Shown piece after piece: positions 1 through 64,000 of a stretch of DNA of 64,000 nucleotides. This DNA is from Terriglobia bacterium. Lineage in GTDB: Bacteria; Acidobacteriota; Terriglobia; Bryobacterales; Bryobacteraceae. The notes under the pieces are model-generated. The model was not told where the DNA came from and searched no databases. It worked only from the letters and a program-made list of their open reading frames with translations. Where the stretch lies: contig JAIQFE010000016.1 of assembly GCA_020073445.1 (NCBI GenBank), positions 62,001 to 126,000 on the forward strand. The letters run 5' to 3'. The translations under genes were made by a program, and so were the position numbers. Position 1 is the first letter of the stretch, and every line of letters begins with the position of its first letter.

Positions 1-892
1 CCAGCGCATTCCAAATTTCGGACTCCGGCGTGAAATCGTCGGTCGCGATGCTGCCGGTTTCGGACGTGAGATCCACCACCAGCAGATCCTCGGCAAAACC
101 CTTGGCCCGCGCGAACAGGTTGCCCTGCTTGCTGAATGCCCCGCTGCGGCCGTCGAAGATCAGGTCGTCGTTACCGCCGACCTGGTTCACCCATGCCAGA
201 GGAAGCCCGTGTTTGCGGGCCATCTGGCCCAGCATCTTTTCGCGCAACTGTTCCTTGCCGACAGTGAAGGGCGACGCGGAAAGATTCACAATGGCTTGCG
301 CGCCAGCCTGTGCCAGCGCTTCGATTGGATCCTGGTGGTAACGCCGCCGCTTCCAGAAATCGCGATCGTTCCAGACGTCTTCGCAGATGCTGATGCCCAA
401 GCGAAAGCCGTTCAGCTCGAGAATGCCGGGTGCGCGGCCTGGCTCGAAATAGCGATCTTCGTCGAAGACATCGTAAGTGGGCAGCAGGGTCTTATGAAAG
501 ACGGGTCCCGTTGCTCCATCCTTCAGCAGGATCGCGCTATTGAAGAGCGGCCGCCCGATGTCCGCGGGGTTCGGCGTCGCGGCGCCCACCAGAACCGGAG
601 GCGCATCCTTTAACTCGGTGGCCAGGCACGAGAGCATCTGACAGCTGCGTTGCACGAAGCCCTTGCTCATTAGAAGATCGCGCGGCAGGTAGCCCATCAG
701 AGCGAGCTCCGGCGTCACTACAAGATCCACGCCGAGGGCTTGCGCAGCCCTGACGCCTTGCGTGATCTGCGAGGCGTTCCCTTTAAGGTCCCCCGCGATC
801 GGATTTATCTGGAGAAGAGCTACTTGCAATCGGATGATTCCGCCCCGCCGGACTACGTAACTCCTTAGTTTAACAGTCACCGCGCGCGCCAT
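1..892 (-). CDS. nadE: Glutamine-dependent NAD+ synthetase, N-terminal amidase part (partial, runs off left edge)
   Basis: The minus strand reads a nitrilase-type glutaminase domain that continues past position 1. It would release ammonia from glutamine for the NAD+ synthetase domain, which lies outside the window. The three catalytic motifs are visible in order: Glu in VTPELALMGY, Lys in FHKTLLPTYD and Cys in GISICEDVW. The body begins LQVALLQINPIAGDLKGN, typical of the family N-terminus. The start is uncertain: ATG at 892 is in frame but leaves almost no room before the divergent epimerase gene, while TTG at 829 fits homologue length better but lies about 30 nt after the only good AAGGAG. 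Family assignment is firm; the start is not. Confidence 0.88.
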   Translation of the reverse strand, partial: MARAVTVKLRSYVVRRGGIIRLQVALLQINPIAGDLKGNASQITQGVRAAQALGVDLVVTPELALMGYLPRDLLMSKGFVQRSCQMLSCLATELKDAPPVLVGAATPNPADIGRPLFNSAILLKDGATGPVFHKTLLPTYDVFDEDRYFEPGRAPGILELNGFRLGISICEDVWNDRDFWKRRRYHQDPIEALAQAGAQAIVNLSASPFTVGKEQLREKMLGQMARKHGLPLAWVNQVGGNDDLIFDGRSGAFSKQGNLFARAKGFAEDLLVVDLTSETGSIATDDFTPESEIWNAL

Positions 893-911
893 GCTACATT
901 GACCCTTGGCG

Positions 912-1916
912 ATGAAAAACGATTTGGTTCTCGTTACTGGTGCGGGCGGATTTATCGGTGGCGCGATGGTGGCCGACCTGCGCCGACAGGGCTACAAGCG
1001 GATTCGTGCTGTCGACATCAAGCCACTCGACGAGTGGTATCAGGTATTCGACGATGCCGATAACCTGGTTCTCGATTTAAATCTGAAAGAGAGCTGCGAG
1101 CGGGCCGCGGAGGGCGCCGCCGAAGTTTATAATTTCGCCGCGAACATGGGTGGGATGGGCTTTATCGAGAATAATAAAGCCCTGTGCATGCTATCGGTGC
1201 TGATCAATACCCACATGCTCCAGGCCGCCCAGAAATACGGCGTCGGGAAGTTCTTCTATTCCTCTTCCGCGTGCGTGTATAACGGCGAAAAGCAGACGGA
1301 TGCCGCCAATCCGGGCTTGAAGGAAGAGGACGCCTACCCGGCCCTGGCCGAAGACGGCTACGGCTGGGAGAAGCTCTTCAGCGAACGCATGTGCCGGCAT
1401 TTTTCGGAAGACTACGGCATGTACGTGCGCGTCGCGCGTTTTCACAACGTCTACGGTCCCCATGGAACCTGGGATGGCGGACGCGAAAAAGCTCCCGCCG
1501 CCATCTGCCGGAAAGTGATCGAGGCCAAGGTTAGCGGCAAACATGAAATTGTGATCTGGGGCGATGGCACCCGCACCCGCAGCTTCATGTATATCGACGA
1601 CTGTATCGATGGCGTGCAGAAAATCATGAACTCGGGCATCCTGGAGCCGATCAATCTCGGATCTTCAGAAATGGTCTCCATCAATCAGTTGGTGGACATC
1701 GTGGAGGACATCGCCAAGATCAAACTGAAGCGCATCTATGACCTCGACGCACCTAAAGGCGTGATGGGCCGGAACAGCGATAACACTCTCATCAAGAAGT
1801 ACCTGGGCTGGGAGCCGGACATTCCGTTGCGGCAGGGCATGGAGAAAACCTACGCCTGGATCTACGATCAATACATGCTTGCCCACAATCAAACTCAATC
1901 CGCGGTCGTTCGGTAG
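912..1916 (+). CDS. GDP-mannose 3,5-epimerase-like NAD-dependent epimerase
   Basis: A 334-residue extended short-chain dehydrogenase. Residues 10-17 form the NAD-binding glycine motif GAGGFIGG. SSSACVY at 117-123 and YGWEK at 150-154 give the catalytic Tyr150/Lys154, with a Cys at 121 where GDP-mannose 3,5-epimerase uses an acid/base Cys. The stretches MGGMGFI, GYGWEKLFSERMC and GGREKAPAAICRKV strongly resemble that enzyme, which converts GDP-mannose to GDP-L-galactose/gulose. ATG at 912 is preferred over the in-frame TTG at 906. It is followed 19 nt later by a glycosyltransferase, which suggests a polysaccharide role. Substrate specificity is inferred from motifs. Confidence 0.85.
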   Translation: MKNDLVLVTGAGGFIGGAMVADLRRQGYKRIRAVDIKPLDEWYQVFDDADNLVLDLNLKESCERAAEGAAEVYNFAANMGGMGFIENNKALCMLSVLINTHMLQAAQKYGVGKFFYSSSACVYNGEKQTDAANPGLKEEDAYPALAEDGYGWEKLFSERMCRHFSEDYGMYVRVARFHNVYGPHGTWDGGREKAPAAICRKVIEAKVSGKHEIVIWGDGTRTRSFMYIDDCIDGVQKIMNSGILEPINLGSSEMVSINQLVDIVEDIAKIKLKRIYDLDAPKGVMGRNSDNTLIKKYLGWEPDIPLRQGMEKTYAWIYDQYMLAHNQTQSAVVR

Positions 1917-1935
1917 TATGGGCCGGTAGCGGTTT

Positions 1936-2823
1936 GTGGACTCGTCGGGTCTGCCCCTGGTCAGCATCGTAACGCCATCCTTCAACATGGAGGGGTACCT
2001 TCCCCGAACCATCGAAAGCGTATTAAGCCAGGATTACCCCAACATCGAATACATCGTGATGGACGGTGGATCGACCGACCGAACGCTTGAGATTCTCAAA
2101 AGCTACGGTGACCGTCTGAAGTACTTCAGTGAACCCGACAAAGGTCCCTCCGACGCGGTTCACAAGGGCTTTCAGCGCGCCCATGGCGACATCTTCGCCT
2201 GGCTGGGGGCTGATGATCTCTATCTGCCTGGCGCGGTCCGCACGGGCGCGGAAGCGCTCATAGCGCGGCCTGAGATCGATGTGATCTACGGCGAGGGATA
2301 TTGGATCGACGAAACCGACGCAGTGATCAGCCGCTACCCGACACTGCCGTTCGATCCCAAGGATCTGGAGTGGGACTGTTTCATCTGCCAGCCGGCGTCC
2401 TTCATTCGCGCTTCTGCCTACCGCCGCTGCGGGCTGGATCCGGATGTGAACTTTTCTTTCGATTACGATCTCTGGATTCGCATGGTCAAGCAGGGAATTC
2501 GGTTTGAGATGATCCCGCGGTACCTGGCCGGCTCCCGAATGCACCAGGGCGCCAAGACGATCAACGAGCGCGAAACCGTTTTCACGGCATCCATGGGACT
2601 GTTGCAGCGTCACTACGGTTACATCCCGTTTTCCTGGGCATTCGGTTACGCTGCATTTCGGCACGATTCCCGCGATCAGTTTTTTCAGCCCGTGAAATAT
2701 TCGCTGCGCAACTATCTGGCAACCCTTCCGGTGGGGCTGCGGCTGAATCCCACGAAGCGAGCACGGTTCTTGGGCGATTGGCTGGCGGCGCCGTTGCAAG
2801 CGATCCGACGCCGGCTAACCTGA
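1936..2823 (+). CDS. Family 2 glycosyltransferase
   Basis: A 295-residue GT-A fold glycosyltransferase with a GTG start. The N-terminus SIVTPSFNMEGYLPRTIESVLSQ and MDGGSTDRT are the nucleotide-sugar binding motifs. GADDLYLPG near residue 95 supplies the acidic metal-binding pair. SFDYDLWIRM in the second half matches the acceptor/catalytic region. It has no membrane segments, so it is cytoplasmic or membrane-associated. It follows the epimerase by 19 nt on the same strand and probably shares its transcript, transferring a sugar to a surface polysaccharide. Donor and acceptor cannot be read from the sequence. Confidence 0.88.
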   Translation: MDSSGLPLVSIVTPSFNMEGYLPRTIESVLSQDYPNIEYIVMDGGSTDRTLEILKSYGDRLKYFSEPDKGPSDAVHKGFQRAHGDIFAWLGADDLYLPGAVRTGAEALIARPEIDVIYGEGYWIDETDAVISRYPTLPFDPKDLEWDCFICQPASFIRASAYRRCGLDPDVNFSFDYDLWIRMVKQGIRFEMIPRYLAGSRMHQGAKTINERETVFTASMGLLQRHYGYIPFSWAFGYAAFRHDSRDQFFQPVKYSLRNYLATLPVGLRLNPTKRARFLGDWLAAPLQAIRRRLT

Positions 2824-2831
2824 CGCGAACC

Positions 2832-3473
2832 CTATTTCGGAAACGACGCCAACGGCTGCTTGACATTGGCTGGCAGGGGAGACCGGGCCGTGTTCATCAC
2901 CATCGAGAGGTAAGTGTAATAACCCTCCAAGCTGGCCGCCTCCACGATGCCAGCTTCGCCGAATTTCGCCAGCGCGCGAGCGTACGTCGGATCGCTGACG
3001 CTTTTGTTGTGCAGCAGCTCGTTGCAGAAGTCCCACAGAATTTCTTCGTCGTCAGTCATGCGTTCGGGGCGGCGGCCGTCGGCGACGGCGGCGATGATGG
3101 CTGCGCTCAAGCCCGCGGCCGTGGCCAGTCTGGCATGAGCATTCCACTCGAAGTTGTTGGTCCACTCGCGGGCGGCGATCAGGATGGCGAATTCGGTGAG
3201 CTTCTGGGTTAGGGGGTTGTTGGTGGTCTGATTGTGCAGCCGCAGTTCGAGAGAAGGGACGATCAGATCGGGTACGCGCAGCAAAACGGTCCAGGGAGGT
3301 CCCGTGAGATCGGCTTTGCGGAGGTCTTTGTAATCGGCGATGGCTTTCTTTTGCGCGGCGGTCTGTTTGTCCACGGGGAGCGGCGGCATCCGATCCTGGG
3401 CCACTAACGTCCTCACCAGACTTAGCACGACGAATAGCGGAATTGCGGTCAATTTCGAATGGTATGGCACCAA
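2832..3473 (-). CDS. Exported carboxymuconolactone decarboxylase (CMD)-like protein
   Basis: A 213-residue protein with an N-terminal signal-type stretch (hydrophobic residues about 9-25, cleavage probably near LVAQ). The mature part has EFAILIAAREWTNNFEWNAHA, the helix with paired carboxylates and His typical of the CMD/AhpD-like fold. It lacks the AhpD CxxC pair, so peroxidase activity of that type is not supported. It converges on the glycosyltransferase with an 8-nt gap. In Solibacter-like genomes exported CMD proteins are common and mostly uncharacterised; the substrate is unknown. Confidence 0.75.
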   Translation of the reverse strand: MVPYHSKLTAIPLFVVLSLVRTLVAQDRMPPLPVDKQTAAQKKAIADYKDLRKADLTGPPWTVLLRVPDLIVPSLELRLHNQTTNNPLTQKLTEFAILIAAREWTNNFEWNAHARLATAAGLSAAIIAAVADGRRPERMTDDEEILWDFCNELLHNKSVSDPTYARALAKFGEAGIVEAASLEGYYTYLSMVMNTARSPLPANVKQPLASFPK

Positions 3474-3500
3474 GCCCTCCTCACGGCGTCCGTAGCTATC

Positions 3501-3915
3501 TCAGGATCTTCGCCCGCCCGCATTGAGCCGGTTTACCCGTTCCAGCAGTTGCTCAGGCATGCAGTCGAAATTCCCGGCCACATCGGGATCTCGCTACCGT
3601 ATCATGCAGCGCCTCTCCCATCAATGCGAGCACGTCATGGAAGTCGTCAGGAAGTTCCTGGTCCGCCCAGTCCCGTTCCCAGCCGCGGCTGTCTGCGAAG
3701 AACGCGTCAACGGCCCGACAATTCGCGCTAGTGCGGCCATCAGCAGAGAGATACTCAAGCAGTCTCTGCAAGCTGCTCTTGAGCGCTAATAAATCTCGGG
3801 GGCTTGAAAGAATACTTGAATAGACTGCTTGAAGCAGTGGGTGCAGCGCGATCGACACGGACTCACCGCCGCGAGGATGCGCGACAGTCAACCAGGTTTG
3901 CTCGAATCCCGGCAT
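3501..3915 (-). pseudogene. Small conserved hypothetical, frameshifted near its 3' end
   Basis: The frame from ATG 3915 reads a small conserved protein with RTSANCRAVDAFF and LMGEALHDTVA, then after about 105 residues runs into RSRCGREFRLHA and stops at 3553. Shifting by one base near 3595-3602 gives DPDVAGNFDCMPEQLLERV, which is the expected ending of this family, and continues to a TGA at 3501-3503. The simplest reading is a one-base insertion in the gene or in the assembly. The function of the family is unknown to me. No neighbour shares its strand closely except the PQQ gene just upstream. Confidence 0.7.
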
Positions 3916-3922
3916 GACCGTC

Positions 3923-5677
3923 TCACTGCTCCGCCGCGCGATTGGGCGCCGATTCCGTGGTCACGATCGGTTTCGGCGCAGGCGGGCCATTCAACGGGTT
4001 CAGACGTCCGCCCAGCTTGAAGCTCCACACCAGATCGCCGCGAGCTTCCTTGTACCCGTCGCGGCTTCCTCCCGCGGCGATGGCGACATACTGCTCACCG
4101 TCGATCTCGTAGGTCGCGGCAGGCGCGTCGGCTCCGAAGCCGGTCTGGAAGCGCCATAGCTCATCGCCGGTTTTCGAATCGAACGCGCGGAAGAACCCGT
4201 CCGAGCCTCCGTGGAACAAGAGCCCGCCCGCAGTAGCCAGCACGCCGCTGCCGAATCCCGCGAGATACGGGACTTCCTTTTGCCAGACTTGCTTGTTGGT
4301 TCGCGAATCGAGCGCAGTGATCAGACCGTACTCGCGCGTCCCGGGCACCGACACGCGGCCCGTGATGCTGAACTTGCGCGTGGACACGCCCGTGGTGAAG
4401 TACAGCAGCCCCGATCGAGGATCGTATGCGCCCGGGGCCCAATCGGCTGAAGCAGACGGCTGCGCGATCTTCGAGTCCGACCAGACGGGCGTGAACATGC
4501 AGCCGCGCTCGTAGTCTTTCACCGGCTCGGCGCACTGCGGAGCGGTGGGATCGCCCGCGGGAATGGGTTGCGTCGAGGCCGTCTTCTGGCGTGCGTCTTG
4601 CGGAAATGCCTTCTCCGTCACGGGAATTAGCGGCTTGCCCGTAGCGCGATCCAGCACGTACACCCATCCCTGCTTGGTATGCGCGGCGAGGGCCTGGCGC
4701 ATCTGGCCGTTGTAAATCTGATCGAACAGGATCAGGGGTGTCGGCACATCGAAGTCCCAGAGATCGTGATGGACGGTCTGGAAGTGCCACTTGTACTTTC
4801 CCGTCGCCGCGTCGAGCGCGACTACCGAATCAGTGAACAGATTGTCCCCGGCGCGCGCTGAGCCGTTGTAATCGGGCCACGGATTGCCTGTATTTACGTA
4901 GACCAGACCGAGATCGGGATCAAGCGCCGGCTGGACCCAGATCGCTCCGCCGCCGGTCTTCCAGGAATCGCCTTCCCACGTGTCGTGGCCGAACTCGCCG
5001 GGCCCCGGCACGGCCCACCACCGCCAGATTTCCTTGCCGGTTTTCGCGTCGTGGGCAGTCAGGCGCCCACGCAAGCCGCCGTCGCCACCCGAAATGCTCA
5101 CGTACACCAGACCCTTGTAATACAGGGGCGGGACGGCAACGTACTGGCGCAATTCTTTGGGGACGTCGGCGCCCAGCTCCACTTTCCACAGCGTCTTTCC
5201 AGTTTTTTGGTCCAGCGCGAACAGCCGGGTCAGGGGCTCGGCGCGACCCTCCTTCGGGGCGGGCTGCCGGATATCGGACTCGACGCCGAATACCATCCCC
5301 TCGCCTAATGCAACGCCACGCTTGGCTTTGTTATCGCCGGTCTTGGGATCGGTAGGTGTCCGATATTCCCAGATCGTATTACCGGTCTTGGCATCCAGCG
5401 CGAATATTTCCTGCTCGCCAGTAGTGATGTACATCACACCGTCTTTGACTACGGGCGTGCCTTGCTGCGAAAAGCCCGCGCCGAATCCGGACTGCAGGCG
5501 AGCCATCCACGCGCCCTTGACCGTTTTTACGTTCGAAGGATTGATTCGGGCGAGGGTTGAATATCGCGTGTTGCCCCAATCGCCGCCGACCAGCGGCCAG
5601 TCGGTCGCGGGAGGCTTTCGATAATCCTGGGCGATCGCAGGCAGCGCCAGTAGTGCGACAACCAGAAGTTTATTCAT
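3923..5677 (-). CDS. PQQ-dependent dehydrogenase, beta-propeller type
   Basis: A 584-residue periplasmic enzyme beginning with a signal peptide (MNKLLVVALLALPAIAQ). Repeated W-type propeller motifs such as ALDAKTGNTIWEYR, ALDQKTGKTLWK, HDAKTGKEIWRW and AFDSKTGDELWRFQ mark an eight-bladed quinoprotein fold. HHDLWDFDVP carries the Asp region used in catalysis by methanol/ethanol-type enzymes. It would oxidise an alcohol or sugar and pass electrons to the respiratory chain. Its start overlaps the end of the MBL hydrolase gene by 8 nt, so the two are translationally linked. The substrate is not determinable. Confidence 0.88.
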   Translation of the reverse strand: MNKLLVVALLALPAIAQDYRKPPATDWPLVGGDWGNTRYSTLARINPSNVKTVKGAWMARLQSGFGAGFSQQGTPVVKDGVMYITTGEQEIFALDAKTGNTIWEYRTPTDPKTGDNKAKRGVALGEGMVFGVESDIRQPAPKEGRAEPLTRLFALDQKTGKTLWKVELGADVPKELRQYVAVPPLYYKGLVYVSISGGDGGLRGRLTAHDAKTGKEIWRWWAVPGPGEFGHDTWEGDSWKTGGGAIWVQPALDPDLGLVYVNTGNPWPDYNGSARAGDNLFTDSVVALDAATGKYKWHFQTVHHDLWDFDVPTPLILFDQIYNGQMRQALAAHTKQGWVYVLDRATGKPLIPVTEKAFPQDARQKTASTQPIPAGDPTAPQCAEPVKDYERGCMFTPVWSDSKIAQPSASADWAPGAYDPRSGLLYFTTGVSTRKFSITGRVSVPGTREYGLITALDSRTNKQVWQKEVPYLAGFGSGVLATAGGLLFHGGSDGFFRAFDSKTGDELWRFQTGFGADAPAATYEIDGEQYVAIAAGGSRDGYKEARGDLVWSFKLGGRLNPLNGPPAPKPIVTTESAPNRAAEQ

Positions 5678-6488
5678 AGTACGCAGGGGATTTCTTAAGC
5701 TTGCGGTTTCCGATCATGTCGTGCTGGATCCAAAGCTGAGCATTGTTCTTTTGGATCAGCGCCTCGAGCTTCGCGCGCGATGCCACGGTTTCCGGTTTAT
5801 CGTTCACGGGCACCGTGTGGAAGGTGCGTTCGCCGGGAAAGTGATAGAGATCGCCGGTGAGAACTACCGCCCCTGTCTTGGGCAATTTCACCAACAAGCT
5901 CTGATGACCGGGCGTATGGCCGGGTGTCAGGATCAGCATCACTGACCCGTCGCCGAATACGTCATAATCTCCCGTGATCAGCTTCGTTTTGCTGTTCTTC
6001 AGAGCGGCGTACTCGTTGGGATGAATATTCTCGGGCAGGCCTGGACCGAACATGTAGTCGCGTTCCGCCTTTTGCGCGATCCATGTGGAGCCCGCGTAGT
6101 CGTTGGCGTTTCCGGAATGGTCGCCGTGAAGGTGCGAGATGGCCAGATACGTGATGTCCTTAGGTTGATAGCCGACTGCCGCCAGTTGGCTCTTGAGCGA
6201 CTTATCGATCTTGTCGTGCTTCGCGCCGCCCCCCTCCGGACGATCGTAGACGGCGTCATTCAGCCCGGTCTCCCACCGCAGCGTCCCGCGCGGATGCACG
6301 ATCAGAAAGCAGGGATCGGACATATCGACGGATTCGACCTGCTGTCGCGTCAGACCGTAGTTGGCCGGATCGCGATCCTTGAGAGTGGCGCAGTCGAAGA
6401 CGTACATTCTCATGGATCGCGGAGGAGTCGCGCATAGAGCCGCGGCGACTACGACGCTGATTCCAACGATGGCTCTGAAGGGTCGCAT
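5670..6488 (-). CDS. Exported metallo-beta-lactamase fold hydrolase, lactonase-like
   Basis: From ATG 6488 the protein has 272 residues and starts with a signal peptide (MRPFRAIVGISVVVAAALCA). The longer ATG at 6530 would bury that signal, so 6488 is preferred. SHLHGDHSGN gives the HxHxDH zinc motif, and TPGHTPGHQS, GDLYHF and WIQHD supply the remaining ligands. The layout matches the AHL-lactonase-like branch of the MBL fold. It lies upstream of and overlaps the PQQ dehydrogenase, so a periplasmic lactone produced by that oxidase is a plausible substrate, but this is inference. Confidence 0.82.
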   Translation of the reverse strand: MRPFRAIVGISVVVAAALCATPPRSMRMYVFDCATLKDRDPANYGLTRQQVESVDMSDPCFLIVHPRGTLRWETGLNDAVYDRPEGGGAKHDKIDKSLKSQLAAVGYQPKDITYLAISHLHGDHSGNANDYAGSTWIAQKAERDYMFGPGLPENIHPNEYAALKNSKTKLITGDYDVFGDGSVMLILTPGHTPGHQSLLVKLPKTGAVVLTGDLYHFPGERTFHTVPVNDKPETVASRAKLEALIQKNNAQLWIQHDMIGNRKLKKSPAYYE

Positions 6489-6678
6489 ATGTGCTCTAGC
6501 AGGTATATGCGGTTTAGGGATGCGAGTCAAGGTAGTCTATTTCTTGAAACGCGCAAAACGGAGTGCGTCGCGATCGATTCTAGCCCCCGGGCGCGCGCCG
6601 CGCCCTTCGCGCTTTTTGGCTGCTCTAGCTCGGAGGGCGGCTGGTCTATGCTAAGAGGTTCTGACAGGAGTTACGCTC

Positions 6679-8469
6679 ATGCTCAAGTCGCGCGCATTGT
6701 TAGTGGCCGCCTTGCTGGCCTCGGTAGTTCCATTCTTTCTACCTACGGCCTCGGGCCAGGAGAAAGGCGGCAAGCAGAAGGGCAACCCAGGCCCGCCTCC
6801 GCCGATGCCCGCGATTCTGCGGAACTACCAGCCAGTGACTGCCGAGCGCCTGTTGAAGCCGGAAGACGGAAACTGGCTGATGATCCGGCGGACGTATGAC
6901 GGATGGGGATACAGCCCGCTCGACCAAATAACGCCTGCGAACGTGGCCCGGCTGAAGCTGGTCTGGTCATCGACCACGGGCGAGGGGCGCGCGCATGAAG
7001 CGGCCCCGGTGGTGAATAACGGAGTCGTGTTCATCACTACGCCTATGAACCAGGTGATCGCTTTCGATGGCACCACCGGCACGATACTTTGGCGCTATCG
7101 GCGGCCGCGTCCTCAAGGAGCAAACGTCCCTCACGAAGTGAATCGTGGTGTGGCCCTGTACGGCGACAAGGTGTACGTCTGCGCCGGCGAAGCCGTCCTG
7201 GTCGCATTGGACGCCAAGACCGGCACGGAGGTATGGAGTTCCACCATCGCCGATAACAAATCCGGCTACTACACCACGCTCGCCCCTTTGATCGCGAATG
7301 GAAAGGTTCTGGTGGGAGCTTCGGGCGGCGAATTCGGGATCCGGGGATTTGTGGCGGCGTTCGATGCCGAGACCGGCAAGGAAGCATGGCGCACGTTTAC
7401 CATTCCGGCGCCGGGCGAACCCGGCAGCGAGACCTGGCCTGCGGGCGGCGACCAGTGGAAGACCGGCGGCGCTCCAGTGTGGGTGACGGGCAATTATGAT
7501 CCGGTGACGAACCTTGCGTTCTTCGGCACAGGCAACGGCGGCCCGACGATCGGCGACAACCGGCCCGGCGACAACCTGTATACGGCATCGACCATCGCTT
7601 TCGACGTCGCCACAGGCGCGATCAAGGGCTATCACCAATACCATCCGAACGATTCGTGGGACTACGACGAAGTGTCGCCGCCCATTCTGGTCGATTATCA
7701 GCGCAACGGGCGCACCATCAAGGGCCTGATCGATGTCGCGCGCGATGGGTACCTGTGGTTTCTGGAGCGCAGCGCGGGACCGATCAAGTTCGTCGAGGGC
7801 AAGCCTTACGTCTTCAACAATGTGATTCGCAGTGTGGATCCGGTCACCGGCCGTCCCGATATCGATCCGGCGCACAAGCCCGGCACTAACGCGCCGGCCG
7901 AATTCTGCCCCGGCGTCCATGGCGGCAAGACCTGGCCGCCGATTTCGTACAGTCCCAAGACGCGCATGATTTACGTCCCGGCCAATAACAACATTTGCGG
8001 GCACAATGGAGGCGCTCCGAATGTCACCTATACGCCGGGGCGGGGGTTCGTCGGCATCGTCGGTGGCTTTCCTCCGCTGATCGTTCCGGGCGCCGATCAC
8101 TTCGGCGAAGTGCAGGCGTGGAACGTCGACACCGGACAGAAAGTATGGACCCACAACTACGCGCGATCACCGAACTGGGGTTCGATGCTCGCGACCGGCG
8201 GAGGCTTGGTGTTCAGCGGAGGAACCGCCGACCGGAAGTTCCACGCCTTCGATGCGACCACGGGCAAGCTGCTGTGGGAGTTTCCGATGAGTTCGGGGGG
8301 CGAAGCGCCGCCGACCTCTTTCTCGGTGAACGGCAAGCAATACATCGCGGTGCTGGCAGGCTGGGGCCAGGACGCGGGCGGCGAAGTGAACACGATGAGC
8401 CGCTTGTTCCCGGGCGAGGTTCCTCCGATGCCGGACGGCGGATCGGTGTGGGTGTTCGCGCTAGAGTAG
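6679..8469 (+). CDS. PQQ-binding beta-propeller dehydrogenase
   Basis: A 596-residue exported quinoprotein with a signal peptide ending near TASGQE. Propeller motifs include AFDGTTGTILWRYR, ALDAKTGTEVWSS, AFDAETGKEAWRT and AFDATTGKLLWEF, and NDSWDYDEVSPP holds the catalytic Asp region. The start ATG follows an ACAGGAGTT Shine-Dalgarno about 8 nt upstream. It is divergent from the MBL/PQQ pair across about 190 nt, so the window has two separate quinoprotein oxidases back to back. It resembles the acidobacterial alcohol-dehydrogenase-like group; its substrate is unknown. Confidence 0.87.
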   Translation: MLKSRALLVAALLASVVPFFLPTASGQEKGGKQKGNPGPPPPMPAILRNYQPVTAERLLKPEDGNWLMIRRTYDGWGYSPLDQITPANVARLKLVWSSTTGEGRAHEAAPVVNNGVVFITTPMNQVIAFDGTTGTILWRYRRPRPQGANVPHEVNRGVALYGDKVYVCAGEAVLVALDAKTGTEVWSSTIADNKSGYYTTLAPLIANGKVLVGASGGEFGIRGFVAAFDAETGKEAWRTFTIPAPGEPGSETWPAGGDQWKTGGAPVWVTGNYDPVTNLAFFGTGNGGPTIGDNRPGDNLYTASTIAFDVATGAIKGYHQYHPNDSWDYDEVSPPILVDYQRNGRTIKGLIDVARDGYLWFLERSAGPIKFVEGKPYVFNNVIRSVDPVTGRPDIDPAHKPGTNAPAEFCPGVHGGKTWPPISYSPKTRMIYVPANNNICGHNGGAPNVTYTPGRGFVGIVGGFPPLIVPGADHFGEVQAWNVDTGQKVWTHNYARSPNWGSMLATGGGLVFSGGTADRKFHAFDATTGKLLWEFPMSSGGEAPPTSFSVNGKQYIAVLAGWGQDAGGEVNTMSRLFPGEVPPMPDGGSVWVFALE

Positions 8470-8478
8470 TCATGCAAT

Positions 8479-9219
8479 ATGCGAATCGCTGTCCTGGCTG
8501 ATATTCACGGGAACCTCCGCGCTCTCGAAGCCGTTCAGGCGGACCTCGCCAAGCGTTCGCCCGACGTGATCGTCAACCTGGGTGACAACGTATCGGGACC
8601 CCTGCAGGCTGCCGCGACGGCCGACCTCCTGATGCAGCAGAGTTACGTTCACATCCGGGGCAATCATGATCGGCAGGTTATCGATCGCGCACCGGAGAAG
8701 ATGGGGCCGTCGGATCGAGCCGCGCATGCCCAATTGAACAGCCGCCATTTGGCCTGGCTTGCCGCACTCCCGCCAACTCAGATGTTGGGCGAGGATGTTC
8801 TGCTCTGTCATGGCTCGCCGAAGGATGACCTGGAGTATCTCCTGGAACAGGTAGATGGCGATCGCGTCCGCCTCGCATCGACGGCGCAGATCCAGGAACG
8901 GCTGGGCGACGTTCAAGCGACGCTCATTCTTTGCGGGCACACGCATATACCTCGCAGCGTTTCCCTGCCTGGAGGCGCGGTGGTCGTGAATCCGGGAAGC
9001 GTCGGCCTGCCGGCATACGACGACACCTGGACCGCGTTGCACTACGTCGAGACAGGGAGTCCGCATGCGAGGTACGCGTTGATCGATTGGGACCCGAAGA
9101 TGAAGCGGGTCGAATTCGTCGCGCTGGAGTACGACTGGGAATCCGCATCTAAGGACGCGGCCCAAGCCAACCGCCGGGACTGGGCTCACGCCTTGGCGAC
9201 GGGCTACGCCTTACGGTAG
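8479..9219 (+). CDS. YfcE/UPF0025-type metallophosphoesterase
   Basis: A 246-residue cytoplasmic calcineurin-like phosphoesterase. The metal motifs occur in the usual order: DIHGN (residues 8-12), GDNVSG, RGNHDR, CGHTHIP and NPGSVG. Proteins of this group hydrolyse phosphodiesters, including small or cyclic nucleotides. The gene starts 9 nt after the PQQ gene and may be read from the same transcript. Its 3' end overlaps the convergent tannase gene by 9 nt. The physiological substrate cannot be told. Confidence 0.87.
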   Translation: MRIAVLADIHGNLRALEAVQADLAKRSPDVIVNLGDNVSGPLQAAATADLLMQQSYVHIRGNHDRQVIDRAPEKMGPSDRAAHAQLNSRHLAWLAALPPTQMLGEDVLLCHGSPKDDLEYLLEQVDGDRVRLASTAQIQERLGDVQATLILCGHTHIPRSVSLPGGAVVVNPGSVGLPAYDDTWTALHYVETGSPHARYALIDWDPKMKRVEFVALEYDWESASKDAAQANRRDWAHALATGYALR

Positions 9220-10710
9220 CTGGCAGGCGAAGTTCGCCGCTTCGTCGATGCTGCCCGAGCCTTTGTACTTCGCCACCTGAGGATACGGGCACAAGGGACG
9301 CGTGCGGTCCACCTTGCCGGCGGTGCTGTGCGATGCGATGATCTTCTCGGGCGCCTTTCCCTGTTCCACCCACTGTTCCAGCGCGCCGACCTTATCGAAC
9401 ACGTTCGGCCCTTCGCCGCCGCCGCAGTGTCCCATCCCTGGCTCCAGGAAGAGCCGCATGTTGTTGGAAGTCTTCGAGGCTCCGCCAAACGTATCCTCCA
9501 CGCTCTTGTAGTACTTGATGGTGTTCAGCGGAGCGACATTCGAATCGGCCCAGCCATGATAGATGAGCAGCTTTCCGTTGTGCGCGAAAAACGGCTTGAG
9601 GTTGGGATCGGTGGCGTTCATGGCCGCGTTTTCCGGCTGCTCCGCCAGCGCGATGCCTTTATCGAAGTCGAACGTCTTCCAGTCCCAAGCGGGATTCTTG
9701 AAGACCACGTACTTGAAGTGGTCGAAGATATTCGCGGAAGGATCCGGGCCGGTTGCCTGGATGCCCCAATTCAGCTCGCTTCCAGGCGCCAAAGACGGAA
9801 ACAGGACCTGCCCCGTGCGTGGATTTATCGCTGAGCTGTAGATTTTCTTCGCGGCGTCCACTTGCGGCGCCGTGAGGCAAGACGGGCCGTCGCCGTTCTT
9901 GCACAGCAGCACCTTGGGATCGAACTTGCACTTGGTGGGATCTTCGATGAGTCCGTCTTTGACGCCATCGCGCAGATCGCAGGCGGCGAGCGCGGCTTGG
10001 TGAATCACGGGGTACTTGGCCGGCGGAATGTAACTGGCCGGATCTTTCAGCACGGCGAAGGCGATCCACAAAGAGATCGCGGTGCGGTTGGCGGGCGCGC
10101 CGGTGATGATGCCGTCGTAATCGTCGGGAAACTTCTGGGCCTCTTTCAATCCCTGACGGCCGCCCGTGGAACACCCATTCCAATAGGAGAGTCGCGGCGC
10201 GCTGCCGTAGAACGCCTGGACGACGGCTTTGGCCTTGAGGGTCATCTCATGCTCGGAGCGCCAGCTGAAATCGATGAACTGTTCGGGATGCTCCAGGGCG
10301 AAGCTCCCGCTGCCGCCCACGTGCCCGGTGTCCGTGGACGCACTTGCATAGCCCGCTTTGACCGCGTCCGCCAGTGCGGAATAACTGATGACTCCAGCCC
10401 AGCCTCCGTTCCCCACGGACTGCAGTTTCTTGTTCCAGTTCGAAGTCGGGAGCCAGAATTCGACCTTGATATCGGAATCGCTGGAGGGTTTGAGCGTCGC
10501 TGCCACGCGGCAAAACTCGGGAAGGTCCTTATAGGCGTTGGCACCCTTTCCTTTTCCAGTGGCGCCGGGTTGCGAGAACTTTCCCGCGGGCACGACCTGC
10601 GCCGTCGTGATGGTTGCATTCGGCAAGGCCAGTGACACGAGGCTTTCGCATGAGGCTGCAAACGCGGGAGCAGAAATGGCGCACGCCAGAACGAGTAGGG
10701 GCTTTTGCAT
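9211..10710 (-). CDS. Tannase/feruloyl esterase family secreted hydrolase
   Basis: A 499-residue secreted alpha/beta hydrolase with a clear signal peptide (MQKPLLVLACAISAPAFA). The nucleophile elbow is GCSTGGRQG, preceded by the family motif RLSYWN. GWADSNVAP and GMGHCGGG near the C-terminus carry the acid and His of the triad, and paired Cys residues in CESLV and CLTAPQ suit the family disulfide pattern. It would cleave aromatic esters such as ferulate or gallate esters from plant material. This fits the methoxyaromatic-type demethylase about 35 kb further on, though the two are not linked in an operon. Confidence 0.9.
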   Translation of the reverse strand: MQKPLLVLACAISAPAFAASCESLVSLALPNATITTAQVVPAGKFSQPGATGKGKGANAYKDLPEFCRVAATLKPSSDSDIKVEFWLPTSNWNKKLQSVGNGGWAGVISYSALADAVKAGYASASTDTGHVGGSGSFALEHPEQFIDFSWRSEHEMTLKAKAVVQAFYGSAPRLSYWNGCSTGGRQGLKEAQKFPDDYDGIITGAPANRTAISLWIAFAVLKDPASYIPPAKYPVIHQAALAACDLRDGVKDGLIEDPTKCKFDPKVLLCKNGDGPSCLTAPQVDAAKKIYSSAINPRTGQVLFPSLAPGSELNWGIQATGPDPSANIFDHFKYVVFKNPAWDWKTFDFDKGIALAEQPENAAMNATDPNLKPFFAHNGKLLIYHGWADSNVAPLNTIKYYKSVEDTFGGASKTSNNMRLFLEPGMGHCGGGEGPNVFDKVGALEQWVEQGKAPEKIIASHSTAGKVDRTRPLCPYPQVAKYKGSGSIDEAANFACQLP

Positions 10711-10796
10711 GGTGACCTCCAGACGTTGTTTACAAACTGCGGATCAGTATACACCTCCAGAGGATTGAAATATGATGTTCCGGGGAGGGGTTGAGC

Positions 10797-11594
10797 ATGA
10801 AACGTAATCTTGTTTGGCTGCTCGGGGCTGTCTTGTTCGCGCATGGTTCCGGCAATGCGCAGGATTTTGATGGCAAGAAGGTAGCGGCAGCGCTCACGCG
10901 GAAAAACATCCCTCCTGCGCCACGCTTGCCCGACGGCCATCCCGACCTGGGTAACGACAAAGGGGCGTGGGAGCCTCCGGGCGTGGGCGACATGGCCGGC
11001 ACAGGAGGCGGTTTCGCAGGAACCGCGCAGCCGGAGAAGAAGGTCGACGTGCCCTTCCTTCCATGGGCCAAGGCCGCATACGATCAACGCAATGCCAGCA
11101 TCACGAAGGACGATCCCGAAGGGTTCTGTCTTCCTTCGGGAATCCCGCGTATGTACGCGACCTCCTTCCCGTTTCAGATTTACCAGATGCCCAACCGCAT
11201 TCTGTTTGTGTTTGAGGGCGGCGCGCACATGTGGAGAGTCGTATACACGGATGGGCGGAAACATACGCCGCCCGACAAGCTGAATCCGACGTACCTGGGC
11301 GAGGGGATCGGCCATTGGGAAGGCGACACGCTGGTGGTCGATGTCACCGGGTTGAACGATCGAAGCTGGGTGGACGCGGCAGGGCATCCGCACACGGAAC
11401 AGCTTCACGTGATCGAGCGCTTCACGCGCGTGAATGAGCTAATTTTGCACTACGAGGCGACGATCGACGATCCTGGAGCCTATTCCAAGCCGTGGACCAC
11501 GAGCTGGAATATCCTGTTCCACCCCGGCATGGAACCGTTCGAGTATATCTGCCAAGAGAATAATGCCGATCTGAAGCATCTGGTCGGTAAGTAG
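10797..11594 (+). CDS. Exported GHWEGD-family protein (copy 1 of 4)
   Basis: A 265-residue exported protein of unknown function. ATG at 10797 follows a GGGGAGGGG ribosome site by about 7 nt, so the in-frame TTG at 10791 is less likely. After the signal peptide the family pattern is FLPWAKAAYDQR, CLPSGIPRMY, WRVVYTDGRKH, IGHWEGDTLVVDVTGLND, ERFTR and IDDPGAYSKPW. Three relatives in this window share these motifs. The gene ends GGT AAG TAG, and those last eight bases are the target duplicated by the transposon that follows, so the insertion sits exactly on this stop codon without destroying it. Confidence 0.8.
   Translation: MKRNLVWLLGAVLFAHGSGNAQDFDGKKVAAALTRKNIPPAPRLPDGHPDLGNDKGAWEPPGVGDMAGTGGGFAGTAQPEKKVDVPFLPWAKAAYDQRNASITKDDPEGFCLPSGIPRMYATSFPFQIYQMPNRILFVFEGGAHMWRVVYTDGRKHTPPDKLNPTYLGEGIGHWEGDTLVVDVTGLNDRSWVDAAGHPHTEQLHVIERFTRVNELILHYEATIDDPGAYSKPWTTSWNILFHPGMEPFEYICQENNADLKHLVGK
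11587..11594. repeat. Left copy of 8-bp target-site duplication GTAAGTAG
   Basis: GTAAGTAG ends the upstream gene's coding sequence and occurs again at 14317-14324 next to the other end of the transposon. An 8-bp duplication is the size usually made by IS1595-family elements. Confidence 0.85.
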
Positions 11595-11617
11595 GGTAAC
11601 TATATACTTCGCTAACC
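11595..11617. repeat. Left terminal inverted repeat of the IS1595-type transposon
   Basis: The first 23 bases (GGTAACTATATACTTC, then GCTAACC) match the reverse complement of 14282-14304 at 20 of 23 positions. The similarity continues more loosely for about 8 bases inward. The repeat directly abuts the target duplication. Confidence 0.85.
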
Positions 11618-11661
11618 ACACTTGCTAGGCTGGTGGTGGCGTGACAGGTCGGAAAAATCAG

Positions 11662-12039
11662 TTATTTTAGGCGTTCCAGGAATCGCCTATGGTGTTCCGT
11701 GATCAACTCGAATTTGGCTTTTTGGGCGGGATCTTTTTGGTCCTCAGGGGTCAGGGGAGGAGGAGGAGGAGGTATCATGGCCGCAGGGAAGTTGATCTTT
11801 CCATTTGCGGCTTCAAATGCTTCTATGTTCAGTTGGAGATAGTAGCTCACCAGCATTGCATGAGCCCACGTCATAGTAATTGCGGTATGCCATTCCACGC
11901 CACGCTTAAACCCTGCCAGTTCGCCAAATATTATCTTGAGGTCCCATACGGTTGGGGAGAAAAAGGTGTTGTTGGCGTATTCGACAGTTAAGTCTTCATC
12001 GTTTTGCTGAAGCGGCTGTGACTTCGCTGATTCGTCCAT
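11662..12039 (-). CDS. DUF3467-like small protein, transposon passenger
   Basis: A 125-residue soluble protein. EYANNTFFSPTVWDLKIIFGEL followed by ITMTWAHAMLVSYYL and a Tyr/Glu-rich helix resembles the DUF3467 pattern (YANN...DfrLiFG...vtmSp.hAk.L). The C-terminus has a six-proline run and a charged tail. Its function is unknown. It is the last gene of a minus-strand group inside the transposon, 17 nt after the zinc-ribbon gene, and is probably co-transcribed with it. Confidence 0.6.
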   Translation of the reverse strand: MDESAKSQPLQQNDEDLTVEYANNTFFSPTVWDLKIIFGELAGFKRGVEWHTAITMTWAHAMLVSYYLQLNIEAFEAANGKINFPAAMIPPPPPPLTPEDQKDPAQKAKFELITEHHRRFLERLK

Positions 12040-12056
12040 TTTGTGTTTTTACAAAA

Positions 12057-12440
12057 CTACGCTACGGCTGGCAGCAGTTCGCGATATGGAGAGACAGGTT
12101 CTTCCCGTAGAATCCGTTTCGCCCTGGGCCTCTTCTTCGCCCTAAAAGCCCTAGGATCAAACTCAGCAAGTCCGCCCTGGCCTATCACCATGGAAAATGG
12201 GAGTACGGGAGCGTTAAGTATAAGTCGATCCAACTGAAGTCGTGGGTCCCAGTGTTGGGGCCTTTCGTTGAACCTGCTCCACCATGCTGGTCCAGTTCTA
12301 ATCCATGCCGCCCTTAGATCTGGGATGGAAGCGCGTATGTCATGCCCAAACTCGGTTCCGCAGGATGAGCAAATGTTGTAATCGGACGGAGGAACCTCCA
12401 TCTGATAGCCACACACAGGACAAATATTGAAATTTACCAT
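12057..12440 (-). CDS. Small zinc-ribbon protein, transposon passenger
   Basis: From ATG 12440 the protein has 127 residues. NICPVCGYQME and NICSSCGTEFGHD form a CxxC...CxxC zinc ribbon at the N-terminus. It is followed by AWIRTGPAWWSRF and WDPRLQLDRLIL, which recur in a widespread uncharacterised zinc-ribbon family. The longer ATG at 12491 would add an unlikely N-terminal tail. The start overlaps the end of the preceding gene by 7 nt, which suggests coupled translation. Its role is unknown; DNA, RNA or protein binding is possible. Confidence 0.65.
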   Translation of the reverse strand: MVNFNICPVCGYQMEVPPSDYNICSSCGTEFGHDIRASIPDLRAAWIRTGPAWWSRFNERPQHWDPRLQLDRLILNAPVLPFSMVIGQGGLAEFDPRAFRAKKRPRAKRILREEPVSPYRELLPAVA

Positions 12441-12784
12441 GCGAGGCACGTTGCCTGATAGTATAGCAGGTTCGTGGCGTAATCGTGGCACTTGTTTGCG
12501 GCCCGCGCTATCGCCCGCTGCGCTGGTGCGAGCGTAGCGCAGGGTACCGGTACAAAGAAAGTTCGTATAACGCCACCGCGCATCGTTCCAAAGTGATCGC
12601 TGACCGTGTTAAAGCGCACCAAGTCTCCGCGAGATCGCGTATGCTCCAATGTTGGCGCGAGTATGGGAGAAGTCAGAAACGTACTGGCCAACAATTCATA
12701 CTCTGCGGCGGTTGCCGCTCCAAAATCCGCACCGTGGCGCTGAAAATGGTTGTTCAATTGGGGGAGACCGTAGAACCTAGCCAT
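12434..12784 (-). CDS. Hypothetical protein with FGxxxGGVIRTFF motif, transposon passenger
   Basis: From ATG 12784 the protein has 116 residues. It reads NNHFQRHGADFGAATAAEYELLA, then RSRGDLVRFNTVSDHFGTMRGGVIRTFFVP. This pattern occurs in small hypothetical proteins, sometimes as the tail of larger secreted or phage proteins, where an RNase-like toxin fold has been suggested. That function is a guess here. The upstream extension to 12958 lies opposite a real small gene and lacks similarity, so it is rejected. It is first in the minus-strand passenger group and overlaps the zinc-ribbon gene. Confidence 0.5.
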   Translation of the reverse strand: MARFYGLPQLNNHFQRHGADFGAATAAEYELLASTFLTSPILAPTLEHTRSRGDLVRFNTVSDHFGTMRGGVIRTFFVPVPCATLAPAQRAIARAANKCHDYATNLLYYQATCLAW

Positions 12785-12815
12785 TTCGGAAATATGATGA
12801 TATAACACAACTAGG

Positions 12816-12971
12816 ATGGAACGAAAGCCAGACATGATCGAAGGGCCGGAAGCGTTCGCCCGCTTCCGGGATGCCGTCAAGAAGGTTCTGACGGTCCCCA
12901 AGAGCGCGGTTCCCAATCCGTTCGGCAAGCGCAAAAAGCAAAAGAAAACGCCTACCAAGAGATCCCTCTAG
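12816..12971 (+). CDS. 51-residue basic small protein, transposon passenger
   Basis: This short frame encodes MERKPDMIEGPEAFARFRD, then AVKKVLTVPKS, NPFGKRKK and a lysine-rich tail. The pattern FxRFxxAVKxVLxVPKS resembles a widespread family of very small proteins of unknown role found near mobile or toxin-antitoxin genes. It is the only plus-strand gene in the transposon, divergent from the FGxxxGG protein and convergent with the 82-residue gene, whose end it overlaps by 4 nt. A canonical ribosome site is not clear. It could be the antitoxin-like partner of the divergent gene; nothing in the sequence proves that. Confidence 0.6.
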   Translation: MERKPDMIEGPEAFARFRDAVKKVLTVPKSAVPNPFGKRKKQKKTPTKRSL

Positions 12972-13216
12972 TCGGGCGCTATTCTTTCCAATGCGCGAAT
13001 ACAATCCTTAACCACGTCTAGTTCGTCCGCGGTCATCGCGTCTAGCTGTGCGATCCGGTGATCGCGCTCGCGTTCCTTGTCATCGAAAGTCCGTCCGTCA
13101 TCTGGCGGTTGCGTGTCGAGGAGTACTTGCAGATGATGTATCACTTTCCCCTCGTCGATGTCCCGGTCTTTTCGAAAGAGGTCGATCATTTTTAGGATGG
13201 CTGCATCGCGAGTCAT
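12968..13216 (-). CDS. 82-residue charged hypothetical protein, transposon passenger
   Basis: A small, highly charged and predicted all-helical protein (MTRDAAILKMIDLFRKDR at the start, MTADELDVVKDCIRALER near the end). It has no membrane segment, signal or recognisable catalytic motif. It lies between the transposase and the plus-strand small gene, and overlaps the latter's stop by 4 nt in a convergent arrangement. I do not recognise the family. Its helix-rich, acidic C-terminal half could suit a protein-protein adaptor or antitoxin. Confidence 0.5.
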   Translation of the reverse strand: MTRDAAILKMIDLFRKDRDIDEGKVIHHLQVLLDTQPPDDGRTFDDKERERDHRIAQLDAMTADELDVVKDCIRALERIAPD

Positions 13217-13287
13217 CTTTACCGTTTTCCTTCTTTGTAGGTAATTACCGATTACGCTTCCCGCGCTTTTGCCGTTTCAGTTCTTTC

Positions 13288-14256
13288 TCAGTTCGGCCAC
13301 GTTTCACCTTCGTGATTCTTGCCGGTGACTTGATCCCAAGTGAGACGCTTGCCGACGATCTGAGACGCGGCCAGTTTAAAGCGTTCCCAGTCGTTCATTT
13401 CCTTGCCGCGATTGTTGAACCGATAGGCTTGCTCATCGAGATAGCGGAACAAGTGAAACGGTTCGACGCTCACGTAGGTTCCGCTGATGGTGCGCTTCAG
13501 AAGCGCCCAGTAGTTCTCAAGCCCATTAGTGTGTATGTTGTCCCTCACATACTCTACCGCGTGATCTACAACCTTGTGCGCGTAGTCTCCGGCCAATCCC
13601 TCGTATGAGAGAAGGAAGTCGGTATAGAGCGCGGAACCCGCTTCGACGTTCTTGCGGACTTCGCCCTGGATGGCGGTTTTCTTTCGGTTCGGAATAACGG
13701 AGGTTCGCACTCGGCTCTTGCCGTCTTTGCCACGCTCAAGGATGCCCATAACTGGAGTCTTGTCTTTGGTTCCAGTCCCGGTGATTCGGCGCTGGCGTTG
13801 CGCTACATGCATGTTTCGCGCCTTCCCTCCGATAAAAGTCTCATCTGCCTCTACGTGGCCCGACAGTTTCTCGAACGATCCAGAGTAGAGCGCGAAGCGG
13901 ATACGATGATCGAGGAACCACGCTGACTTCTGAGTGATGCCGAGATCCTTTGCCATCTCGCATGAACTGATTCCGTTCTTGCAATTCACGATGAGCCACA
14001 GGGCGCAAAGCCACTTGTCGAGAGTGATCGGGGAGTCCTCGAAGATGGTTCCGACCTTCAGGGAGAACTGCGCTTTAGGATGCTTGCCGTAGCACTTGTA
14101 GCGGTTCACGCTCGCGAGATATGAAACGTTGTCCGATCCGCAGTACGGGCACTTGACCTTGCCATCCGTCCACCGCAAGCCCGCTAGAAACTCATTGCAG
14201 TTCTTGGGTTCGGCGAAGTAGATAATCGCCTCTTGGAGAGTGGATGGTAGTGCCAT
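13288..14256 (-). CDS. IS1595-family transposase
   Basis: A 322-residue transposase with an N-terminal zinc ribbon (CPYCGSDN at 37-44 with a second half near YKCYGKH) and a catalytic ISXO2-like domain. The acidic residues lie in GHVEADETFIGG (Asp138), YTDFLLSYEGL and HTNGLENYWALLKR, the usual IS1595 arrangement, and the C-terminal FRYLDEQAYRFNNR is typical. The frame is intact, so the element could still be active. The gene runs inward from the right inverted repeat, with the passenger genes behind it. Confidence 0.93.
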   Translation of the reverse strand: MALPSTLQEAIIYFAEPKNCNEFLAGLRWTDGKVKCPYCGSDNVSYLASVNRYKCYGKHPKAQFSLKVGTIFEDSPITLDKWLCALWLIVNCKNGISSCEMAKDLGITQKSAWFLDHRIRFALYSGSFEKLSGHVEADETFIGGKARNMHVAQRQRRITGTGTKDKTPVMGILERGKDGKSRVRTSVIPNRKKTAIQGEVRKNVEAGSALYTDFLLSYEGLAGDYAHKVVDHAVEYVRDNIHTNGLENYWALLKRTISGTYVSVEPFHLFRYLDEQAYRFNNRGKEMNDWERFKLAASQIVGKRLTWDQVTGKNHEGETWPN

Positions 14257-14281
14257 GAATCAAGAATACGGCAAGAAGCAT

Positions 14282-14316
14282 GGTTAGTCAAGTAAATAGT
14301 TACCTTAATTGTTGCC
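14282..14316. repeat. Right terminal inverted repeat of the IS1595-type transposon
   Basis: Read on the minus strand, the inner 23 bases match the left end at 20 of 23 positions. Twelve further bases, GGCAACAATTAA, reach the target duplication and look like an imperfect second copy (9 of 12) of the terminal GGTAACTATTTA. Confidence 0.8.
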
Positions 14317-14324
14317 GTAAGTAG
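14317..14324. repeat. Right copy of 8-bp target-site duplication GTAAGTAG
   Basis: It is identical to 11587-11594. It lies only two bases before the ECF-type promoter of the next gene, so the insertion narrowly spared that promoter. Confidence 0.85.
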
Positions 14325-14326
14325 AG

Positions 14327-14359
14327 ACTGTAAGGTTTGTGGAGGCCGTGCGTCAGCCC
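14327..14359 (+). promoter_or_regulatory. ECF-type promoter of the triple-repeat gene
   Basis: ACTGTAAGGTT at 14327-14337 and CGTCAGCCC at 14351-14359 are separated by 13 nt. The same two blocks with the same spacing lie upstream of the metallothionein-like gene (15596-15628). CGTC is the classic -10 core of ECF sigma factors, and an ECF sigma gene lies between the two targets. Confidence 0.8.
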
Positions 14360-14390
14360 AATGGAAAGGAAAAGTTAAAAGGAAACTAAC

Positions 14391-14975
14391 ATGTCGAAAC
14401 TCACGAAACTGACGAGAGGCCTCCTGGTGGTAACGGCCGCCAACATCGCATTGAGCGCAGCAAGTGGAGCAGATGGCGCGCTGGAGTACCGGATTCTTGC
14501 AACGTCCAAAACCTCCACTATGGACAAGGAGATCAACGAAGCGGCTGCCGATGGTTATCGCTTCGCCAAAGCCATGGGAGGCAAAACCGCAAACGGAGGA
14601 CAGGAGGTGGTTGTCGCAATGGTGAAGGAGGCTGGGGCCGCAGGCCGGTCCGGCTTCCGATACAAGCTGCTGGCCACGTCGAAAACCTCCACCATGCAGA
14701 AAGAAATGCAAAGCCTGGCGGACGAAGGCTATGAATACGTCGACCAGACCGTGTTCCAGACGGCCTTCGGAGGCAGGGAGGTAGTCGTCATCATGGAAGC
14801 CGACCCCGCCCAAAAAGCGCGTTCCAACTACCGGCTGCTTGCAACCACGAAAACCTCGACCATGCAAAAGGAGCTACAAGCGGCGGGATCGCAAGGATAC
14901 GTGTTGTTTGGCCTCACCGTGGGTAAGACAGAAATAGGAGGCGACGAGATCGTCGCAGTCCTGAGGAAGAATTAG
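14391..14975 (+). CDS. Exported protein with three DUF4177-like repeats
   Basis: A 194-residue protein with a signal-type N-terminus (cleavage probably near SGADGA) and three repeats of about 57 residues starting near 32, 90 and 148. Each has the form YRxLATSKTSTMxKExxxAxxxGY...GGxEVVVxM, reminiscent of DUF4177 (Y.vl...l..ELn..g.eGWelv). AAGGAAA precedes the ATG. The gene sits downstream of the ECF-type promoter and converges on the sigma gene, overlapping its end by 4 nt. It is probably a target of that sigma factor and an envelope stress or metal-response protein; no enzymatic motif is visible. Confidence 0.75.
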   Translation: MSKLTKLTRGLLVVTAANIALSAASGADGALEYRILATSKTSTMDKEINEAAADGYRFAKAMGGKTANGGQEVVVAMVKEAGAAGRSGFRYKLLATSKTSTMQKEMQSLADEGYEYVDQTVFQTAFGGREVVVIMEADPAQKARSNYRLLATTKTSTMQKELQAAGSQGYVLFGLTVGKTEIGGDEIVAVLRKN

Positions 14976-15571
14976 GTTTTGCCGGGTTGGCAACTTGCGG
15001 AGCCCGTGGACTGGCAGTGACAATCCAGGCACCCGTGCTCCGCGCAACTTCCGCAGACGACGCGCACCTGCTTGCGCAGAGCCTCCCGCGCCCGATGCAC
15101 CCGAACCGCAGCATTCCCCGAAGTAATCCCCGCCTGCGCCGCTAAATCATTCAGGCTTCCTTCATCCAGATCGATGGTCCGAAGCGCGTCCCGGTACTCC
15201 GGCTTGAGCGTATCCAACAAGCCCAGGATGCAGGCGCAGATTTCGTTCTTCAGTTCCGCTGCCGGAGCCTCCTGCGTGACAAACTCTTTGCCCCAACCCT
15301 CCATAGCCCGCTCCGTCGAAGCGCGGTGACGGTAATGATCGATGACAGCATTGCGTAATATTCGGTAAAACCACGCCACGACGCTCTCTTCGTCTCGCAC
15401 TTCGGCGCCGCGCTCCAGGCCCTTCACAAACGCCGCTTGCAGAATGTCTTCCGCGGCGGCCCGGGATTCGACGCGGGTTTGGAGGAATGCCAGAAACTGC
15501 CGGTGGTGATCCACAAGGCGCTGGATCGCCTCCGGGGTCAGGGAAGTCGATGATTCTGGAGTAGTTGCCAC
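14972..15571 (-). CDS. ECF sigma factor with C-terminal cysteine cluster
   Basis: A 199-residue sigma-70 family factor. Region 2 spans about 20-85 (EDILQAAFVKGLE, VVAWFYRILRNAVIDHYR) and region 4 about 115-170 (LKPEYRDALRTIDLDEGSLNDLAAQAGITSGNAAVRVHRAREAL). The last 30 residues add CGSCAEHGCLDCHC (Cys173, 176, 181, 184, 186) and another Cys at 194. No anti-sigma gene is adjacent. In related ECF groups such a Cys-rich tail is thought to sense metal or redox state directly. Both flanking genes carry the same ECF-type promoter, so they are the likely regulon. Sigma identity is firm; the sensing role is inferred. Confidence 0.9.
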   Translation of the reverse strand: MATTPESSTSLTPEAIQRLVDHHRQFLAFLQTRVESRAAAEDILQAAFVKGLERGAEVRDEESVVAWFYRILRNAVIDHYRHRASTERAMEGWGKEFVTQEAPAAELKNEICACILGLLDTLKPEYRDALRTIDLDEGSLNDLAAQAGITSGNAAVRVHRAREALRKQVRVVCGSCAEHGCLDCHCQSTGSASCQPGKT

Positions 15572-15595
15572 CAGGCTCAGACTATCACGCCCGGC

Positions 15596-15628
15596 ACTGT
15601 AAGGTTCTCGAGGGACGTACGTCAGCCC
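15596..15628 (+). promoter_or_regulatory. ECF-type promoter of the metallothionein-like gene
   Basis: ACTGTAAGGTT at 15596-15606 and CGTCAGCCC at 15620-15628 are separated by 13 nt, the same blocks and spacing as at 14327-14359. The -10 region is embedded in a perfect palindrome GACGTACGTC (15614-15623), which the other copy lacks. The leader to the start codon is about 50 nt. Confidence 0.8.
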
Positions 15629-15669
15629 CTATGAAAGCGCATTGAGCGCAGAAAAAAGGAGAAAAGAAA

Positions 15670-15816
15670 ATGTCGAACGTGAAGAGAGCCAATACGAAGA
15701 ATGCGGCTAAGGGCAACTGCGGATGCGGGACCTGCTCCTGCGGATGCGAGAAGAACGCTTGCCGCTGCCAGGAGACGAACTGCCAGTGCGGTTGCGGTAA
15801 GCCTTCCGGCCGGTAG
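15670..15816 (+). CDS. 48-residue metallothionein-like Cys-rich peptide
   Basis: This short frame encodes a basic N-terminus (MSNVKRANTKNAAKG) and then ten cysteines in 26 residues (Cys17, 19, 22, 24, 26, 31, 33, 38, 40, 42), mostly as CxC and CxxC pairs. No other fold signal is present. The composition is that of a metallothionein-type metal chelator, probably for Zn, Cu, Cd or Fe. AAAAGGAG precedes the ATG by 7 nt, and an ECF-type promoter lies about 50 nt upstream. It is divergent from the Cys-tailed sigma factor. Similarity to a named metallothionein family could not be tested; a maturation peptide or regulator is an alternative. Confidence 0.75.
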   Translation: MSNVKRANTKNAAKGNCGCGTCSCGCEKNACRCQETNCQCGCGKPSGR

Positions 15817-15822
15817 TCGACA

Positions 15823-15887
15823 CTTCATGTTGGCCTCCTGCGATCCGTAAATGATATAGTTTTGAATCGCAGGAGGTCTTCATGAAG
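15823..15887 (+). promoter_or_regulatory. Hairpin that pairs with the ribosome site and start codon of the cytochrome gene
   Basis: CCTCCTGCGAT (15834-15844) is fully complementary to ATCGCAGGAGG (15866-15876), which contains the Shine-Dalgarno. An outer pair, CTTCATG (15823-15829) with CATGAAG (15881-15887), encloses the start codon, with a symmetric 4-nt internal loop. The terminal loop is 21 nt. No U-run follows, so this looks like translational control rather than a terminator. Confidence 0.7.
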
Positions 15888-16847
15888 CATTTGATTCTGG
15901 TTCTGATCGCGTTGCTGTCGTTCTTTGTAGTGGTGGCGCTGCCGCAACAATCGCAGAATCTTGAGTGGGCGTATCCCGTGCCTGACAAGAATCCTCCACC
16001 CGCGGGCGATGCGAAGGAACTGAAGCGGCTTCCGGGCAGCACCAAGTCCTACACGCAGGCGCAGATCGACGATCAGCTCAATCCCCCGGACTGGTTTCCG
16101 CAGGAACACGCGCCGCTGCCCGGGATTGTGGAGCACGGATTCCAGGTGCAAGCCTGCGGATCATGCCATCTGATGTCGGGACATGGCCACCCGGAGTCCG
16201 CCATGCTTGCAGGCTTGCCCGTGGCGTATATGATGCGGCAGATGCAGGACTTCAAGAGCGGCGCTCGGAAGGATCCCATGGTCTATGAGCCGTCGCAGCG
16301 TGCCGCGCGGATGAACGGGATCGCCAAGGGCCTGCCCGATGAAGACATGCGCAAGGCCGTGGAGTATTTTGCGGCCCTGAAGCCGGCCGTCTGGTACAAG
16401 GTGGAAGAAGCGCAGACCGTGCCGAAAACGTGGGTCAACGGCGGCCGCATGCGCTTCGCTCTGCCGGGCGGCGGGACCGAGCCGATCGGTAATCGCATCG
16501 TCACTGTGCCGCAGGATCCGGCGAGGGTCGAGAGCCGCGATCCGCACTCGGGATTCATCGCGTATGTGCCGCCGGGCAGCCTCAAGAAGGGCGAGACGCT
16601 AGTGAAAACCGGCGGTTCCGGCAAGACGGTTGCCTGCGAGATTTGCCACGGTGATGGGCTCAAAGGCCTGGGCGATGTGCCTCGGCTGGCGGGCGTTCAT
16701 CCGATCTATATCGTCCGGCAGCTTTACAATTTCAAGAGCGGCGCCAATAGCAGCACGGCGGGCGCGCAGATGAAAAAGGTCGCCGAGAAGCTGACCGAAG
16801 ACGACATGATCGCCATCGCGGCGTATGCAGCGTCGCTAGCGCCGTAA
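15882..16847 (+). CDS. Exported diheme c-type cytochrome
   Basis: A 321-residue protein with a signal or membrane anchor at residues 1-22. Two heme-binding sites occur: CGSCH at 92-96 and CEICH at 252-256, each followed by a parallel segment (MMRQMQDFKSGAR and IVRQLYNFKSGAN) and a MxDEDM/LTEDDM helix, as in cytochrome c4-type two-domain proteins. The middle segment (about 165-250) is an insert with no recognised fold. It would shuttle electrons in the periplasm, perhaps for the quinoprotein oxidases. Its ribosome site is embedded in a strong inverted repeat, so its translation may be structure-controlled. Confidence 0.88.
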   Translation: MKHLILVLIALLSFFVVVALPQQSQNLEWAYPVPDKNPPPAGDAKELKRLPGSTKSYTQAQIDDQLNPPDWFPQEHAPLPGIVEHGFQVQACGSCHLMSGHGHPESAMLAGLPVAYMMRQMQDFKSGARKDPMVYEPSQRAARMNGIAKGLPDEDMRKAVEYFAALKPAVWYKVEEAQTVPKTWVNGGRMRFALPGGGTEPIGNRIVTVPQDPARVESRDPHSGFIAYVPPGSLKKGETLVKTGGSGKTVACEICHGDGLKGLGDVPRLAGVHPIYIVRQLYNFKSGANSSTAGAQMKKVAEKLTEDDMIAIAAYAASLAP

Positions 16848-16852
16848 GCAAT

Positions 16853-19285
16853 CTACTCTTGCCGCAGGGCCGACATCGGGTCGATTTTGGTAGCGCGGCG
16901 CGCGGGGATCCAGCAAGCGATTCCCGCGGTCAACGCGACTAAACCGGCGGCTATCCAAAGGTGCGATAGATTCGCCGACTCCAGACCCGGGAGGAAACTA
17001 CGCAGAGACTGCATCGCTACTAGAGCCAGTCCGAGCCCGATCGCAAGCCCTATCGCGACCGTCAGAGATCCCTGCTGGAAGACTAGGGCCAGTACGTCCC
17101 AGGGCATCGCACCCACCGCCACCCGAATCCCGATTTCCTGCGTTCTGCGCGAAGTGGTGTAGGAAATGACACCGTAAACGCCGGCGGCGGACATGACCAG
17201 GGCCAGGCCTGCCGTCACCGCGAGCAACATCATGATAAATCGCCGGTCTGCGACCGAATCGGCGATGAGCGCCGTCATGGTCGTGCTGAGGAACACGGGC
17301 TGATTCGGGTCGATCCCGGCGATGGTTCGCCGTATGGCTTTCTCCAGATCTCCCGAAGGCCGCTGCGTTCGAACGACAACGAAGTAAGATTCCCGCATCG
17401 CTCCGGCTGCCAGGTAAATATTGCCTTTCGCGCCTTCATTGAGAGCGGTGTGGCTTGCGCTGGAGACGACTCCAATGACGCGCTTCCAGTTGTTCGGATT
17501 CTCCGGCGTGCAGTCGACGCAGACTCGCTGTCCAACGGCGCTGGCGCCTGGCGAGAGACGGGCGGCGACAAAATCATTCACAATAGCGGCGTCATTGGAT
17601 TCGGCCATCTCCTCCTCGCGGAACCAGCGTCCATCGAGGAGGCGAACTCCCATGGTTTGGAGATACTCTCCGCCCACGACGTCGATCTCGCCTTCGAGCT
17701 TGGATCCTTCCGCCGCGTTGACGTAGCCGCCGTGATTTTCGCCACTAAAGGGCAGGGCGTCCACGGTGCCTGCGCTTTCGACTCCCGGAAGTACACGCAC
17801 GGAGTCCAGAATTCGTTTGTAAAACAGCGCTCGCTGCGCGGGGTCGGAATACCGTTCGGGCGCGGGCAGCACTACCGACGCCAGAATCCGATCCGCCTGG
17901 AAGCCGGGATCGGTGCGGATCAACTTCACGAAGCTGGTTAGCAGTTCGCCTCCGATCACCACCAGAACGACCGAAACGGCCACCTCGGCCGCCACTAAGG
18001 AGGATCGAGTGCGATCGTGTCTACCTGAAGCGGCGCCGCGCGCGCCAAATCCACTGAGTGAGGTCCCTTTCGCACGGGTCAGGCGAAGCGCGGGTGCGAT
18101 GCCGAACAGGATTCCATTGACGGCCGCCAGTGCAACAGCGAATCCAAAGATCGTCGAATCCGCGCGCGCGGCGGCCAACCGGGGAATGTTTATAGGAGCC
18201 AGGGCCGGCAGGATCCTCCATGCTGCCGCTGTGAGAACATAGCCGCCGATACCACCCAGCACGGCCAGCAGGCAGCTTTCCGTAAGCAGTTGGCGGACGA
18301 TCCGCATTTGTCCCGCGCCGATCGCGAGCCTCACGTCAATTTCGCGCTGCCGGGCAAGCCCGCGCGCCAGCAGCAGGTTGGCAACATTGGCGCATCCGAT
18401 CAGCATAAACAGCACAGCGGCGGCCATCAGCAACAACAGACCGTTGGTGGCGATTCCTACGGTCCGGTCGCGCACAAAGTTTAAGCGAAGAGAGCGGTCG
18501 CGATTGGTTTCGGGAAAATCGTGGCTGAGCGTCTCACTGATCGAAGCAAGGTCCTGGCGCGCCTCGGTCAACGTCACTCCCGGTCGCAACCTTGCCACGG
18601 CGCCAAGTGCCGCATTCGGATTAGCCGGCGTGTTGAATGGCGCTGCCCAGAAATCCCTGTAAGGAGAAGGCGTATGAGCCGCTTGCCTGCGGAGTGGAAA
18701 GTCGAAATCGGGCGGCATGACGCCGATCACGAGATAAGGGCGCCCATTGACTGTGACGCTTCGCCCTACGATGGAATCGTCCGAGTTGAACCGTCGCGCC
18801 CATAGGCCGTAGCTCAGGATTATTACGTCTGGGTGGCCGCGTTGATCCTCTTCCGGAAGGACGTTGCGTCCGAGCATCGGGGAGACACCCAGAACTCGGA
18901 ACAAGTTCGCATTCATCCGTACGCCGTACAGCGCTTCCGGAGTCGAATTCGCATCGCCTGCAAGATCGAAAACAGCGTTGCTGTACACGCCTGTCGATTC
19001 TAGTGTGCGCGTCCTCCGATCCAGTTCGCGGGTGTCGTTCCAAACCACCCAGTCGCTCGTCGCTTGCTCCTGCATCTGGGAGAATTCGCTGCGCAACTGC
19101 ACGAGCCGTTCGGCATGTGCATACGGCAATGGATCGATCAGCACAGATTTGATCGCAGCGAAGACCACCGCGGCCGCGCCGACGCTCAACGCGATTGACA
19201 GGAGAGCGATTCCGGTAGGAACAGGAGTGCGCCGGAAGATCCGAAACGCGAGGCGGATGTCCTGGAAGATCGACATCAGCCTCAA
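16853..19285 (-). CDS. MacB/FtsX-type large permease, acidobacterial orphan (ADOP) type
   Basis: An 810-residue membrane protein. It has an N-terminal transmembrane helix (about 25-47), a MacB-type periplasmic domain (DIILSYGLWARRF, VIGVMPPDFDFP), a central set of membrane helices with LMLIGCANVANLLLARGLARQREI, a second periplasmic domain, and a C-terminal FtsX set (VYGVISYTTSRRTQEIGIRVAVGA). This duplicated permease without an ATPase next to it is the form described as acidobacterial duplicated orphan permease. Met4 may be the true start. The partner ATPase and cargo are unknown. Confidence 0.88.
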   Translation of the reverse strand: MRLMSIFQDIRLAFRIFRRTPVPTGIALLSIALSVGAAAVVFAAIKSVLIDPLPYAHAERLVQLRSEFSQMQEQATSDWVVWNDTRELDRRTRTLESTGVYSNAVFDLAGDANSTPEALYGVRMNANLFRVLGVSPMLGRNVLPEEDQRGHPDVIILSYGLWARRFNSDDSIVGRSVTVNGRPYLVIGVMPPDFDFPLRRQAAHTPSPYRDFWAAPFNTPANPNAALGAVARLRPGVTLTEARQDLASISETLSHDFPETNRDRSLRLNFVRDRTVGIATNGLLLLMAAAVLFMLIGCANVANLLLARGLARQREIDVRLAIGAGQMRIVRQLLTESCLLAVLGGIGGYVLTAAAWRILPALAPINIPRLAAARADSTIFGFAVALAAVNGILFGIAPALRLTRAKGTSLSGFGARGAASGRHDRTRSSLVAAEVAVSVVLVVIGGELLTSFVKLIRTDPGFQADRILASVVLPAPERYSDPAQRALFYKRILDSVRVLPGVESAGTVDALPFSGENHGGYVNAAEGSKLEGEIDVVGGEYLQTMGVRLLDGRWFREEEMAESNDAAIVNDFVAARLSPGASAVGQRVCVDCTPENPNNWKRVIGVVSSASHTALNEGAKGNIYLAAGAMRESYFVVVRTQRPSGDLEKAIRRTIAGIDPNQPVFLSTTMTALIADSVADRRFIMMLLAVTAGLALVMSAAGVYGVISYTTSRRTQEIGIRVAVGAMPWDVLALVFQQGSLTVAIGLAIGLGLALVAMQSLRSFLPGLESANLSHLWIAAGLVALTAGIACWIPARRATKIDPMSALRQE

Positions 19286-19354
19286 TTCTATGAGATTTCA
19301 ATCAGCCGGGAGTCCCTTGCACTCGGAGCGCGAGTAGCGCTATACCTTGGACTC

Positions 19355-19735
19355 ATGAAACGAGCGCTACACCTGACTTGTGTCGCGATTTGCCTGTGTA
19401 TCGTCGCGCCGGGATTTGCCCAGCAAGGCCACCCATTAACGGGCACCTGGTCCGGCGACTGGGGTGCGACGTCGACCAAGCGTAACCAAATCACATTCGT
19501 GATGAATTGGGACGGCAAGAACGTCACCGGCCTGATCAATCCTGGGCCGGACTCCATCCCGATCGCGAGCGTTTTCGTGGATCCGGCTACTTGGACCGTG
19601 CGGATCGAAGCGAACGGGAAGGAACATATCACCGCCGAGGGCAAGCTGGAGGATTTGGGATCTTACCACCGCACGATCAAGGGCTCCTGGACCCAGGGGA
19701 CAACCAAGGGCGACTTCCGGATCACGCGGGATTAA
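19355..19735 (+). CDS. Small exported hypothetical protein
   Basis: A 126-residue protein with a signal peptide (MKRALHLTCVAICLCIVAPGFAQQ). The mature part is beta-rich (GTWSGDWG, ITFVMNWDGKNVTGLI, WTVRIEANGKEHITAEGKL, GSWTQGTTKGDFRITR), in the manner of small lipocalin-like beta-barrels. No catalytic residues stand out. It is the first gene of a same-strand run with the DUF6152/GHWEGD genes; 7 nt separate it from the next. Its function is unknown. Confidence 0.72.
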   Translation: MKRALHLTCVAICLCIVAPGFAQQGHPLTGTWSGDWGATSTKRNQITFVMNWDGKNVTGLINPGPDSIPIASVFVDPATWTVRIEANGKEHITAEGKLEDLGSYHRTIKGSWTQGTTKGDFRITRD

Positions 19736-19742
19736 CGAGGCC

Positions 19743-20867
19743 ATGACGAATCGTTTCCTGGTTGGGTTATCGGTAGTAGGGGCCGTGTTCGCACAGAGCG
19801 CAGCGACCTATGACAGTTCGCGGCAGGTAAAGTTGACTGGCGTCGTTACCAGGGTCGAGTGGGCGAATCCACACGCGTTTTTCTTCGTGAACGTGAAGGA
19901 TTCCGCCGGCACCGTCACGAATTGGGCTCTAGAGTTCGGGAATCCATTGGATTTGGAAAAGGACGGCTGGACGCGAAACTCCCTGCACATCGGCGACGCG
20001 GTCAGCGTGGAAGGAGTTCCCGCGCGTGAGCCCGGCAGCCGGGCCTTCGCCAAATCAGTGACGCTGGCGAAGACGGGTAAGAAGCTGTTCGTGGCTGCGC
20101 CTAAGAAGCCGGCCACCGCTGCGTTAAAGGAGCCGGCGCCACGCTGGCCGGATGGTCGGGTTCGCCTTGGCCCGCCGCCCGGCAAGAAGGGATATTGGAC
20201 TACGCCGAGTGCGAACGCGCTGGTCGACAATACTGCCGGCAAGATCGTCATGAGCGACGAAGGGCTTTTGCGTAACCTGTCCGACGCGGATCGCGTGGCT
20301 CCATTCCAGCCTTGGGCCAAGGCGGTATACGAGTATCGCCAGCGAACCCTTTTGAAAGACGATCCCCTGACGCGATGTCTTCCGCCCGGTGGGCCGCGGC
20401 AGTTTCAGATGCCGAACGGGTTCCAGTTCATCGAACAGCGCGAGCTAGGCCGCATTCTAGTGCTCCTGGGCGGGGCGGATCGCAACTGGCGCGTCATTTA
20501 TACGGACGGGCGTCCACAGGGTCAGGCCGACGAGGTCGTGCGCGGTTACTACGGCAATTCGGTGGGTAAGTGGGAGAAGGATACCCTGGTAGTGGACGTG
20601 ATCGGCTTCAATGAACATTTCTGGTTCGCGAACGGCGGGCTTCCGCACACCGAAGCTCTGCATCTGACCGAGCGCTTTACCAGGCCGGATCTCGGCACTT
20701 TGAAGTACGAAGTGACCGTGGATGATCCTCGGACCTACACGCGGCCATGGACCGGTGGCTGGAACATTCAGTGGGTCCCGAACGAAGAGATTCAGGAATA
20801 TTTTTGCGAAGAGAACGTGGAAGCAACACTGTCTAAAAACGTGTCTGGCAAGGAGAGTTACAAATGA
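19743..20867 (+). CDS. Exported DUF6152 + GHWEGD fusion protein (copy 2 of 4)
   Basis: A 374-residue exported protein. Residues about 20-115 are a DUF6152 domain (VKLTGVVTRVEWANPHAFFFVNVKD, NWALEFGNPLDLEKDGW, GDAVSVEGVPAREPGSRAFAKSVTL). After a linker, residues about 130-374 are the GHWEGD-type domain (APRWPDGRVRLGPPPGKKGYW, WAKAVYEYRQR, WRVIYTDGRP, GKWEKDTLVVDVIGFNE, DDPRTYTRPW). The next two genes encode the same two domains as separate proteins, so the fusion suggests they act together. Its stop overlaps the next start as ATGA. No enzymatic motif is known. Confidence 0.8.
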   Translation: MTNRFLVGLSVVGAVFAQSAATYDSSRQVKLTGVVTRVEWANPHAFFFVNVKDSAGTVTNWALEFGNPLDLEKDGWTRNSLHIGDAVSVEGVPAREPGSRAFAKSVTLAKTGKKLFVAAPKKPATAALKEPAPRWPDGRVRLGPPPGKKGYWTTPSANALVDNTAGKIVMSDEGLLRNLSDADRVAPFQPWAKAVYEYRQRTLLKDDPLTRCLPPGGPRQFQMPNGFQFIEQRELGRILVLLGGADRNWRVIYTDGRPQGQADEVVRGYYGNSVGKWEKDTLVVDVIGFNEHFWFANGGLPHTEALHLTERFTRPDLGTLKYEVTVDDPRTYTRPWTGGWNIQWVPNEEIQEYFCEENVEATLSKNVSGKESYK

Positions 20868-21259
20868 GAGTCAACGCAATCGTTACGCTGATTGGGCTAG
20901 GTCTGATGCTGGTGGCGGCGAAGCCCGCGGCCGCGCATCATTCCTTTGAAGCCGAATACGACGGCTCGAAGACCGCGACGCTGACCGGATTCGTCACCAA
21001 AGTGGATTGGGTGAATCCGCACGCCTACATTTTCTTCAACGTCAAAGACGAGAGCGGCATGACCAAGGAACTCCGGTTCGAACTGGGGCCGCCCTACGCA
21101 CTGACGCGCGGCGGCTGGAAGCGCGATACGGTGAAGATCGGCGACAAAATAACGGTGGAAAACGCGGCCGTCGCTAAGGACGCGAAAAACGCCTGGGTGG
21201 GCGCGATGCAGACGACGTCTCTCATCACGGAGAGCGGCCAGAAGCTGCCCACGAGGTGA
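20864..21259 (+). CDS. Exported DUF6152 protein
   Basis: A 131-residue protein with a signal peptide ending near AAAHHSFEAEYD; an AHHSF motif just after cleavage is typical of DUF6152. The domain reads TLTGFVTKVDWVNPHAYIFFNVKDE, LRFELGPPYALTRGGWKRDTVKIGDKITVENAAVAKD. It overlaps the previous stop by 4 nt and is followed 7 nt later by a standalone GHWEGD protein. The domain is thought to be an OB-like beta-barrel of unknown ligand. Confidence 0.82.
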   Translation: MRVNAIVTLIGLGLMLVAAKPAAAHHSFEAEYDGSKTATLTGFVTKVDWVNPHAYIFFNVKDESGMTKELRFELGPPYALTRGGWKRDTVKIGDKITVENAAVAKDAKNAWVGAMQTTSLITESGQKLPTR

Positions 21260-21266
21260 ATCCACG

Positions 21267-21983
21267 GTGAGAATCGCGATCACGTTGGTGGCATTGTCGG
21301 TGTCGTGTTGGGGACAGGCAAAGCAAGCACCCGAGCCCACGCCACGCTGGCCTGACGGCAAAGTGAACCTCGGGTCGGTGCCGGGCAAAAAGGGATATTG
21401 GGAAGTCCGGCCAGGCCTGGGCGGCTTTCCGCGCGCGAGCGATGTCCCGTTTCAGCCGTGGGCCAAGGCCGTTTACGATTACCGCACCGCGACATTTTCC
21501 CAGGATTCGCCGCTGGTGGATTGCAAGGCCGCGCCCGGACCGTCTTTTTTCAATTCGCCCGGTTTTGAGATCGTGGATGTCCCCGAGCTTAAGAGTATTT
21601 TCATCCTCAATATGGCCGGGCCGCATTCCTGGCGCGTGATTTATATGGACGGCCGCATGCATCCGCAGGGTGACGATGTGAGGCCGACTTTCCTCGGCCA
21701 CTCGATCGGGCACTGGGAAGGCGACACGCTGGTAATCGATTCGGTGGGCTTCAACGAAAAGATGTGGGCCGTGGGCGCGTTTCCGAATACCTCGCAACTC
21801 CACATGGTGGAGCGCATCTCGCGCCCGAACCTGAAAACGCTGTCGTACGAAGTGACGGTCGACGATCCCGGCGCCTACACGAAACCCTGGTCCGGCAAAT
21901 GGACCATCACCGAGACGACCGGTTCGAAGTGGGTCCCCGACGGCGAAATGTTCGAGTATATTTGCGAAGACGCAGGGCGTTAA
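21267..21983 (+). CDS. Exported GHWEGD-family protein (copy 3 of 4)
   Basis: A 238-residue exported protein with the same domain as the C-terminal part of the fusion gene upstream. It starts PTPRWPDGKVNLGSVPGKKGYWEV, then WAKAVYDYR, WRVIYMDGRMH, IGHWEGDTLVIDSVGFNE, ERISRP and VDDPGAYTKPW. The start codon is GTG at 21267, just after a short ATCCACG leader. Together with the DUF6152 gene before it, it reconstitutes the fusion protein in split form. It converges on the binding-protein gene, overlapping by 4 nt. Function unknown. Confidence 0.8.
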   Translation: MRIAITLVALSVSCWGQAKQAPEPTPRWPDGKVNLGSVPGKKGYWEVRPGLGGFPRASDVPFQPWAKAVYDYRTATFSQDSPLVDCKAAPGPSFFNSPGFEIVDVPELKSIFILNMAGPHSWRVIYMDGRMHPQGDDVRPTFLGHSIGHWEGDTLVIDSVGFNEKMWAVGAFPNTSQLHMVERISRPNLKTLSYEVTVDDPGAYTKPWSGKWTITETTGSKWVPDGEMFEYICEDAGR

Positions 21984-22906
21984 CGCCGGGCTTCCGCTAA
22001 AGGGCTGGCATCGATCAACGGCGTTAAGGCTGCTCGCGGCCGAGGCTGCCGGGACTGAACCGCCGCCACGAAGATCTCCACGTTCCCGAGAACTTCCGGA
22101 AGATCGCCTGGAAGATTTGCGGGGAAGCGGAACTGGTTCCAGACGCGCTCCATCGTTCCCGCCGGGGTGCCGATGAACGGAGCGAGCATCGTCCGGGCTT
22201 GGGCGGGCTGGTTACGGATACGATCGGACGCCCGTAGCGCAGCGCGAACAACCTCCACTAACGCGCGCCGCTTGTCCGGATCCCTCAAGGCTTTCGTGGT
22301 CGTATTCAGGTTGAATCGCTCGCGATAGACCGACGGATTCTGTAAAACAATCGCGTCAGTTCCGAGAGCCTCCAGCGAGTTTTGCGCGTGAGGCTCCCAC
22401 ATCGCGACCGCGTCCACATCGCCTCGCTTAAGCGCGGCGGGCATGTCGGGACCTTCCAGGTTCACGAAGCGGACGTCGGTGTCGAGCAGCATTCCTGCTT
22501 TGCGCAACATCTCCCTCAAGAAGTACAGGGACGACGTGTTCACGGTCGCGGCGACCTTCTTGCCGCGAAGATTCTCGATCCGGCGGATGCCGGAGGAGCG
22601 GCGGACGATGATGCGATAACGCGCCTCGGCGAGCGTAAGAATGATGCGGATTCCCGGCTCGGCGATGGAGTTGAGAAGCGCTTGTGTCTCGGATCCGGTA
22701 GCCGCGTCGACATTGCCGTGCAACAACTGCTCCATTGCGACACGGCCGTTGGGGACGGGAACGATCTCGACTCCGGGAATTCGTTCGGCCAGGAAAATCG
22801 GGGCCGATTCGATGGTGGTGGCGTTGACGGCGATCTTGATTTGCGCGCATGCGGCCGCGGCGAACACCAGCGCGAACACCAAAGAGGCGAGCAGAGAGTT
22901 TCGCAT
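21980..22906 (-). CDS. Orphan ABC substrate-binding protein, NMT1/SsuA-like
   Basis: A 308-residue exported protein (signal MRNSLLASLVFALVFAAAACAQ) with the two-lobe fold of taurine/thiamine-precursor binding proteins: KIAVNATTIESAPIFLAE, GNVDAATGSETQALL, ENLRGKKVAATVNTSSLYFLREML and GDVDAVAMWEPHAQNSL. No permease or ATPase gene is nearby, so it is an orphan or uses components elsewhere. The start directly abuts the stop of the dipeptidase gene, so the two form an operon. The ligand is unknown; a small sulfonate, aromatic or peptide breakdown product is possible. Confidence 0.82.
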   Translation of the reverse strand: MRNSLLASLVFALVFAAAACAQIKIAVNATTIESAPIFLAERIPGVEIVPVPNGRVAMEQLLHGNVDAATGSETQALLNSIAEPGIRIILTLAEARYRIIVRRSSGIRRIENLRGKKVAATVNTSSLYFLREMLRKAGMLLDTDVRFVNLEGPDMPAALKRGDVDAVAMWEPHAQNSLEALGTDAIVLQNPSVYRERFNLNTTTKALRDPDKRRALVEVVRAALRASDRIRNQPAQARTMLAPFIGTPAGTMERVWNQFRFPANLPGDLPEVLGNVEIFVAAVQSRQPRPRAALTPLIDASPLAEARR

Positions 22907-24145
22907 CTAGTTGGGAACCTTGGCTGAATCGAATACGCGCAGCCAGTTTTCACCGAGGATCTCGGGCGTCGCCAGATTGTGCTTGCGCAGGGCCTCTACG
23001 AGATCGGGATAGTGGCTCGCATCGAAATTCTTGAGTGTGCTGCGTGCGTGAGTGAGATCGAGCCCAATCGCGACGCTCTTCGGACCTCCTATGGCCACGG
23101 CATGTGCCACGTGCGCGACCCAATCGTCGAGCGACGGAACCACAGCTTCTCCCTCGGGCGATTCATGCCAGGGTTGCGAATAGAAACGCCGCCAGCGGCC
23201 GCCCTGCTGGGCGTCGAGCGCGTCGATGTATTCGCCGAAATCCTGATTCGGTGAGCGGATCAACGATAGTTCTCCGAAAAGAATTTGCTCGCGTGTGACG
23301 CCGTTCACGGGGATCGACGGTTTCCCGCGCGACCAGTCATAGTAGCGCTGCCCGATCTGCTCCGCCGCGCTGTGGATGCCGATCATGCCGCCCTTGGCGA
23401 TCAGGGCGCGCAGCACGTCATCGGAAAGATTGGCTGGATTGGAACATATCGCTCGCAAAGCCACGTGACTGGCGACCACGGGAGCGCGGCTGGCTGCGAT
23501 GATCTGGCGCTGCGCGGCTTCGGTGGCGTGCGAAACATCGATCAGCATGCCGAGCCGGTTCATCTCCTCGATCAGGCGTCGGCCTTTCTCATTGATGCCG
23601 GACCATTTGACGCCGCCACGCACGGAGGAATCCGCGTAGGCCGTCGTCGACTGGCTTGAGAACTGGATCACGCGCACGCCCAGGCGGTACCAGAGCCGCA
23701 GGATGTCGATGTCGCCTTCCTGATCGAACCCGGCTTCAATGCTGAGCATCACGGCCATCTTGCCGCTGGCGACGATGCGGCGAACATCGGCGGAAGTGAG
23801 CGCCAGTTCCATCTGGTCGCGATGCGCTTCGAGCGTGCGGTGGAACGTCTCGATCAGACGCCCGGCTTGCTTCACGGTGGCGTTGTAGGTGTTGTAACCG
23901 TAGGGCGCGATATTATCGATGACGAAATTGACGCCGCCCGCGCGGGCTCGGGCGTAATCGAATTGGCCGACGGGCTGCGGCTTCCAGGGATCGATTCCTT
24001 CCCAGTAGACCCGGTTGGTGATGTGCACGTGGCCATCGGCCAGAATCGGTGTGTTCTGAGCGTAAGCGCTCGCCCCGAGGAGGAAAATGACAATGAGGGG
24101 AAAAATCTTCTTTAGGCTTCGAAGCACGAGGTTCCGGCGGTTCAC
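22907..24145 (-). CDS. Exported membrane dipeptidase, family M19
   Basis: A 412-residue protein with a signal peptide (hydrophobic 14-28). The M19 metal motifs are present: MLSIEAGFDQEGDID (bridging Glu), LIDVSHATEAA (His) and ASHVALRAICSNPANLSDD (His). The first motif is unusual: DGHVH replaces the canonical HxD, so a His stands where the usual Asp ligand is. The family cleaves dipeptides, often including D-residues. It is transcribed ahead of the orphan binding protein. Family identity is firm; activity should not be assumed because of the changed ligand. Confidence 0.85.
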   Translation of the reverse strand: MNRRNLVLRSLKKIFPLIVIFLLGASAYAQNTPILADGHVHITNRVYWEGIDPWKPQPVGQFDYARARAGGVNFVIDNIAPYGYNTYNATVKQAGRLIETFHRTLEAHRDQMELALTSADVRRIVASGKMAVMLSIEAGFDQEGDIDILRLWYRLGVRVIQFSSQSTTAYADSSVRGGVKWSGINEKGRRLIEEMNRLGMLIDVSHATEAAQRQIIAASRAPVVASHVALRAICSNPANLSDDVLRALIAKGGMIGIHSAAEQIGQRYYDWSRGKPSIPVNGVTREQILFGELSLIRSPNQDFGEYIDALDAQQGGRWRRFYSQPWHESPEGEAVVPSLDDWVAHVAHAVAIGGPKSVAIGLDLTHARSTLKNFDASHYPDLVEALRKHNLATPEILGENWLRVFDSAKVPN

Positions 24146-24160
24146 GGTGGTGAGTATAGA

Positions 24161-25624
24161 CTAACGCGAAGACATCAGTTGCCGCAGCAGCGCCGCGGTG
24201 CTTTCGCGAACTGTGGATTCGCCGCCGATACGCGCACGCACGCCTTTTCCCATGGCGACATCGAGCGCTGTCCGGCCCTGCTTGTCCTTGGCATCGAGAT
24301 TGGCGCCGTGCTCCGCCAGATATTTCACGATGCCGTCGGATGCCTGCGCCGCGATGTGCAGCGCGGTCTGGCCCGAGTCGTTGGCCGCGTTGATGTCGAC
24401 GCCAGCATCGGCACCTAATTCAACCAGATACGTTACAGCCGCGAGCAACTGCGCTTCGGTCGCATAATCCTTGGCGAACACTCCCGTTCCGCGGCCGACG
24501 CCAGCCGCGAGCATCAGCGCCGTCGTTCCGTTCTTCTGCTTGAGCCCGGCATTCGCAGCATGGCCGATCAGCACCCGCATCGAGGCGACATCGCCGTTTT
24601 TTGCCGCGCGCATCAGCGGCGTGGTTCCTTCTCCTAAACTCGGCTCGCCGGGTGTATGGGCGCGGGTGAGCGTGGGCGATTTCAGAGTGGCGTTCGGATT
24701 CGCGCCCTGAGCCAGCAGAATCGGCAGCAGATCCACCGCCGTAAGTTTATCGGTGGACTTACGGCCCGGGCGGCCGTAGATCTCCCCCAGCGTACTCATG
24801 TCGACTGCCGCGTACAGAGCTGCCATGCCGGTGGAATCGGCGATGTTGGGATCGGCGCCCTTCTCCGCCAAGGCAGCCGCGGTATCGAAGTGTCCGTTAA
24901 GGATGGCGAATTCCAGAGCCGTGGTTCCATCCGGATCGGTCAGGTTCAGATCGGCGCCCATTTCCGCGAGCGTGCGAGCGGCTTCCAGGGACCCTTGCCG
25001 CCCGGCGTACATCAACGCGGTCCAGCTGCCGTGCGGCACAATCGTGGTGACGCCTTCCAGGCCGAATCGATCTTTGGGATACGCCAGCTTGTCGGATCGC
25101 GCGTTGGGATCCGCGCCGTGCTCGATCAGCGCCCGCACTGCCTCGGGATGATTCTCGGCGGCGGCCCACATGAGCGCGGTCTCGCCGAGAGTGCTTTCTC
25201 GCGCGTTGGCGTCCGCGCCGCGGGTGAGCAGCATCCGGACGATTTCCGCGTTCCCTGTCCGTGCGGCATCCATCAGAATCGCGTTGGTTGGATGTGCGCC
25301 GGCCTGCAAAAGCGTCTGGATCAGCGGGGCGCTGCCGTTCTCCGCGGCGAGCGCAAGCGGAGTGACGCCGTAGCGATTCGCCGCATCTGGATTCGCGCCG
25401 GAGCGGAGCAGCCGTTGCACGGAATCCGCGTCATTCGCGCGAACAGCCCAGTGCAGTGGAGTGGTTCCGTCAGGATCGTCCGCAGCAGTCAGCGTGAACG
25501 TGAGCGCGCCCAGTAGCAAAAGGGGACAGACTACTCTGTCCCCTCCAGCAAGGCCCCGATTTCGCCTCCGAGCGTGGGAGTGGACAGAGCTGTCTGTCCC
25601 CTTTTGCTTCCTAAAACAAGTCAT
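24161..25624 (-). CDS. Exported ankyrin-repeat protein with a repeat element inside its leader (set A)
   Basis: A 487-residue protein with about eleven ankyrin repeats from residue 51 onward (DGTTPLHWAVRANDADSVQRL, NGTTALMLAA, SGQTALHIAAQ and others). The frame starts inside the end of the DUF1552 gene, reads MTCFRK, passes in frame through a 90-bp repeat element (30 codons), then continues LLGALTFTLTAADDP. Without the element the leader would be a compact signal peptide. A TTG at 25520, inside the element, could give a shorter start. It is last in an operon with a DUF1592-type diheme protein and a DUF1552 protein. Exported ankyrin proteins usually scaffold protein contacts. Confidence 0.82.
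   Translation of the reverse strand: MTCFRKQKGTDSSVHSHARRRNRGLAGGDRVVCPLLLLGALTFTLTAADDPDGTTPLHWAVRANDADSVQRLLRSGANPDAANRYGVTPLALAAENGSAPLIQTLLQAGAHPTNAILMDAARTGNAEIVRMLLTRGADANARESTLGETALMWAAAENHPEAVRALIEHGADPNARSDKLAYPKDRFGLEGVTTIVPHGSWTALMYAGRQGSLEAARTLAEMGADLNLTDPDGTTALEFAILNGHFDTAAALAEKGADPNIADSTGMAALYAAVDMSTLGEIYGRPGRKSTDKLTAVDLLPILLAQGANPNATLKSPTLTRAHTPGEPSLGEGTTPLMRAAKNGDVASMRVLIGHAANAGLKQKNGTTALMLAAGVGRGTGVFAKDYATEAQLLAAVTYLVELGADAGVDINAANDSGQTALHIAAQASDGIVKYLAEHGANLDAKDKQGRTALDVAMGKGVRARIGGESTVRESTAALLRQLMSSR
25517..25606. repeat. 90-bp palindromic repeat element, copy 1
   Basis: Its two 28-bp ends are inverted repeats (25 of 28 match) beginning CAAAAGGGGACAGAC. Each end is itself nearly palindromic (GGGGACAGA...TCTGTCCCC). 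A second copy lies at 46318-46404. This copy sits in frame within the leader of the ankyrin gene and starts 4 nt after the DUF1552 stop codon. Confidence 0.85.
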
Positions 25625-26924
25625 CGACTAGCCCTGTGCTGTCGCCGTAGTGCTCGATGGGAGTATCGTACTTGGCCGCCACGGTGCGCCACAGATTTCC
25701 GACTGGCGTCCGCTTCGGAAGCTCGATGTGGCGGTGCCCCTTGAGACTTCCGCTCACGGCGACCACGGGCAGAGGATCGGTCGCATGGCCGTTCGAATCG
25801 CCCATGCCCGCCCCGTAGAAGATGAGCGACTGATCGAGCAGCGATCCTGGACCGTCTTCGGTCTTCCGCAGCGTGTCCAGGAACTTCGCGAACAATCCGA
25901 CGTGGTAGGTGTTGATCTTCACCACCTGTGCCATCTTGTCGGCATTGTTCTGATGGTGCGAGACCGAATGATGCTGTTCGCTCACGCCTAATTGCGGATA
26001 CGTCCGCTGGCTGAGTTCGCGCGAGAGCATGAACGTGAACACGCGGGTCACGTTGGCCTGGTACGCCGCCGCGATCAGGTCGAACATCAGGCCGACATGC
26101 TCTTCGAAGGACTCCGGCACTCCCACGGGAGCTTCCAGAGCGGTCTCGGAAAGGTTCTGCTGCAATTCCGCGCGCTGGATCCGGCGTTCGATTTCGCGAA
26201 CGTTGTCGAGATAGTCGCTGACGCGCGCGCGGTCGCGCCCTCCCAGGGTGCGTTGCAGATCGTTCGCATCCTCGGCGATCGAATCCAGGATGCTGCGCTG
26301 CGTGGCCATTCGTGCGCGCCGTTCTGTCGCGGACCCCGCGCCTCCGAAAAGGCGTTCGAAGACCGTACGCGGGTTGGTCTCCATCGGCAGCGGGGTGGTG
26401 GGTGTCCTCCACGAAATCGTATTCATGTACGTGCAGCTGAATCCGGGGGAACAAGCTCCGACGTAGCCGGTGAAATCTTCCGTGGCGAGCTCGAGCGACG
26501 GGAGCGGTGTATCCTGGCCGATTTTCTGCGCGACTACCTGGTCGATGGTGGTGTTGGCCAGCACGTCCTCGGCTTCGGTCCGCTTGGGCCACACGCCGGT
26601 GAGGAATCCAGCGCAACTCACGGCGTGATCGCCGATCACGCTGCCCGGACGGGATCGCGTGAGGTTGTTGACCAGCACCAAAGATTCTTTGAAGGGTTCC
26701 AGCGGCTTCAGAATCGGAGTGAACTCGAATCCCGCACCGGTGGTCTTGGGAGTCCACTGCTGCATGATGGCGCCGTTAGGAAAGTACACCACGCCGAATC
26801 GCATCGAGGGGATGGCGGCCGCCTTGGCCTGAGGAGTGAAAGCCGGGATCATTGCATCCAGGAACGGCAAGGCGATGGCCGCCCCCGTGCCGCTCAATAT
26901 TGTTCGGCGGGATATGGATTTCAC
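25611..26924 (-). CDS. DUF1552 exported protein (set A)
   Basis: A 437-residue protein with a Tat-like leader (SRRTILSGTGAAIALPFLDAMIPAF). Family motifs include VYFPNGAIMQQW, LVLVNNLTRSRPGSVIGDHAVSCAGFLTG, ERRIQRAELQQN, TFMLSRELSQRTYPQLGVSEQHHSVSHHQ and YGAGMGDSNGHATDPLPVVAVSG. The fold resembles the DUF1501/sulfatase-like family, with potential metal ligands in HHSVSHH. It overlaps the end of the diheme gene by 4 nt, which fits a strict functional partnership seen across Planctomycetes and Acidobacteria. The substrate is unknown. Confidence 0.9.
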   Translation of the reverse strand: MKSISRRTILSGTGAAIALPFLDAMIPAFTPQAKAAAIPSMRFGVVYFPNGAIMQQWTPKTTGAGFEFTPILKPLEPFKESLVLVNNLTRSRPGSVIGDHAVSCAGFLTGVWPKRTEAEDVLANTTIDQVVAQKIGQDTPLPSLELATEDFTGYVGACSPGFSCTYMNTISWRTPTTPLPMETNPRTVFERLFGGAGSATERRARMATQRSILDSIAEDANDLQRTLGGRDRARVSDYLDNVREIERRIQRAELQQNLSETALEAPVGVPESFEEHVGLMFDLIAAAYQANVTRVFTFMLSRELSQRTYPQLGVSEQHHSVSHHQNNADKMAQVVKINTYHVGLFAKFLDTLRKTEDGPGSLLDQSLIFYGAGMGDSNGHATDPLPVVAVSGSLKGHRHIELPKRTPVGNLWRTVAAKYDTPIEHYGDSTGLVDDLF

Positions 26925-29266
26925 GGTTTGCTCTCCACTGCTGTTCGCATCTGGAACGGCGTGCTCCGCACGATTCCTATTATCAGTGATGACACCTTAT
27001 AGTTGTTCTGCGACGCCTCGCGGACGATCCCGCGCACGGCAGGCATATCGCGATAATCCAGTCCTCGCCCCAGCGCATAAATCAAAAGCTTCTCGGTTAT
27101 GGTGCCGGCGAACATTTCCGGACGGTTCACGATCACATTGCGAAGATCCACCACGCCATTCACCTTCGTTCCATCGGCCAATTCGCCGGAAACGTCAATG
27201 GGGCCGCCGGCGTCACGCGTTCGCCAGGCCCCCACGGCGTCGAAATTCTCGAGCGCGAGTCCGATCGGGTCCATGGTCTTGTGACAGCTCGCGCACACGG
27301 AGTTGGCGCGATGCTCCACCATCTGCTCGCGCATCGTGAGGGGTTTCTCCCGATCCTTGTTCTCCTTGAGGAGCGGCACATCCGGCGGAGGCGGCGGAAC
27401 CGGCATTCCGAGCATGTTTTCCAGGATCCACTTCCCTCGGACCACAGGCGACGTGCGCTCGGCTTTTGAGGTTAGGGCGAGAATACTGCCTTGTCCCAGC
27501 AATCCCCGACGGAAATCGTCCTTTACGGTCACCCGGCGGAACTGGCTCCCGTAGATTCCGGCGATTCCGTAATGCCTGGCGAGCCGCTCGTTGAGGAACG
27601 TGTAGTCGGCGCTCAGAAGATCCAGCACGGGACGATCCTCGGTGAGGATGCTTTCAAAGAACATCTCGGTCTCGCGCTGGAACGCCTGCCTGAGGTTATC
27701 GTCGAAATCGGGAAAATCGTCCGAGTTGGGCAGGACGTTACGAACGTTCCGCAACTGCAGCCACTGCCCGACGAAATTGCTGACGAGCGCATGCGACTTG
27801 GGGTCACGTAACATGCGCAGGGTCTGCTCGCGCAACACTGCCGGATCGTGAAGCTTCCCGGCCGTGGCCAGCGTGACCAACTCGTCATCCGGAATGCTGC
27901 TCCACAGGAAGAACGACAGCCGCGAAGCCAGATCCAGATCGCTAACTCGATAGACCGATCCAGGAGCCGCGTTGGGAGGATCTTTTTCGATACGCAAAAC
28001 GAACTTCGGGCTGGCGAGAATCCGTTCGAGGGCAAGCTCGATTCCAGCCTCGAAGCCGCCTTCGCGCCGGCCAGTTTCATAGAAAGTCAGAATCCGAGCA
28101 AGATCCGCATCGCTCACCGGCTGGCGGTAAGCCCTGCGAGCCAGCGCCGCGATGATTTTCCGCGCGCAGGTAGCCTCATCATTAGCCTTATCGGGCCGGC
28201 AAATGAAAATCCGGCGTCGGCTGGGCGTGTCGCCGGGACCAGTCGCGTTGAAAGGACCGGTGATCGAGAGTGTCTGGATGTGCGGCCATCCGCTCCAGTC
28301 AAAGTTGTCGGTGGAACTGCGCTGGAACGGTTGCAGCCGATCAGGACGCACGACCTGGGGACCTTCCAGGAACGCGGCCGTAACATCGGCAGGGCCCGCT
28401 TTTACTTTCACGCGAACACGCAGGCGGGCGTCCACTGCATCGCCCAGCTCCGTGGGCTTCTCGAACAGCGACGCCAGATCGGCATTACCGCCGATGTTCG
28501 CGAGATGAATCCGTTGGCCGGCCACCGTGAACTCCACCTGGTGGGCGAATTCCAGCCCGCGCATGATGTTCAAGTTGGTCCGGTACAGTTTGGCCTGGAA
28601 CTCGTATTCGCCATCCAACGGAAAATTGTGATGCACCGAAATCCCGCCGATGGTTCCGAGCGGCAGTCCTTCAATGTGTTCGTTCTGCGAAAGGTCCTGG
28701 CGAATCCGGTAGGTGGCGCCGGCCGCCCTTATCTTGGGATCGCCGACTGCCAGCGCGCTGATGCTCGCCGCGGCTGATAAGTAACGTTCCTGGAGCGATG
28801 GCGAGAAGCCCAGAACATCGGAAATATTGTCGAAGCCGTAGGCCGAATCGTCGGGAGGCAGCAGAGCGGCAGCGTCCATGTCGAGCGCGAGCAAATCGCG
28901 GATGGCGTTCGCGTACTCGGCGCGATTCATGCGGTGGAGCAAGGGACGCCCGGCGAAGGGCTTGGCTTGCGCCGCGCTATCGATCCTTGTCTCGAGAGAA
29001 GATACGAATTTGTGCGAGGTCTCGGCGTCTGGGTGAGGCATCCCGGGAGGCGGCATCGCGCCGGTGCGCAGCTTCACGATCACTTTTTCCCACGTCTCTG
29101 CGTCGGCGGGGATTTTGGCCGGATCCAGCGTATCCAGCGTGAGTCCGGCAGTTTTGAGGCGCTCGTTATGGCAGGTGACGCAATACCGGTCCACCATCTG
29201 CCTGTCTTGGGCTGAACAAACGGCCCCTAGCAACACGGCAGCGGCTATCCACAGACTCTTCGGCAC
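26921..29266 (-). CDS. DUF1587/1592/1588/1585-type diheme exported protein (set A)
   Basis: A 781-residue protein with a signal peptide (MPKSLWIAAAVLLGAVCSAQ). Heme sites are CVTCH at 29-33 and CASCH in NSVCASCHKTMDPIGLALENFDAVG. The middle holds the DUF1587 (RMNRAEYANAIRDLLALD), DUF1595 (IIAALARRAYRQPVSDADL), DUF1592 (LASRLSFFLWSSIPDDELV), DUF1588 and C-terminal DUF1585 segments. Genes with this architecture are nearly always followed by DUF1552, as here. A role in oxidising a polymer or small molecule outside the cytoplasm is assumed but not shown. Confidence 0.92.
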   Translation of the reverse strand: MPKSLWIAAAVLLGAVCSAQDRQMVDRYCVTCHNERLKTAGLTLDTLDPAKIPADAETWEKVIVKLRTGAMPPPGMPHPDAETSHKFVSSLETRIDSAAQAKPFAGRPLLHRMNRAEYANAIRDLLALDMDAAALLPPDDSAYGFDNISDVLGFSPSLQERYLSAAASISALAVGDPKIRAAGATYRIRQDLSQNEHIEGLPLGTIGGISVHHNFPLDGEYEFQAKLYRTNLNIMRGLEFAHQVEFTVAGQRIHLANIGGNADLASLFEKPTELGDAVDARLRVRVKVKAGPADVTAAFLEGPQVVRPDRLQPFQRSSTDNFDWSGWPHIQTLSITGPFNATGPGDTPSRRRIFICRPDKANDEATCARKIIAALARRAYRQPVSDADLARILTFYETGRREGGFEAGIELALERILASPKFVLRIEKDPPNAAPGSVYRVSDLDLASRLSFFLWSSIPDDELVTLATAGKLHDPAVLREQTLRMLRDPKSHALVSNFVGQWLQLRNVRNVLPNSDDFPDFDDNLRQAFQRETEMFFESILTEDRPVLDLLSADYTFLNERLARHYGIAGIYGSQFRRVTVKDDFRRGLLGQGSILALTSKAERTSPVVRGKWILENMLGMPVPPPPPDVPLLKENKDREKPLTMREQMVEHRANSVCASCHKTMDPIGLALENFDAVGAWRTRDAGGPIDVSGELADGTKVNGVVDLRNVIVNRPEMFAGTITEKLLIYALGRGLDYRDMPAVRGIVREASQNNYKVSSLIIGIVRSTPFQMRTAVESKP

Positions 29267-29369
29267 CTGTTCCCCTAGTGAATCCTAACGTAGGCGCTTC
29301 CACGAGGCAACCGGTCTGGCTCCAAAGGATGATAATGGAAATCTGCCCCAAGTCCGGGGGAATCAACCC

Positions 29370-30761
29370 ATGAGTATCCCTTACGACGCCATTATTATTG
29401 GCACCGGACAGGCCGGACCGCCCTTGGCCAAGCGCCTGACTGCGGCCGGGAAGAAAGTCGCGATCATCGAGCGCGGGCTTTTTGGCGGGACCTGTGTGAA
29501 TACCGGCTGCATCCCGACCAAAACCATGGTTGCGAGCGCTTATGCGGCGCATATGGCCAGCCGGGCGGCGGAATTCGGCGTCGTGACCGGCGCGCCTGTG
29601 ACGGTCGACATGAAGCGTGTCAAAGCGCGCAAGGATATTATTTCCGGGCAGTCGAACGAGGCCGTCGAAAGCGGGCTGAAAAGGATGGTGAACTGCACGG
29701 TGTACCAGGGTCACGCGCGGTTCGAGTCGGCAAATGAAGTCAGCGTTGGGGATGCGCGGATGACAGCCGGCAAAATCTTCATCAATGTGGGCGCCCGCGC
29801 TGTGATTCCGCCTATTCCGGGACTCGATCAGATCCCCTACCTGACGAACAGCTCAATGATGCATCTGGATTCGCTCCCCAAGCATCTGATCGTATTGGGT
29901 GGCAGTTACATCGGTCTGGAGTTCGGCCAGATGTTCCGGCGGTTCGGTAGCGACGTGACTATGATCGAAACGGGGCCGCGGTTGATCCCGCGGGAGGACG
30001 AAGACGTATCGGCCGCGATTCTGGACATCCTGCAGCGCGAAGGGATCCAGGTACACGTCGGCACAAAATGCAAGAGCTTCGCCCAGCAGGGCGACGAGAT
30101 TGTCGCCAGCGTAGAGACAGCCGGCGCTAGCTCTGAAATCCGCGGCACCCACGTGCTGATCGCGACCGGCCGACGCCCGAATACGGATGATCTGGGGCTC
30201 GACAAGGCTGGAGTGGCCCTGGATTCCCGTGGGTACATCCAGGTCGACGATCAGCTTCGCACGAACGTGCCCGGCATCTGGGCCATGGGCGACTGCAACG
30301 GAAAGGGTGCGTTCACGCACACCTCATATAACGATTTCGAAATCATCGCCGCGAATGTTCTCGACGACCCATTGGGAAATCGGCCACGTAAGGTCAGCGA
30401 CCGCATTCCGACCTACGCTTTGTACATCGATCCGCCCTTGGGACGCGCCGGGATGACCGAGATCGAGGCCAAGGCGACCGGCCGGAACGTGCTGATCGGA
30501 AAGCGTCCCATGACAAGAGTCGGGCGCGCCGTCGAAAAGGGAGAAACGTTGGGCTTCATGAAGGTTCTTATAAATGCGGACATGCAACGGATCATGGGGG
30601 CAGCGATTCTCGGTACGGGGGGCGATGAGGCCATTCACTCTATCCTCGATGTGATGTATGCTGACAAGCCGTACACGGTGATTCAGCGTGCCGTTCACAT
30701 TCATCCGACTGTATCCGAGCTGATTCCGACTATGCTGGGTGAACTGCACCCCTTACGGTGA
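29370..30761 (+). CDS. FAD-dependent pyridine nucleotide-disulfide oxidoreductase
   Basis: A 463-residue class I flavoprotein disulfide reductase. It has the FAD motif IIIGTGQAGPPLAKRL, the redox pair GGTCVNTGCIPTK, the NAD(P) motif LIVLGGSYIGLEFGQMF, WAMGDCNGKGAFTHT, and a C-terminal HIHPTVSELIPTML dimer motif with the catalytic His/Glu. Such proteins are often labelled mercuric reductase, but there is no N-terminal HMA domain and no C-terminal Cys pair. It starts the operon with egtB, whose ATG is 7 nt after its stop, so a role in reducing a thiol or ergothioneine-related disulfide is a reasonable but untested idea. Confidence 0.88.
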   Translation: MSIPYDAIIIGTGQAGPPLAKRLTAAGKKVAIIERGLFGGTCVNTGCIPTKTMVASAYAAHMASRAAEFGVVTGAPVTVDMKRVKARKDIISGQSNEAVESGLKRMVNCTVYQGHARFESANEVSVGDARMTAGKIFINVGARAVIPPIPGLDQIPYLTNSSMMHLDSLPKHLIVLGGSYIGLEFGQMFRRFGSDVTMIETGPRLIPREDEDVSAAILDILQREGIQVHVGTKCKSFAQQGDEIVASVETAGASSEIRGTHVLIATGRRPNTDDLGLDKAGVALDSRGYIQVDDQLRTNVPGIWAMGDCNGKGAFTHTSYNDFEIIAANVLDDPLGNRPRKVSDRIPTYALYIDPPLGRAGMTEIEAKATGRNVLIGKRPMTRVGRAVEKGETLGFMKVLINADMQRIMGAAILGTGGDEAIHSILDVMYADKPYTVIQRAVHIHPTVSELIPTMLGELHPLR

Positions 30762-30768
30762 TCCAGTC

Positions 30769-32055
30769 ATGCTTGTTGCCCAAGACAGAATTTTGCTCCA
30801 TCGTCTGGATCAGGCCCGCGCGCAAACCGACACACTGTTCGAGATTGTTCGCCCCGATTCGCTGTATGACCGTCCCATCGCCGAGCGGCATCGCATCGTT
30901 TTCTATATCGGTCATCTGGAAGCGTTCGATTGGAACCTGCTGCGATCCTCATCCAACTTACGGTCTTTCGATGCGGATTTGGATAAGCTCTTCGCGTTTG
31001 GCATCGATCCGGTGGACGGCGGGCTGCCGTCCGATCAGCCTTCCGACTGGCCCGCGATCGAACAAGTTCGCCGGTACGCCGCTCGTGTGCGCCAGGAGCT
31101 GGACTCCCTGTTGCGAGATGCTCCGGAGATCCTCCTGAACACGGCCATCGAACATCGGCTGATGCACGCCGAAACGCTGGCCTACATGCTGCATCAATTG
31201 CCGCTCGAAAAGAAGATTGGGCAGCCGCAAGTAGATGTGCCTGCGCGGGAGCAGCCGCGGCCGGAATCCATCGAGATCCCGGAAGGGGCGGTCACGCCGG
31301 GGCTCTCGCGTCATTCCTCGGACTTCGGCTGGGACAACGAGTACGACGCCCACACTGTGAACGTTCCCGCGTTCGCGATCGAGCGGTACAAAATTACCAA
31401 CGGTCAATACCTGGAGTTCGTGCGAGCTGGCGGGTATCAGGACCGGAGTTTGTGGACCCCGGCCGATTGGGAATGGAGATCGGCGGACGACGTCTCTCAT
31501 CCCGCGTTTTGGAAACAGGCGCGAGGTAGCTGGCATCTACAAACTATGTTCGAGGAGGTCCCGCTGCCGCTGTCCTGGCCGGTTTATGTGAGCCAGGCCG
31601 AAGCCTCCGCCTACGCTCGCTGGGCCGGAAAGCGTTTGCCCACCGAGGCGGAATGGCAGCGCGCGGCATATGGATCTCCTGATCGCGCCGAACGCAGCTT
31701 CCCGTGGGGCGATCAGATGCCGAGCCCCGGGCATGGTTATTTCGATTTCGAGCGTTGGGATCCCGCACCGGTGGATGCCTTCCCACAGGGGCGCAGCGCA
31801 TTCGGATTGGACGGGCTCCTGGCCAACGGTTGGGAATGGACGTCGACTCCGTTCGGGCCGTTCGAGGGATTCAAGCCGTTCCCGTTTTACGAAGGCTACT
31901 CCGCCAATTTCTTCGATGGCAAACATTTTGTGATGAAGGGAGGCTCGCCGCGCACGGATCGAAGCATGCTGCGGCGTTCCTTCCGCAACTGGTTCCAGCC
32001 CCACTATCCGTACGTGTATGCGGGATTCCGCTGTGCGAGTAATGGGCAAAAATAA
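30769..32055 (+). CDS. egtB: EgtB-type sulfoxide synthase (ergothioneine pathway)
   Basis: From ATG 30769 the protein has 428 residues: an N-terminal DinB-like domain and a C-terminal formylglycine-generating-enzyme-like domain (FAIERYKITNGQYLEFVRAGGY, YARWAGKRLPTEAEWQRAAYG, GGSPRTDRSMLRRSFRNWF). The three iron-binding His are visible: His49 in GHLEAFD, and His129 and His133 in EHRLMHAE, close to 51/134/138 of the mycobacterial enzyme. It would join a cysteine-type thiol to hercynine. No egtA, egtC or egtE is in the window, which would suit a form using cysteine directly, as reported for an acidobacterial EgtB. The in-frame GTG at 30739 is less likely. Confidence 0.88.
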   Translation: MLVAQDRILLHRLDQARAQTDTLFEIVRPDSLYDRPIAERHRIVFYIGHLEAFDWNLLRSSSNLRSFDADLDKLFAFGIDPVDGGLPSDQPSDWPAIEQVRRYAARVRQELDSLLRDAPEILLNTAIEHRLMHAETLAYMLHQLPLEKKIGQPQVDVPAREQPRPESIEIPEGAVTPGLSRHSSDFGWDNEYDAHTVNVPAFAIERYKITNGQYLEFVRAGGYQDRSLWTPADWEWRSADDVSHPAFWKQARGSWHLQTMFEEVPLPLSWPVYVSQAEASAYARWAGKRLPTEAEWQRAAYGSPDRAERSFPWGDQMPSPGHGYFDFERWDPAPVDAFPQGRSAFGLDGLLANGWEWTSTPFGPFEGFKPFPFYEGYSANFFDGKHFVMKGGSPRTDRSMLRRSFRNWFQPHYPYVYAGFRCASNGQK

Positions 32056-32064
32056 AGGCGGTTT

Positions 32065-33033
32065 ATGCGAACAAGTACGATCGTCGCGCGAGCGGCTGGC
32101 GAATTCGCCACGGATATACGAAATGGGTTGATGAAGCCCGGCCAGAAGGAACTGCCATCAAAGTATCTCTATGACACGATCGGATCTAAGCTCTTTGAGG
32201 TCATCGCTGAGCTGCCTGAATATGGCGTGAGCCGCGCGGATGATCGGGTGATTCGGGGCCACGCGAGTGAAATCGTCGAGCGCATCGCGGGCGACGTGGT
32301 GTTGTGCGAGCTGGGCAGCGGAAGCGGCACCAAGACCCGCTGGATACTGGAAGCGCTCTCTCGCCGCCGCCACACGTATTACTTCCCGATCGAGATTTCG
32401 TCGGCGGCGCTGGCAGTCTGCCGCCGCGAACTGGCCGATATCGATTCGGTCGGCATCGTCGGCCTGGAGCGCGAATACCTCGATGGGTTGCTGGAGGTGG
32501 CGGCCCGCAGGCGCGATGGCCAGCGCATCCTGGTTCTGTTTCTCGGCAGCACCATCGGCAATTTCAGCCATCCCGCGGACATCAATTTCTTGCGAAACGT
32601 CCGAATGATTCTCAAGACCGGCGACGCGCTGCTGTTGGGAACGGATCTGGAGAAATCGATTCCCCAGCTCATCCAAGCCTATGACGACCCGCTGGGGGTC
32701 ACGGCCGCGTTCAACCTCAATCTTCTGGTTCGCATCAATCGGGAGCTCGACGCGGATTTCGACTTGAAGCAATTTCGTCATCTGGCGCGATTCAATCCCG
32801 AGACCGGGAGCATTGAGATGCATCTGCAGTCTCTACGCGAGCAAACCGTCGGAATCCACGCCGCCGATCTGCAGATCGCGTTTGAGGACGGCGAGACCAT
32901 CTGGACTGAGAACAGCCACAAGTATTCCCACGATGAGATCGCGCGCCTGGCCGATGTTGCGGGTTTCCAGTGCGAGGCGCAGTGGATCGACCATGAATGG
33001 CCCTTTGCCGAGAGTCTGTTCGTGGTGAATTAG
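32065..33033 (+). CDS. egtD: EgtD-type histidine N-alpha-methyltransferase
   Basis: A 322-residue SAM-dependent methyltransferase of the EgtD family. LPSKYLYDTIGSKLFEVIAELPEY opens the protein, CELGSGSGTKTRWILEAL (81-98) is the SAM motif, and FLGSTIGNF follows. Near the C-terminus WTENSHKYS keeps the Glu used to bind the amino group. The canonical PEYYPTR is PEYGVSR here, so one Tyr of the substrate pocket is replaced; specificity for histidine is therefore likely but not certain. It lies 9 nt after egtB and its stop abuts the ABC ATPase start. Confidence 0.88.
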   Translation: MRTSTIVARAAGEFATDIRNGLMKPGQKELPSKYLYDTIGSKLFEVIAELPEYGVSRADDRVIRGHASEIVERIAGDVVLCELGSGSGTKTRWILEALSRRRHTYYFPIEISSAALAVCRRELADIDSVGIVGLEREYLDGLLEVAARRRDGQRILVLFLGSTIGNFSHPADINFLRNVRMILKTGDALLLGTDLEKSIPQLIQAYDDPLGVTAAFNLNLLVRINRELDADFDLKQFRHLARFNPETGSIEMHLQSLREQTVGIHAADLQIAFEDGETIWTENSHKYSHDEIARLADVAGFQCEAQWIDHEWPFAESLFVVN

Positions 33034-33762
33034 ATGGCTCTGGTCGAATTCCGCGGCGTTTCGTATGAGATCGCCGGGAAACCGATCCTCAGGGATTTGA
33101 ACCTGAGCGTCGAGGCCGGCGAGACTCTGGTGCTCCTCGGCCGTAGCGGATCGGGCAAGACCACGGCGCTCAAGATGATCAACGGGATGCTGTTCCCGAC
33201 GCGGGGACAAATTCTGGTCGACGGTCGCGCGACCACCGACTGGGATCCGATCCAGCTGCGGCGTCGCATCGGTTACGTGATCCAGGAAGTCGGGCTGTTC
33301 CCGCACTTCACGGTCGGCGACAACATCGGTTTGGTCCCAAAGCTGGAGGGTTGGAGCGCGCCTGATATCGGGAACCGCGTGGACTTGCTGCTCGAGAAAG
33401 TCGGGATGCCCGCTGGCGAATTTCGGTCGCGCTATCCCCGTCAGCTCTCCGGCGGCCAACGGCAGCGAGTCGGCGTCGCACGGGCCCTAGCGGCCGATCC
33501 GCCTGTGCTGCTGTTCGACGAACCGTTCGGCGCGCTGGATCCCGTCATCCGGCTGGAATTGCAGCAGCAATTTGTGGCCTTGCGGCAGGATTTTCAGAAG
33601 ACATCCATCTTCGTTACCCATGACGTGCGCGAAGCCTTGCTGCTGGGGACGAATATCGCCCTGCTGACGGGCGGCCGCCTGGATGTACTCGCCCAGCCGC
33701 AGGAATTCCGCCAAGCGCAGAGCGACGAAGCGCGCGCTTTCCTAGCCTGTCTCGATAACTGA
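33034..33762 (+). CDS. Betaine/choline-type ABC importer ATPase
   Basis: A 242-residue ATPase with Walker A GRSGSGKTT, Q-loop VIQEVGLFPHFTV, signature LSGGQRQRVGVARAL, Walker B VLLFDEPFGALDPV and switch His FVTHDVREALLL. Sequence type and neighbours place it with osmoprotectant (OpuC/ProV-like) importers, but it lacks the C-terminal CBS domains of ProV/OpuCA. It begins directly at the stop of egtD, so it is in the same operon. The related EgtV ATPase serves ergothioneine uptake in other bacteria. Together with the next two genes it makes a complete importer. Confidence 0.9.
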   Translation: MALVEFRGVSYEIAGKPILRDLNLSVEAGETLVLLGRSGSGKTTALKMINGMLFPTRGQILVDGRATTDWDPIQLRRRIGYVIQEVGLFPHFTVGDNIGLVPKLEGWSAPDIGNRVDLLLEKVGMPAGEFRSRYPRQLSGGQRQRVGVARALAADPPVLLFDEPFGALDPVIRLELQQQFVALRQDFQKTSIFVTHDVREALLLGTNIALLTGGRLDVLAQPQEFRQAQSDEARAFLACLDN

Positions 33763-33775
33763 CAAACTACATATC

Positions 33776-34393
33776 ATGCGCTCGGACCTGTGGGGCGATA
33801 TGCTCCAGCTGACGGCGGAGCACCTGCTGCTGGTATTGAACGCGATGGTGCTGGCGATTGCCATCGGCGTCCCCTTGGGAATCTACCTGTCGCGTAGACG
33901 GGCAGCGCGCCCGTGGCTGCTCGGATTCGCGAACGTCATGCAGACAATTCCGAGCCTGGCCTTGTTCGGATTCCTGATCCCGATTCCCTTCATTGGCGGC
34001 ATCGGCAAGCGGACCGTGATCGTCGCGCTGGTGCTGTACGCGCTGCTTCCGATCCTGCGCAGCACCCTGGTGGGCATCCTGGGCGTCGAAGCTGCGGTTT
34101 GCGAGTCCGCGGTCGCCATGGGCATGACCGACGGACAATTATTGCGACAGGTCCAGATTCCACTGGCCGCCCCGATGATCATGGCTGGGATCCGGGTGGC
34201 CACGGTCACCACCATAGGCACGGCGACCATTGCAGCCGCGATTGGAGGTGGCGGGCTGGGCGTTTTCATCTTTCGAGGCGTTGCGTCCGTTGACACGGCG
34301 CAGATTCTTGCAGGAGCGGTTCCCGCGTCATTAATCGCGCTTGCGGCAGATTGGGGATTGGGATGGATCGAACGAAAACTATCGCCGGCCTGA
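33776..34393 (+). CDS. Betaine/choline-type ABC importer permease
   Basis: A 205-residue permease with five or six membrane helices (TAEHLLLVLNAMVLAIAIGVPLG and others). The ATPase-coupling EAA motif reads EAAVCESAVAMGMTDGQLLRQVQIPLA. AAAIGGGGLGVFIFRGVA is typical of the OpuCB/OpuCD/EgtU permease domain. It follows the ATPase by 13 nt and its 3' end overlaps the binding-protein gene by about 31 nt. Unlike the fused EgtU of some Gram-positives, permease and binding protein are separate here. Confidence 0.9.
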   Translation: MRSDLWGDMLQLTAEHLLLVLNAMVLAIAIGVPLGIYLSRRRAARPWLLGFANVMQTIPSLALFGFLIPIPFIGGIGKRTVIVALVLYALLPILRSTLVGILGVEAAVCESAVAMGMTDGQLLRQVQIPLAAPMIMAGIRVATVTTIGTATIAAAIGGGGLGVFIFRGVASVDTAQILAGAVPASLIALAADWGLGWIERKLSPA

Positions 34394-35262
34394 CGCTCCT
34401 GCTCGCTGTCGCGGCGGGCTCCTGCGGCATCAACAAGCCGAACATCCGTGTAGGCTCGAAGAACTTCACCGAGCAGGTGGTGCTGGGCGAGATCATCGCG
34501 CAGCATCTGGAAAATCGCCTCCAGCAGAAAGTAGAACGCCGGCTGAACCTCGGCGGAACTTTGCTGGCGCACGGGGCCTTGCTGAATCACGAAATCGATT
34601 TGTACCCGGAATACACCGGAACGGCCCTGACAGCGATTCTGAAAGACGCACCCGATAATGATTCGAACCGAGTACTCATGCAGGTTCGATCCGAATACGC
34701 GAATCGGTTTCACGTGGCCTGGCTGGATCCGCTGGGCATCGATAACAGTTTCGCGATGGTGGTAAGCGGCGCCGATGCCCGCGCGAAACACTTGAATAAT
34801 TTGACAGACGCCGCGATAATCGGCTCCGGTTGGGTGCTCGGCGTGGGTTACGAGTTTCAGCAGCGCCCGGATGGTTTAGCTGCGCTCGATCGGGTTTATC
34901 ATTTGCACTGGACGGGAAGTCCGCAGACGATGGATCTTGGGCTGCTCTACAAAGCACTCGAAGGGAATCAGGTGACCATGATCGCGGCCAATGCCACGGA
35001 TGGATTGCTGTCGAAGCTGGACCTGAAGGTTCTCACCGACGACAAGCATGCGTTCCCGCCCTATCAGGTTTCGATCGCCGCTTCACAAGACCGGCTGCGC
35101 GACACGCCGGGTATGCGCGAGGCCCTGCAAGAGCTGTCTGGCAAGTTCACCAACCAAACCATGCAGCAGCTGAATTATCAGGTGGACGGCGAGCATCGTC
35201 CGGTATCGCAAGTGGCCGCGGAGTTTCTTAAGGAGATTTATGGCACCCCGTATGGAAAATGA
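34363..35262 (+). CDS. Betaine/ergothioneine-class binding lipoprotein
   Basis: A 299-residue binding protein. ATG 34363 (MDRTKTIAGLTLLLAVAAGSC) gives a lipoprotein-type leader with Cys21. The mature protein opens IRVGSKNFTEQVVLGEIIAQHLE and continues LNLGGTLLAHGALLNHEIDLYPEYTGTAL, the hallmarks of OpuAC-type glycine betaine/choline binding proteins and of EgtU. Given the operon, the ligand may be ergothioneine, hercynine or another trimethylated amino acid; the sequence alone cannot separate these from choline or glycine betaine. It overlaps both neighbours. Confidence 0.87.
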   Translation: MDRTKTIAGLTLLLAVAAGSCGINKPNIRVGSKNFTEQVVLGEIIAQHLENRLQQKVERRLNLGGTLLAHGALLNHEIDLYPEYTGTALTAILKDAPDNDSNRVLMQVRSEYANRFHVAWLDPLGIDNSFAMVVSGADARAKHLNNLTDAAIIGSGWVLGVGYEFQQRPDGLAALDRVYHLHWTGSPQTMDLGLLYKALEGNQVTMIAANATDGLLSKLDLKVLTDDKHAFPPYQVSIAASQDRLRDTPGMREALQELSGKFTNQTMQQLNYQVDGEHRPVSQVAAEFLKEIYGTPYGK

Positions 35263-35728
35263 CAAACCCGTTCGCGAACATCTGTTAAAGCTCTTAGAAG
35301 GCGGACAAGCGCACGCGACATTTGAGGACGCGGTCAAAGGTCTTCCGGCCGCACTGCGCGGCAAGCGACCCAAGGGAGCCGAGCATTCGCCATGGGAAAT
35401 CCTCGAGCACATGCGCATCGCGCAGCAGGACATCCTGGAATTCAGCACCAACCCGAAGTACGTTGCTCCCCGATGGCCGGACGACTATTGGCCGGAATCG
35501 CCCAAGCCTCCAAATGACAAGGCCTGGGCCAAGAGCGTGCGCGCATTCAACGCCGATCTGGAGGCCATGCGCAAGCTGGTGGCTGCGGAATCGACTGATC
35601 TTTATGCTCCCATCCCGCATGGCGACGGCCAGACGATACTGCGCGAGGCTCTGCTGGTTGCCGACCACAACGCCTATCACCTGGGTGAACTGGTGCTGGT
35701 GCGGCGGCTACTTGGCGCGTGGAAGTAG
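35240..35728 (+). CDS. DinB-family putative metal-dependent protein
   Basis: A 162-residue four-helix protein of the DinB/YfiT type. SPWEILEHMRIAQQDILEF and ADHNAYHLGELVLVRRLL carry the three His expected for a metal site. Members include thiol S-transferases such as BstA for bacillithiol. It overlaps the end of the binding-protein gene by 23 nt and so belongs to the egtB/egtD operon; a link to thiol chemistry is attractive but inferred. It converges on the cytidine deaminase gene with a 21-nt overlap. Confidence 0.82.
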   Translation: MAPRMENDKPVREHLLKLLEGGQAHATFEDAVKGLPAALRGKRPKGAEHSPWEILEHMRIAQQDILEFSTNPKYVAPRWPDDYWPESPKPPNDKAWAKSVRAFNADLEAMRKLVAAESTDLYAPIPHGDGQTILREALLVADHNAYHLGELVLVRRLLGAWK

Positions 35729-36439
35729 GCGAAACTCCGCGCGCGGCGCGATTGCGGCCAGCAGCGCTTTGGTGGCGCTCACCTGGCTAATGGAATTGTT
35801 GGCAGCTTCGGCCAGGACCACCTCCGCGATGTCGTTGAAATCCTCACTTGCCAGCGCCATGGCGACGAGCGCCACCTGAAGCGGCGGCAGGCTGGGATTG
35901 AACGCGGCGTTCTCAATGTACGACCCGCGATAAACGTTTCCGCGGCGCGATCGGATGGCAACCCCCGATGGGGAGTTGGTGTACGGAGCGTATGCGTTCG
36001 AAGCGGCGTAGCGGGCGGTCTGCGCGACACTCTCGACACTTTCGATCGCGATTCTGGTTCGGGAAAGCGGACCATGTGTGACATGCAGATCGCCAGGGCC
36101 AAACGGCCGCGGCAACAGAGCCGATAGCCCGATCGCCGGCTGCTTCGGAAGTAGCATTTCGATGTCCCGCCCCTCGGCGAACTCGTATAGAAACTGGCGG
36201 CAGTGTCCACACGGAGGCGTGCTGACCGCGATCGCCTCGATGCCCGATTCGTTCTGCATGAACGCGTTCGACAGGGCGGCTTGTTCCGCGTGAACAGTCT
36301 GGCTAAGGCCCACGCCTGGAAACTCGAGATTCGCCCCCAAGTAGAGTGCGCCGGACGTGCCTCGAACTACCGCGCCTACGCGGAAATTCGTCAGCAGAGG
36401 ACGCGCGTACGACTGGGCTTCCGCGAGACGCTCAAGCAT
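35708..36439 (-). CDS. cdd: Cytidine deaminase, two-domain form
   Basis: From ATG 36439 the protein has 243 residues. The zinc motif is HAEQAALSNAF...PPCGHCRQF, with the catalytic Glu next to His. A second degenerate deaminase domain follows (YAPYTNSPSGVAIRSRRGNVYRGSYIENAAFNPSLPPLQVAL), as in the dimeric E. coli-type enzyme. It deaminates cytidine and deoxycytidine to uridine forms. It overlaps the nucleoside phosphorylase gene by 8 nt, so the two form a salvage pair. The longer upstream frame lies over that gene and is not real. Confidence 0.92.
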   Translation of the reverse strand: MLERLAEAQSYARPLLTNFRVGAVVRGTSGALYLGANLEFPGVGLSQTVHAEQAALSNAFMQNESGIEAIAVSTPPCGHCRQFLYEFAEGRDIEMLLPKQPAIGLSALLPRPFGPGDLHVTHGPLSRTRIAIESVESVAQTARYAASNAYAPYTNSPSGVAIRSRRGNVYRGSYIENAAFNPSLPPLQVALVAMALASEDFNDIAEVVLAEAANNSISQVSATKALLAAIAPRAEFRLLPRAK

Positions 36440-37280
36440 ATTTGGGCAGTTCGCGTGACCGATACGGCGCAAGACCGGCTTCCTCGGACAAACTGACCAA
36501 TGCGTCCAGGGCGATTTCAGCCGCCAACTCTTCCCCGGCCATGCCCCACTCGTTGGTGTGGCGGTTCGCGAAGACTGCATTGATCGCGCCGGCGGGCAAT
36601 CCGCCGCCTTCGGTAGCGCACCAGACGAACAGATCCGCGGCTTCCATCGAGTAACACGCGGCTCCGAGCCGCAGGGCCTCTTCATGCCGCGCCTTCATGC
36701 GCGCGGGGACAGTCCCGAACAGATTCGGCCGGCCTTGGCCCGTATAGAAATCGCCTGTGGTGCACTCTACGCCGGTGTGAAATTTGCCAGGAGCTTTCGC
36801 CTGCGCCGCGCGATGCAGAGCGCTCACCACGCGCCAGTCGGCCGCAGCCGGATATTCGGGCGGCGCCCAATCCTCCGCCGTCCGGTCGAATCGGATGGCC
36901 GCCGTGGGGATGATGACGTCGCCGACTTTAGATTCACGGATCAGGCTGCCGCACGAGCCCACGCGAATGAAGATCCGGGCGCCGCTCTGGACCGCCTCCG
37001 GCAGCACAATGCCCATCGAAGGGCCGCCCATGCCCGACGTGGTCACCGATATGTCGATGTCGCGGTACTTTCCCGTGTGCGAAACCAGCCCGCGACCGTC
37101 GTTCGAGAAACGCCGCGACCCCTTCAAATACTTCTCGGCGATCATGTCCGCGCGGCCCGGCGCGCCGACGATCAAGCATAATGCGGCCAGATCGCTGGGG
37201 CCAGTATGAGTGTGATAGTGCACACCACCGGACGCTTTGGGGCGGTCCGCACGATTTGTTGGATCACCCTTCGGGGTCAT
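36432..37280 (-). CDS. Nucleoside phosphorylase, probably uridine-type
   Basis: A 282-residue PNP/UDP-family enzyme. LCLIVGAPGRADMIAEKYL is the phosphate-binding start, TTSGMGGPSMGIVLPE and FIRVGSCGSLIRESKVGDVII follow, and ACYSMEAADLFVW carries the ribose-contacting Met/Glu. Coupling to cytidine deaminase suggests uridine as substrate: cytidine is deaminated to uridine, which this enzyme splits to uracil and ribose-1-phosphate. The N-terminal 25 residues, THTGPSDLA included, are a short extension. Pyrimidine preference is inferred from context. Confidence 0.87.
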   Translation of the reverse strand: MTPKGDPTNRADRPKASGGVHYHTHTGPSDLAALCLIVGAPGRADMIAEKYLKGSRRFSNDGRGLVSHTGKYRDIDISVTTSGMGGPSMGIVLPEAVQSGARIFIRVGSCGSLIRESKVGDVIIPTAAIRFDRTAEDWAPPEYPAAADWRVVSALHRAAQAKAPGKFHTGVECTTGDFYTGQGRPNLFGTVPARMKARHEEALRLGAACYSMEAADLFVWCATEGGGLPAGAINAVFANRHTNEWGMAGEELAAEIALDALVSLSEEAGLAPYRSRELPKYA

Positions 37281-37316
37281 GAATCACAAGAATAGCAAGC
37301 GAAGCTGTTAGCCTGA

Positions 37317-38690
37317 ATGGTCGATATGGCTATAGCTAGTGTCAATCCCGCCACCGGAGAATTGCTTCGAATTTTCGAGCCGCTTTCGGAATCGCAGATC
37401 GAGGCCAAGATTCAAATCGCCGCGAGCACGTTCCCTAAATTCCGCAAGCTGCCCTTTGCCGATCGCGCAAAGATGATGAGCAAGGCTGCGGACATTCTCG
37501 AAGCCGAGAAAGACGCGTTGGGCGCGCTAATGACCATCGAAATGGGCAAGACGCTCGCGTCGGCGGTCGCGGAAGCAGCCAAGTGCGCGACGGCCTGCCG
37601 CTACTACGCGGAAAATGCCGAGCGCTTTCTGGCCGATGAAGTTGTCGTGACCTCGGCGAGCCGCAGTTACGTTCACTATCAGCCCTTGGGCGTAATCCTG
37701 GTCGTGATGCCGTGGAATTTTCCGTTCTGGCAGGTGTTCCGCTTCATCGCGCCGGGCCTGATGGCGGGCAACGTCGGCTTGTTGAAGCATGCTTCGAATG
37801 TTCCCCAGTGCGCGCTCAAGATCGAAGAGATTCTTCTCCGCGCGGGTTTTCCCGACGGCGCATTCCAGACGCTGCTCATCGGTGCGGGCCAGGTGGACCG
37901 CGTTCTTACCGATCCGCGCATCGCCGCGGCGACGCTCACGGGAAGCGAAGGAGCCGGAATCCAGGTGGGTCTTTCCGCCGCGAAAAACATCAAGAAGGTC
38001 GTTCTGGAGCTCGGCGGCAGCGATCCGTTCATCGTCATGCCCAGCGCGAACCTGGACGACGCCGTGTCGACTGCGGTCAAGGCGCGCATCGTCAACAACG
38101 GGCAATCCTGCATTGCAGCCAAACGCTTCATTGTTGCCGAGCAGATCGCCGACGAGTTCGAGCGCAAATTCGTGAGCGGCATGGAAGCCCTAAAGGTCGG
38201 CGACCCCATGCAGCCGGAGACTGAGCTCGGCCCGCTGGCGTCGGCCGACGCCGTGGCGACCCTTCAGGCCGACGTGCAGAAGACCGTCGCCGCCGGCGCG
38301 CGGGTCCTGACCGGCGGGAAACCGGTAGATCGGCCTGGAAGCTTCTATGCACCCACCGTGCTCACGAACATCCCGAAGGAATCTCCTGCCTACCGTGAGG
38401 AGTTGTTCGGCCCCGTGGCCAGCGTCTTCCGCGTGAAGAACATCGATGAGGCGATTCGGATCGCCAATGATAGCCGCTTCGGCCTTGGCGCCAGCGCCTG
38501 GACCAATGATCCCGTGGAACGTGAGCGCTTCGCCAATGAGATCGACGCGGGCATGGTCTTCATCAACCAGATGGTGGCTTCCGATCCGCGCATTCCTTTT
38601 GGCGGCGTCAAAGCCTCGGGTCACGGACGCGAGCTGGGCGTCCTGGGAATCCGGGAATTCATGAACGCGAAGACGATCTGGATCAAATAG
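37317..38690 (+). CDS. NAD(P)-dependent succinate-semialdehyde-type dehydrogenase
   Basis: A 457-residue aldehyde dehydrogenase of the short GabD-like group. VMPWNFPFWQVFRFIAPGLMAGN is the NAD-binding segment, LTGSEGAGIQV and VVLELGGSDPFIV carry the catalytic Glu, and NNGQSCIAAKRF carries the nucleophilic Cys. It ends in FGGVKASGHGRELG. The usual substrate is succinate semialdehyde or a similar short aldehyde. Met4 could also serve as start. It precedes, on the same strand, a hydroxyacid dehydrogenase and the E1/E2 block, so it may oxidise an aldehyde from that pathway. Confidence 0.88.
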   Translation: MVDMAIASVNPATGELLRIFEPLSESQIEAKIQIAASTFPKFRKLPFADRAKMMSKAADILEAEKDALGALMTIEMGKTLASAVAEAAKCATACRYYAENAERFLADEVVVTSASRSYVHYQPLGVILVVMPWNFPFWQVFRFIAPGLMAGNVGLLKHASNVPQCALKIEEILLRAGFPDGAFQTLLIGAGQVDRVLTDPRIAAATLTGSEGAGIQVGLSAAKNIKKVVLELGGSDPFIVMPSANLDDAVSTAVKARIVNNGQSCIAAKRFIVAEQIADEFERKFVSGMEALKVGDPMQPETELGPLASADAVATLQADVQKTVAAGARVLTGGKPVDRPGSFYAPTVLTNIPKESPAYREELFGPVASVFRVKNIDEAIRIANDSRFGLGASAWTNDPVERERFANEIDAGMVFINQMVASDPRIPFGGVKASGHGRELGVLGIREFMNAKTIWIK

Positions 38691-38745
38691 CCGGTCTCTT
38701 TGAACCGCGCACGTTAGTAAGCGGTCCAGGCGTTAGACTAGAACG

Positions 38746-39627
38746 ATGGCGAATTTGGGATTTGTCGGCCTCGGTGTCATGGGCGGCGACATGGTCGCGC
38801 GACTCCTGGACAAAGGTCACACCGTCACCGGCTACAATCGCACCAAATCGAAAGCGCAGCGGCTGATCGACCGCGGCATGAAATGGGCGGATTCGCCCCG
38901 CGCGGTCTGCGCCGCAGCCGATGTCACGCTGTCGATGGTCACCAACTCCGCCGCCCTCGAGCAAGTGTTCGATGGACCGGAGGGCATGTTGGCAGGATTG
39001 AGCGCCGGCAAGGTTCTGGTCGACATGAGCACCGTGAGTCCCGCGGTCAGCCGGGCTCTGGCGGCTCGCGTGCGCGAAAAAGGCGCGGACATGGCGGATG
39101 CGCCCGTTTCCGGAAGTGTGATCACCCTCCAGCAGGGAAAACTTTCGGTCATGGTCGGCGGCCGTCCCGATACCTTCGAGCGCCTTAAACCTCTACTCCT
39201 CGATATCGGTCCGAAAGTGACGCACGTCGGCGACAACGGCCTGGCGCTGGTCATGAAAATCGCCACCAATTTGAGCCTTGCTGTGCAGATGCTGGCGTTC
39301 TCCGAAGGGGTTCTGCTCGCCGAGAAAAGCGGAATCGCGCGCGAGACCGCGGTCGACGTAATGACTCACAGCGTGATCGGCTCGCCCATGGTGCAATACC
39401 GGGGGCCGTTCGTGCTCAAAATGCCCGACGAAGCTTGGTTCGATGTCAACATGATGCAGAAGGATATGCTATTAGCATTGGAGTTGGGCCGCCAAGTGGA
39501 CGTGCCTTTGCCGACCACCGCCGCGACCAACGAAATGCTGACGGCTGCGCGAGGCATGGGCCTGGCGAAGAAAGATTTCGCCATCCTGTTTGAAGTGCTG
39601 GCGCGCATGTCTGGGGGAAGCAAATGA
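38746..39627 (+). CDS. Beta-hydroxyacid dehydrogenase (3-hydroxyisobutyrate dehydrogenase-like)
   Basis: A 293-residue enzyme with an N-terminal NAD(P) motif LGFVGLGVMGGDM, the substrate motif DAPVSGSVITLQQGKLSVMVGG and the catalytic Lys region KIATNLSLAVQMLAFSEG. The family oxidises 3-hydroxyisobutyrate, tartronate semialdehyde or related acids. Its stop overlaps the E1-alpha start as ATGA, so they are one operon. In context it may handle a 3-hydroxyacid that is a side product or intermediate of the demethylase pathway; the exact substrate is unknown. Confidence 0.87.
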   Translation: MANLGFVGLGVMGGDMVARLLDKGHTVTGYNRTKSKAQRLIDRGMKWADSPRAVCAAADVTLSMVTNSAALEQVFDGPEGMLAGLSAGKVLVDMSTVSPAVSRALAARVREKGADMADAPVSGSVITLQQGKLSVMVGGRPDTFERLKPLLLDIGPKVTHVGDNGLALVMKIATNLSLAVQMLAFSEGVLLAEKSGIARETAVDVMTHSVIGSPMVQYRGPFVLKMPDEAWFDVNMMQKDMLLALELGRQVDVPLPTTAATNEMLTAARGMGLAKKDFAILFEVLARMSGGSK

Positions 39628-40622
39628 GTACAGTAATGGCGGGCGCCGCGCCCGACGCGGCCATCGATTCCAAGCTGCTGCTCCGCATGTACCGGCGGAT
39701 GGTCATGATCCGCCTGTTCGAGGAGCAGGTCAACGATCTCTACACCCGCGCGCTGATGCCCGGCCTCGCTCACCTCTACATCGGCGAGGAGGCGATCGCT
39801 GTGGGCGTCTGCGAAGCGCTTCGTGCGGACGATTACATCACCAGCACCCATCGCGGCCACGGGCATTGTCTGGCGAAAGGCGCTGCCATCGACCGCATGT
39901 TCGCTGAGCTGCTAGGCAAGGAAGCCGGATATTGCAAGGGCAAGGGCGGCTCGATGCATATTGCCGATCCCGACACCGGCAATCTGGGAGCGAACGCGAT
40001 CGTCGCCGGCAGCGCGGGCATCGCCACAGGCGCGGCGTTCTCATCGAAACGGCTGGGAAACGGACGCGTCACCGTCTGTTTCTTCGGAGAGGGCGCGCTG
40101 GGCCAGGGCGTCGTCTACGAGGTAATGAACATGGCGGCGCTGTGGAAGCTGCCTGTGATTTACGTCTGCGAGAACAACATGTACAACGAGTACACGCATG
40201 TCTCGGAGGCCGCGGCAGGCGATATTCTCGGTCGAGGCCCGGCGTTCGGCGTGCCCTCGGAAAGCGTCGACGGGCAGGATGTGCGGGCTGTTTACGCGGT
40301 CACCAAGCGCTTAGTCGATCGCGCGCGCAATGGTGAAGGTCCCGCGTTTCTGATGGCGAATACCTATCGCTTCATGGGACACCACGTGGGCGATATCAGC
40401 CGCGAATACTATCGTTCGAAACAGGAGGAGCAGACCTGGAAGTCGGAACGTGATCCTATCAAGGTTGCGGCCGATGCAATCCTCGCGCAGAAGATCGCCG
40501 ACCAAGCTGCACTGGACCAGATTCAGGCGGAAGTGAAAGCCGAGATCGATAAAGGCGTCCAGTTTGCCATGGCTGCGCCATATCCGACCGTCGACAAGGT
40601 GGAGCAAGACGTGTATGCCTGA
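39624..40622 (+). CDS. Acetoin/pyruvate dehydrogenase-type E1 alpha subunit
   Basis: A 332-residue thiamine-diphosphate subunit. GHGHCLAKGA, GKGGSMHIAD and the TPP motif FFGEGALGQGVVYEVMNMAALWKLPVIYVCENN match AcoA/PdhA. HHVGDISREYYRSKQEE near the C-terminus is typical of the acetoin-type group. It forms E1 with the next gene and, with the E2 two genes on, makes a 2-oxoacid or acetoin dehydrogenase complex. No E3 is in the block, so that subunit must be shared. It overlaps the hydroxyacid dehydrogenase gene by 4 nt. Confidence 0.9.
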   Translation: MSTVMAGAAPDAAIDSKLLLRMYRRMVMIRLFEEQVNDLYTRALMPGLAHLYIGEEAIAVGVCEALRADDYITSTHRGHGHCLAKGAAIDRMFAELLGKEAGYCKGKGGSMHIADPDTGNLGANAIVAGSAGIATGAAFSSKRLGNGRVTVCFFGEGALGQGVVYEVMNMAALWKLPVIYVCENNMYNEYTHVSEAAAGDILGRGPAFGVPSESVDGQDVRAVYAVTKRLVDRARNGEGPAFLMANTYRFMGHHVGDISREYYRSKQEEQTWKSERDPIKVAADAILAQKIADQAALDQIQAEVKAEIDKGVQFAMAAPYPTVDKVEQDVYA

Positions 40623-41625
40623 GACTGCGCTGTTGGTGAGAGGAGCCGTTCGCGAATTGACGTTAGGCGAAGCCGTCCGCGAAGCGCTCGCGGAAGAGAT
40701 GCGGCGCGATCCACGGGTCTTCATTATGGGCGAAGATGTCGCCGAAGCTGGTACAGCGTTCAAAGTGCTCGGCGGCTTGGTGCAGGAGTTCGGAACCGAC
40801 CGCGTAATCGATACGCCGATCTCGGAAGCCGGCTTCACGGGCATAGGAGTCGGCGCCGGGATGACCGGTATGCGTCCGGTGGTCGACATCATGTTCGGCG
40901 ATTTCGCCGGCATCATCATGGATCAGATGGCGAACCAGGCTGCCAAAATCCACTACATGTCGGGCGGCAAGTGGAAATGCTCCATGGTGCTGCGGACCAC
41001 TCTGGGCGCAACACGCAGGTCGGCCGCGCAGCATTCGCAATCGCTGCACGCGTGGTTCTGCCACATCCCCGGATTGAAAGTCGTGATGCCGTCGACGCCC
41101 TACGACGCCAAGGGACTCCTGAAATCCGCGATTCGCGATGACAACCCGGTCGTCTTCTATGAAGACAAGATGATGTACAAGCTCAAGGGCCCTGTGCCCG
41201 AGGAAGACTACACCATTCCTCTCGGCGTGGCGGATGTGAAACGTGTCGGCGACGACGTCACCATCATCGCGACCAGCAGTATGGTGCAGGTGGCATTGGG
41301 TGCGGCGAAACTGCTCGAAGAGCACGGCGTAAGCGCGGAAGTGGTGGATCCCCGGACGCTGTGGCCGCTTGACGAGAAAACGCTGATCGATTCGGCTAAG
41401 AAGACTTCGCGGGTGATCGTGGTCGACGAAGGCTATGGCCGTTATGGCGTGACCGCGGAACTCGCATCCGTGATCCAGGAGAATGCCTTCTTCGACTTAG
41501 AAGCACCGGTGAAACGAATGGGTGCGATGCATGTGCCGATTCCATTCTCGCCGCCGCTTGAGGACGCCACCGTGCCCAACGAGCGCACGGTTTGTGATGC
41601 GGCCCTTGCACTTTGTGGAAAGTGA
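40615..41625 (+). CDS. Acetoin/pyruvate dehydrogenase-type E1 beta subunit
   Basis: From ATG 40615 the protein has 336 residues. It begins RELTLGEAVREALAEEMRRDPRVFIMGEDVAEAGTAFKV and continues with DTPISEAGFTGIGVGAGMTGMRPVVDIMFGDF, the typical E1-beta TPP-contacting segment. The later EEHGVSAEVVDPRTLWPLD and VIVVDEGYGRYGVTAEL match the C-terminal domain. The start overlaps the end of the E1-alpha gene by 8 nt. With E1-alpha and E2 it decarboxylates an unknown 2-oxoacid or acetoin-like compound. Confidence 0.9.
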   Translation: MPETALLVRGAVRELTLGEAVREALAEEMRRDPRVFIMGEDVAEAGTAFKVLGGLVQEFGTDRVIDTPISEAGFTGIGVGAGMTGMRPVVDIMFGDFAGIIMDQMANQAAKIHYMSGGKWKCSMVLRTTLGATRRSAAQHSQSLHAWFCHIPGLKVVMPSTPYDAKGLLKSAIRDDNPVVFYEDKMMYKLKGPVPEEDYTIPLGVADVKRVGDDVTIIATSSMVQVALGAAKLLEEHGVSAEVVDPRTLWPLDEKTLIDSAKKTSRVIVVDEGYGRYGVTAELASVIQENAFFDLEAPVKRMGAMHVPIPFSPPLEDATVPNERTVCDAALALCGK

Positions 41626-41640
41626 TCTGCGGAAAATAAT

Positions 41641-42984
41641 ATGGCCCTGAAAACTTACGGCACCATGGCAGTCGATTGGGAGCAGCGGATCGATTTCGAT
41701 CGCCTCCGCAAGGAGAGGCTCGCCCGCGCGAAAGCGCTGTTGGCCAAGTCCGAAATGGGCGCGCTCCTGTGCTTCGACATGAACAATGTGCGCTACATCA
41801 CCGCGACGCACATCGGCACATGGGCGCAAGACAAAATCAGCCGCTTTACGCTGCTGCCCCAAAATGACGAGCCGATTCTGTGGGACTTCGGCTCGGCTGC
41901 CAAGCATCATCAGCTCAACTGCCCCTGGCTGGGCGAGCGATCCAGGGCCGGAATCTCATTGCTGCGCGGCGCGATGTCGCCGGAAATGGGACGCGCCGAG
42001 GACGTGGCCCGCAAGATCAAGATCGAGCTCGAGATGCGCGGACTGCACAAGCAGCCGCTAGGAATCGACGTGGTCGAGCCGCCAATTCTGTTCGCGTTAC
42101 AGAAGGAAGGCATCACCGTCGTCGACGGCCAGCAGCTCATGTCGGACGCGCGAGTCATCAAAACCCAGGACGAGATCTCACTGCTCAACACTTCGGCGAT
42201 GATGGTCGACGCGGCCTACGAAGAGCTGTACCGCGCCATGCGTCCGGGCTTCAGCGAAAATCAAGCCGTCGGTCTCGCGAGTAAAGTTCTATACGATCTG
42301 GGTTCGGAGTACGTCGAAGGCGTGAACGCGATTTCCGGCGAGCGTTGCAGCCCCCATCCGCACGTATTTTCCGATCGCGTGCTGCGTCCCGGCGACCCTG
42401 TGTATTACGACATTCTGCACTCCTACATGGGTTATCGCACCTGCTACTACCGGTCCTTCGCGATCGGCTATGGATCGCCCGCGCTGGTCGACGCGTATTC
42501 TCGCTGCCGTGACTATCTCGACGCCGCGATTTCGCTGATCCGGCCGGGCCGCAACACCGCGGAAATTGCCTCCGTTTGGCCCAAGGCGCAGGAATTCGGA
42601 TTCCCCAACGAAGAAGCGGCCTTCGCGCTGCAATTTGGCCACGGCATCGGTCTGGCGATTTGGGAAAAACCCGTGATCAGCCGCCTGGTTTCGCTGGAGC
42701 ATTCTTACGAACTGAAGCCCGGCATGGTGTTCGCGCTCGAAACCTTCTGGCCTTCGAAAGACGGCTGGAGCGCGGCACGCATCGAAGAAGAAATCGTCGT
42801 CACGGAGACGGGTCACGAAGTGATCACGCGATTCCCCGCCGAAAAACTTCTGGTCGCGGGAACGCAATACATCACCGTGGATGGACCGCTGCCCACTACG
42901 CGCGAGCACGATCCTGCACCCAGCAGCCGCATCGTCGAGATGGTCGAGGCTAGCGCGCGCACAGAAGCGGGAGCTTCGAGGTAA
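41641..42984 (+). CDS. M24-family (pita-bread fold) protein with altered metal site
   Basis: A 447-residue protein. An N-terminal creatinase-type domain (GALLCFDMNNVRYITATHIGTWA) precedes the pita-bread domain. Of the five M24 ligands, Asp257 (PVYYDILH), His334 (QFGHGIGLA), Glu367 (VFALETFW) and Glu382 (RIEEEIVV) are present, but the second Asp is Cys268 in GYRTCYYRSF. Peptidase activity is therefore doubtful. M24 proteins also include non-peptidases such as creatinase and the DMSP lyase DddP, which has similar length. Placement between E1 and E2 genes suggests it produces the complex's substrate. The family call is firm; the reaction is open. Confidence 0.82.
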   Translation: MALKTYGTMAVDWEQRIDFDRLRKERLARAKALLAKSEMGALLCFDMNNVRYITATHIGTWAQDKISRFTLLPQNDEPILWDFGSAAKHHQLNCPWLGERSRAGISLLRGAMSPEMGRAEDVARKIKIELEMRGLHKQPLGIDVVEPPILFALQKEGITVVDGQQLMSDARVIKTQDEISLLNTSAMMVDAAYEELYRAMRPGFSENQAVGLASKVLYDLGSEYVEGVNAISGERCSPHPHVFSDRVLRPGDPVYYDILHSYMGYRTCYYRSFAIGYGSPALVDAYSRCRDYLDAAISLIRPGRNTAEIASVWPKAQEFGFPNEEAAFALQFGHGIGLAIWEKPVISRLVSLEHSYELKPGMVFALETFWPSKDGWSAARIEEEIVVTETGHEVITRFPAEKLLVAGTQYITVDGPLPTTREHDPAPSSRIVEMVEASARTEAGASR

Positions 42985-44157
42985 ATGGCCATCAGCGTAG
43001 TGATGCCGGCCCTTGAGCTGGCTCAGGAAACCGGAAAAGTTCTGGTCTGGATCAAGAAGGAAGGCGACAGGGTCCTCAAGGGCGAACCGCTTCTCGAAAT
43101 CGAGACGGACAAAGTCTCCTTCGAGCTGGAGGCGCAAGCCGACGGCATCCTGGCGGGCGTTCGATCGCATGAGGGCGACGTGGTGCCTGTGGGCCAGATC
43201 ATCGCATGGCTCGTAGCGCCGGGCGAGCAGCCGCCCGCGGATTCCGATACCGCGTCACGAGGCATGGCGGAACAGGCTCGTCCCATGACCGCCGCGTCTG
43301 CTCCGCGTCCTGCTCCTGTTTCGCCGGCTGCGGAAAAACCGACCGAGGGCGGTCCGAGAATTTCGCCGAAAGCCCGCAGGATGGCCCAGGAGTTGGGCGT
43401 GGATATCAGCCGTATTGTCGGCACCGGTCCAGGCGGAACCATCAGCGGCGAGGACGTTCAGGCCGCGGCAGCAAAGCCCGCGCCTGCTCCAGCGGCTTCC
43501 GAATCCCTTAGCGCGATCGCGCGCTTGATGGCTGAGCGGACCACGCAAAGCTGGACCACCGTGCCGCACTTCTTCCTGGCGCGCGACATAGATGCCAGCG
43601 CACTGAACGCAGCTCGCGAGCAGCTCGGTCGGGATAAGTTCACGCACACGGATCTTCTGATCGCTCTCGTCGCCCGCACGCTGCTCCATCACCCCAAGAT
43701 GAACGCGAGTTGGACAGGCAGCGCGATCCGCCTCAACCCTGCCGTGAATATCTCGCTCGCGATTGCCGTGCCCGAGGGTGTAGTCGGCGCGGTGATCCCC
43801 AACGCGGCCACGATTGCCATCGCCGAAATCGCCACGCAGCGAAAAGACCTCGCCGAGCGAGCCAAATCCGGGCATTTGCGGCCCACCGACATCACCGGCG
43901 GCACATTCACCATCAGCAACCTGGGCATGTTCGGCGTCGACGCCTTCAGCGCCATCATCACGCCGCCGCAGGCCGCCGTTCTCGCCGTCGGACGAATCGC
44001 GGATCGCGTAGTTGCGGTTAACGGACAGCCTGCCGTGCGGCCGATGATGACCATCACGCTTTCCAGCGACCATCGCGTGGTGGATGGCGCGCAGGCCGCC
44101 GCGTTCTTGAACGATCTGGCCGTCGCGCTGGAAAAACCTCTTGAGAAGTTAGGATAA
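42985..44157 (+). CDS. Dihydrolipoamide acyltransferase E2 subunit
   Basis: A 390-residue E2. Residues 1-75 are a lipoyl domain with Lys43 in ETDKVSFELEA. An Ala/Pro-rich linker leads to an E3/E1-binding domain (RISPKARRMAQELGVDISRIVGTGPGGTISGEDV, about 129-162). The catalytic domain follows (TVPHFFLARDIDASAL, TGGTFTISNLGMFGVDAF, SSDHRVVDGAQAAAFL with the HxxxDG active site). It starts immediately after the M24 stop. With the two E1 genes it completes the core of a 2-oxoacid/acetoin dehydrogenase; the acyl group carried is unknown. Confidence 0.92.
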   Translation: MAISVVMPALELAQETGKVLVWIKKEGDRVLKGEPLLEIETDKVSFELEAQADGILAGVRSHEGDVVPVGQIIAWLVAPGEQPPADSDTASRGMAEQARPMTAASAPRPAPVSPAAEKPTEGGPRISPKARRMAQELGVDISRIVGTGPGGTISGEDVQAAAAKPAPAPAASESLSAIARLMAERTTQSWTTVPHFFLARDIDASALNAAREQLGRDKFTHTDLLIALVARTLLHHPKMNASWTGSAIRLNPAVNISLAIAVPEGVVGAVIPNAATIAIAEIATQRKDLAERAKSGHLRPTDITGGTFTISNLGMFGVDAFSAIITPPQAAVLAVGRIADRVVAVNGQPAVRPMMTITLSSDHRVVDGAQAAAFLNDLAVALEKPLEKLG

Positions 44158-44159
44158 CC

Positions 44160-45533
44160 ATGAGTTCCCCAAGCTTAGAAGACAAAATACGAACCGCCGG
44201 GAATCCGGTCGACCTGCTGCGTAACTCGCAAATTGGGCCCTACGCTTTTCCGGTGGTGCAGCACGAGTTCACGAACTGGCGCGATGAGCAGCGTTCCTGG
44301 CGCGAAACCTGCGCTTTGTTCGACCAGTCGCACCACATGACCGATCTGTATGTCGAGGGTCCCGATGCGCTCAAGGTGTTCTCCGACCTGGGCGTCAATA
44401 CGTTCAAGAATTTCAGGGTCAATCAAGCCAAGCAGTTTGTCGCGTGCAACCACGGCGGCTATGTGATCGGCGACGCAATTCTCTTTTATCTGGACGAGAA
44501 CAAATTCAATCTCGTCGGCCGTCCTCCCGCCGCGAATTGGGTTCAGTACCACGTCGAAACCGGTGGATATAAGGCCAAAGCGGAAAAAGACGAACGTTCC
44601 GCCGTCAATCAAGGCCGGCGCAAGGTTTTTCGATACCAGGTGCAAGGCCCCCACGCTCTCAAGGTCATGGAAAAGGTGACCGGCAAGCCTGCGCCGGACA
44701 TCCGCTTCTTCAACATGGAAACCCTCAAGATCGCGGGCCACGATGTGCGCGCCCTGCGGCATGGAATGGTCGGACAGCCGGGATGGGAACTGTTTGGTCC
44801 TTGGGAGCAAGGCGAAGAAGTCCGTGACGCGATCGTTGAGGCCGGCCAGGAGTTCGGGATCCGGCGAGTCGGCGCCCGCACGTACCCGACAAGCTGTCTC
44901 GAATCCGGTTGGATTCCGTCGCCGCTCCCTGCCGTATACACCGGCGATGAAATGAAGGCGTACCGTCAGTGGCTCAGCGCGAAGAGCTACGAGGCTATGG
45001 CGTCGCTCGGGGGCAGTTTCTACTCGAACGACATTACCGACTATTACCTGACCCCCTACGATCTGGGCTACGGACCGTTCGTCAAGTTCGATCACGATTT
45101 CGTGGGTCGCGCAGCCCTGGAGAAAATGGCTGACAACCAGAAGCGCAAGAAGGTAACGCTGGTCTGGAATGGCGAAGACATCAAGCGCGTCATGGGTTCC
45201 TTATTCCACGCAGGCGACATAGAGAAGTACATCGACCTGCCGTTGGCGAACTACTCGACGTTGCCATACGACAAAGTGTTGAAAGGCGGCAAGACGATCG
45301 GCGTCTCGACTTACACCGGTTACACATATAATGAACGCGCCATGATCTCGCTGGCGATGGTCGACGTTGAGCACAGCGATCCGGGTGTCGAGGTTACGTT
45401 AGTCTGGGGCGAGCAGGGGCGCGGTTCGTCGAAGCCCACGGTCGAGCGTCATCAGCAAGCCGAAATCCGCGCCACGATTGCCTCAGTGCCCTACGCCGAG
45501 GTTGCGCGGCTCGCCTATCGGCCCAAGAATTAA
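44160..45533 (+). CDS. LigM-like tetrahydrofolate-dependent O-demethylase (GcvT fold)
   Basis: A 457-residue protein of the aminomethyltransferase fold. Segments such as VDLLRNSQIGPYAFPVVQHEFTNWRDEQ, LFDQSHHMTDLYVEG, GRPPAANWVQYH, LESGWIPSPLPAVYTGD and YYLTPYDLGYGPFVKFDHDFVGR closely follow the Sphingobium LigM vanillate/3-O-methylgallate demethylase, of similar length (about 470). That enzyme moves an aryl O-methyl to tetrahydrofolate. The gene begins 2 nt after the E2 stop. A MetE-like methyltransferase and an MFS importer nearby support methyl-group catabolism. The methylated substrate here may differ from vanillate. Confidence 0.85.
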   Translation: MSSPSLEDKIRTAGNPVDLLRNSQIGPYAFPVVQHEFTNWRDEQRSWRETCALFDQSHHMTDLYVEGPDALKVFSDLGVNTFKNFRVNQAKQFVACNHGGYVIGDAILFYLDENKFNLVGRPPAANWVQYHVETGGYKAKAEKDERSAVNQGRRKVFRYQVQGPHALKVMEKVTGKPAPDIRFFNMETLKIAGHDVRALRHGMVGQPGWELFGPWEQGEEVRDAIVEAGQEFGIRRVGARTYPTSCLESGWIPSPLPAVYTGDEMKAYRQWLSAKSYEAMASLGGSFYSNDITDYYLTPYDLGYGPFVKFDHDFVGRAALEKMADNQKRKKVTLVWNGEDIKRVMGSLFHAGDIEKYIDLPLANYSTLPYDKVLKGGKTIGVSTYTGYTYNERAMISLAMVDVEHSDPGVEVTLVWGEQGRGSSKPTVERHQQAEIRATIASVPYAEVARLAYRPKN

Positions 45534-45549
45534 GATATCGGGAGGAACT

Positions 45550-45966
45550 ATGGCCTACATTTTCCACGAGGACGAACTGCCGAAGCTTGTGTCAGCCGTG
45601 CCCGGACGCGAGCGCACGTTTTTCGTCAACAAAGAGCTGACCAATATCGATGACATGCTGGCCGGAATCATGCGCTACAAGCAAGGCGCCGCCTCGCCGC
45701 TGCATCTTCACGAAAACTGCGAGCACTTCTACTTCATCATGGAAGGGAAGGGCAGCGTCGAAACTCCCGAGGGCATTCGCGACGTGAACCCGGGCGACAT
45801 GGTGTTCATCCCGGCCGAAGCGACGCATCGCTTGCGAGCCACCGAGTCGCCGCTATTCTACTTCGAGTTCCAGGCCCCTAATCGCTTCGTCACGACAATT
45901 CTCGACGGCACTCCGGAAGATCTGAAGTGGAATCGAGTCGATGGCCGCGTCTGGATCCAAACCTAA
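45550..45966 (+). CDS. Single-domain cupin protein
   Basis: From ATG 45550, preceded by GGAGG, the protein has 138 residues. The cupin motifs are SPLHLHENCEHFYFIMEGKGSVETPEG (two His and a Glu for metal) and GDMVFIPAEATHRLRA (third His). It is probably a small metal-dependent dioxygenase, isomerase or lyase, or a binding protein. It follows the LigM-like gene by 16 nt in the operon. Cupins commonly open catechol-type rings or act on small sulfonium or sugar compounds; which applies is unknown. Confidence 0.82.
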   Translation: MAYIFHEDELPKLVSAVPGRERTFFVNKELTNIDDMLAGIMRYKQGAASPLHLHENCEHFYFIMEGKGSVETPEGIRDVNPGDMVFIPAEATHRLRATESPLFYFEFQAPNRFVTTILDGTPEDLKWNRVDGRVWIQT

Positions 45967-45971
45967 ATCCC

Positions 45972-46316
45972 ATGCCCAAGACATTATTCATCGATACCAA
46001 CAAGCTTCCGCGCGTGAAGATGCCGGAGGGCGAGGCCACCGAGATCCTGAATGAGAAGCTCGCCGGCGCGAAGAACGTGCTGGGAACGCTGCGCTGGCTC
46101 AAGTCGGGCGAGAAGTACAAAACCGATGTGAGCGATAAACATCAGCTCCTGTACCTGATGGAAGGCAAGGGCAGCATCCACCTCGAGAACAAGGATCACC
46201 AAGTGTCAAAAGGCATGGGCGTCTACCTCGGACCGAAGGAAACGGCGACGTTTCAGGCCGCGGACGGATCTTCGCTGAAGATCTTCCATCTGGCGGTTCC
46301 GCAAATTCCGAAGTAA
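45972..46316 (+). CDS. Small cupin protein lacking the usual His pair
   Basis: From ATG 45972 the protein has 114 residues. The beta-strand pattern of a cupin is clear (HQLLYLMEGKGSIHLENKDHQVSKGMGVYLGPKETATFQAA), but motif 1 lacks the HxH pair, having SDKHQ instead, and motif 2 has no His after the Pro. It may be a non-metal partner of the cupin encoded 5 nt upstream. It is the last gene before a 90-bp-type repeat element, which may mark the operon's end. Confidence 0.7.
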   Translation: MPKTLFIDTNKLPRVKMPEGEATEILNEKLAGAKNVLGTLRWLKSGEKYKTDVSDKHQLLYLMEGKGSIHLENKDHQVSKGMGVYLGPKETATFQAADGSSLKIFHLAVPQIPK

Positions 46317-46317
46317 G

Positions 46318-46404
46318 AAAAGGGGACAGACTACTCTGTCCCTGCTGGAATGTCTGAATTCGGCTGCCAGCGTGGTAGTGGACAGAGCGGTCTGTCCACT
46401 CTCG
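46318..46404. repeat. Palindromic repeat element, copy 2 (about 87 bp)
   Basis: It begins AAAAGGGGACAGACTACTC, identical over its first bases to the element at 25517, and ends with the inverted counterpart AGTGGACAGAGCGGTCTGTCC. The centre is diverged between the copies. It lies between convergent genes and could form a strong hairpin acting as a two-way terminator. Confidence 0.8.
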
Positions 46405-46413
46405 TTTGATACT

Positions 46414-47574
46414 TCAGCCCCGCCCCCATAAACGAGCGGACGCGATATCCGCACCTTCCCGCAGCGACTTCAACTTCAACCACACCGCCGGCTCGATCAC
46501 CCACTCGCGCCCGGTGAACGTTCCGAATCCGCAATCCGCGCTGGCGATCACCCGTTCGCGATCGCCCACCACCGCCACCGCCTCCTGAATCCTTCGCGCG
46601 ACTACTTGCGGATGCTCCACGATATTCGTCGTCGTGTCGATCGTTCCCGGAATCAGCGCCATGTGATGCGGTAGCGGATGCCGCCGCAGCGCCTCATATT
46701 CATGCTGGTGCCGCGGGTTCGCGAATTCGATGCTTAGCGCTCCGACGTTCGCCTGATACAGCACCGGCAGGATCAGCTCCAGCGGGACGTCGTGGATGTG
46801 CGGGCCATCCCAGTTGCCCCAGCAGCAATGCAGCCGCACGCGATCGCGCGGGATGCCTTCGATCCCCTTATTGATCGCGGCGACGTGCGTCTCGGCGGCC
46901 TTCACGAAGTCGCTGTCCGACAAATCGCGATAAAACATCGAGCGGTCCATCGCCAGGTCGGGCGAATCGATCTGCAGCAGCAAGCCCGCCTTATGGATCG
47001 CCAGATATTCGTTGCGCATCTCGCGAGCGATCGCTTGGAGATAGGCCTCCTGCGAGTTGTAGAACGCATTCAGCATTGTGCTGGAGATAATACCGGGCGA
47101 GGGCGCCGTCATGAAGCACTCGGCGAAGTTCTTCGGTCCCGCCGCGCGCTGCAGCCGCGCGATTTCCAGCTCGATAGGCGCAGTGTCCAGATAATGCAGC
47201 TCGGCCCGCGCCTCGGGAGCGTTCTGCATCCGGCTGCGCTTGGGGAAACGCTGCATCAGGAGCGCGACCAGTTCTGGAAACTCCTCGAAATCGCGGCCGC
47301 GCCGGCGCTTCGATTCGCCCGCGAAGCCTGACATACGCTGCGGCACGTAAGTCTGGAAGCCGACCCGCTGCTGTTCGCCGTCATTGGCAATGTCGATGCC
47401 CGCCGAGGCTTGCTTGTCGACCACGCGGTGCACCGCGAGATCCATCTCGCGCGCAAGCTGGTCCTTGTCGATAATCTCGCCCTCCTCACGGCGAACAAGG
47501 AGATCGGACAAGGTTTCATTCCGCGGCAAGCTGCCGACGTGCGTCGTCAAAATGCGTTCTTTGCTCAGGATCAT
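46414..47574 (-). CDS. MetE-like cobalamin-independent methyltransferase (C-terminal domain form)
   Basis: From ATG 47574 the protein has 386 residues, about half of full MetE, and matches its catalytic domain. It opens MILSKERILTTHVGSLPR. Zinc ligands are visible as VRLHCCWGNW (His, Cys), SIEFANPRHQH (Glu) and ASADCGFGT (Cys). The family transfers methyl from methyl-folate or other donors to a thiol. Beside a LigM-like demethylase it could regenerate free tetrahydrofolate. The start overlaps the MFS gene by 4 nt. A much longer frame reaching 48867 is read-through over the MFS gene and is not used. Confidence 0.87.
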   Translation of the reverse strand: MILSKERILTTHVGSLPRNETLSDLLVRREEGEIIDKDQLAREMDLAVHRVVDKQASAGIDIANDGEQQRVGFQTYVPQRMSGFAGESKRRRGRDFEEFPELVALLMQRFPKRSRMQNAPEARAELHYLDTAPIELEIARLQRAAGPKNFAECFMTAPSPGIISSTMLNAFYNSQEAYLQAIAREMRNEYLAIHKAGLLLQIDSPDLAMDRSMFYRDLSDSDFVKAAETHVAAINKGIEGIPRDRVRLHCCWGNWDGPHIHDVPLELILPVLYQANVGALSIEFANPRHQHEYEALRRHPLPHHMALIPGTIDTTTNIVEHPQVVARRIQEAVAVVGDRERVIASADCGFGTFTGREWVIEPAVWLKLKSLREGADIASARLWGRG

Positions 47575-48794
47575 GTCAGGACTTTGCCCCGTGTTTCGGG
47601 CAGCAGAAACGCTGCAATAGCCATCGTTGCATACGCGAGGCCCGCGAAGAGTCCGATCGCCTCGCCCAGAGGAATCCGCGCCGACAAGAGCCCCACCAGG
47701 GTAGGAAACAGCGCACCCGTCGCCCGCCCGACGTTGTACGCGAAGCCTTGCCCGACCCCTCTCACGCGCGTTGGAAAGTGTTCGGTGAAGAACGGACCCA
47801 TCGCGCTGAATACGCCGGACGCAAAGAAACCCAGCGGGAATCCCAACACCAGCATGGCCGCGTCGCCGAACGGAAACATCGTGTAGGTCACGGCGACCAC
47901 ACCTGCCCCGATCGCGAACACCAAAAACGTCAGACGCCGCCCGATCTTGTCTGCCAGATAACCGCCGCTGAGATAACCGCAGAACGCTCCGGCGATCGAC
48001 ACGGCAAGATAGCCCGCCGAGTCCAGGACCGATAGCTTGCGCTCGGTGCGGAGAAAGGTCGGCAGCCAGGTGGTGACGGCGTAGTATCCGCCCTGCGCGC
48101 CCGTTCCCATCAATCCGCCCAGCACGGTGACTCGCAAAAGCGGCGGCCGGAAAATTTCCAGTGCCGATGGTTGGTCGCCCTGCGCGGCCAGCTTCGATCG
48201 CGATTCCAGATACACCGCGGGCTCCTCGACGTAGCGCCGCACGAAGAAAACCAGCAGTGCGGGCGCGATCCCGACCAGGAACAACACTCGCCAGGCCATC
48301 TCCGCGGGCAGCACGGAAAAGAACAACGCATACAGCAACGCAGCCGTGCCCCATCCCACCGCCCAACCCGCCTGCATCATGCCCAGCGCCTTCCCGCGAT
48401 GTTCCGGTCGAATCACTTCGCCCAACAGAACCGCTCCGGCCGCCCATTCGCCCCCGAATCCCAGTCCCATCAGCGCGCGCGCCGCGAACAACTGCTCGAA
48501 GTTCTGCGCCAGGCCCGATAGAAACGTGAACACCGCGAACCACAGGATCGCCACCTGCAGCGTCCGCACGCGGCCATAGCGATCCGCTAGCCAGCCCGCC
48601 AGCCATCCGCCCACGGCCGATACCAGCAGGGCCGCTGTTCCCAACTCTCCGGCTTGCGCCCGCGTGATGCCCCAGATCGCGATCAGCGTGGGAATCACGA
48701 AGCTGTAGAGCTGGACGTCCATCGCATCCAGAGCCCAGCCCCCCACGCATGCCGCGAACGCCCGGCGTTCTGTTTTGGTCAGATCGGATAACAA
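47571..48794 (-). CDS. MFS transporter, organic/aromatic acid symporter-like
   Basis: A 407-residue major facilitator protein with about 12 membrane helices. GGWALDAMDVQLYSFVIPTLI in helix 1 and motif A GWLADRYGRVRTL are like those of the aromatic acid or sialate proton symporters. GFGGEWAAGAVLLGE in helix 4 and a mid-protein cytoplasmic loop (EEPAVYLESRSKLAAQGDQPS) are also typical. It is upstream of and overlaps the MetE-like gene. It probably imports the methylated acid used by the neighbouring block; the substrate is inferred from family and context. Confidence 0.86.
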   Translation of the reverse strand: MLSDLTKTERRAFAACVGGWALDAMDVQLYSFVIPTLIAIWGITRAQAGELGTAALLVSAVGGWLAGWLADRYGRVRTLQVAILWFAVFTFLSGLAQNFEQLFAARALMGLGFGGEWAAGAVLLGEVIRPEHRGKALGMMQAGWAVGWGTAALLYALFFSVLPAEMAWRVLFLVGIAPALLVFFVRRYVEEPAVYLESRSKLAAQGDQPSALEIFRPPLLRVTVLGGLMGTGAQGGYYAVTTWLPTFLRTERKLSVLDSAGYLAVSIAGAFCGYLSGGYLADKIGRRLTFLVFAIGAGVVAVTYTMFPFGDAAMLVLGFPLGFFASGVFSAMGPFFTEHFPTRVRGVGQGFAYNVGRATGALFPTLVGLLSARIPLGEAIGLFAGLAYATMAIAAFLLPETRGKVLT

Positions 48795-48821
48795 CGGCGT
48801 GTTCCTGAGGAACTATCTTAC

Positions 48822-48859
48822 TGGGATATCGTGACCGGCTTGGGATATCATGACCGGCA
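48822..48859. repeat. Two tandem 19-bp repeats at the bicupin start
   Basis: TGGGATATCGTGACCGGCT (48822-48840) and TGGGATATCATGACCGGCA (48841-48859) differ at two positions. The second holds the start codon; the first holds a GTG at the same place but in another frame. Each contains the palindrome GATATC. Confidence 0.8.
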
Positions 48860-49692
48860 TGCACCACGTTTCAAGAATCGACGAATCCGCGGCCCGCACC
48901 CCGAAGCTTTACGAACAGCACAGCACCGGCTTCCGCCGCGTGACCTATGTCGATCGAGCCATGGGATCGGTTCACATGGGCGTAGGCATCGGTTACCTGG
49001 ATCCAGGCGGCGAGATCCAGTCGCATTTTCATTCCTTCGAAGAAAGCTTTTACATCCTGGAGGGTCACGTCACGCTTCAGATTGGGGACAAGAGCCACAC
49101 GCTGCAGCCGGGGCACTACGGCTTGATCCCCACCGGAGTCCATCACGAGTGGCGTCATGTTTGGAGCAACCCCAGCGACCGGCCGGCGAAATGGCTCGAA
49201 ATGCAGGCGCCCCAGCCTCGTCCGCTCGAGTATGGGCGGGACACGTTTTTCGGCAAAGCGCCCACTCCGCATGCGGAGGATACCCATGGGGGCCACTTCG
49301 ACGAATCCCAACTACCGCAGCCCGGTTCGCCTGCGCAGATGGAAGGATTCAATCCGACCACTGGCGTCGCCATCAAGATGTTCGTCGATCGCTCGTTTGG
49401 AGCGATCCATCAGTCGCTGTTCCTGATCCAGTACATGCCCGGCGCGAAGATCGATCCGCACGATCACACCTTCGAGGAGTCCTACCTGATTGTCAGCGGT
49501 CGCGTTCGCGCCACCGCTGATGGAAAGACTTACGACCTAGGTCCTGGCGATGTCATCTGGACCGGCGTAGGCTGCATCCACAGCTTTGAGAACGTGGGTG
49601 CCGAGCCGGTTCGCTGGATCGAGACGCAAGCGCCCCTGCCTCCGGCCAAGGAAGTATTTCGCTTCGAGCGCGATTGGGCGGCGAAATTTTAG
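48850..49692 (+). CDS. Bicupin protein
   Basis: A 280-residue protein with two cupin domains. Domain 1 (about 40-110) has GGEIQSHFHSFEESFYILEGHV and PTGVHHEW; domain 2 (about 190-255) has GAKIDPHDHTFEESYLIVSGRV and TGVGCIHSFEN. Both keep HxH, Glu and the later His, so both could bind metal. The layout resembles ureidoglycine aminohydrolase-like and gentisate-dioxygenase-like bicupins. It is divergent from the MFS/MetE-like pair and likely part of the same catabolic unit. The reaction cannot be assigned. Confidence 0.82.
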   Translation: MTGMHHVSRIDESAARTPKLYEQHSTGFRRVTYVDRAMGSVHMGVGIGYLDPGGEIQSHFHSFEESFYILEGHVTLQIGDKSHTLQPGHYGLIPTGVHHEWRHVWSNPSDRPAKWLEMQAPQPRPLEYGRDTFFGKAPTPHAEDTHGGHFDESQLPQPGSPAQMEGFNPTTGVAIKMFVDRSFGAIHQSLFLIQYMPGAKIDPHDHTFEESYLIVSGRVRATADGKTYDLGPGDVIWTGVGCIHSFENVGAEPVRWIETQAPLPPAKEVFRFERDWAAKF

Positions 49693-51300
49693 CTATTCGC
49701 GGCTCGCGACCGTCTGGCCCTTTGAGGCCAGGGCCTTCCTGAGGATCTGGGCGGCCACCGGGAATTCTTTCTTCGAATTCGCCATGAAGATGCCCTGAGT
49801 CAGCGTATAGGGCGTCCAGCCGAGCCTGCTCTTGATGGTCGGATCCGCGCCCTTGTCCAGCAGGTATTGAAGAATCGAAGGCTGGTTGCACAGCACTGCT
49901 CCGTGCAAGGCGGTAAAGCCATCCCAGCGCGCATCGCCCGTGCCGAGATCCGCCAGATCGTTAAAGTTGTCCGGATAGTGCGCGAGCATGGATTCCGATG
50001 TGCCCACCAGCGGATAGTCGCCCAGGTGGGTCTTGGCGTTGAGATCGTTCCCCAGTTCAACGGCGAGCTTCACCGCTTCCAGGCGCTCCGCTTCGGAAAC
50101 TCCCGTCAACGGGCCCGGCGTTTCGCCTTCGTAATAGTCGAGGCACGCAGCGGCCATCAACGGTGTGATTCCAAGGGGTGTGGCCAACTTCGGATCCGCG
50201 CCGTTTGCCACCAGCAGCTTCATCATGGCGGGATCGCCGTTCCGCGCGGCGTTATAAAACGGCGTCGATCCAGTGAAGCTCATATAGTGCCGTCCCAGGT
50301 TGATATTGGGCGGATTCTTCGTCGTGCCGAGACCCTTGTCCATCTTCATTTCTTTCCAGGCAATCTTGGCGTTCGGATCCGCGCCCTTCTCCAGCAGTTT
50401 CTTCGCTAACTGGAGGTCGGTCATTCTTTGTCCGCTGGGACGCGGAACGGTGATCGGATCGCTGGCCGTGCCCGCTGCTTCCCACGAAGTCCCCGGCTTG
50501 CGCATCCACACCAGCGAGTGCAGCGGCGTTCCGTTGAGATCCTGCACATTCGGATTCGCGCCCAGGTCCAGAAGGACCGATGCCATGTCGTAATAGGCGT
50601 TGATGATCGCCATGTTCAGCGTCGTGCTGCCGTCGATCGCCCTGTCCTCGACGTTCGCGCCGTGCTCCACCAGCACCTTCACCGCGGGGATCTGGTTATT
50701 CATCACGGCGAACAGCAGCGGCGTAAATCCGGCTTTGGATTTGGCCTTCACGTCGCCGCCGAACTCGATCAGCAGGGCCGCTGCGTCGGCATTTCCTTCG
50801 CCGGCCGCCCACATCAAGGCCGTCTGGCCCTTGTAGGGCTCGGTCGCATTCACCTTCGCGCCGTGGCTCAGCAGCATCTTGATCGCGTCCACCTTGCCGT
50901 TCAGGGCCGCGGTCATCAGCGCGGTCTGGCCTTCTTCCGAAGTGCTGTTCGCGTCGACTCCGGCCTTCAACAGCCGCTCGATGATCGCCGCATTCCCGTT
51001 CGTGCACGCAAGCGACATCGGCGTAATCTTGTAGCGGGTCTCGGCGTTCACGTTCGCGCCCGCGTCGATCAGCAGGTTGACGATCTCCAGGTTGTTGGAC
51101 TTAACCGCCCAATCGAGCGGAGTGGAAGTGTCCACGCCCGCGGCATTTACGTCGGCCTTCTTGGCCAGCAATGCCTTGACGCCGGCAGTGTCGCCGCGCT
51201 TCACGGCCTCCATCAGCGCCGTATCCGCCGCCGCGCTCAGCGAAAGCACTCCCGTCAGCAACATCGAACCCGCCACCAACCACTGGATCGAACGTGTCAT
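49693..51300 (-). CDS. Exported ankyrin-repeat protein (set B)
   Basis: A 535-residue protein with a signal peptide (MTRSIQWLVAGSMLLTGVLSLSAAAD) and about eleven ankyrin repeats (DTALMEAVKRGDTAGVKALL, GQTALMWAAGEGNADAAALLI, DGSTTLNMAIINAYYDMASVLL and others). Longer loops interrupt the repeats near residues 270-330. It resembles the ankyrin protein of set A in length and repeat style. It is divergent from a DUF1592-type diheme gene across about 200 nt. A periplasmic scaffold or inhibitor role is inferred from the fold only. Confidence 0.87.
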   Translation of the reverse strand: MTRSIQWLVAGSMLLTGVLSLSAAADTALMEAVKRGDTAGVKALLAKKADVNAAGVDTSTPLDWAVKSNNLEIVNLLIDAGANVNAETRYKITPMSLACTNGNAAIIERLLKAGVDANSTSEEGQTALMTAALNGKVDAIKMLLSHGAKVNATEPYKGQTALMWAAGEGNADAAALLIEFGGDVKAKSKAGFTPLLFAVMNNQIPAVKVLVEHGANVEDRAIDGSTTLNMAIINAYYDMASVLLDLGANPNVQDLNGTPLHSLVWMRKPGTSWEAAGTASDPITVPRPSGQRMTDLQLAKKLLEKGADPNAKIAWKEMKMDKGLGTTKNPPNINLGRHYMSFTGSTPFYNAARNGDPAMMKLLVANGADPKLATPLGITPLMAAACLDYYEGETPGPLTGVSEAERLEAVKLAVELGNDLNAKTHLGDYPLVGTSESMLAHYPDNFNDLADLGTGDARWDGFTALHGAVLCNQPSILQYLLDKGADPTIKSRLGWTPYTLTQGIFMANSKKEFPVAAQILRKALASKGQTVASRE

Positions 51301-51363
51301 AAATGTGAGTATCCGGGCTCAATTCTACCCTAGGCAATGTCTGTGCACAAGGCCTTCCTAAGC

Positions 51364-51393
51364 TTGACAAAAAAACCGGTCGATAGGTAACAT
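51364..51393 (+). promoter_or_regulatory. Sigma-70-like promoter candidate for the set B diheme gene
   Basis: TTGACA at 51364-51369 and TAACAT at 51388-51393 are 18 nt apart. A second possible -10, TATAAT at 51460-51465, lacks a good -35. Confidence 0.5.
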
Positions 51394-51410
51394 TAGGTCC
51401 ACTGGCTGCG

Positions 51411-51424
51411 CCTTGCATGCAAGG
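51411..51424. promoter_or_regulatory. Perfect 14-bp palindrome, possible operator
   Basis: CCTTGCATGCAAGG lies just downstream of the promoter candidate in the divergent ankyrin/diheme intergenic region. It could be bound by a dimeric regulator such as the tandem TetR encoded about 5 kb downstream, but no direct evidence links them. Confidence 0.4.
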
Positions 51425-51503
51425 ACCATCCGAACCGCCAATTTGGGGTCCGAAAGCTGTATAATTGTCACCGGTATACAGAGTTAGGTAGATACACCGT
51501 AGA

Positions 51504-53936
51504 ATGCTTCGATCAATGCTCCGGACAGGGAATGTGAAGTGGCTGACTGCAAGTGGAATTCTGGGAGTGTTGCTACTTGGCACTACCGGGCAAACGCAGA
51601 CCCCCACTCCCCAGCAAAATACGCAGGCGGCGAGCGCCGCTGCCAGCGCGACCATCAAGCAATACTGCATCGGATGCCACAGCGCCGCTCTCAAAACCGG
51701 CGGCGTAGTTCTCGATCCCACGTCTCTCAATCAGGTCGCGAATAACGCCGAAACCTGGGAACGGGCCATCAAGCAGCTTCGTGCGAAGTCCATGCCGCCT
51801 GTCCCGATGCCGCGCCCGGATGCGGCCACTTATGACCGGGTCGCGTCATACCTCGAAACCGAGCTCGACCGCGCCGCTAGTGCGAAGCCGAATCCTGGCG
51901 ATCTGCCGACTCTGCACCGCCTGACCCGCACCGAATACCACAACGCCATCCGCGACCTTCTCGCGATCGACGACCTTCCCAAGGAGATGGACTACACGCT
52001 CCTGCTGCCGTCCGACAATGCATCGAGCGGCTTCGACAACATCGCCGACCTGCTGTACGTTTCTCCGGCGACCATGGAGCGTTACCTGGACGCCTCCACG
52101 AAGATCAGCCGTCTTGCCGTCGGCGATCCCGCGATGCCGGTTATGGTGAATATTTACCGTACGCCTCTCGAAGGGCCGCAGGACTCGCAGCTGGAGGATC
52201 TGGCCTTCGGAACGCGCGGGGGAACCGCCATCCGCAGCTATTTCCCGTTGGATGGCGAATACGAAATCAACGTCGAGCTGGCGGGCGGAGCTCGCGATCC
52301 ACACCAGCTTGAAGTCACTGTCGACGGTGAGCGAAAGCAGCTCGTCACGCTCGGGGGCAACGCCGGCCGAGGCGGCCGTGGAGCCGCTGGTGGTGGCGGT
52401 GGCCGAGGCGGGCGCGGCGGCCCGAGCCCCACGGATTTCCGAATCGCCGTAAAAGCCGGACCCCGGCTGATCGGCGTCACGTTCGTCCAGAAAACCGAAG
52501 CTCTGGACGAAGCGACATTACACCCTCGCCAGCGCAGCCGCGGAACGCAGCCTGCCATCGCCGCGGTCACCATTCGCGGACCATATAATTCAACCGGGCC
52601 GGGCGAGACGCCCAGCCGGCAGCGCATCTTCACTTGTCGCCCCGCGAACGCAGCGGCTGAGCCGGCTTGCGCCAAGCAGATTCTATCGACCCTCGCGCGC
52701 CGGGCTTATCGTCGTCCGGTGACGGACGCGGACATGGCGACGCTGCTGACGTTCTACGACAATGGGCGCAAGGAACGCGACTTCGATCTCGGCATCCAGC
52801 GCGCTCTCGAACGCCTCCTGGTCAGCCCGCAGTTCCTCTATCGCATCGAGCGCGATCCAGCTGGAGCAACGCCGGGATCGGTTCACACCGTCAGCGATCT
52901 GGAGCTGGCCTCGCGACTCTCGTTCTTCCTGTGGAGCAGCATCCCCGACGACGAGCTTTTGGACGTCGCCGCCGCCGGCAAGCTGAAACAGCCCGGCGTT
53001 CTGGAGCAGCAGGTCAAGCGCATGCTCGCCGACCAGCGTTCCGAATCGATGGTGAATAACTTCGCGGCGCAGTGGCTGTACCTGCGCGACGTGGACCTGA
53101 AGGCTCCCGACTTGTTCGTATTCCGCGATTTCGATGAGGGCCTGCGGGCGTCCTTCGAAAAAGAGACCGACCTGTTCCTCGATAGCATCTTGCGCGAGAA
53201 CCGCAGCGTGCTGGAACTGCTGACCGCCAACTATACCTTCGTCAACGAACGTCTGGCCAAGCACTACGGCATCCCCAACATTCGCGGTGCCGAATTCCAG
53301 CGGGTCACCTTCCCGAAAGACAGTCCTCGCGGCGGACTTCTCGGCCAGGGCGGCATTCTGCTTCTGACCTCATACTCGACGCGCACCTCGCCGGTCCTGC
53401 GCGGCAAATACATTCTGGAGAATCTGCTGGCGGCCGCACCGCCGCCTCCTCCAGCCACGGTTCCCTCTCTGAAGACCGAAAGCGCGAAGTCCGGCGAACC
53501 GATTCCACTTCGCGAGGCGATGGCCCAGCATCGGACCGATCCAGCCTGTGCGAATTGCCACGCGCGCATGGATCCGATCGGATTCGCGATGGAGAATTTC
53601 GACGCCATCGGCAAGTGGCGCGACCATGACGGCAGCAGCGCCATCGATGTCGTCAGTAAGCTGCCGGACGGTACCGTCGTCGACGGCCTGGCGGGAGTGA
53701 AGCAGCTCCTGCTTAACGATCCCCAGAGATTCGTCGGCGCGATGACCCAGAAACTGCTGATGTACGGTATCGGGCGCAACGTCCAGTATTTCGACGCGCC
53801 GGCCGTCCGCAAGATCGTCCGCGACGCCGTCCCGGATAACTATAAGTTTGAGTCGCTGGTATTGGGCGTGGTCAAAAGTGCCCCATTTCAAATGAGAACC
53901 GTCAAGTCCGATGTGAAGTCCGACGCCAAAAACTGA
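51504..53936 (+). CDS. DUF1587/1592/1588/1585-type diheme exported protein (set B)
   Basis: An 810-residue protein with a signal peptide ending before QTQTPTP. Heme sites are CIGCH near residue 55 and CANCH in DPACANCHARMDPIGFAMENFDAIG. Domain motifs match set A (RLTRTEYHNAIRDLLAIDDL, ILSTLARRAYRRPVTDADM, LASRLSFFLWSSIPDDELL). A Gly/Arg-rich insert with two GRGGRG-type stretches occurs around residues 287-310 and is absent from set A. It is followed 11 nt later by DUF1552. Same assumed extracytoplasmic oxidation role as the set A homologue. Confidence 0.92.
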   Translation: MLRSMLRTGNVKWLTASGILGVLLLGTTGQTQTPTPQQNTQAASAAASATIKQYCIGCHSAALKTGGVVLDPTSLNQVANNAETWERAIKQLRAKSMPPVPMPRPDAATYDRVASYLETELDRAASAKPNPGDLPTLHRLTRTEYHNAIRDLLAIDDLPKEMDYTLLLPSDNASSGFDNIADLLYVSPATMERYLDASTKISRLAVGDPAMPVMVNIYRTPLEGPQDSQLEDLAFGTRGGTAIRSYFPLDGEYEINVELAGGARDPHQLEVTVDGERKQLVTLGGNAGRGGRGAAGGGGGRGGRGGPSPTDFRIAVKAGPRLIGVTFVQKTEALDEATLHPRQRSRGTQPAIAAVTIRGPYNSTGPGETPSRQRIFTCRPANAAAEPACAKQILSTLARRAYRRPVTDADMATLLTFYDNGRKERDFDLGIQRALERLLVSPQFLYRIERDPAGATPGSVHTVSDLELASRLSFFLWSSIPDDELLDVAAAGKLKQPGVLEQQVKRMLADQRSESMVNNFAAQWLYLRDVDLKAPDLFVFRDFDEGLRASFEKETDLFLDSILRENRSVLELLTANYTFVNERLAKHYGIPNIRGAEFQRVTFPKDSPRGGLLGQGGILLLTSYSTRTSPVLRGKYILENLLAAAPPPPPATVPSLKTESAKSGEPIPLREAMAQHRTDPACANCHARMDPIGFAMENFDAIGKWRDHDGSSAIDVVSKLPDGTVVDGLAGVKQLLLNDPQRFVGAMTQKLLMYGIGRNVQYFDAPAVRKIVRDAVPDNYKFESLVLGVVKSAPFQMRTVKSDVKSDAKN

Positions 53937-53947
53937 GAGGAAAACCC

Positions 53948-55288
53948 ATGACGTTCATCACTAAAAAGAAGCTCGATCGCCGGACGATGTTGAAGGGTCT
54001 GGGAGCCTCCCTGGCATTGCCCATGCTGGATTCGATGATGCCGGCGCTTTCGGCGGCCACCACGCCGGTCACGCGCCTGGGATGGGTGTACGTCTCGCAC
54101 GGCGTGATTTGGAGCCAGTGGAAGCCCACCACCATCGGCCAGGGCTTCGAGCTGACGCCCAACCTGAAGCCGCTCGAAAAACTGAACGGCCAGTTCAACA
54201 TCCTGACGGGTCTGTCGCACCTCGAAGCCGACACCAAGGGCGACGGCAGCGGCGACCACACCCGCGCCTCGGCCGCTTGGCTGACCGGCGTTCACGCTTA
54301 TGACCGCACGCGTCCCGGTGTCGAAGTGAAGCTCGCGACCACCGCGGACCAGCTTGCCGCGCAGACGCTCGGCAAGAACTCGCAGATTCCCTCGATCGAA
54401 ATGACCGTCGACTCGGCCTCGGCGGGCTCCTGCGATTCGGGCGACTGCTTCTACGTCAACACCGTTTCCTGGCGCAACCCGACCACGCCCAATCTGCCCG
54501 AGAATCAGCCTCGCGTGATCTTCGAGCGGCTCTTTGGCGACGGCGGTTCCGCCGCGCAGCGTGCCGCGCGTTCCAAAAAGACCGGCAGCATTCTGGATTC
54601 CGTCATGCAGGAAGCCAGCGGCTTGGCGAGCAGCCTCGGCAACAGCGACCGGTCCAAGCTCGGCGAATACCTCGATTCGGTTCGCGACCTCGAACAGCGC
54701 ATTCAGGGCACGGAGACCAAGACCGCGCAGAATTTCGAGCTGCCGGATCGCCCCGTCGGAATTCCGGACAGCTTCGAAGAGCACACCAAGCTGATGTTCG
54801 ATCTCCAGGTCATGGCGTACCGCGCGGATCTGACCCGCGTCTTCAGCATGATCATGGCGCGCGAGCTCAGCGGCCGTACCTACCCGATGATCGGTATCCC
54901 CGGGCAGCATCACCTGATCTCGCACCATCGTGACGACGCGGAACTGATGTCGCAGAAAGCCCGCATCGACACCTATCACGTCCAGATGCTGGGCTACCTG
55001 CTCGAGAAGATGGCGGCGACCCCCGACGGTGATGGCTCGCTGCTTGATCACAGCTTGATCATGTACGGCAGCGGCATGGGCAACGGGAACCTGCACCGCC
55101 ATTCCGATATGCCTGTGCTTTTGGCCGGCAAGCTCGGCGGCAAATTCAAGACCGGTTATCACCTCGACTACAAGATGGACACGCCTATGGCGAACCTCCT
55201 GGTCGCGATTCTCGATAAGGCCGGCGTACCGATCGAGAAGATGGGCGACAGCACGGGTCCGCTGAAGATGGAAGCAATCGCGGTCTAA
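53948..55288 (+). CDS. DUF1552 exported protein (set B)
   Basis: A 446-residue protein with a leader of the RRTMLKGLGASLALPMLD type. Motifs follow set A: WVYVSHGVIWSQWKP, ILTGLSHLEAD, VFSMIMARELSGRTYPMIGIPGQHHLISHHRDD and MYGSGMGNGNLHRHSDMPVLLAGKLGG. A Cys-containing loop (SAGSCDSGDCFYVNT) near residue 160 corresponds to the GACSPGFSC segment of set A and may form a disulfide. It is preceded by AGAGGAAAA and is in operon with the diheme gene and the hydrolase after it. Confidence 0.9.
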   Translation: MTFITKKKLDRRTMLKGLGASLALPMLDSMMPALSAATTPVTRLGWVYVSHGVIWSQWKPTTIGQGFELTPNLKPLEKLNGQFNILTGLSHLEADTKGDGSGDHTRASAAWLTGVHAYDRTRPGVEVKLATTADQLAAQTLGKNSQIPSIEMTVDSASAGSCDSGDCFYVNTVSWRNPTTPNLPENQPRVIFERLFGDGGSAAQRAARSKKTGSILDSVMQEASGLASSLGNSDRSKLGEYLDSVRDLEQRIQGTETKTAQNFELPDRPVGIPDSFEEHTKLMFDLQVMAYRADLTRVFSMIMARELSGRTYPMIGIPGQHHLISHHRDDAELMSQKARIDTYHVQMLGYLLEKMAATPDGDGSLLDHSLIMYGSGMGNGNLHRHSDMPVLLAGKLGGKFKTGYHLDYKMDTPMANLLVAILDKAGVPIEKMGDSTGPLKMEAIAV

Positions 55289-55303
55289 GGGAGAATCCGA
55301 TCC

Positions 55304-56293
55304 ATGTCCGAAAAAACTTCGCGCAGAAGTTTGTTGCAGAATACCGCCCTGGTTGCCGGCGCAGCCGCGCTGGCCTCCGGCACCCGGGCACTGGCGCAGG
55401 ATGCTGCCGCTGCAGAGGATACCTCGGCATGGAAGAAGTTTTTCCCGGCGGGTTTCCGCAATGAGCGCATCAAAACCTCCGGCGCCGAAATCAACGCCGT
55501 GATCGGGGGCTCGGGCCCGCCGCTGCTCCTGTTCCACGGCGCTCCGGATTCGCTCATCACATGGCGTCTGATTGCCCCGGATCTGGCCAAAGAGTACACC
55601 CTCGTGATGTGCGACCTGCGTGGCTACGGCGATTCCAGCAAGCCCGCCGACAAGCCCGATCATTCCCAGCAGTCCAAGCGTCCCATGGCGCTTGACGGTG
55701 TCGAGGTCATGGAACACCTGGGCTTCCGCCAGTTCCGCATGGTCGGGCACGATCGCGGCGCCCGCGTCGGACGAAGAATGGCGATCGATCATCCGGACCG
55801 TGTGCAGAAGCTGGCGGTGCTCGATATCGTCCCGGCCCACTATCTCTACTCCCACGTCACGCTCGAATTCGCGCGCGGCTACCCGCATTGGTTCAGCTAC
55901 CTGTTGCCGGCGCCCGGCCCCGAAAACGACCTGGTAGCCGCCGCCAAACGCCAGGCGGAGAGGGGTTTCACCGACGATGCGCAGCGCGAGTACTCCCGCC
56001 ACCGTGTGAAATTCGAGATGGAGCATTGCATGTGCGAGGACTATCGCGCCTCGGCCTCCGTCGATCTGAAGATCGATCACGCCGACATCCAGGCCGGAAA
56101 GAAGATCACGTGCCCCCTGCTCACGCTGTGGGCGGGCCGAGGCCTTTATCCGCGGCTGTTCGACGATGTCCTGGGCATCTGGAAGGAAGAAGGCACCAAA
56201 GTCAGCGGCAAGGCGGTCGACGGTAGCCACAACCTTCAGGAAAGCGCTCCCAAGGAAACCCTGGCGGAGCTGCAGGCGTTCCTCAAGGGGTGA
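55304..56293 (+). CDS. Tat-exported alpha/beta hydrolase, haloacetate-dehalogenase-like
   Basis: A 329-residue protein with a Tat-type leader (SRRSLLQNTALVAGAAALASG). The hydrolase core has LLFHGAPDSLITWRLIAPDLA, CDLRGYGDSSKP and the nucleophile elbow MVGHDRGARVGRRMAIDHPDRV, with Asp as nucleophile. ARGYPHWFSYLLPAPGPEND resembles the halide-binding HW segment of fluoroacetate dehalogenases, and GSHNLQESAP supplies the catalytic His. Known dehalogenases of this group are cytoplasmic, so export is unusual. It belongs to the set B operon, and its stop overlaps the regulator's GTG start. Confidence 0.83.
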   Translation: MSEKTSRRSLLQNTALVAGAAALASGTRALAQDAAAAEDTSAWKKFFPAGFRNERIKTSGAEINAVIGGSGPPLLLFHGAPDSLITWRLIAPDLAKEYTLVMCDLRGYGDSSKPADKPDHSQQSKRPMALDGVEVMEHLGFRQFRMVGHDRGARVGRRMAIDHPDRVQKLAVLDIVPAHYLYSHVTLEFARGYPHWFSYLLPAPGPENDLVAAAKRQAERGFTDDAQREYSRHRVKFEMEHCMCEDYRASASVDLKIDHADIQAGKKITCPLLTLWAGRGLYPRLFDDVLGIWKEEGTKVSGKAVDGSHNLQESAPKETLAELQAFLKG

Positions 56294-57552
56294 CGCTTCC
56301 CACGGCTGGGCAAGGCCCAGCATCCGACGCGCCTACGGTCGATCGGTTGCTCGACACAGCCGCCGCGCTGTTCTGGGAAAAAGGGTACGCCGCCACTACC
56401 ACGCGGGAAATCGCCGCCGCCCTGAACATCCAGCAAGCTTCGCTCTACTACCACATGTCGAGCAAGGAAGACTTGCTCTACCAGATCTTCGTTTCCTCCC
56501 TCCACCAGTTCCTAGCGGACGTCCCGGCAGCGGTGCAAGCCGCCGTGCCAGCGGACCGGATCCACACGCTCATCCGCGCACATGTTCTGACCCTGCTGAA
56601 GTATCAGAAACGGAACATGACCATGCTCACCGAGCTGCGCTCGCTGTCTGTCCGGCATCGCGACGAAGTGGTCGCGCTCCGCGAGCGTTACGCGGAGTTC
56701 GTTCGATCCACGCTGGAGGAAGCTCAGGCTACGGGCCAGATCAGGGCCGATATTCCGGCGCAGTATCTGTGCCTTGCGCTGTTCAATATGCTGAACTGGG
56801 CGGCTCGCTGGTTCCGCGAGGATTGCGACCCGCCGCCGGAGCAGGTCGCCGAACTGCTCTTCAAGCTCTATCTGCAGGGCGCGGTTTCTTCGCGCGCCCA
56901 CGCTGCGTTACCCGTCGCCAAGACAGCGCTTCCTCGCGCTCCCCGGCACGCCAAGGTCGCCGAGAGCTCCACCGTGGAGCGCCTTCTCGACGCCGCCGTG
57001 GCTCTATTCTCGCGCCAGGGCTACGCCGCCACCAGCACCCGCGAAGTTGCGGCGCTGCTGGGAATGCAGAAGGCGTCGCTGTACTATCACATCCAAAGTA
57101 AGGAAGATCTGCTGTACTTCATCTGCAAGTCCTCGCTCGAACGGATTCTCGCCGACGTGGAGTCGGCGATTCAGGAAGTCCCCGATTCCCTGGAGCGAAC
57201 CCGCGTGCTGATCGTCGCGCATGTCGAGAGCATGCTGCGCGACAAAGACGAGCATGCGACCACGTTGACGGAGATGTACGCGCTCTCGAAGGACCGGCTG
57301 CCTCAGATCGTAGCGCTTCGCGAAGGCTACGTCGATCTCGTGCGGTCCGTCTTATACGAAGCGCAAAAGTCCGGCGCTCTCCGCGATGACATCGACGTGC
57401 GCTATCTCAGCCTCGCCTTGCTCGGCCTGATGAATCGCGCGCTGGTCTGGTATCGTCGCCGGGGTCCCCTGTCGCCCAGCCAGCTGGGGGAATTGCTGGC
57501 CGCGATCTTCCTCACCGGGGCACAATCGTCATCCGCTCGATCGCAATCTTGA
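56290..57552 (+). CDS. Tandem TetR regulator: two TetR proteins fused in one chain
   Basis: A 420-residue protein with two complete TetR-type units. HTH1 is at about 31-67 (KGYAATTTREIAAALNIQQASLYYHMSSKEDLL) and HTH2 at about 243-279 (QGYAATSTREVAALLGMQKASLYYHIQSKEDLL), 212 residues apart. Each is followed by its own helical ligand/dimer domain, and a roughly 30-residue linker joins them. TetR proteins normally act as homodimers of about 200 residues, so this looks like a covalent pseudo-dimer. The GTG start overlaps the hydrolase stop (GTGA). It probably controls the set B operon; ligand and site are unknown. Confidence 0.9.
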   Translation: MTLPTAGQGPASDAPTVDRLLDTAAALFWEKGYAATTTREIAAALNIQQASLYYHMSSKEDLLYQIFVSSLHQFLADVPAAVQAAVPADRIHTLIRAHVLTLLKYQKRNMTMLTELRSLSVRHRDEVVALRERYAEFVRSTLEEAQATGQIRADIPAQYLCLALFNMLNWAARWFREDCDPPPEQVAELLFKLYLQGAVSSRAHAALPVAKTALPRAPRHAKVAESSTVERLLDAAVALFSRQGYAATSTREVAALLGMQKASLYYHIQSKEDLLYFICKSSLERILADVESAIQEVPDSLERTRVLIVAHVESMLRDKDEHATTLTEMYALSKDRLPQIVALREGYVDLVRSVLYEAQKSGALRDDIDVRYLSLALLGLMNRALVWYRRRGPLSPSQLGELLAAIFLTGAQSSSARSQS

Positions 57553-58828
57553 CGCTCTTGCTCATCACGCGGGGCTGCCTGAAAACCACTTTGATTTCGT
57601 TGAAGCGGTTCAATCGCGTGGCCCGAGGAATCGGAAAGCTGATCGTCTCCCGATCGCCCATGGACGGATCGCCCCTCACAAATTGAAATCCCAAGCTCTC
57701 CTCTCCCCGTGGATCCGGTATTTCCGTATCCACCAGGAAAAGCTGAAATGCGAGCATATTCTGCGTGTCCGGGCCCAGAACCACGAACTGGATCCGGTCA
57801 CAGCTCGCCGGATCGACAAAGGTACTCAAGGGCTGATGAGCTTCCATGACCATCGGCCCGCCGTTTGTGGCGAATGAAAGCTTGGACGGATTCCCCCTCT
57901 CGATCAGTGATTGCGGCGGTGGACGCCGGTATCTGGGCAGGAGCATCCAGTATTCGCCCGAGAATGTGACATCCATCGGCTGGGTCAATGTCGCCGGTTT
58001 CGCGGCGTTGAAGAGGCTGGTTCCTTTCGCTCCCGCGTTTCGCTTCAAATTCGGCGCGATGAGGACCGCATTCTTTTCCAGTTCTCGCAGAAGAATGACT
58101 CCGGGAAAACTGTCATCGACGATTGGACTACTTCCGCCGTCGTCTTCGAACCCCGCACCGCCGCCGCTGCCTCGCTTCGCGATCCTCAGGCCGACCATCA
58201 GAAGCATGATCAGCAACACGCTCAGAGCGGAATGCGATAATCGGGCCGGCTTCGCGGGCGCGTAGGCGCCCACCACGATCGCAAGTGATGTTAGTGTCGC
58301 GATGATCCCGGCAAACAGCGCAGCCGCCAGCAACGCCGAGCCTCGCGCGTATGCTCCCACGGCGAGATGAATCGCGGCCGAGCACACCAGCGCCACTGCC
58401 ATCCGCTTCAAGAGCAGGGCGCCGGCAGACGCCGATAACGGCGGACGATTCCGATCCCACCGGGCTACCATCACACGAGTCGTGGCAAACACCAGCACCG
58501 CGCCGACCGCGATCGAGACGGGAGTAGGCGCGAACATCAGAATCATCGCGGGGAAATACCACACCGCGACGGCGATGGACCGAAGCGGATGTGGAACGCG
58601 TCCTCGGCCCGTCCACAAAACGGTCAGATAAACGATCGTCGCGACCGCCGCTCCGCACGCGCATGCGAGGAGTACCTGCCCGATCGCGCGCAGGATCGCG
58701 AACTCCGCCGGTGCGCGCCCGAATCGCGATCCGATCGAGTCTGCCCAGATAAACCAGCCTGTCGCGATCAGTCCGAGCATGACGACGAGGCGGTTCCAGT
58801 GTCGCTGGCCGTGAAGGACCATTCCCAA
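57512..58828 (-). CDS. Membrane protein of unknown function
   Basis: A 438-residue protein. The N-terminal half has about seven hydrophobic helices (VVMLGLIATGWFIWADSIG, QVLLACACGAAVATIVYLTVLW, ALSVLLIMLLMVGL among them). The C-terminal half (from about 225) is soluble and beta-rich, with no family motif I recognise. It converges on the tandem TetR gene and overlaps it by 41 nt, which is long and suggests the two are regulated against each other or that one end is unusual. ATG at 58822 is an alternative start. Function unknown. Confidence 0.65.
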   Translation of the reverse strand: MGMVLHGQRHWNRLVVMLGLIATGWFIWADSIGSRFGRAPAEFAILRAIGQVLLACACGAAVATIVYLTVLWTGRGRVPHPLRSIAVAVWYFPAMILMFAPTPVSIAVGAVLVFATTRVMVARWDRNRPPLSASAGALLLKRMAVALVCSAAIHLAVGAYARGSALLAAALFAGIIATLTSLAIVVGAYAPAKPARLSHSALSVLLIMLLMVGLRIAKRGSGGGAGFEDDGGSSPIVDDSFPGVILLRELEKNAVLIAPNLKRNAGAKGTSLFNAAKPATLTQPMDVTFSGEYWMLLPRYRRPPPQSLIERGNPSKLSFATNGGPMVMEAHQPLSTFVDPASCDRIQFVVLGPDTQNMLAFQLFLVDTEIPDPRGEESLGFQFVRGDPSMGDRETISFPIPRATRLNRFNEIKVVFRQPRVMSKSVKIAIERMTIVPR

Positions 58829-58922
58829 TCAAGACACCGCCCACTTCCAAGGTGTTCCCGGTTTGACTTCCATACTTTTGTGGCGATAAACTACCTACCG
58901 AGCGACAGGTTATAGGTGAACT

Positions 58923-60215
58923 ATGTCTGAAGCAAGGACCACCCGCATTTTATTAGGAATCTTGGGGACGATAGTAACCGCAAGCGCCGCGGAACTCACT
59001 GCCGCGCCCCCGACGTTCACCAAGGACGTAGCGCCCATTCTTCAGGAAAAATGTCAGAGTTGCCATCGCGCCGGGTCCATGGCGCCGATGTCTCTGGTCA
59101 CCTACGACGAAACCCGTCCCTGGGCGAAATCCATCAAGCAGCGCGTGGTCACTCGCAGTATGCCGCCCTGGCATCTCGATAAGACCGTCGGCATTCAGCA
59201 TTTCCAGAACGACATGTCGCTGAGTGACGCCCAGATCTCGACCATCGCTCGCTGGGTAGACGCTGGCGTTCCGCAAGGCAATCCGAAAGACATGCCTCCC
59301 GCCAAGCAGTGGCCGAAAGAAGACGGCTGGCAGCTCTCGCAACAATTTGGACAGCCGGATTTCGTGCTCAGCTCCGACCCGTACACGATGCCAGCCAAGG
59401 GCCAGGACGTGTGGTTCAAGCCGCTCACGCAGATTCCGATCACCGAGCCCCGTTGGGTTCGCGCCGTCGAGATGCGGCCCGCGACCGCCGCCGGGCGCAA
59501 GATCACGCATCACGCTCTCGCCTTTCTCCAGCAGGAGGAGCCCGGAACGAATACCGGAATCACCACGCAGGGCCTGCTGATGGAATGGGCCGTCAATAAG
59601 AATTACGACATCTACCGTCCCAACACCGGCAAGCTGCTCGTCCCGGGCTCGCGCATCTGGTGGGAGATGCACTATCACGCCGTGGGCGAGGAGATCCGCG
59701 ATCACGTGGAACTCGCCGTCTATCTCTACCCGAAAGGCCAGGAACCGAAGTATCGGACTTTCTTGACCGCGTTTCCCGCGACGCCCGGCACCGCCGCCAT
59801 GGGCGAGCTCGACATCCCGCCAAATTCCGTCGCGGAGACCGAAGGCTTTCAAACGCTACGCGCTCCGGCCCGGCTCGAGAATTTTCAGCCGCACATGCAC
59901 CTGCGCGGCAAAGCCATGCTGCTCGAAGCGATCCTCCCGGACGGCTCCAAGCGCACGCTCAGCTACGTGGATCACTTCACGTTCAACTGGATGACCAACT
60001 ACATCTATGCGGACGATGCGGCCCCCGTGCTGCCCAAGGGCACGATTATCCACACGGTCGCGTGGCACGACAACACCACCAACAACAAGAACAATCCAGA
60101 TCCCGATCAGTGGGTTGGTTGGGGCGATCGCACCGTGGATGAAATGGCGCACGCCTGGGTGAACGTCACCTACATCAGCGAAGCAGATTATCAGGCGTAC
60201 CTAGCTAAGAAGTAA
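58923..60215 (+). CDS. Exported cytochrome c / copper type II monooxygenase-like fusion
   Basis: A 430-residue protein with a signal peptide. Residues about 30-115 form a c-type heme domain (PILQEKCQSCHRAGSMAPM, heme at Cys44-His48; MPPWH distal). The rest resembles the peptidylglycine monooxygenase fold, with copper-type His motifs ITHHALAF, WEMHYHA and FQPHMHLRGKAM. The fold normally uses two coppers and a reductant; the fused heme domain could deliver electrons directly. It converges on the amidohydrolase gene across a strong hairpin. The substrate is unknown. Confidence 0.83.
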   Translation: MSEARTTRILLGILGTIVTASAAELTAAPPTFTKDVAPILQEKCQSCHRAGSMAPMSLVTYDETRPWAKSIKQRVVTRSMPPWHLDKTVGIQHFQNDMSLSDAQISTIARWVDAGVPQGNPKDMPPAKQWPKEDGWQLSQQFGQPDFVLSSDPYTMPAKGQDVWFKPLTQIPITEPRWVRAVEMRPATAAGRKITHHALAFLQQEEPGTNTGITTQGLLMEWAVNKNYDIYRPNTGKLLVPGSRIWWEMHYHAVGEEIRDHVELAVYLYPKGQEPKYRTFLTAFPATPGTAAMGELDIPPNSVAETEGFQTLRAPARLENFQPHMHLRGKAMLLEAILPDGSKRTLSYVDHFTFNWMTNYIYADDAAPVLPKGTIIHTVAWHDNTTNNKNNPDPDQWVGWGDRTVDEMAHAWVNVTYISEADYQAYLAKK

Positions 60216-60232
60216 GCCCGGCTCTTGGTAGC

Positions 60233-60250
60233 GCCGGCTTCCAAGCCGGC
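60233..60250. terminator. Inverted repeat between convergent genes
   Basis: GCCGGCTT-CC-AAGCCGGC forms an 8-bp perfect stem (practical loop larger). No T-run follows, so it may be a REP-type sequence that also ends transcripts from both sides. Confidence 0.5.
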
Positions 60251-60260
60251 GGCCGCGAAG

Positions 60261-61904
60261 TTATCGGGAAGCCTCATACACGACTCTGCCGCCGACCACG
60301 GTCATCACCGGCTTGATGTCCTTGATCTGGTCCGCGGGAACCGTCAGGTAGTCGCGGTCGAGCACCACGAGGTCCGCCAGCTTGCCCGCCTGGATGGCCC
60401 CCAGGTTGTTTTCCTGAAAGACGAAATAAGCGTTCTTGCGAGTGTGCGCGATCAGCGCATCCTCGCGGCTGATAGTCTGCCGGATCACTTTCCGGCCGCC
60501 CGCCATCTTTCCCGTGATGGCGAAAGACAGGGTCGTGAACGGCAGCGTTTGATTGGCGGCAGTCCCGTCGGTCCCAAGTCCCCACACGATTCCGCTGTTT
60601 TGAATCGTGGCCAGCGGCGGCATATCATCCGCGCCAGTTCCAAAACCTTCGTGCATGATCCCACCGTTGATCACCGCCCACGGATGCACCGCCGCGTACA
60701 TCCCCAGCTTCTTCATCCGCTCGAGCTGCGACGCATTGATCTGGTTCACGTGCGCCAGCGCCCATCGCAGGTTCTTGATCGGATGCTCTTTGTTCACCGC
60801 TTCCACCTGATCCAGAAACGTGTCGATCGTGTGGCTCAGCTCGGCATGGACGTGCAGCGGCAGTCCGGCCTGCGCAATCGCCATCGCGATCTTTCTCCAT
60901 ATTTCAAGCTGATCGGGCGTCGGATCCGATTTCAGCGCGAACATCGGGTCATGCAAAGGCGAATACACGCTCTCCCCGAACGACACATTGTCGATATAGC
61001 TGTCGCCCTGAAACAGCTTCATTCCCGCGAACTGTTGGATAGTCCGGTCCACCGTACCCGGATTCGCCGCCGCCGCGCCGATGATGCAAAACACCCGCAC
61101 ATTGAGTCGCCCCTCGGCCTTCCACTTCTCGAAAATCGCGAGAATGTCCGCATCGCAGCCAGGGACGCCGACCGATGTCAGCCCCGCGCGATTCATGTCG
61201 CGAACCAGCGCCAGGGCGCTCGCCTCCAGCTGCTCCGGTGCGACCCTCGGCATCTTGCTCGCGACCACCCGCGTACCCGCAATGTCGCCCTGAACCACGC
61301 CCGTGGGCTTTCCGGCGGCATCCCGCACAATCGATCCCTTCACGAACTCCGCTGGATCTGGCGCGTTCGCCTCGATCTTCAGCGTCGCCAACCCCTTGCT
61401 ATTCAGGAACACCTGATAATACGATTCCTGCAACGCCACGGGATTATTCGGCGCGATCTGATCCAGCTCTTCGCGCGTAAACGGCCTCGGATCATCCGCG
61501 AACTGATGATGCGTCCAGCCCCCGATGTTATAGACCCATTCTCCCGCCGCCGCCGCCTTCACCCGCGCCCGCAGCATCTCCACTGCCTGCTTGCGCGAAT
61601 CCACACCATCCCACCGGACTTCTTTCGTCCATGTCGCCGCCGCCCGCAGCAGATGCATGTGATTGTCGATCAGCCCGGGGATCACGGCCTTCCCCTTCAG
61701 GTCGATCCTGCGGGTGTTCGGACCCGCCATCTGCGCGATTTCTTGATTGGTGCCTGTCGCCGTGACGCGGTCGCCCCGGATCGCCACCGCCTGCGCGATC
61801 GAAAAACGCTCGTCCACCGTGATGATCTTCCCGTTTGTGAGAATGAGATCCGATTGCGCGTACAACGCGGTCGTAACCAGGACGAACAAACCCGCCCGTA
61901 GCAT
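60261..61904 (-). CDS. Exported YtcJ-like amidohydrolase
   Basis: From ATG 61904 the protein has 547 residues with a signal peptide (MLRAGLFVLVTTALYAQ). Amidohydrolase-3 features are TNGKIITVDERFSIAQAVAIRGDRV, GLIDNHMHLLRAA (metal HxH), the carboxylated-Lys equivalent region, HVHAELSHTIDTFL, ALAHVNQINASQLERM and LADLVVLDRDYLTVP. The family hydrolyses imides, amides or related bonds; specific substrates are mostly unknown. The start lies 1 nt after the stop of the upstream GHWEGD gene, so they share an operon. Confidence 0.87.
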   Translation of the reverse strand: MLRAGLFVLVTTALYAQSDLILTNGKIITVDERFSIAQAVAIRGDRVTATGTNQEIAQMAGPNTRRIDLKGKAVIPGLIDNHMHLLRAAATWTKEVRWDGVDSRKQAVEMLRARVKAAAAGEWVYNIGGWTHHQFADDPRPFTREELDQIAPNNPVALQESYYQVFLNSKGLATLKIEANAPDPAEFVKGSIVRDAAGKPTGVVQGDIAGTRVVASKMPRVAPEQLEASALALVRDMNRAGLTSVGVPGCDADILAIFEKWKAEGRLNVRVFCIIGAAAANPGTVDRTIQQFAGMKLFQGDSYIDNVSFGESVYSPLHDPMFALKSDPTPDQLEIWRKIAMAIAQAGLPLHVHAELSHTIDTFLDQVEAVNKEHPIKNLRWALAHVNQINASQLERMKKLGMYAAVHPWAVINGGIMHEGFGTGADDMPPLATIQNSGIVWGLGTDGTAANQTLPFTTLSFAITGKMAGGRKVIRQTISREDALIAHTRKNAYFVFQENNLGAIQAGKLADLVVLDRDYLTVPADQIKDIKPVMTVVGGRVVYEASR

Positions 61905-61905
61905 C

Positions 61906-62691
61906 CTATTTGCCCACCGGCATGTGCGAAAGATCCTTCTCGTTCTCATTGCAGATAAATTCCAGAATGTCCGTATTCAACTGCAGGAACATCTTCTGCG
62001 TCGTCGTCGTCCACGGCTTGCTATACGTCTTCGGATCGTCGATCGTCGCCACCACTTCCAGCGTCCCGAAATCCTTCCGCCGAAAGCGCTCTGTCACATG
62101 CAGCGCATCGGTCGCCGGACGACTCTTCTGCGTATCCAGCCAGGCTTTCCCGTTTAATCCCGTCGTCTCGATTACCAGCGTGTCGCCGTCCCACCGGCCA
62201 GTCGAGTACCCTAGCCACGTCGGATTCACGTCCTTCGCCAGCTTCCGGCCATCCAGAAAAACCTGCCGGAACAGATTCAGCTGCTCGTACAGGATCACCA
62301 CCAGCCCCGGCGTCTGGATGATCTTGAACGGAAACAAACCATTCGTGTTGATGCGCGGAACGCCGTGCGGCAGGCAGCGCGAAAGAGGATCGTCCCCGTG
62401 CTCGTTGTCGATGCGCTTCTGCTGCAGTTCCTTGGCCCACGGCAGCATCACCACGTCTTCCGGCTTCAGGCCCGCGGCCAAGTCGAAGAAATACGTCTGG
62501 CCGTCCGCCATCCATACTCCCGATAGATCCGGTTTGCCGTCCGCCGCCCGCGGCGCAGGCGCCGAAAGATTCGGTTTGCCGTCGCGCCCGCGCGGAATCC
62601 CCGCAGTCGGATAGTTCAACCATTGTGCAGACAAATGTCCCGACACCGCCGTCGCCAGAAGAACTGCAGGCCATATATTCATCGTCATCAT
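61906..62691 (-). CDS. Exported GHWEGD-family protein (copy 4 of 4)
   Basis: From ATG 62691 the protein has 261 residues; ATG at 62688 or 62682 is equally possible since no ribosome site is clear. The signal is NIWPAVLLATAVSGHLSAQW. Family motifs are VMLPWAKELQQKRID, CLPHGVPRIN, VFLDGRKLAKDVNPTWLGYSTGRWDGDTLVIETTGLNG, ERFRRKD and IDDPKTYSKPW. GRWDGD replaces GHWEGD here. It is first in an operon with the amidohydrolase and divergent from the heme/propeller gene with only 16 nt between start codons, so the promoters must overlap coding sequence. Confidence 0.8.
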   Translation of the reverse strand: MMTMNIWPAVLLATAVSGHLSAQWLNYPTAGIPRGRDGKPNLSAPAPRAADGKPDLSGVWMADGQTYFFDLAAGLKPEDVVMLPWAKELQQKRIDNEHGDDPLSRCLPHGVPRINTNGLFPFKIIQTPGLVVILYEQLNLFRQVFLDGRKLAKDVNPTWLGYSTGRWDGDTLVIETTGLNGKAWLDTQKSRPATDALHVTERFRRKDFGTLEVVATIDDPKTYSKPWTTTTQKMFLQLNTDILEFICNENEKDLSHMPVGK

Positions 62692-62707
62692 TGTATAGAA
62701 TACCCAC

Positions 62708-63907
62708 ATGAAGAACACGTCTCTCTTCCTCGCGAGCATCGTTCTCGTCTCCACCGGCTTCGCCCAGAACCCGAAAACCATCGTCGAAACCGCCTGCACC
62801 GCCTGCCACGCGCTCAACCTCATCACCAGCGCCGGGCACACGCCTGCCGATTGGAAACTTGTCGTCGAACGCATGGTCGCCGCCGGCGCCGACGTCCCCA
62901 AGAATCAGGTCGCAGCGGTCACAGACTACCTTGCCAAGAGTTACCCCGAGGGCAACGTCCCCAAGGCCGTCATCATTCCGGGCCCCGTGAAAGTCAGCTT
63001 CAAGGAATGGACCGTGCCCACCATCGGCTCCCGCCCGCACGATCCCCTCGCCACCCGCGACGGTTATCTCTGGTACACCGGCCAGTACGCCAACGTGCTC
63101 GGCCGCGTCGATACCAAGACTGGCAAGATCCAGGAATTCCGGCCGCCTACTCCCGGCTCCGGCCCGCACGGCCTCGTCGAAGATAAGGACGGCAACATCT
63201 GGTTCACCGCGAATTCCAAAGGCTACATCGGCAAGCTCGACCCCAAGACCGAAAAGTTCACCGAGTACAAACTTCCCGCCGACGCGAAAGATCCCCACAC
63301 TCCGCTCTTCGACCAGAAAGGCATTCTCTGGTTCACCGTGCAGAACTCCCAGAAGGTCGGCCGGCTCAATCCCGCCACCGGCGAAATCAAGGTGGTCGAT
63401 TCGCCCACCAAGCCCTCGAACCCCTACGGCATGGTCGTCGATTCCAAGGGCACTCCCTATTACTGCGAATTCACCGCCCCCAAAATCGCCGCCATCGATC
63501 CCGTCACCATGAAGATCAAGGAGTGGACGCTCACCAATCCCGACGCCCGCCCGCGCCGCATCGCCATCACCGCTGATGACCTGATCTACTATGCCGATTA
63601 CGCCCGCGGCTATCTTGGCCGTCTCGACCCCAAGACCGGCGCCGTGAAGGAATGGCCGTCGCCCAGCGGTCACGACTCCCAGCCCTACGGCATCACCGTG
63701 GTCAATGGCGACATCTGGTACAGCGAATCGAACGTCAAGCCGAACACGCTGGTGCGCTTCGATCCCAAGACCGAAAAATTCCAGACCTGGGCCATCCCCG
63801 CCGGCGGCGGCGTGGTGCGCAACATGATGACTACCCGCGACGGCAAGAATATCGTGATGGCCGAAAGCGCCCTCAACATCGTCGCCCTGGTTACTATTTC
63901 GAAGTAG
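62708..63907 (+). CDS. Exported heme + Vgb-like beta-propeller protein
   Basis: A 399-residue protein with a signal peptide (MKNTSLFLASIVLVSTGFAQ). Residues about 21-80 hold a short c-type heme domain with CTACH at 30-34. The rest is a propeller with repeats of the Vgb/streptogramin-lyase kind (GRVDTKTGKIQEFRPPTPG, GKLDPKTEKFTEYKLPAD, GRLDPKTGAVKEWPSPSG, IWFTA and IWYSES strands). The Vgb lyase active site cannot be confirmed. Proteins with this fusion are common in Acidobacteria; the role may be substrate binding linked to electron transfer. Confidence 0.84.
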   Translation: MKNTSLFLASIVLVSTGFAQNPKTIVETACTACHALNLITSAGHTPADWKLVVERMVAAGADVPKNQVAAVTDYLAKSYPEGNVPKAVIIPGPVKVSFKEWTVPTIGSRPHDPLATRDGYLWYTGQYANVLGRVDTKTGKIQEFRPPTPGSGPHGLVEDKDGNIWFTANSKGYIGKLDPKTEKFTEYKLPADAKDPHTPLFDQKGILWFTVQNSQKVGRLNPATGEIKVVDSPTKPSNPYGMVVDSKGTPYYCEFTAPKIAAIDPVTMKIKEWTLTNPDARPRRIAITADDLIYYADYARGYLGRLDPKTGAVKEWPSPSGHDSQPYGITVVNGDIWYSESNVKPNTLVRFDPKTEKFQTWAIPAGGGVVRNMMTTRDGKNIVMAESALNIVALVTISK

Positions 63908-63923
63908 CAGTGGTTCTAAGTGG

Positions 63924-63973
63924 GTCCGGCCGTGGTAGGTCCGGCCGTGGTAGGTCCGGCCTTCAGGCCGGAC
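63924..63973. repeat. Tandem 15-bp repeats ending in a hairpin (REP-type)
   Basis: GTCCGGCCGTGGTAG occurs at 63924 and 63939, and a third partial unit at 63954 opens into GTCCGGCCTTCAGGCCGGAC, a perfect 9-bp-stem hairpin. It follows the propeller gene and may end its transcript. The related hairpin at 60233 has similar GGTAG...CCGGC flanks. Confidence 0.75.
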
Positions 63974-64000
63974 ATCTGAAACGCGCTCGACCACCGAAAG

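Follow-up and report, generated by a model that had tools for sequence, protein, structure and literature searches.

The cysteine-tailed sigma locus and its two motif copies

In the 64 000-nt stretch of Terriglobia DNA that we analyzed as a whole (the window), a two-block motif stands upstream of two very different genes, and an ECF sigma factor with a cysteine-rich C-terminus is encoded between them. This arrangement raises the question of whether the motif is the promoter of that sigma factor, and if so, which genes it serves and which signal it passes on. A preliminary description, made from the sequence alone, had reported the motif at 14327 and 15596 with identical spacing. We found ACTGTAAGGTT-N13-CGTCAGCCC exactly at both places (14327–14359 and 15596–15628, forward strand), with a gap of 13 nt in both copies and with TGTAAGGTT-N13-CGTC as the core of each. 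In the copy at 15596, upstream of a gene for a metallothionein-like peptide, the −35 block TGTAAGGTT (15598–15606) is followed by the 13-nt spacer and the −10 block CGTC (15620–15623) by AGCCC. The distance of 17 nt from TGTAA to CGTC is of the form known from ECF promoters. Only 0.01 matches are expected by chance in the shuffled window, even if three mismatches are allowed, and no third exact match exists anywhere in the 6.58-Mb genome. Taking this expectation together with the comparisons of genomes against reversed controls, we rejected chance as an explanation of the motif. With at most two mismatches, 30 matches were found genome-wide compared to 34 for the reversed-pattern control, so that at this stringency the regulon is self-contained. 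A copy with one mismatch was observed elsewhere in the same genome (locus L003, contig C14, 26234–26261), where a gene for a multicopper oxidase lies some 65 bp away; the copy was rejected as a promoter of that gene, since it points away from it and is probably a chance match.

The preliminary description had let the sigma factor and its two neighbours share one promoter. For the sigma gene itself this has to be withdrawn: we searched its own upstream strand for a copy of the motif and found none, and an autoregulatory copy was rejected for this reason.

By its sequence hallmarks the sigma factor is of the CorE type

The gene between the two motif copies (14972–15571, reverse strand) encodes a protein of 199 aa with sigma70 regions 2 and 4, a Cys tail and a CxC in the linker. 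Sigma70_r2, Sigma70_r4_2 and TIGR02937 all score above their cut-offs, sigma2 and sigma4 are the only domains, and the PDB matches are ECF sigma factors. Among the NCBIfam models SigZ scored best, but we rejected it, since it reached 106 compared to a cut-off of 212. The C-terminal end carries CGSCAEHGCLDCHC, the tail has the pattern C173-x2-C176-x4-C181-x2-C184-x-C186, and the linker between sigma2 and sigma4 contains C112-A-C114. In an alignment of 48 homologues C112, C114, C173, C176, C181, C184 and C186 are invariant, with the invariance of the tail cysteines being partly due to selection, as the homologues were extracted by their tail. The CxC was not used as a selection criterion and occurs in all 52 tailed homologues extracted. 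As had been proposed, no anti-sigma gene was found among the neighbours of this Cys-tailed sigma factor, which encode the peptide, a cytochrome c, a permease, a DUF4177 protein and an IS1595 transposase.

CorE and CorE2 are sigma factors of Myxococcus xanthus, formerly assigned to ECF44 and now to ECF238 (PMC3107203, PMC8999054). The tail cysteines of CorE are located at positions 181, 184, 189, 192 and 194; those at 181, 184, 192 and 194 were invariant in the 21 tailed sigma factors compared in 2011, Cys189 is the main residue for activation, and Cys184, 189, 192 and 194 have a strong effect on activation or inactivation (PMC3107203, PMC8999054). The CRD and the linker CxC are both essential in CorE-like sigma factors, and CorE2 is a Cd/Zn sensor whose specificity comes from an additional Cys adjoining the second one of the tail (PMC3107203, PMC8999054). 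Judged by these published positions and hallmarks, the window sigma factor is CorE-like, because it combines the tail spacing of CorE with the linker CxC, and its pattern is that of CorE and not that of CorE2, because the additional Cys is absent. The earlier suggestion of a tail of the metal-sensing kind thereby gains a concrete counterpart, the spacing being equal to that of an experimentally known copper sensor. In the structure model, tail and linker reach a pLDDT of only about 40–65 (low confidence), and with the tail not resolved in this model a joint metal site of tail and linker was not seen.

The list of 21 tailed sigma factors from 2011 includes NIDE1902 of Candidatus Nitrospira defluvii as well as Phenylobacterium zucineum and Roseobacter litoralis as further species (PMC3107203, PMC8999054). 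We observed that the homologue from Candidatus Nitrospira defluvii (L059) is 63% identical to the window sigma factor, while plasmid-encoded sigma factors of P. zucineum and R. litoralis, which may be the listed ones, are distant hits.

The motif follows the sigma factor in two phyla

We compared the window with a sample of 61 related genomes, six of which have a close relative of the sigma factor. The exact TGTAAGGTT-N13-CGTC was found in five of the six relatives with the sigma factor and in none of the 55 without it (Fisher p=1e-6), and every motif site in the sigma-bearing relatives of this set adjoins the sigma gene. The sixth sigma-bearing relative, G020, has TGTAATGTT at the place of the motif. 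The sigma locus of G034 (L025, contig C367, 7.9 kb) nests inside the Nitrospira group; this contig is probably mis-binned, and the count of six relatives with the sigma factor may thus be one too high. In the Nitrospirota sample of 198 genomes, nine contain a close homologue (E below 1e-64), and the motif is present in all nine of them compared to 9 of the 189 others (p=4.5e-11), the latter number being near the control rate of about six. Most of the Nitrospirota genomes with only more distant homologues are without the exact motif. Across 32 named sigma-bearing genomes we counted 25 exact sites, compared to 2 for the reversed-pattern control. Conserved bases were also observed outside the search pattern, namely AC before the −35, T after the −35 block and AGC after CGTC. 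The preliminary description had staked its reading beforehand on conservation of the motif near orthologues of the sigma factor, and this is what we found in both phyla; the motif tracks the sigma factor among the Acidobacteriota relatives and in the Nitrospirota, as expected for an ECF promoter that is specific to it.

For CorE, a promoter has been reported whose −35 is of the AAC type and in which the −10 has a conserved G at a distance of 16–18 nt (PMC3107203, PMC8999054). Our spacing to the −10 G agrees with this distance, whereas the −35 is TGTAAGGTT instead of the AAC type. At the loci of more distant tailed sigma factors, in Myxococcota and on plasmids of Rhodobacterales and Manganitrophus, we found TGTAAC-N16-CGTC, which is in line with CorE. 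The promoter type thus seems to be common to the whole family, with a variant −35 in the branch of the window sigma factor. These observations also bear on the idea that the motif is an operator of some other DNA-binding regulator and adjoins the sigma gene only incidentally. Although the motif is predicted to be a promoter in this genome from sequence alone, we regard this idea as very improbable, as the motif follows this one sigma branch in two phyla, has the spacing of an ECF promoter and has its counterpart at the distant tailed sigma loci, where the TGTAAC form is consistent with the AAC −35 of CorE.

A metallothionein-like peptide is inherited together with the sigma factor

Downstream of the motif at 15596 we confirmed the ORF of 48 codons that had been noted there (15670–15816, forward strand), which is preceded by the ribosome-binding site aaggag. 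The peptide has 10 Cys in 48 residues, arranged in CxC and CxxC, contains no F, W, Y or H and is without a signal peptide. Its composition is that of a classical metallothionein, and in its small size, its Cys content (at least about 20%, in CxC/CxxC) and its lack of aromatics it agrees with the broad sense of this term. The 18 members of the peptide family align with a common CxC core; for none of them was a match to Pfam Metallothio_Pro (SmtA/BmtA) found at E<=1, nor any convincing match in Pfam and NCBIfam. The preliminary description had held that this unit may have been missed, and its chelator-like peptide is in fact absent from these family collections. The family occurs in 5 of the 61 relatives, all five carrying the sigma factor (p=1e-6), and in 8 of the 198 Nitrospirota genomes, where again all eight carry it (p=2e-13). 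In all eight Nitrospirota cases the motif is located between the divergent sigma and peptide genes, and the promoter of the metallothionein-like gene holds the same place in the Acidobacteriota loci. Going by these distributions, the sigma–peptide pair is a conserved unit in Acidobacteriota and Nitrospira and not a chance resemblance.

One could object that an ORF of this small size, for which no family model exists, is not a gene, and that what matters is just the promoter together with an RNA or with the hairpin described below. However, the length, the CxC pattern and the aaggag site are conserved across two phyla, and in comparison to G020 the Cys-rich region shows 10 codon differences, of which 7 are synonymous and 3 non-synonymous, with every Cys kept in the region compared. 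Based on this synonymous excess, coding selection is visible on the peptide gene, and we consider the objection extremely improbable. Anatomy and conservation of the locus, the specificity of the sigma factor for its promoter and the co-inheritance of sigma factor and peptide can all be read directly from the compared sequences.

Just after the stop codon of the peptide gene the fold energy indicates a very stable hairpin (15823–15887, forward strand): the region 15810–15900 folds at −45.5 kcal/mol (z = −9.0). The hairpin also extends over the ribosome-binding site and start codon of the next gene, that for cytochrome c (15882), and probably acts as a transcript end or insulator. In nearly all copies of the peptide gene a site similar to aaggag is present and the stop codon is directly followed by a strong hairpin, so that the gene is probably monocistronic. 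A search of the region 13000–17000 against Rfam gave no match. Downstream of the peptide gene (15848–19297) the genes for cytochrome c and the permease have changed places in comparison to the close relative G020 (L051).

The second motif copy precedes a lineage-specific gene

The motif copy at 14327–14359 is located upstream of an ORF of 194 codons (14391–14975, forward strand), as had been described. Its product is a DUF4177 protein composed of three beta-alpha-beta-beta units, which has a signal-peptide-like N-terminus and is probably exported. It contains no Cys, and therefore it is unlikely to act as a thiol chelator. Homologues of the triple-repeat protein were found in 14 other relatives (most of them 40–63% identical, one 22%), and upstream of none of these did we find a convincing motif; nor is the gene encoded at any of the other sigma loci compared. 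For these reasons we rejected the triple-repeat protein as a conserved partner, and the envelope protein cannot be kept as the regular second output that it had been taken for. Compared to G020, a segment from about 11594 to 15013 is extra at the 3′ end of the sigma gene, and it holds the triple-repeat gene together with the IS1595 transposase gene (13288–14256). From this distribution the triple-repeat gene is best read as a lineage-specific recruit to the regulon. There is no support for a recent origin of either promoter by duplication of its counterpart, as the outer flanks differ and the 13-nt spacer of this copy is unrelated to that of the other. Since the two promoters have little in common beyond the recognition bases, the second one is likely to be functional as well.

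Relatives of the sigma factor point to copper

In the sigma tree the peptide-linked sigma factors fall into one group (one change; support 85/90; 94% of bootstrap trees). The Nitrospira set (100/99) is nested within the acidobacterial peptide group (100/95), which suggests a transfer between the phyla. The sister group of the peptide-linked sigma factors adjoins genes for cupredoxin, a metal P-type ATPase (HMBD/YHS) and a His-rich protein, several of which lie directly behind the motif or a variant of it, and a plasmid relative of the sigma factor is close to a copper ATPase gene. In the peptide-linked loci themselves the motif was not found in front of any established copper gene. Considering the sister-group neighbours, the tail pattern and the precedent of CorE, copper is probably the metal to be favoured; in the choice between copper and Zn/Cd, it is the neighbours and one residue that point to copper.

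A sigma factor that senses Zn/Cd in the manner of CorE2, with the peptide as a zinc or cadmium metallothionein, has to be weighed against this. CorE-like sigma factors include a Cd/Zn sensor, the tail chemistry would suit Zn binding, and a role in buffering zinc or cadmium has been discussed for several bacterial metallothioneins. However, the tail has the spacing of CorE without the Cys beside the second tail Cys that defines CorE2, and the neighbours in the sister group are of the copper type (cupredoxin, HMBD/YHS ATPase), so that we judge Zn/Cd sensing to be rather unlikely. There is a much slimmer chance that the tail serves as a disulfide-based redox switch, with the peptide as a thiol antioxidant and without a specific metal signal. 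Cys clusters of ECF regulators can indeed sense oxidants, as in zinc-binding anti-sigma systems, but the CorE-dependent cuoB is induced by Cu, Cd and Zn only and not by peroxide or diamide, and the recognisable neighbours at related loci are metal-handling genes. Of the ‘metal or redox’ signal that had been put forward, the metal half is thus favoured by the metal-gene neighbours and by CorE, while we found no evidence for the redox half.

Other targets were recognized among the related loci. The genome G064 holds two tailed sigma factors (L107 and L054), one of which adjoins a peptide gene; both are near genes of a common exported protein family without Pfam match, and in L054 such a gene lies directly behind the motif. 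At three further loci (L058:4589, L066:4582 and also L026) the targets behind the motif end in CCCH. They comprise a SnoaL-like protein and a peptide of 55 aa containing five Cys, and are perhaps another kind of small metal-binding product.

Proposed mechanism

We consider it quite probable that sigma factor, promoter, peptide and second target form a one-component metal-response cassette with a copper-type CorE-like sensor. Excess cytoplasmic metal, most likely copper and by analogy Cu(II), would be bound by the tail of the sigma factor together with the linker CxC, and the metal-bound sigma factor would act with RNA polymerase at TGTAAGGTT-N13-CGTC. It would turn on the divergent peptide gene, behind which the hairpin lies, and the metallothionein-like peptide would trap or buffer the metal and close a negative-feedback loop. 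In this genome, the second promoter copy on the extra segment would draw the exported DUF4177 triple-repeat protein into the response. The step in which the sigma factor switches on the peptide through a highly specific promoter very probably takes place in this way; with regard to metal binding, the identity of the metal, the direction of the switch and the buffering by the peptide, we reason from CorE and from the composition of the peptide. We further lean, with less confidence than for the cassette as such, towards a transferable sensor–chelator cassette, in which a CorE-like sigma factor, a new metallothionein family and a private promoter would make up a complete copper-buffering circuit. 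Such a cassette would have arisen in the Acidobacteriota and been passed to Nitrospira, and further genes, here that of the DUF4177 protein, would join it by gaining the promoter.

Comparison with known systems

The sensor class itself has been known since 2011. As far as the literature searched shows, the metallothionein-like output, the unclassified peptide family, the sharpened promoter and the cassette across phyla are new, and our search found no paper linking a CorE-like sigma factor with a metallothionein. CorE-like sigma factors, which carry the sensor within the sigma factor itself, form a small class of metal sensors that has been sampled poorly, and for one large branch of them our result provides a precise promoter signature together with an output that is conserved and can be tested. 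A bacterial metallothionein-like family from soil Acidobacteriota and nitrite-oxidising Nitrospira, so far unlisted, is added as well. With about 0.9 kb, sigma factor, promoter, peptide and hairpin are compact and make a candidate metal-inducible module.

The closest known systems are CorE and CorE2, with which the locus shares an ECF sigma factor without anti-sigma, the linker CxC and the tail C-x2-C-x4-C-x2-C-x-C. However, the targets of CorE are a multicopper oxidase, P1B ATPases and a heavy-metal-domain protein, while the target conserved here is a metallothionein-like peptide, and TGTAAGGTT stands in place of the reported AAC-type −35. SmtA/BmtA (Metallothio_Pro) and the mycobacterial MymT resemble the peptide as tiny Cys-rich peptides, and MymT is copper-protective and under the control of the copper regulator RicR. 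In contrast to these, the 18 members of our family have no Pfam or NCBIfam match, and the peptide is apparently under an alternative sigma factor and not a repressor. The bufferins (Buf1 = DUF2282, and Buf2; PMC12452194) are copper-sequestering peptides as well, and some Buf1 clusters contain sigma genes. However, bufferins are exported and enzymatically modified whereas our peptide has no signal peptide, and Buf1 clusters also hold genes for the NrsF anti-sigma (PMC12452194), which has no counterpart next to our sigma gene. Finally, OrbS of Burkholderia cenocepacia (PMC9023288) is likewise an ECF sigma factor with an on-board C-terminal Cys metal sensor, but it is inhibited by Fe(II) and its cysteines are spaced C-x2-C-x3-C-x5-C (PMC9023288).
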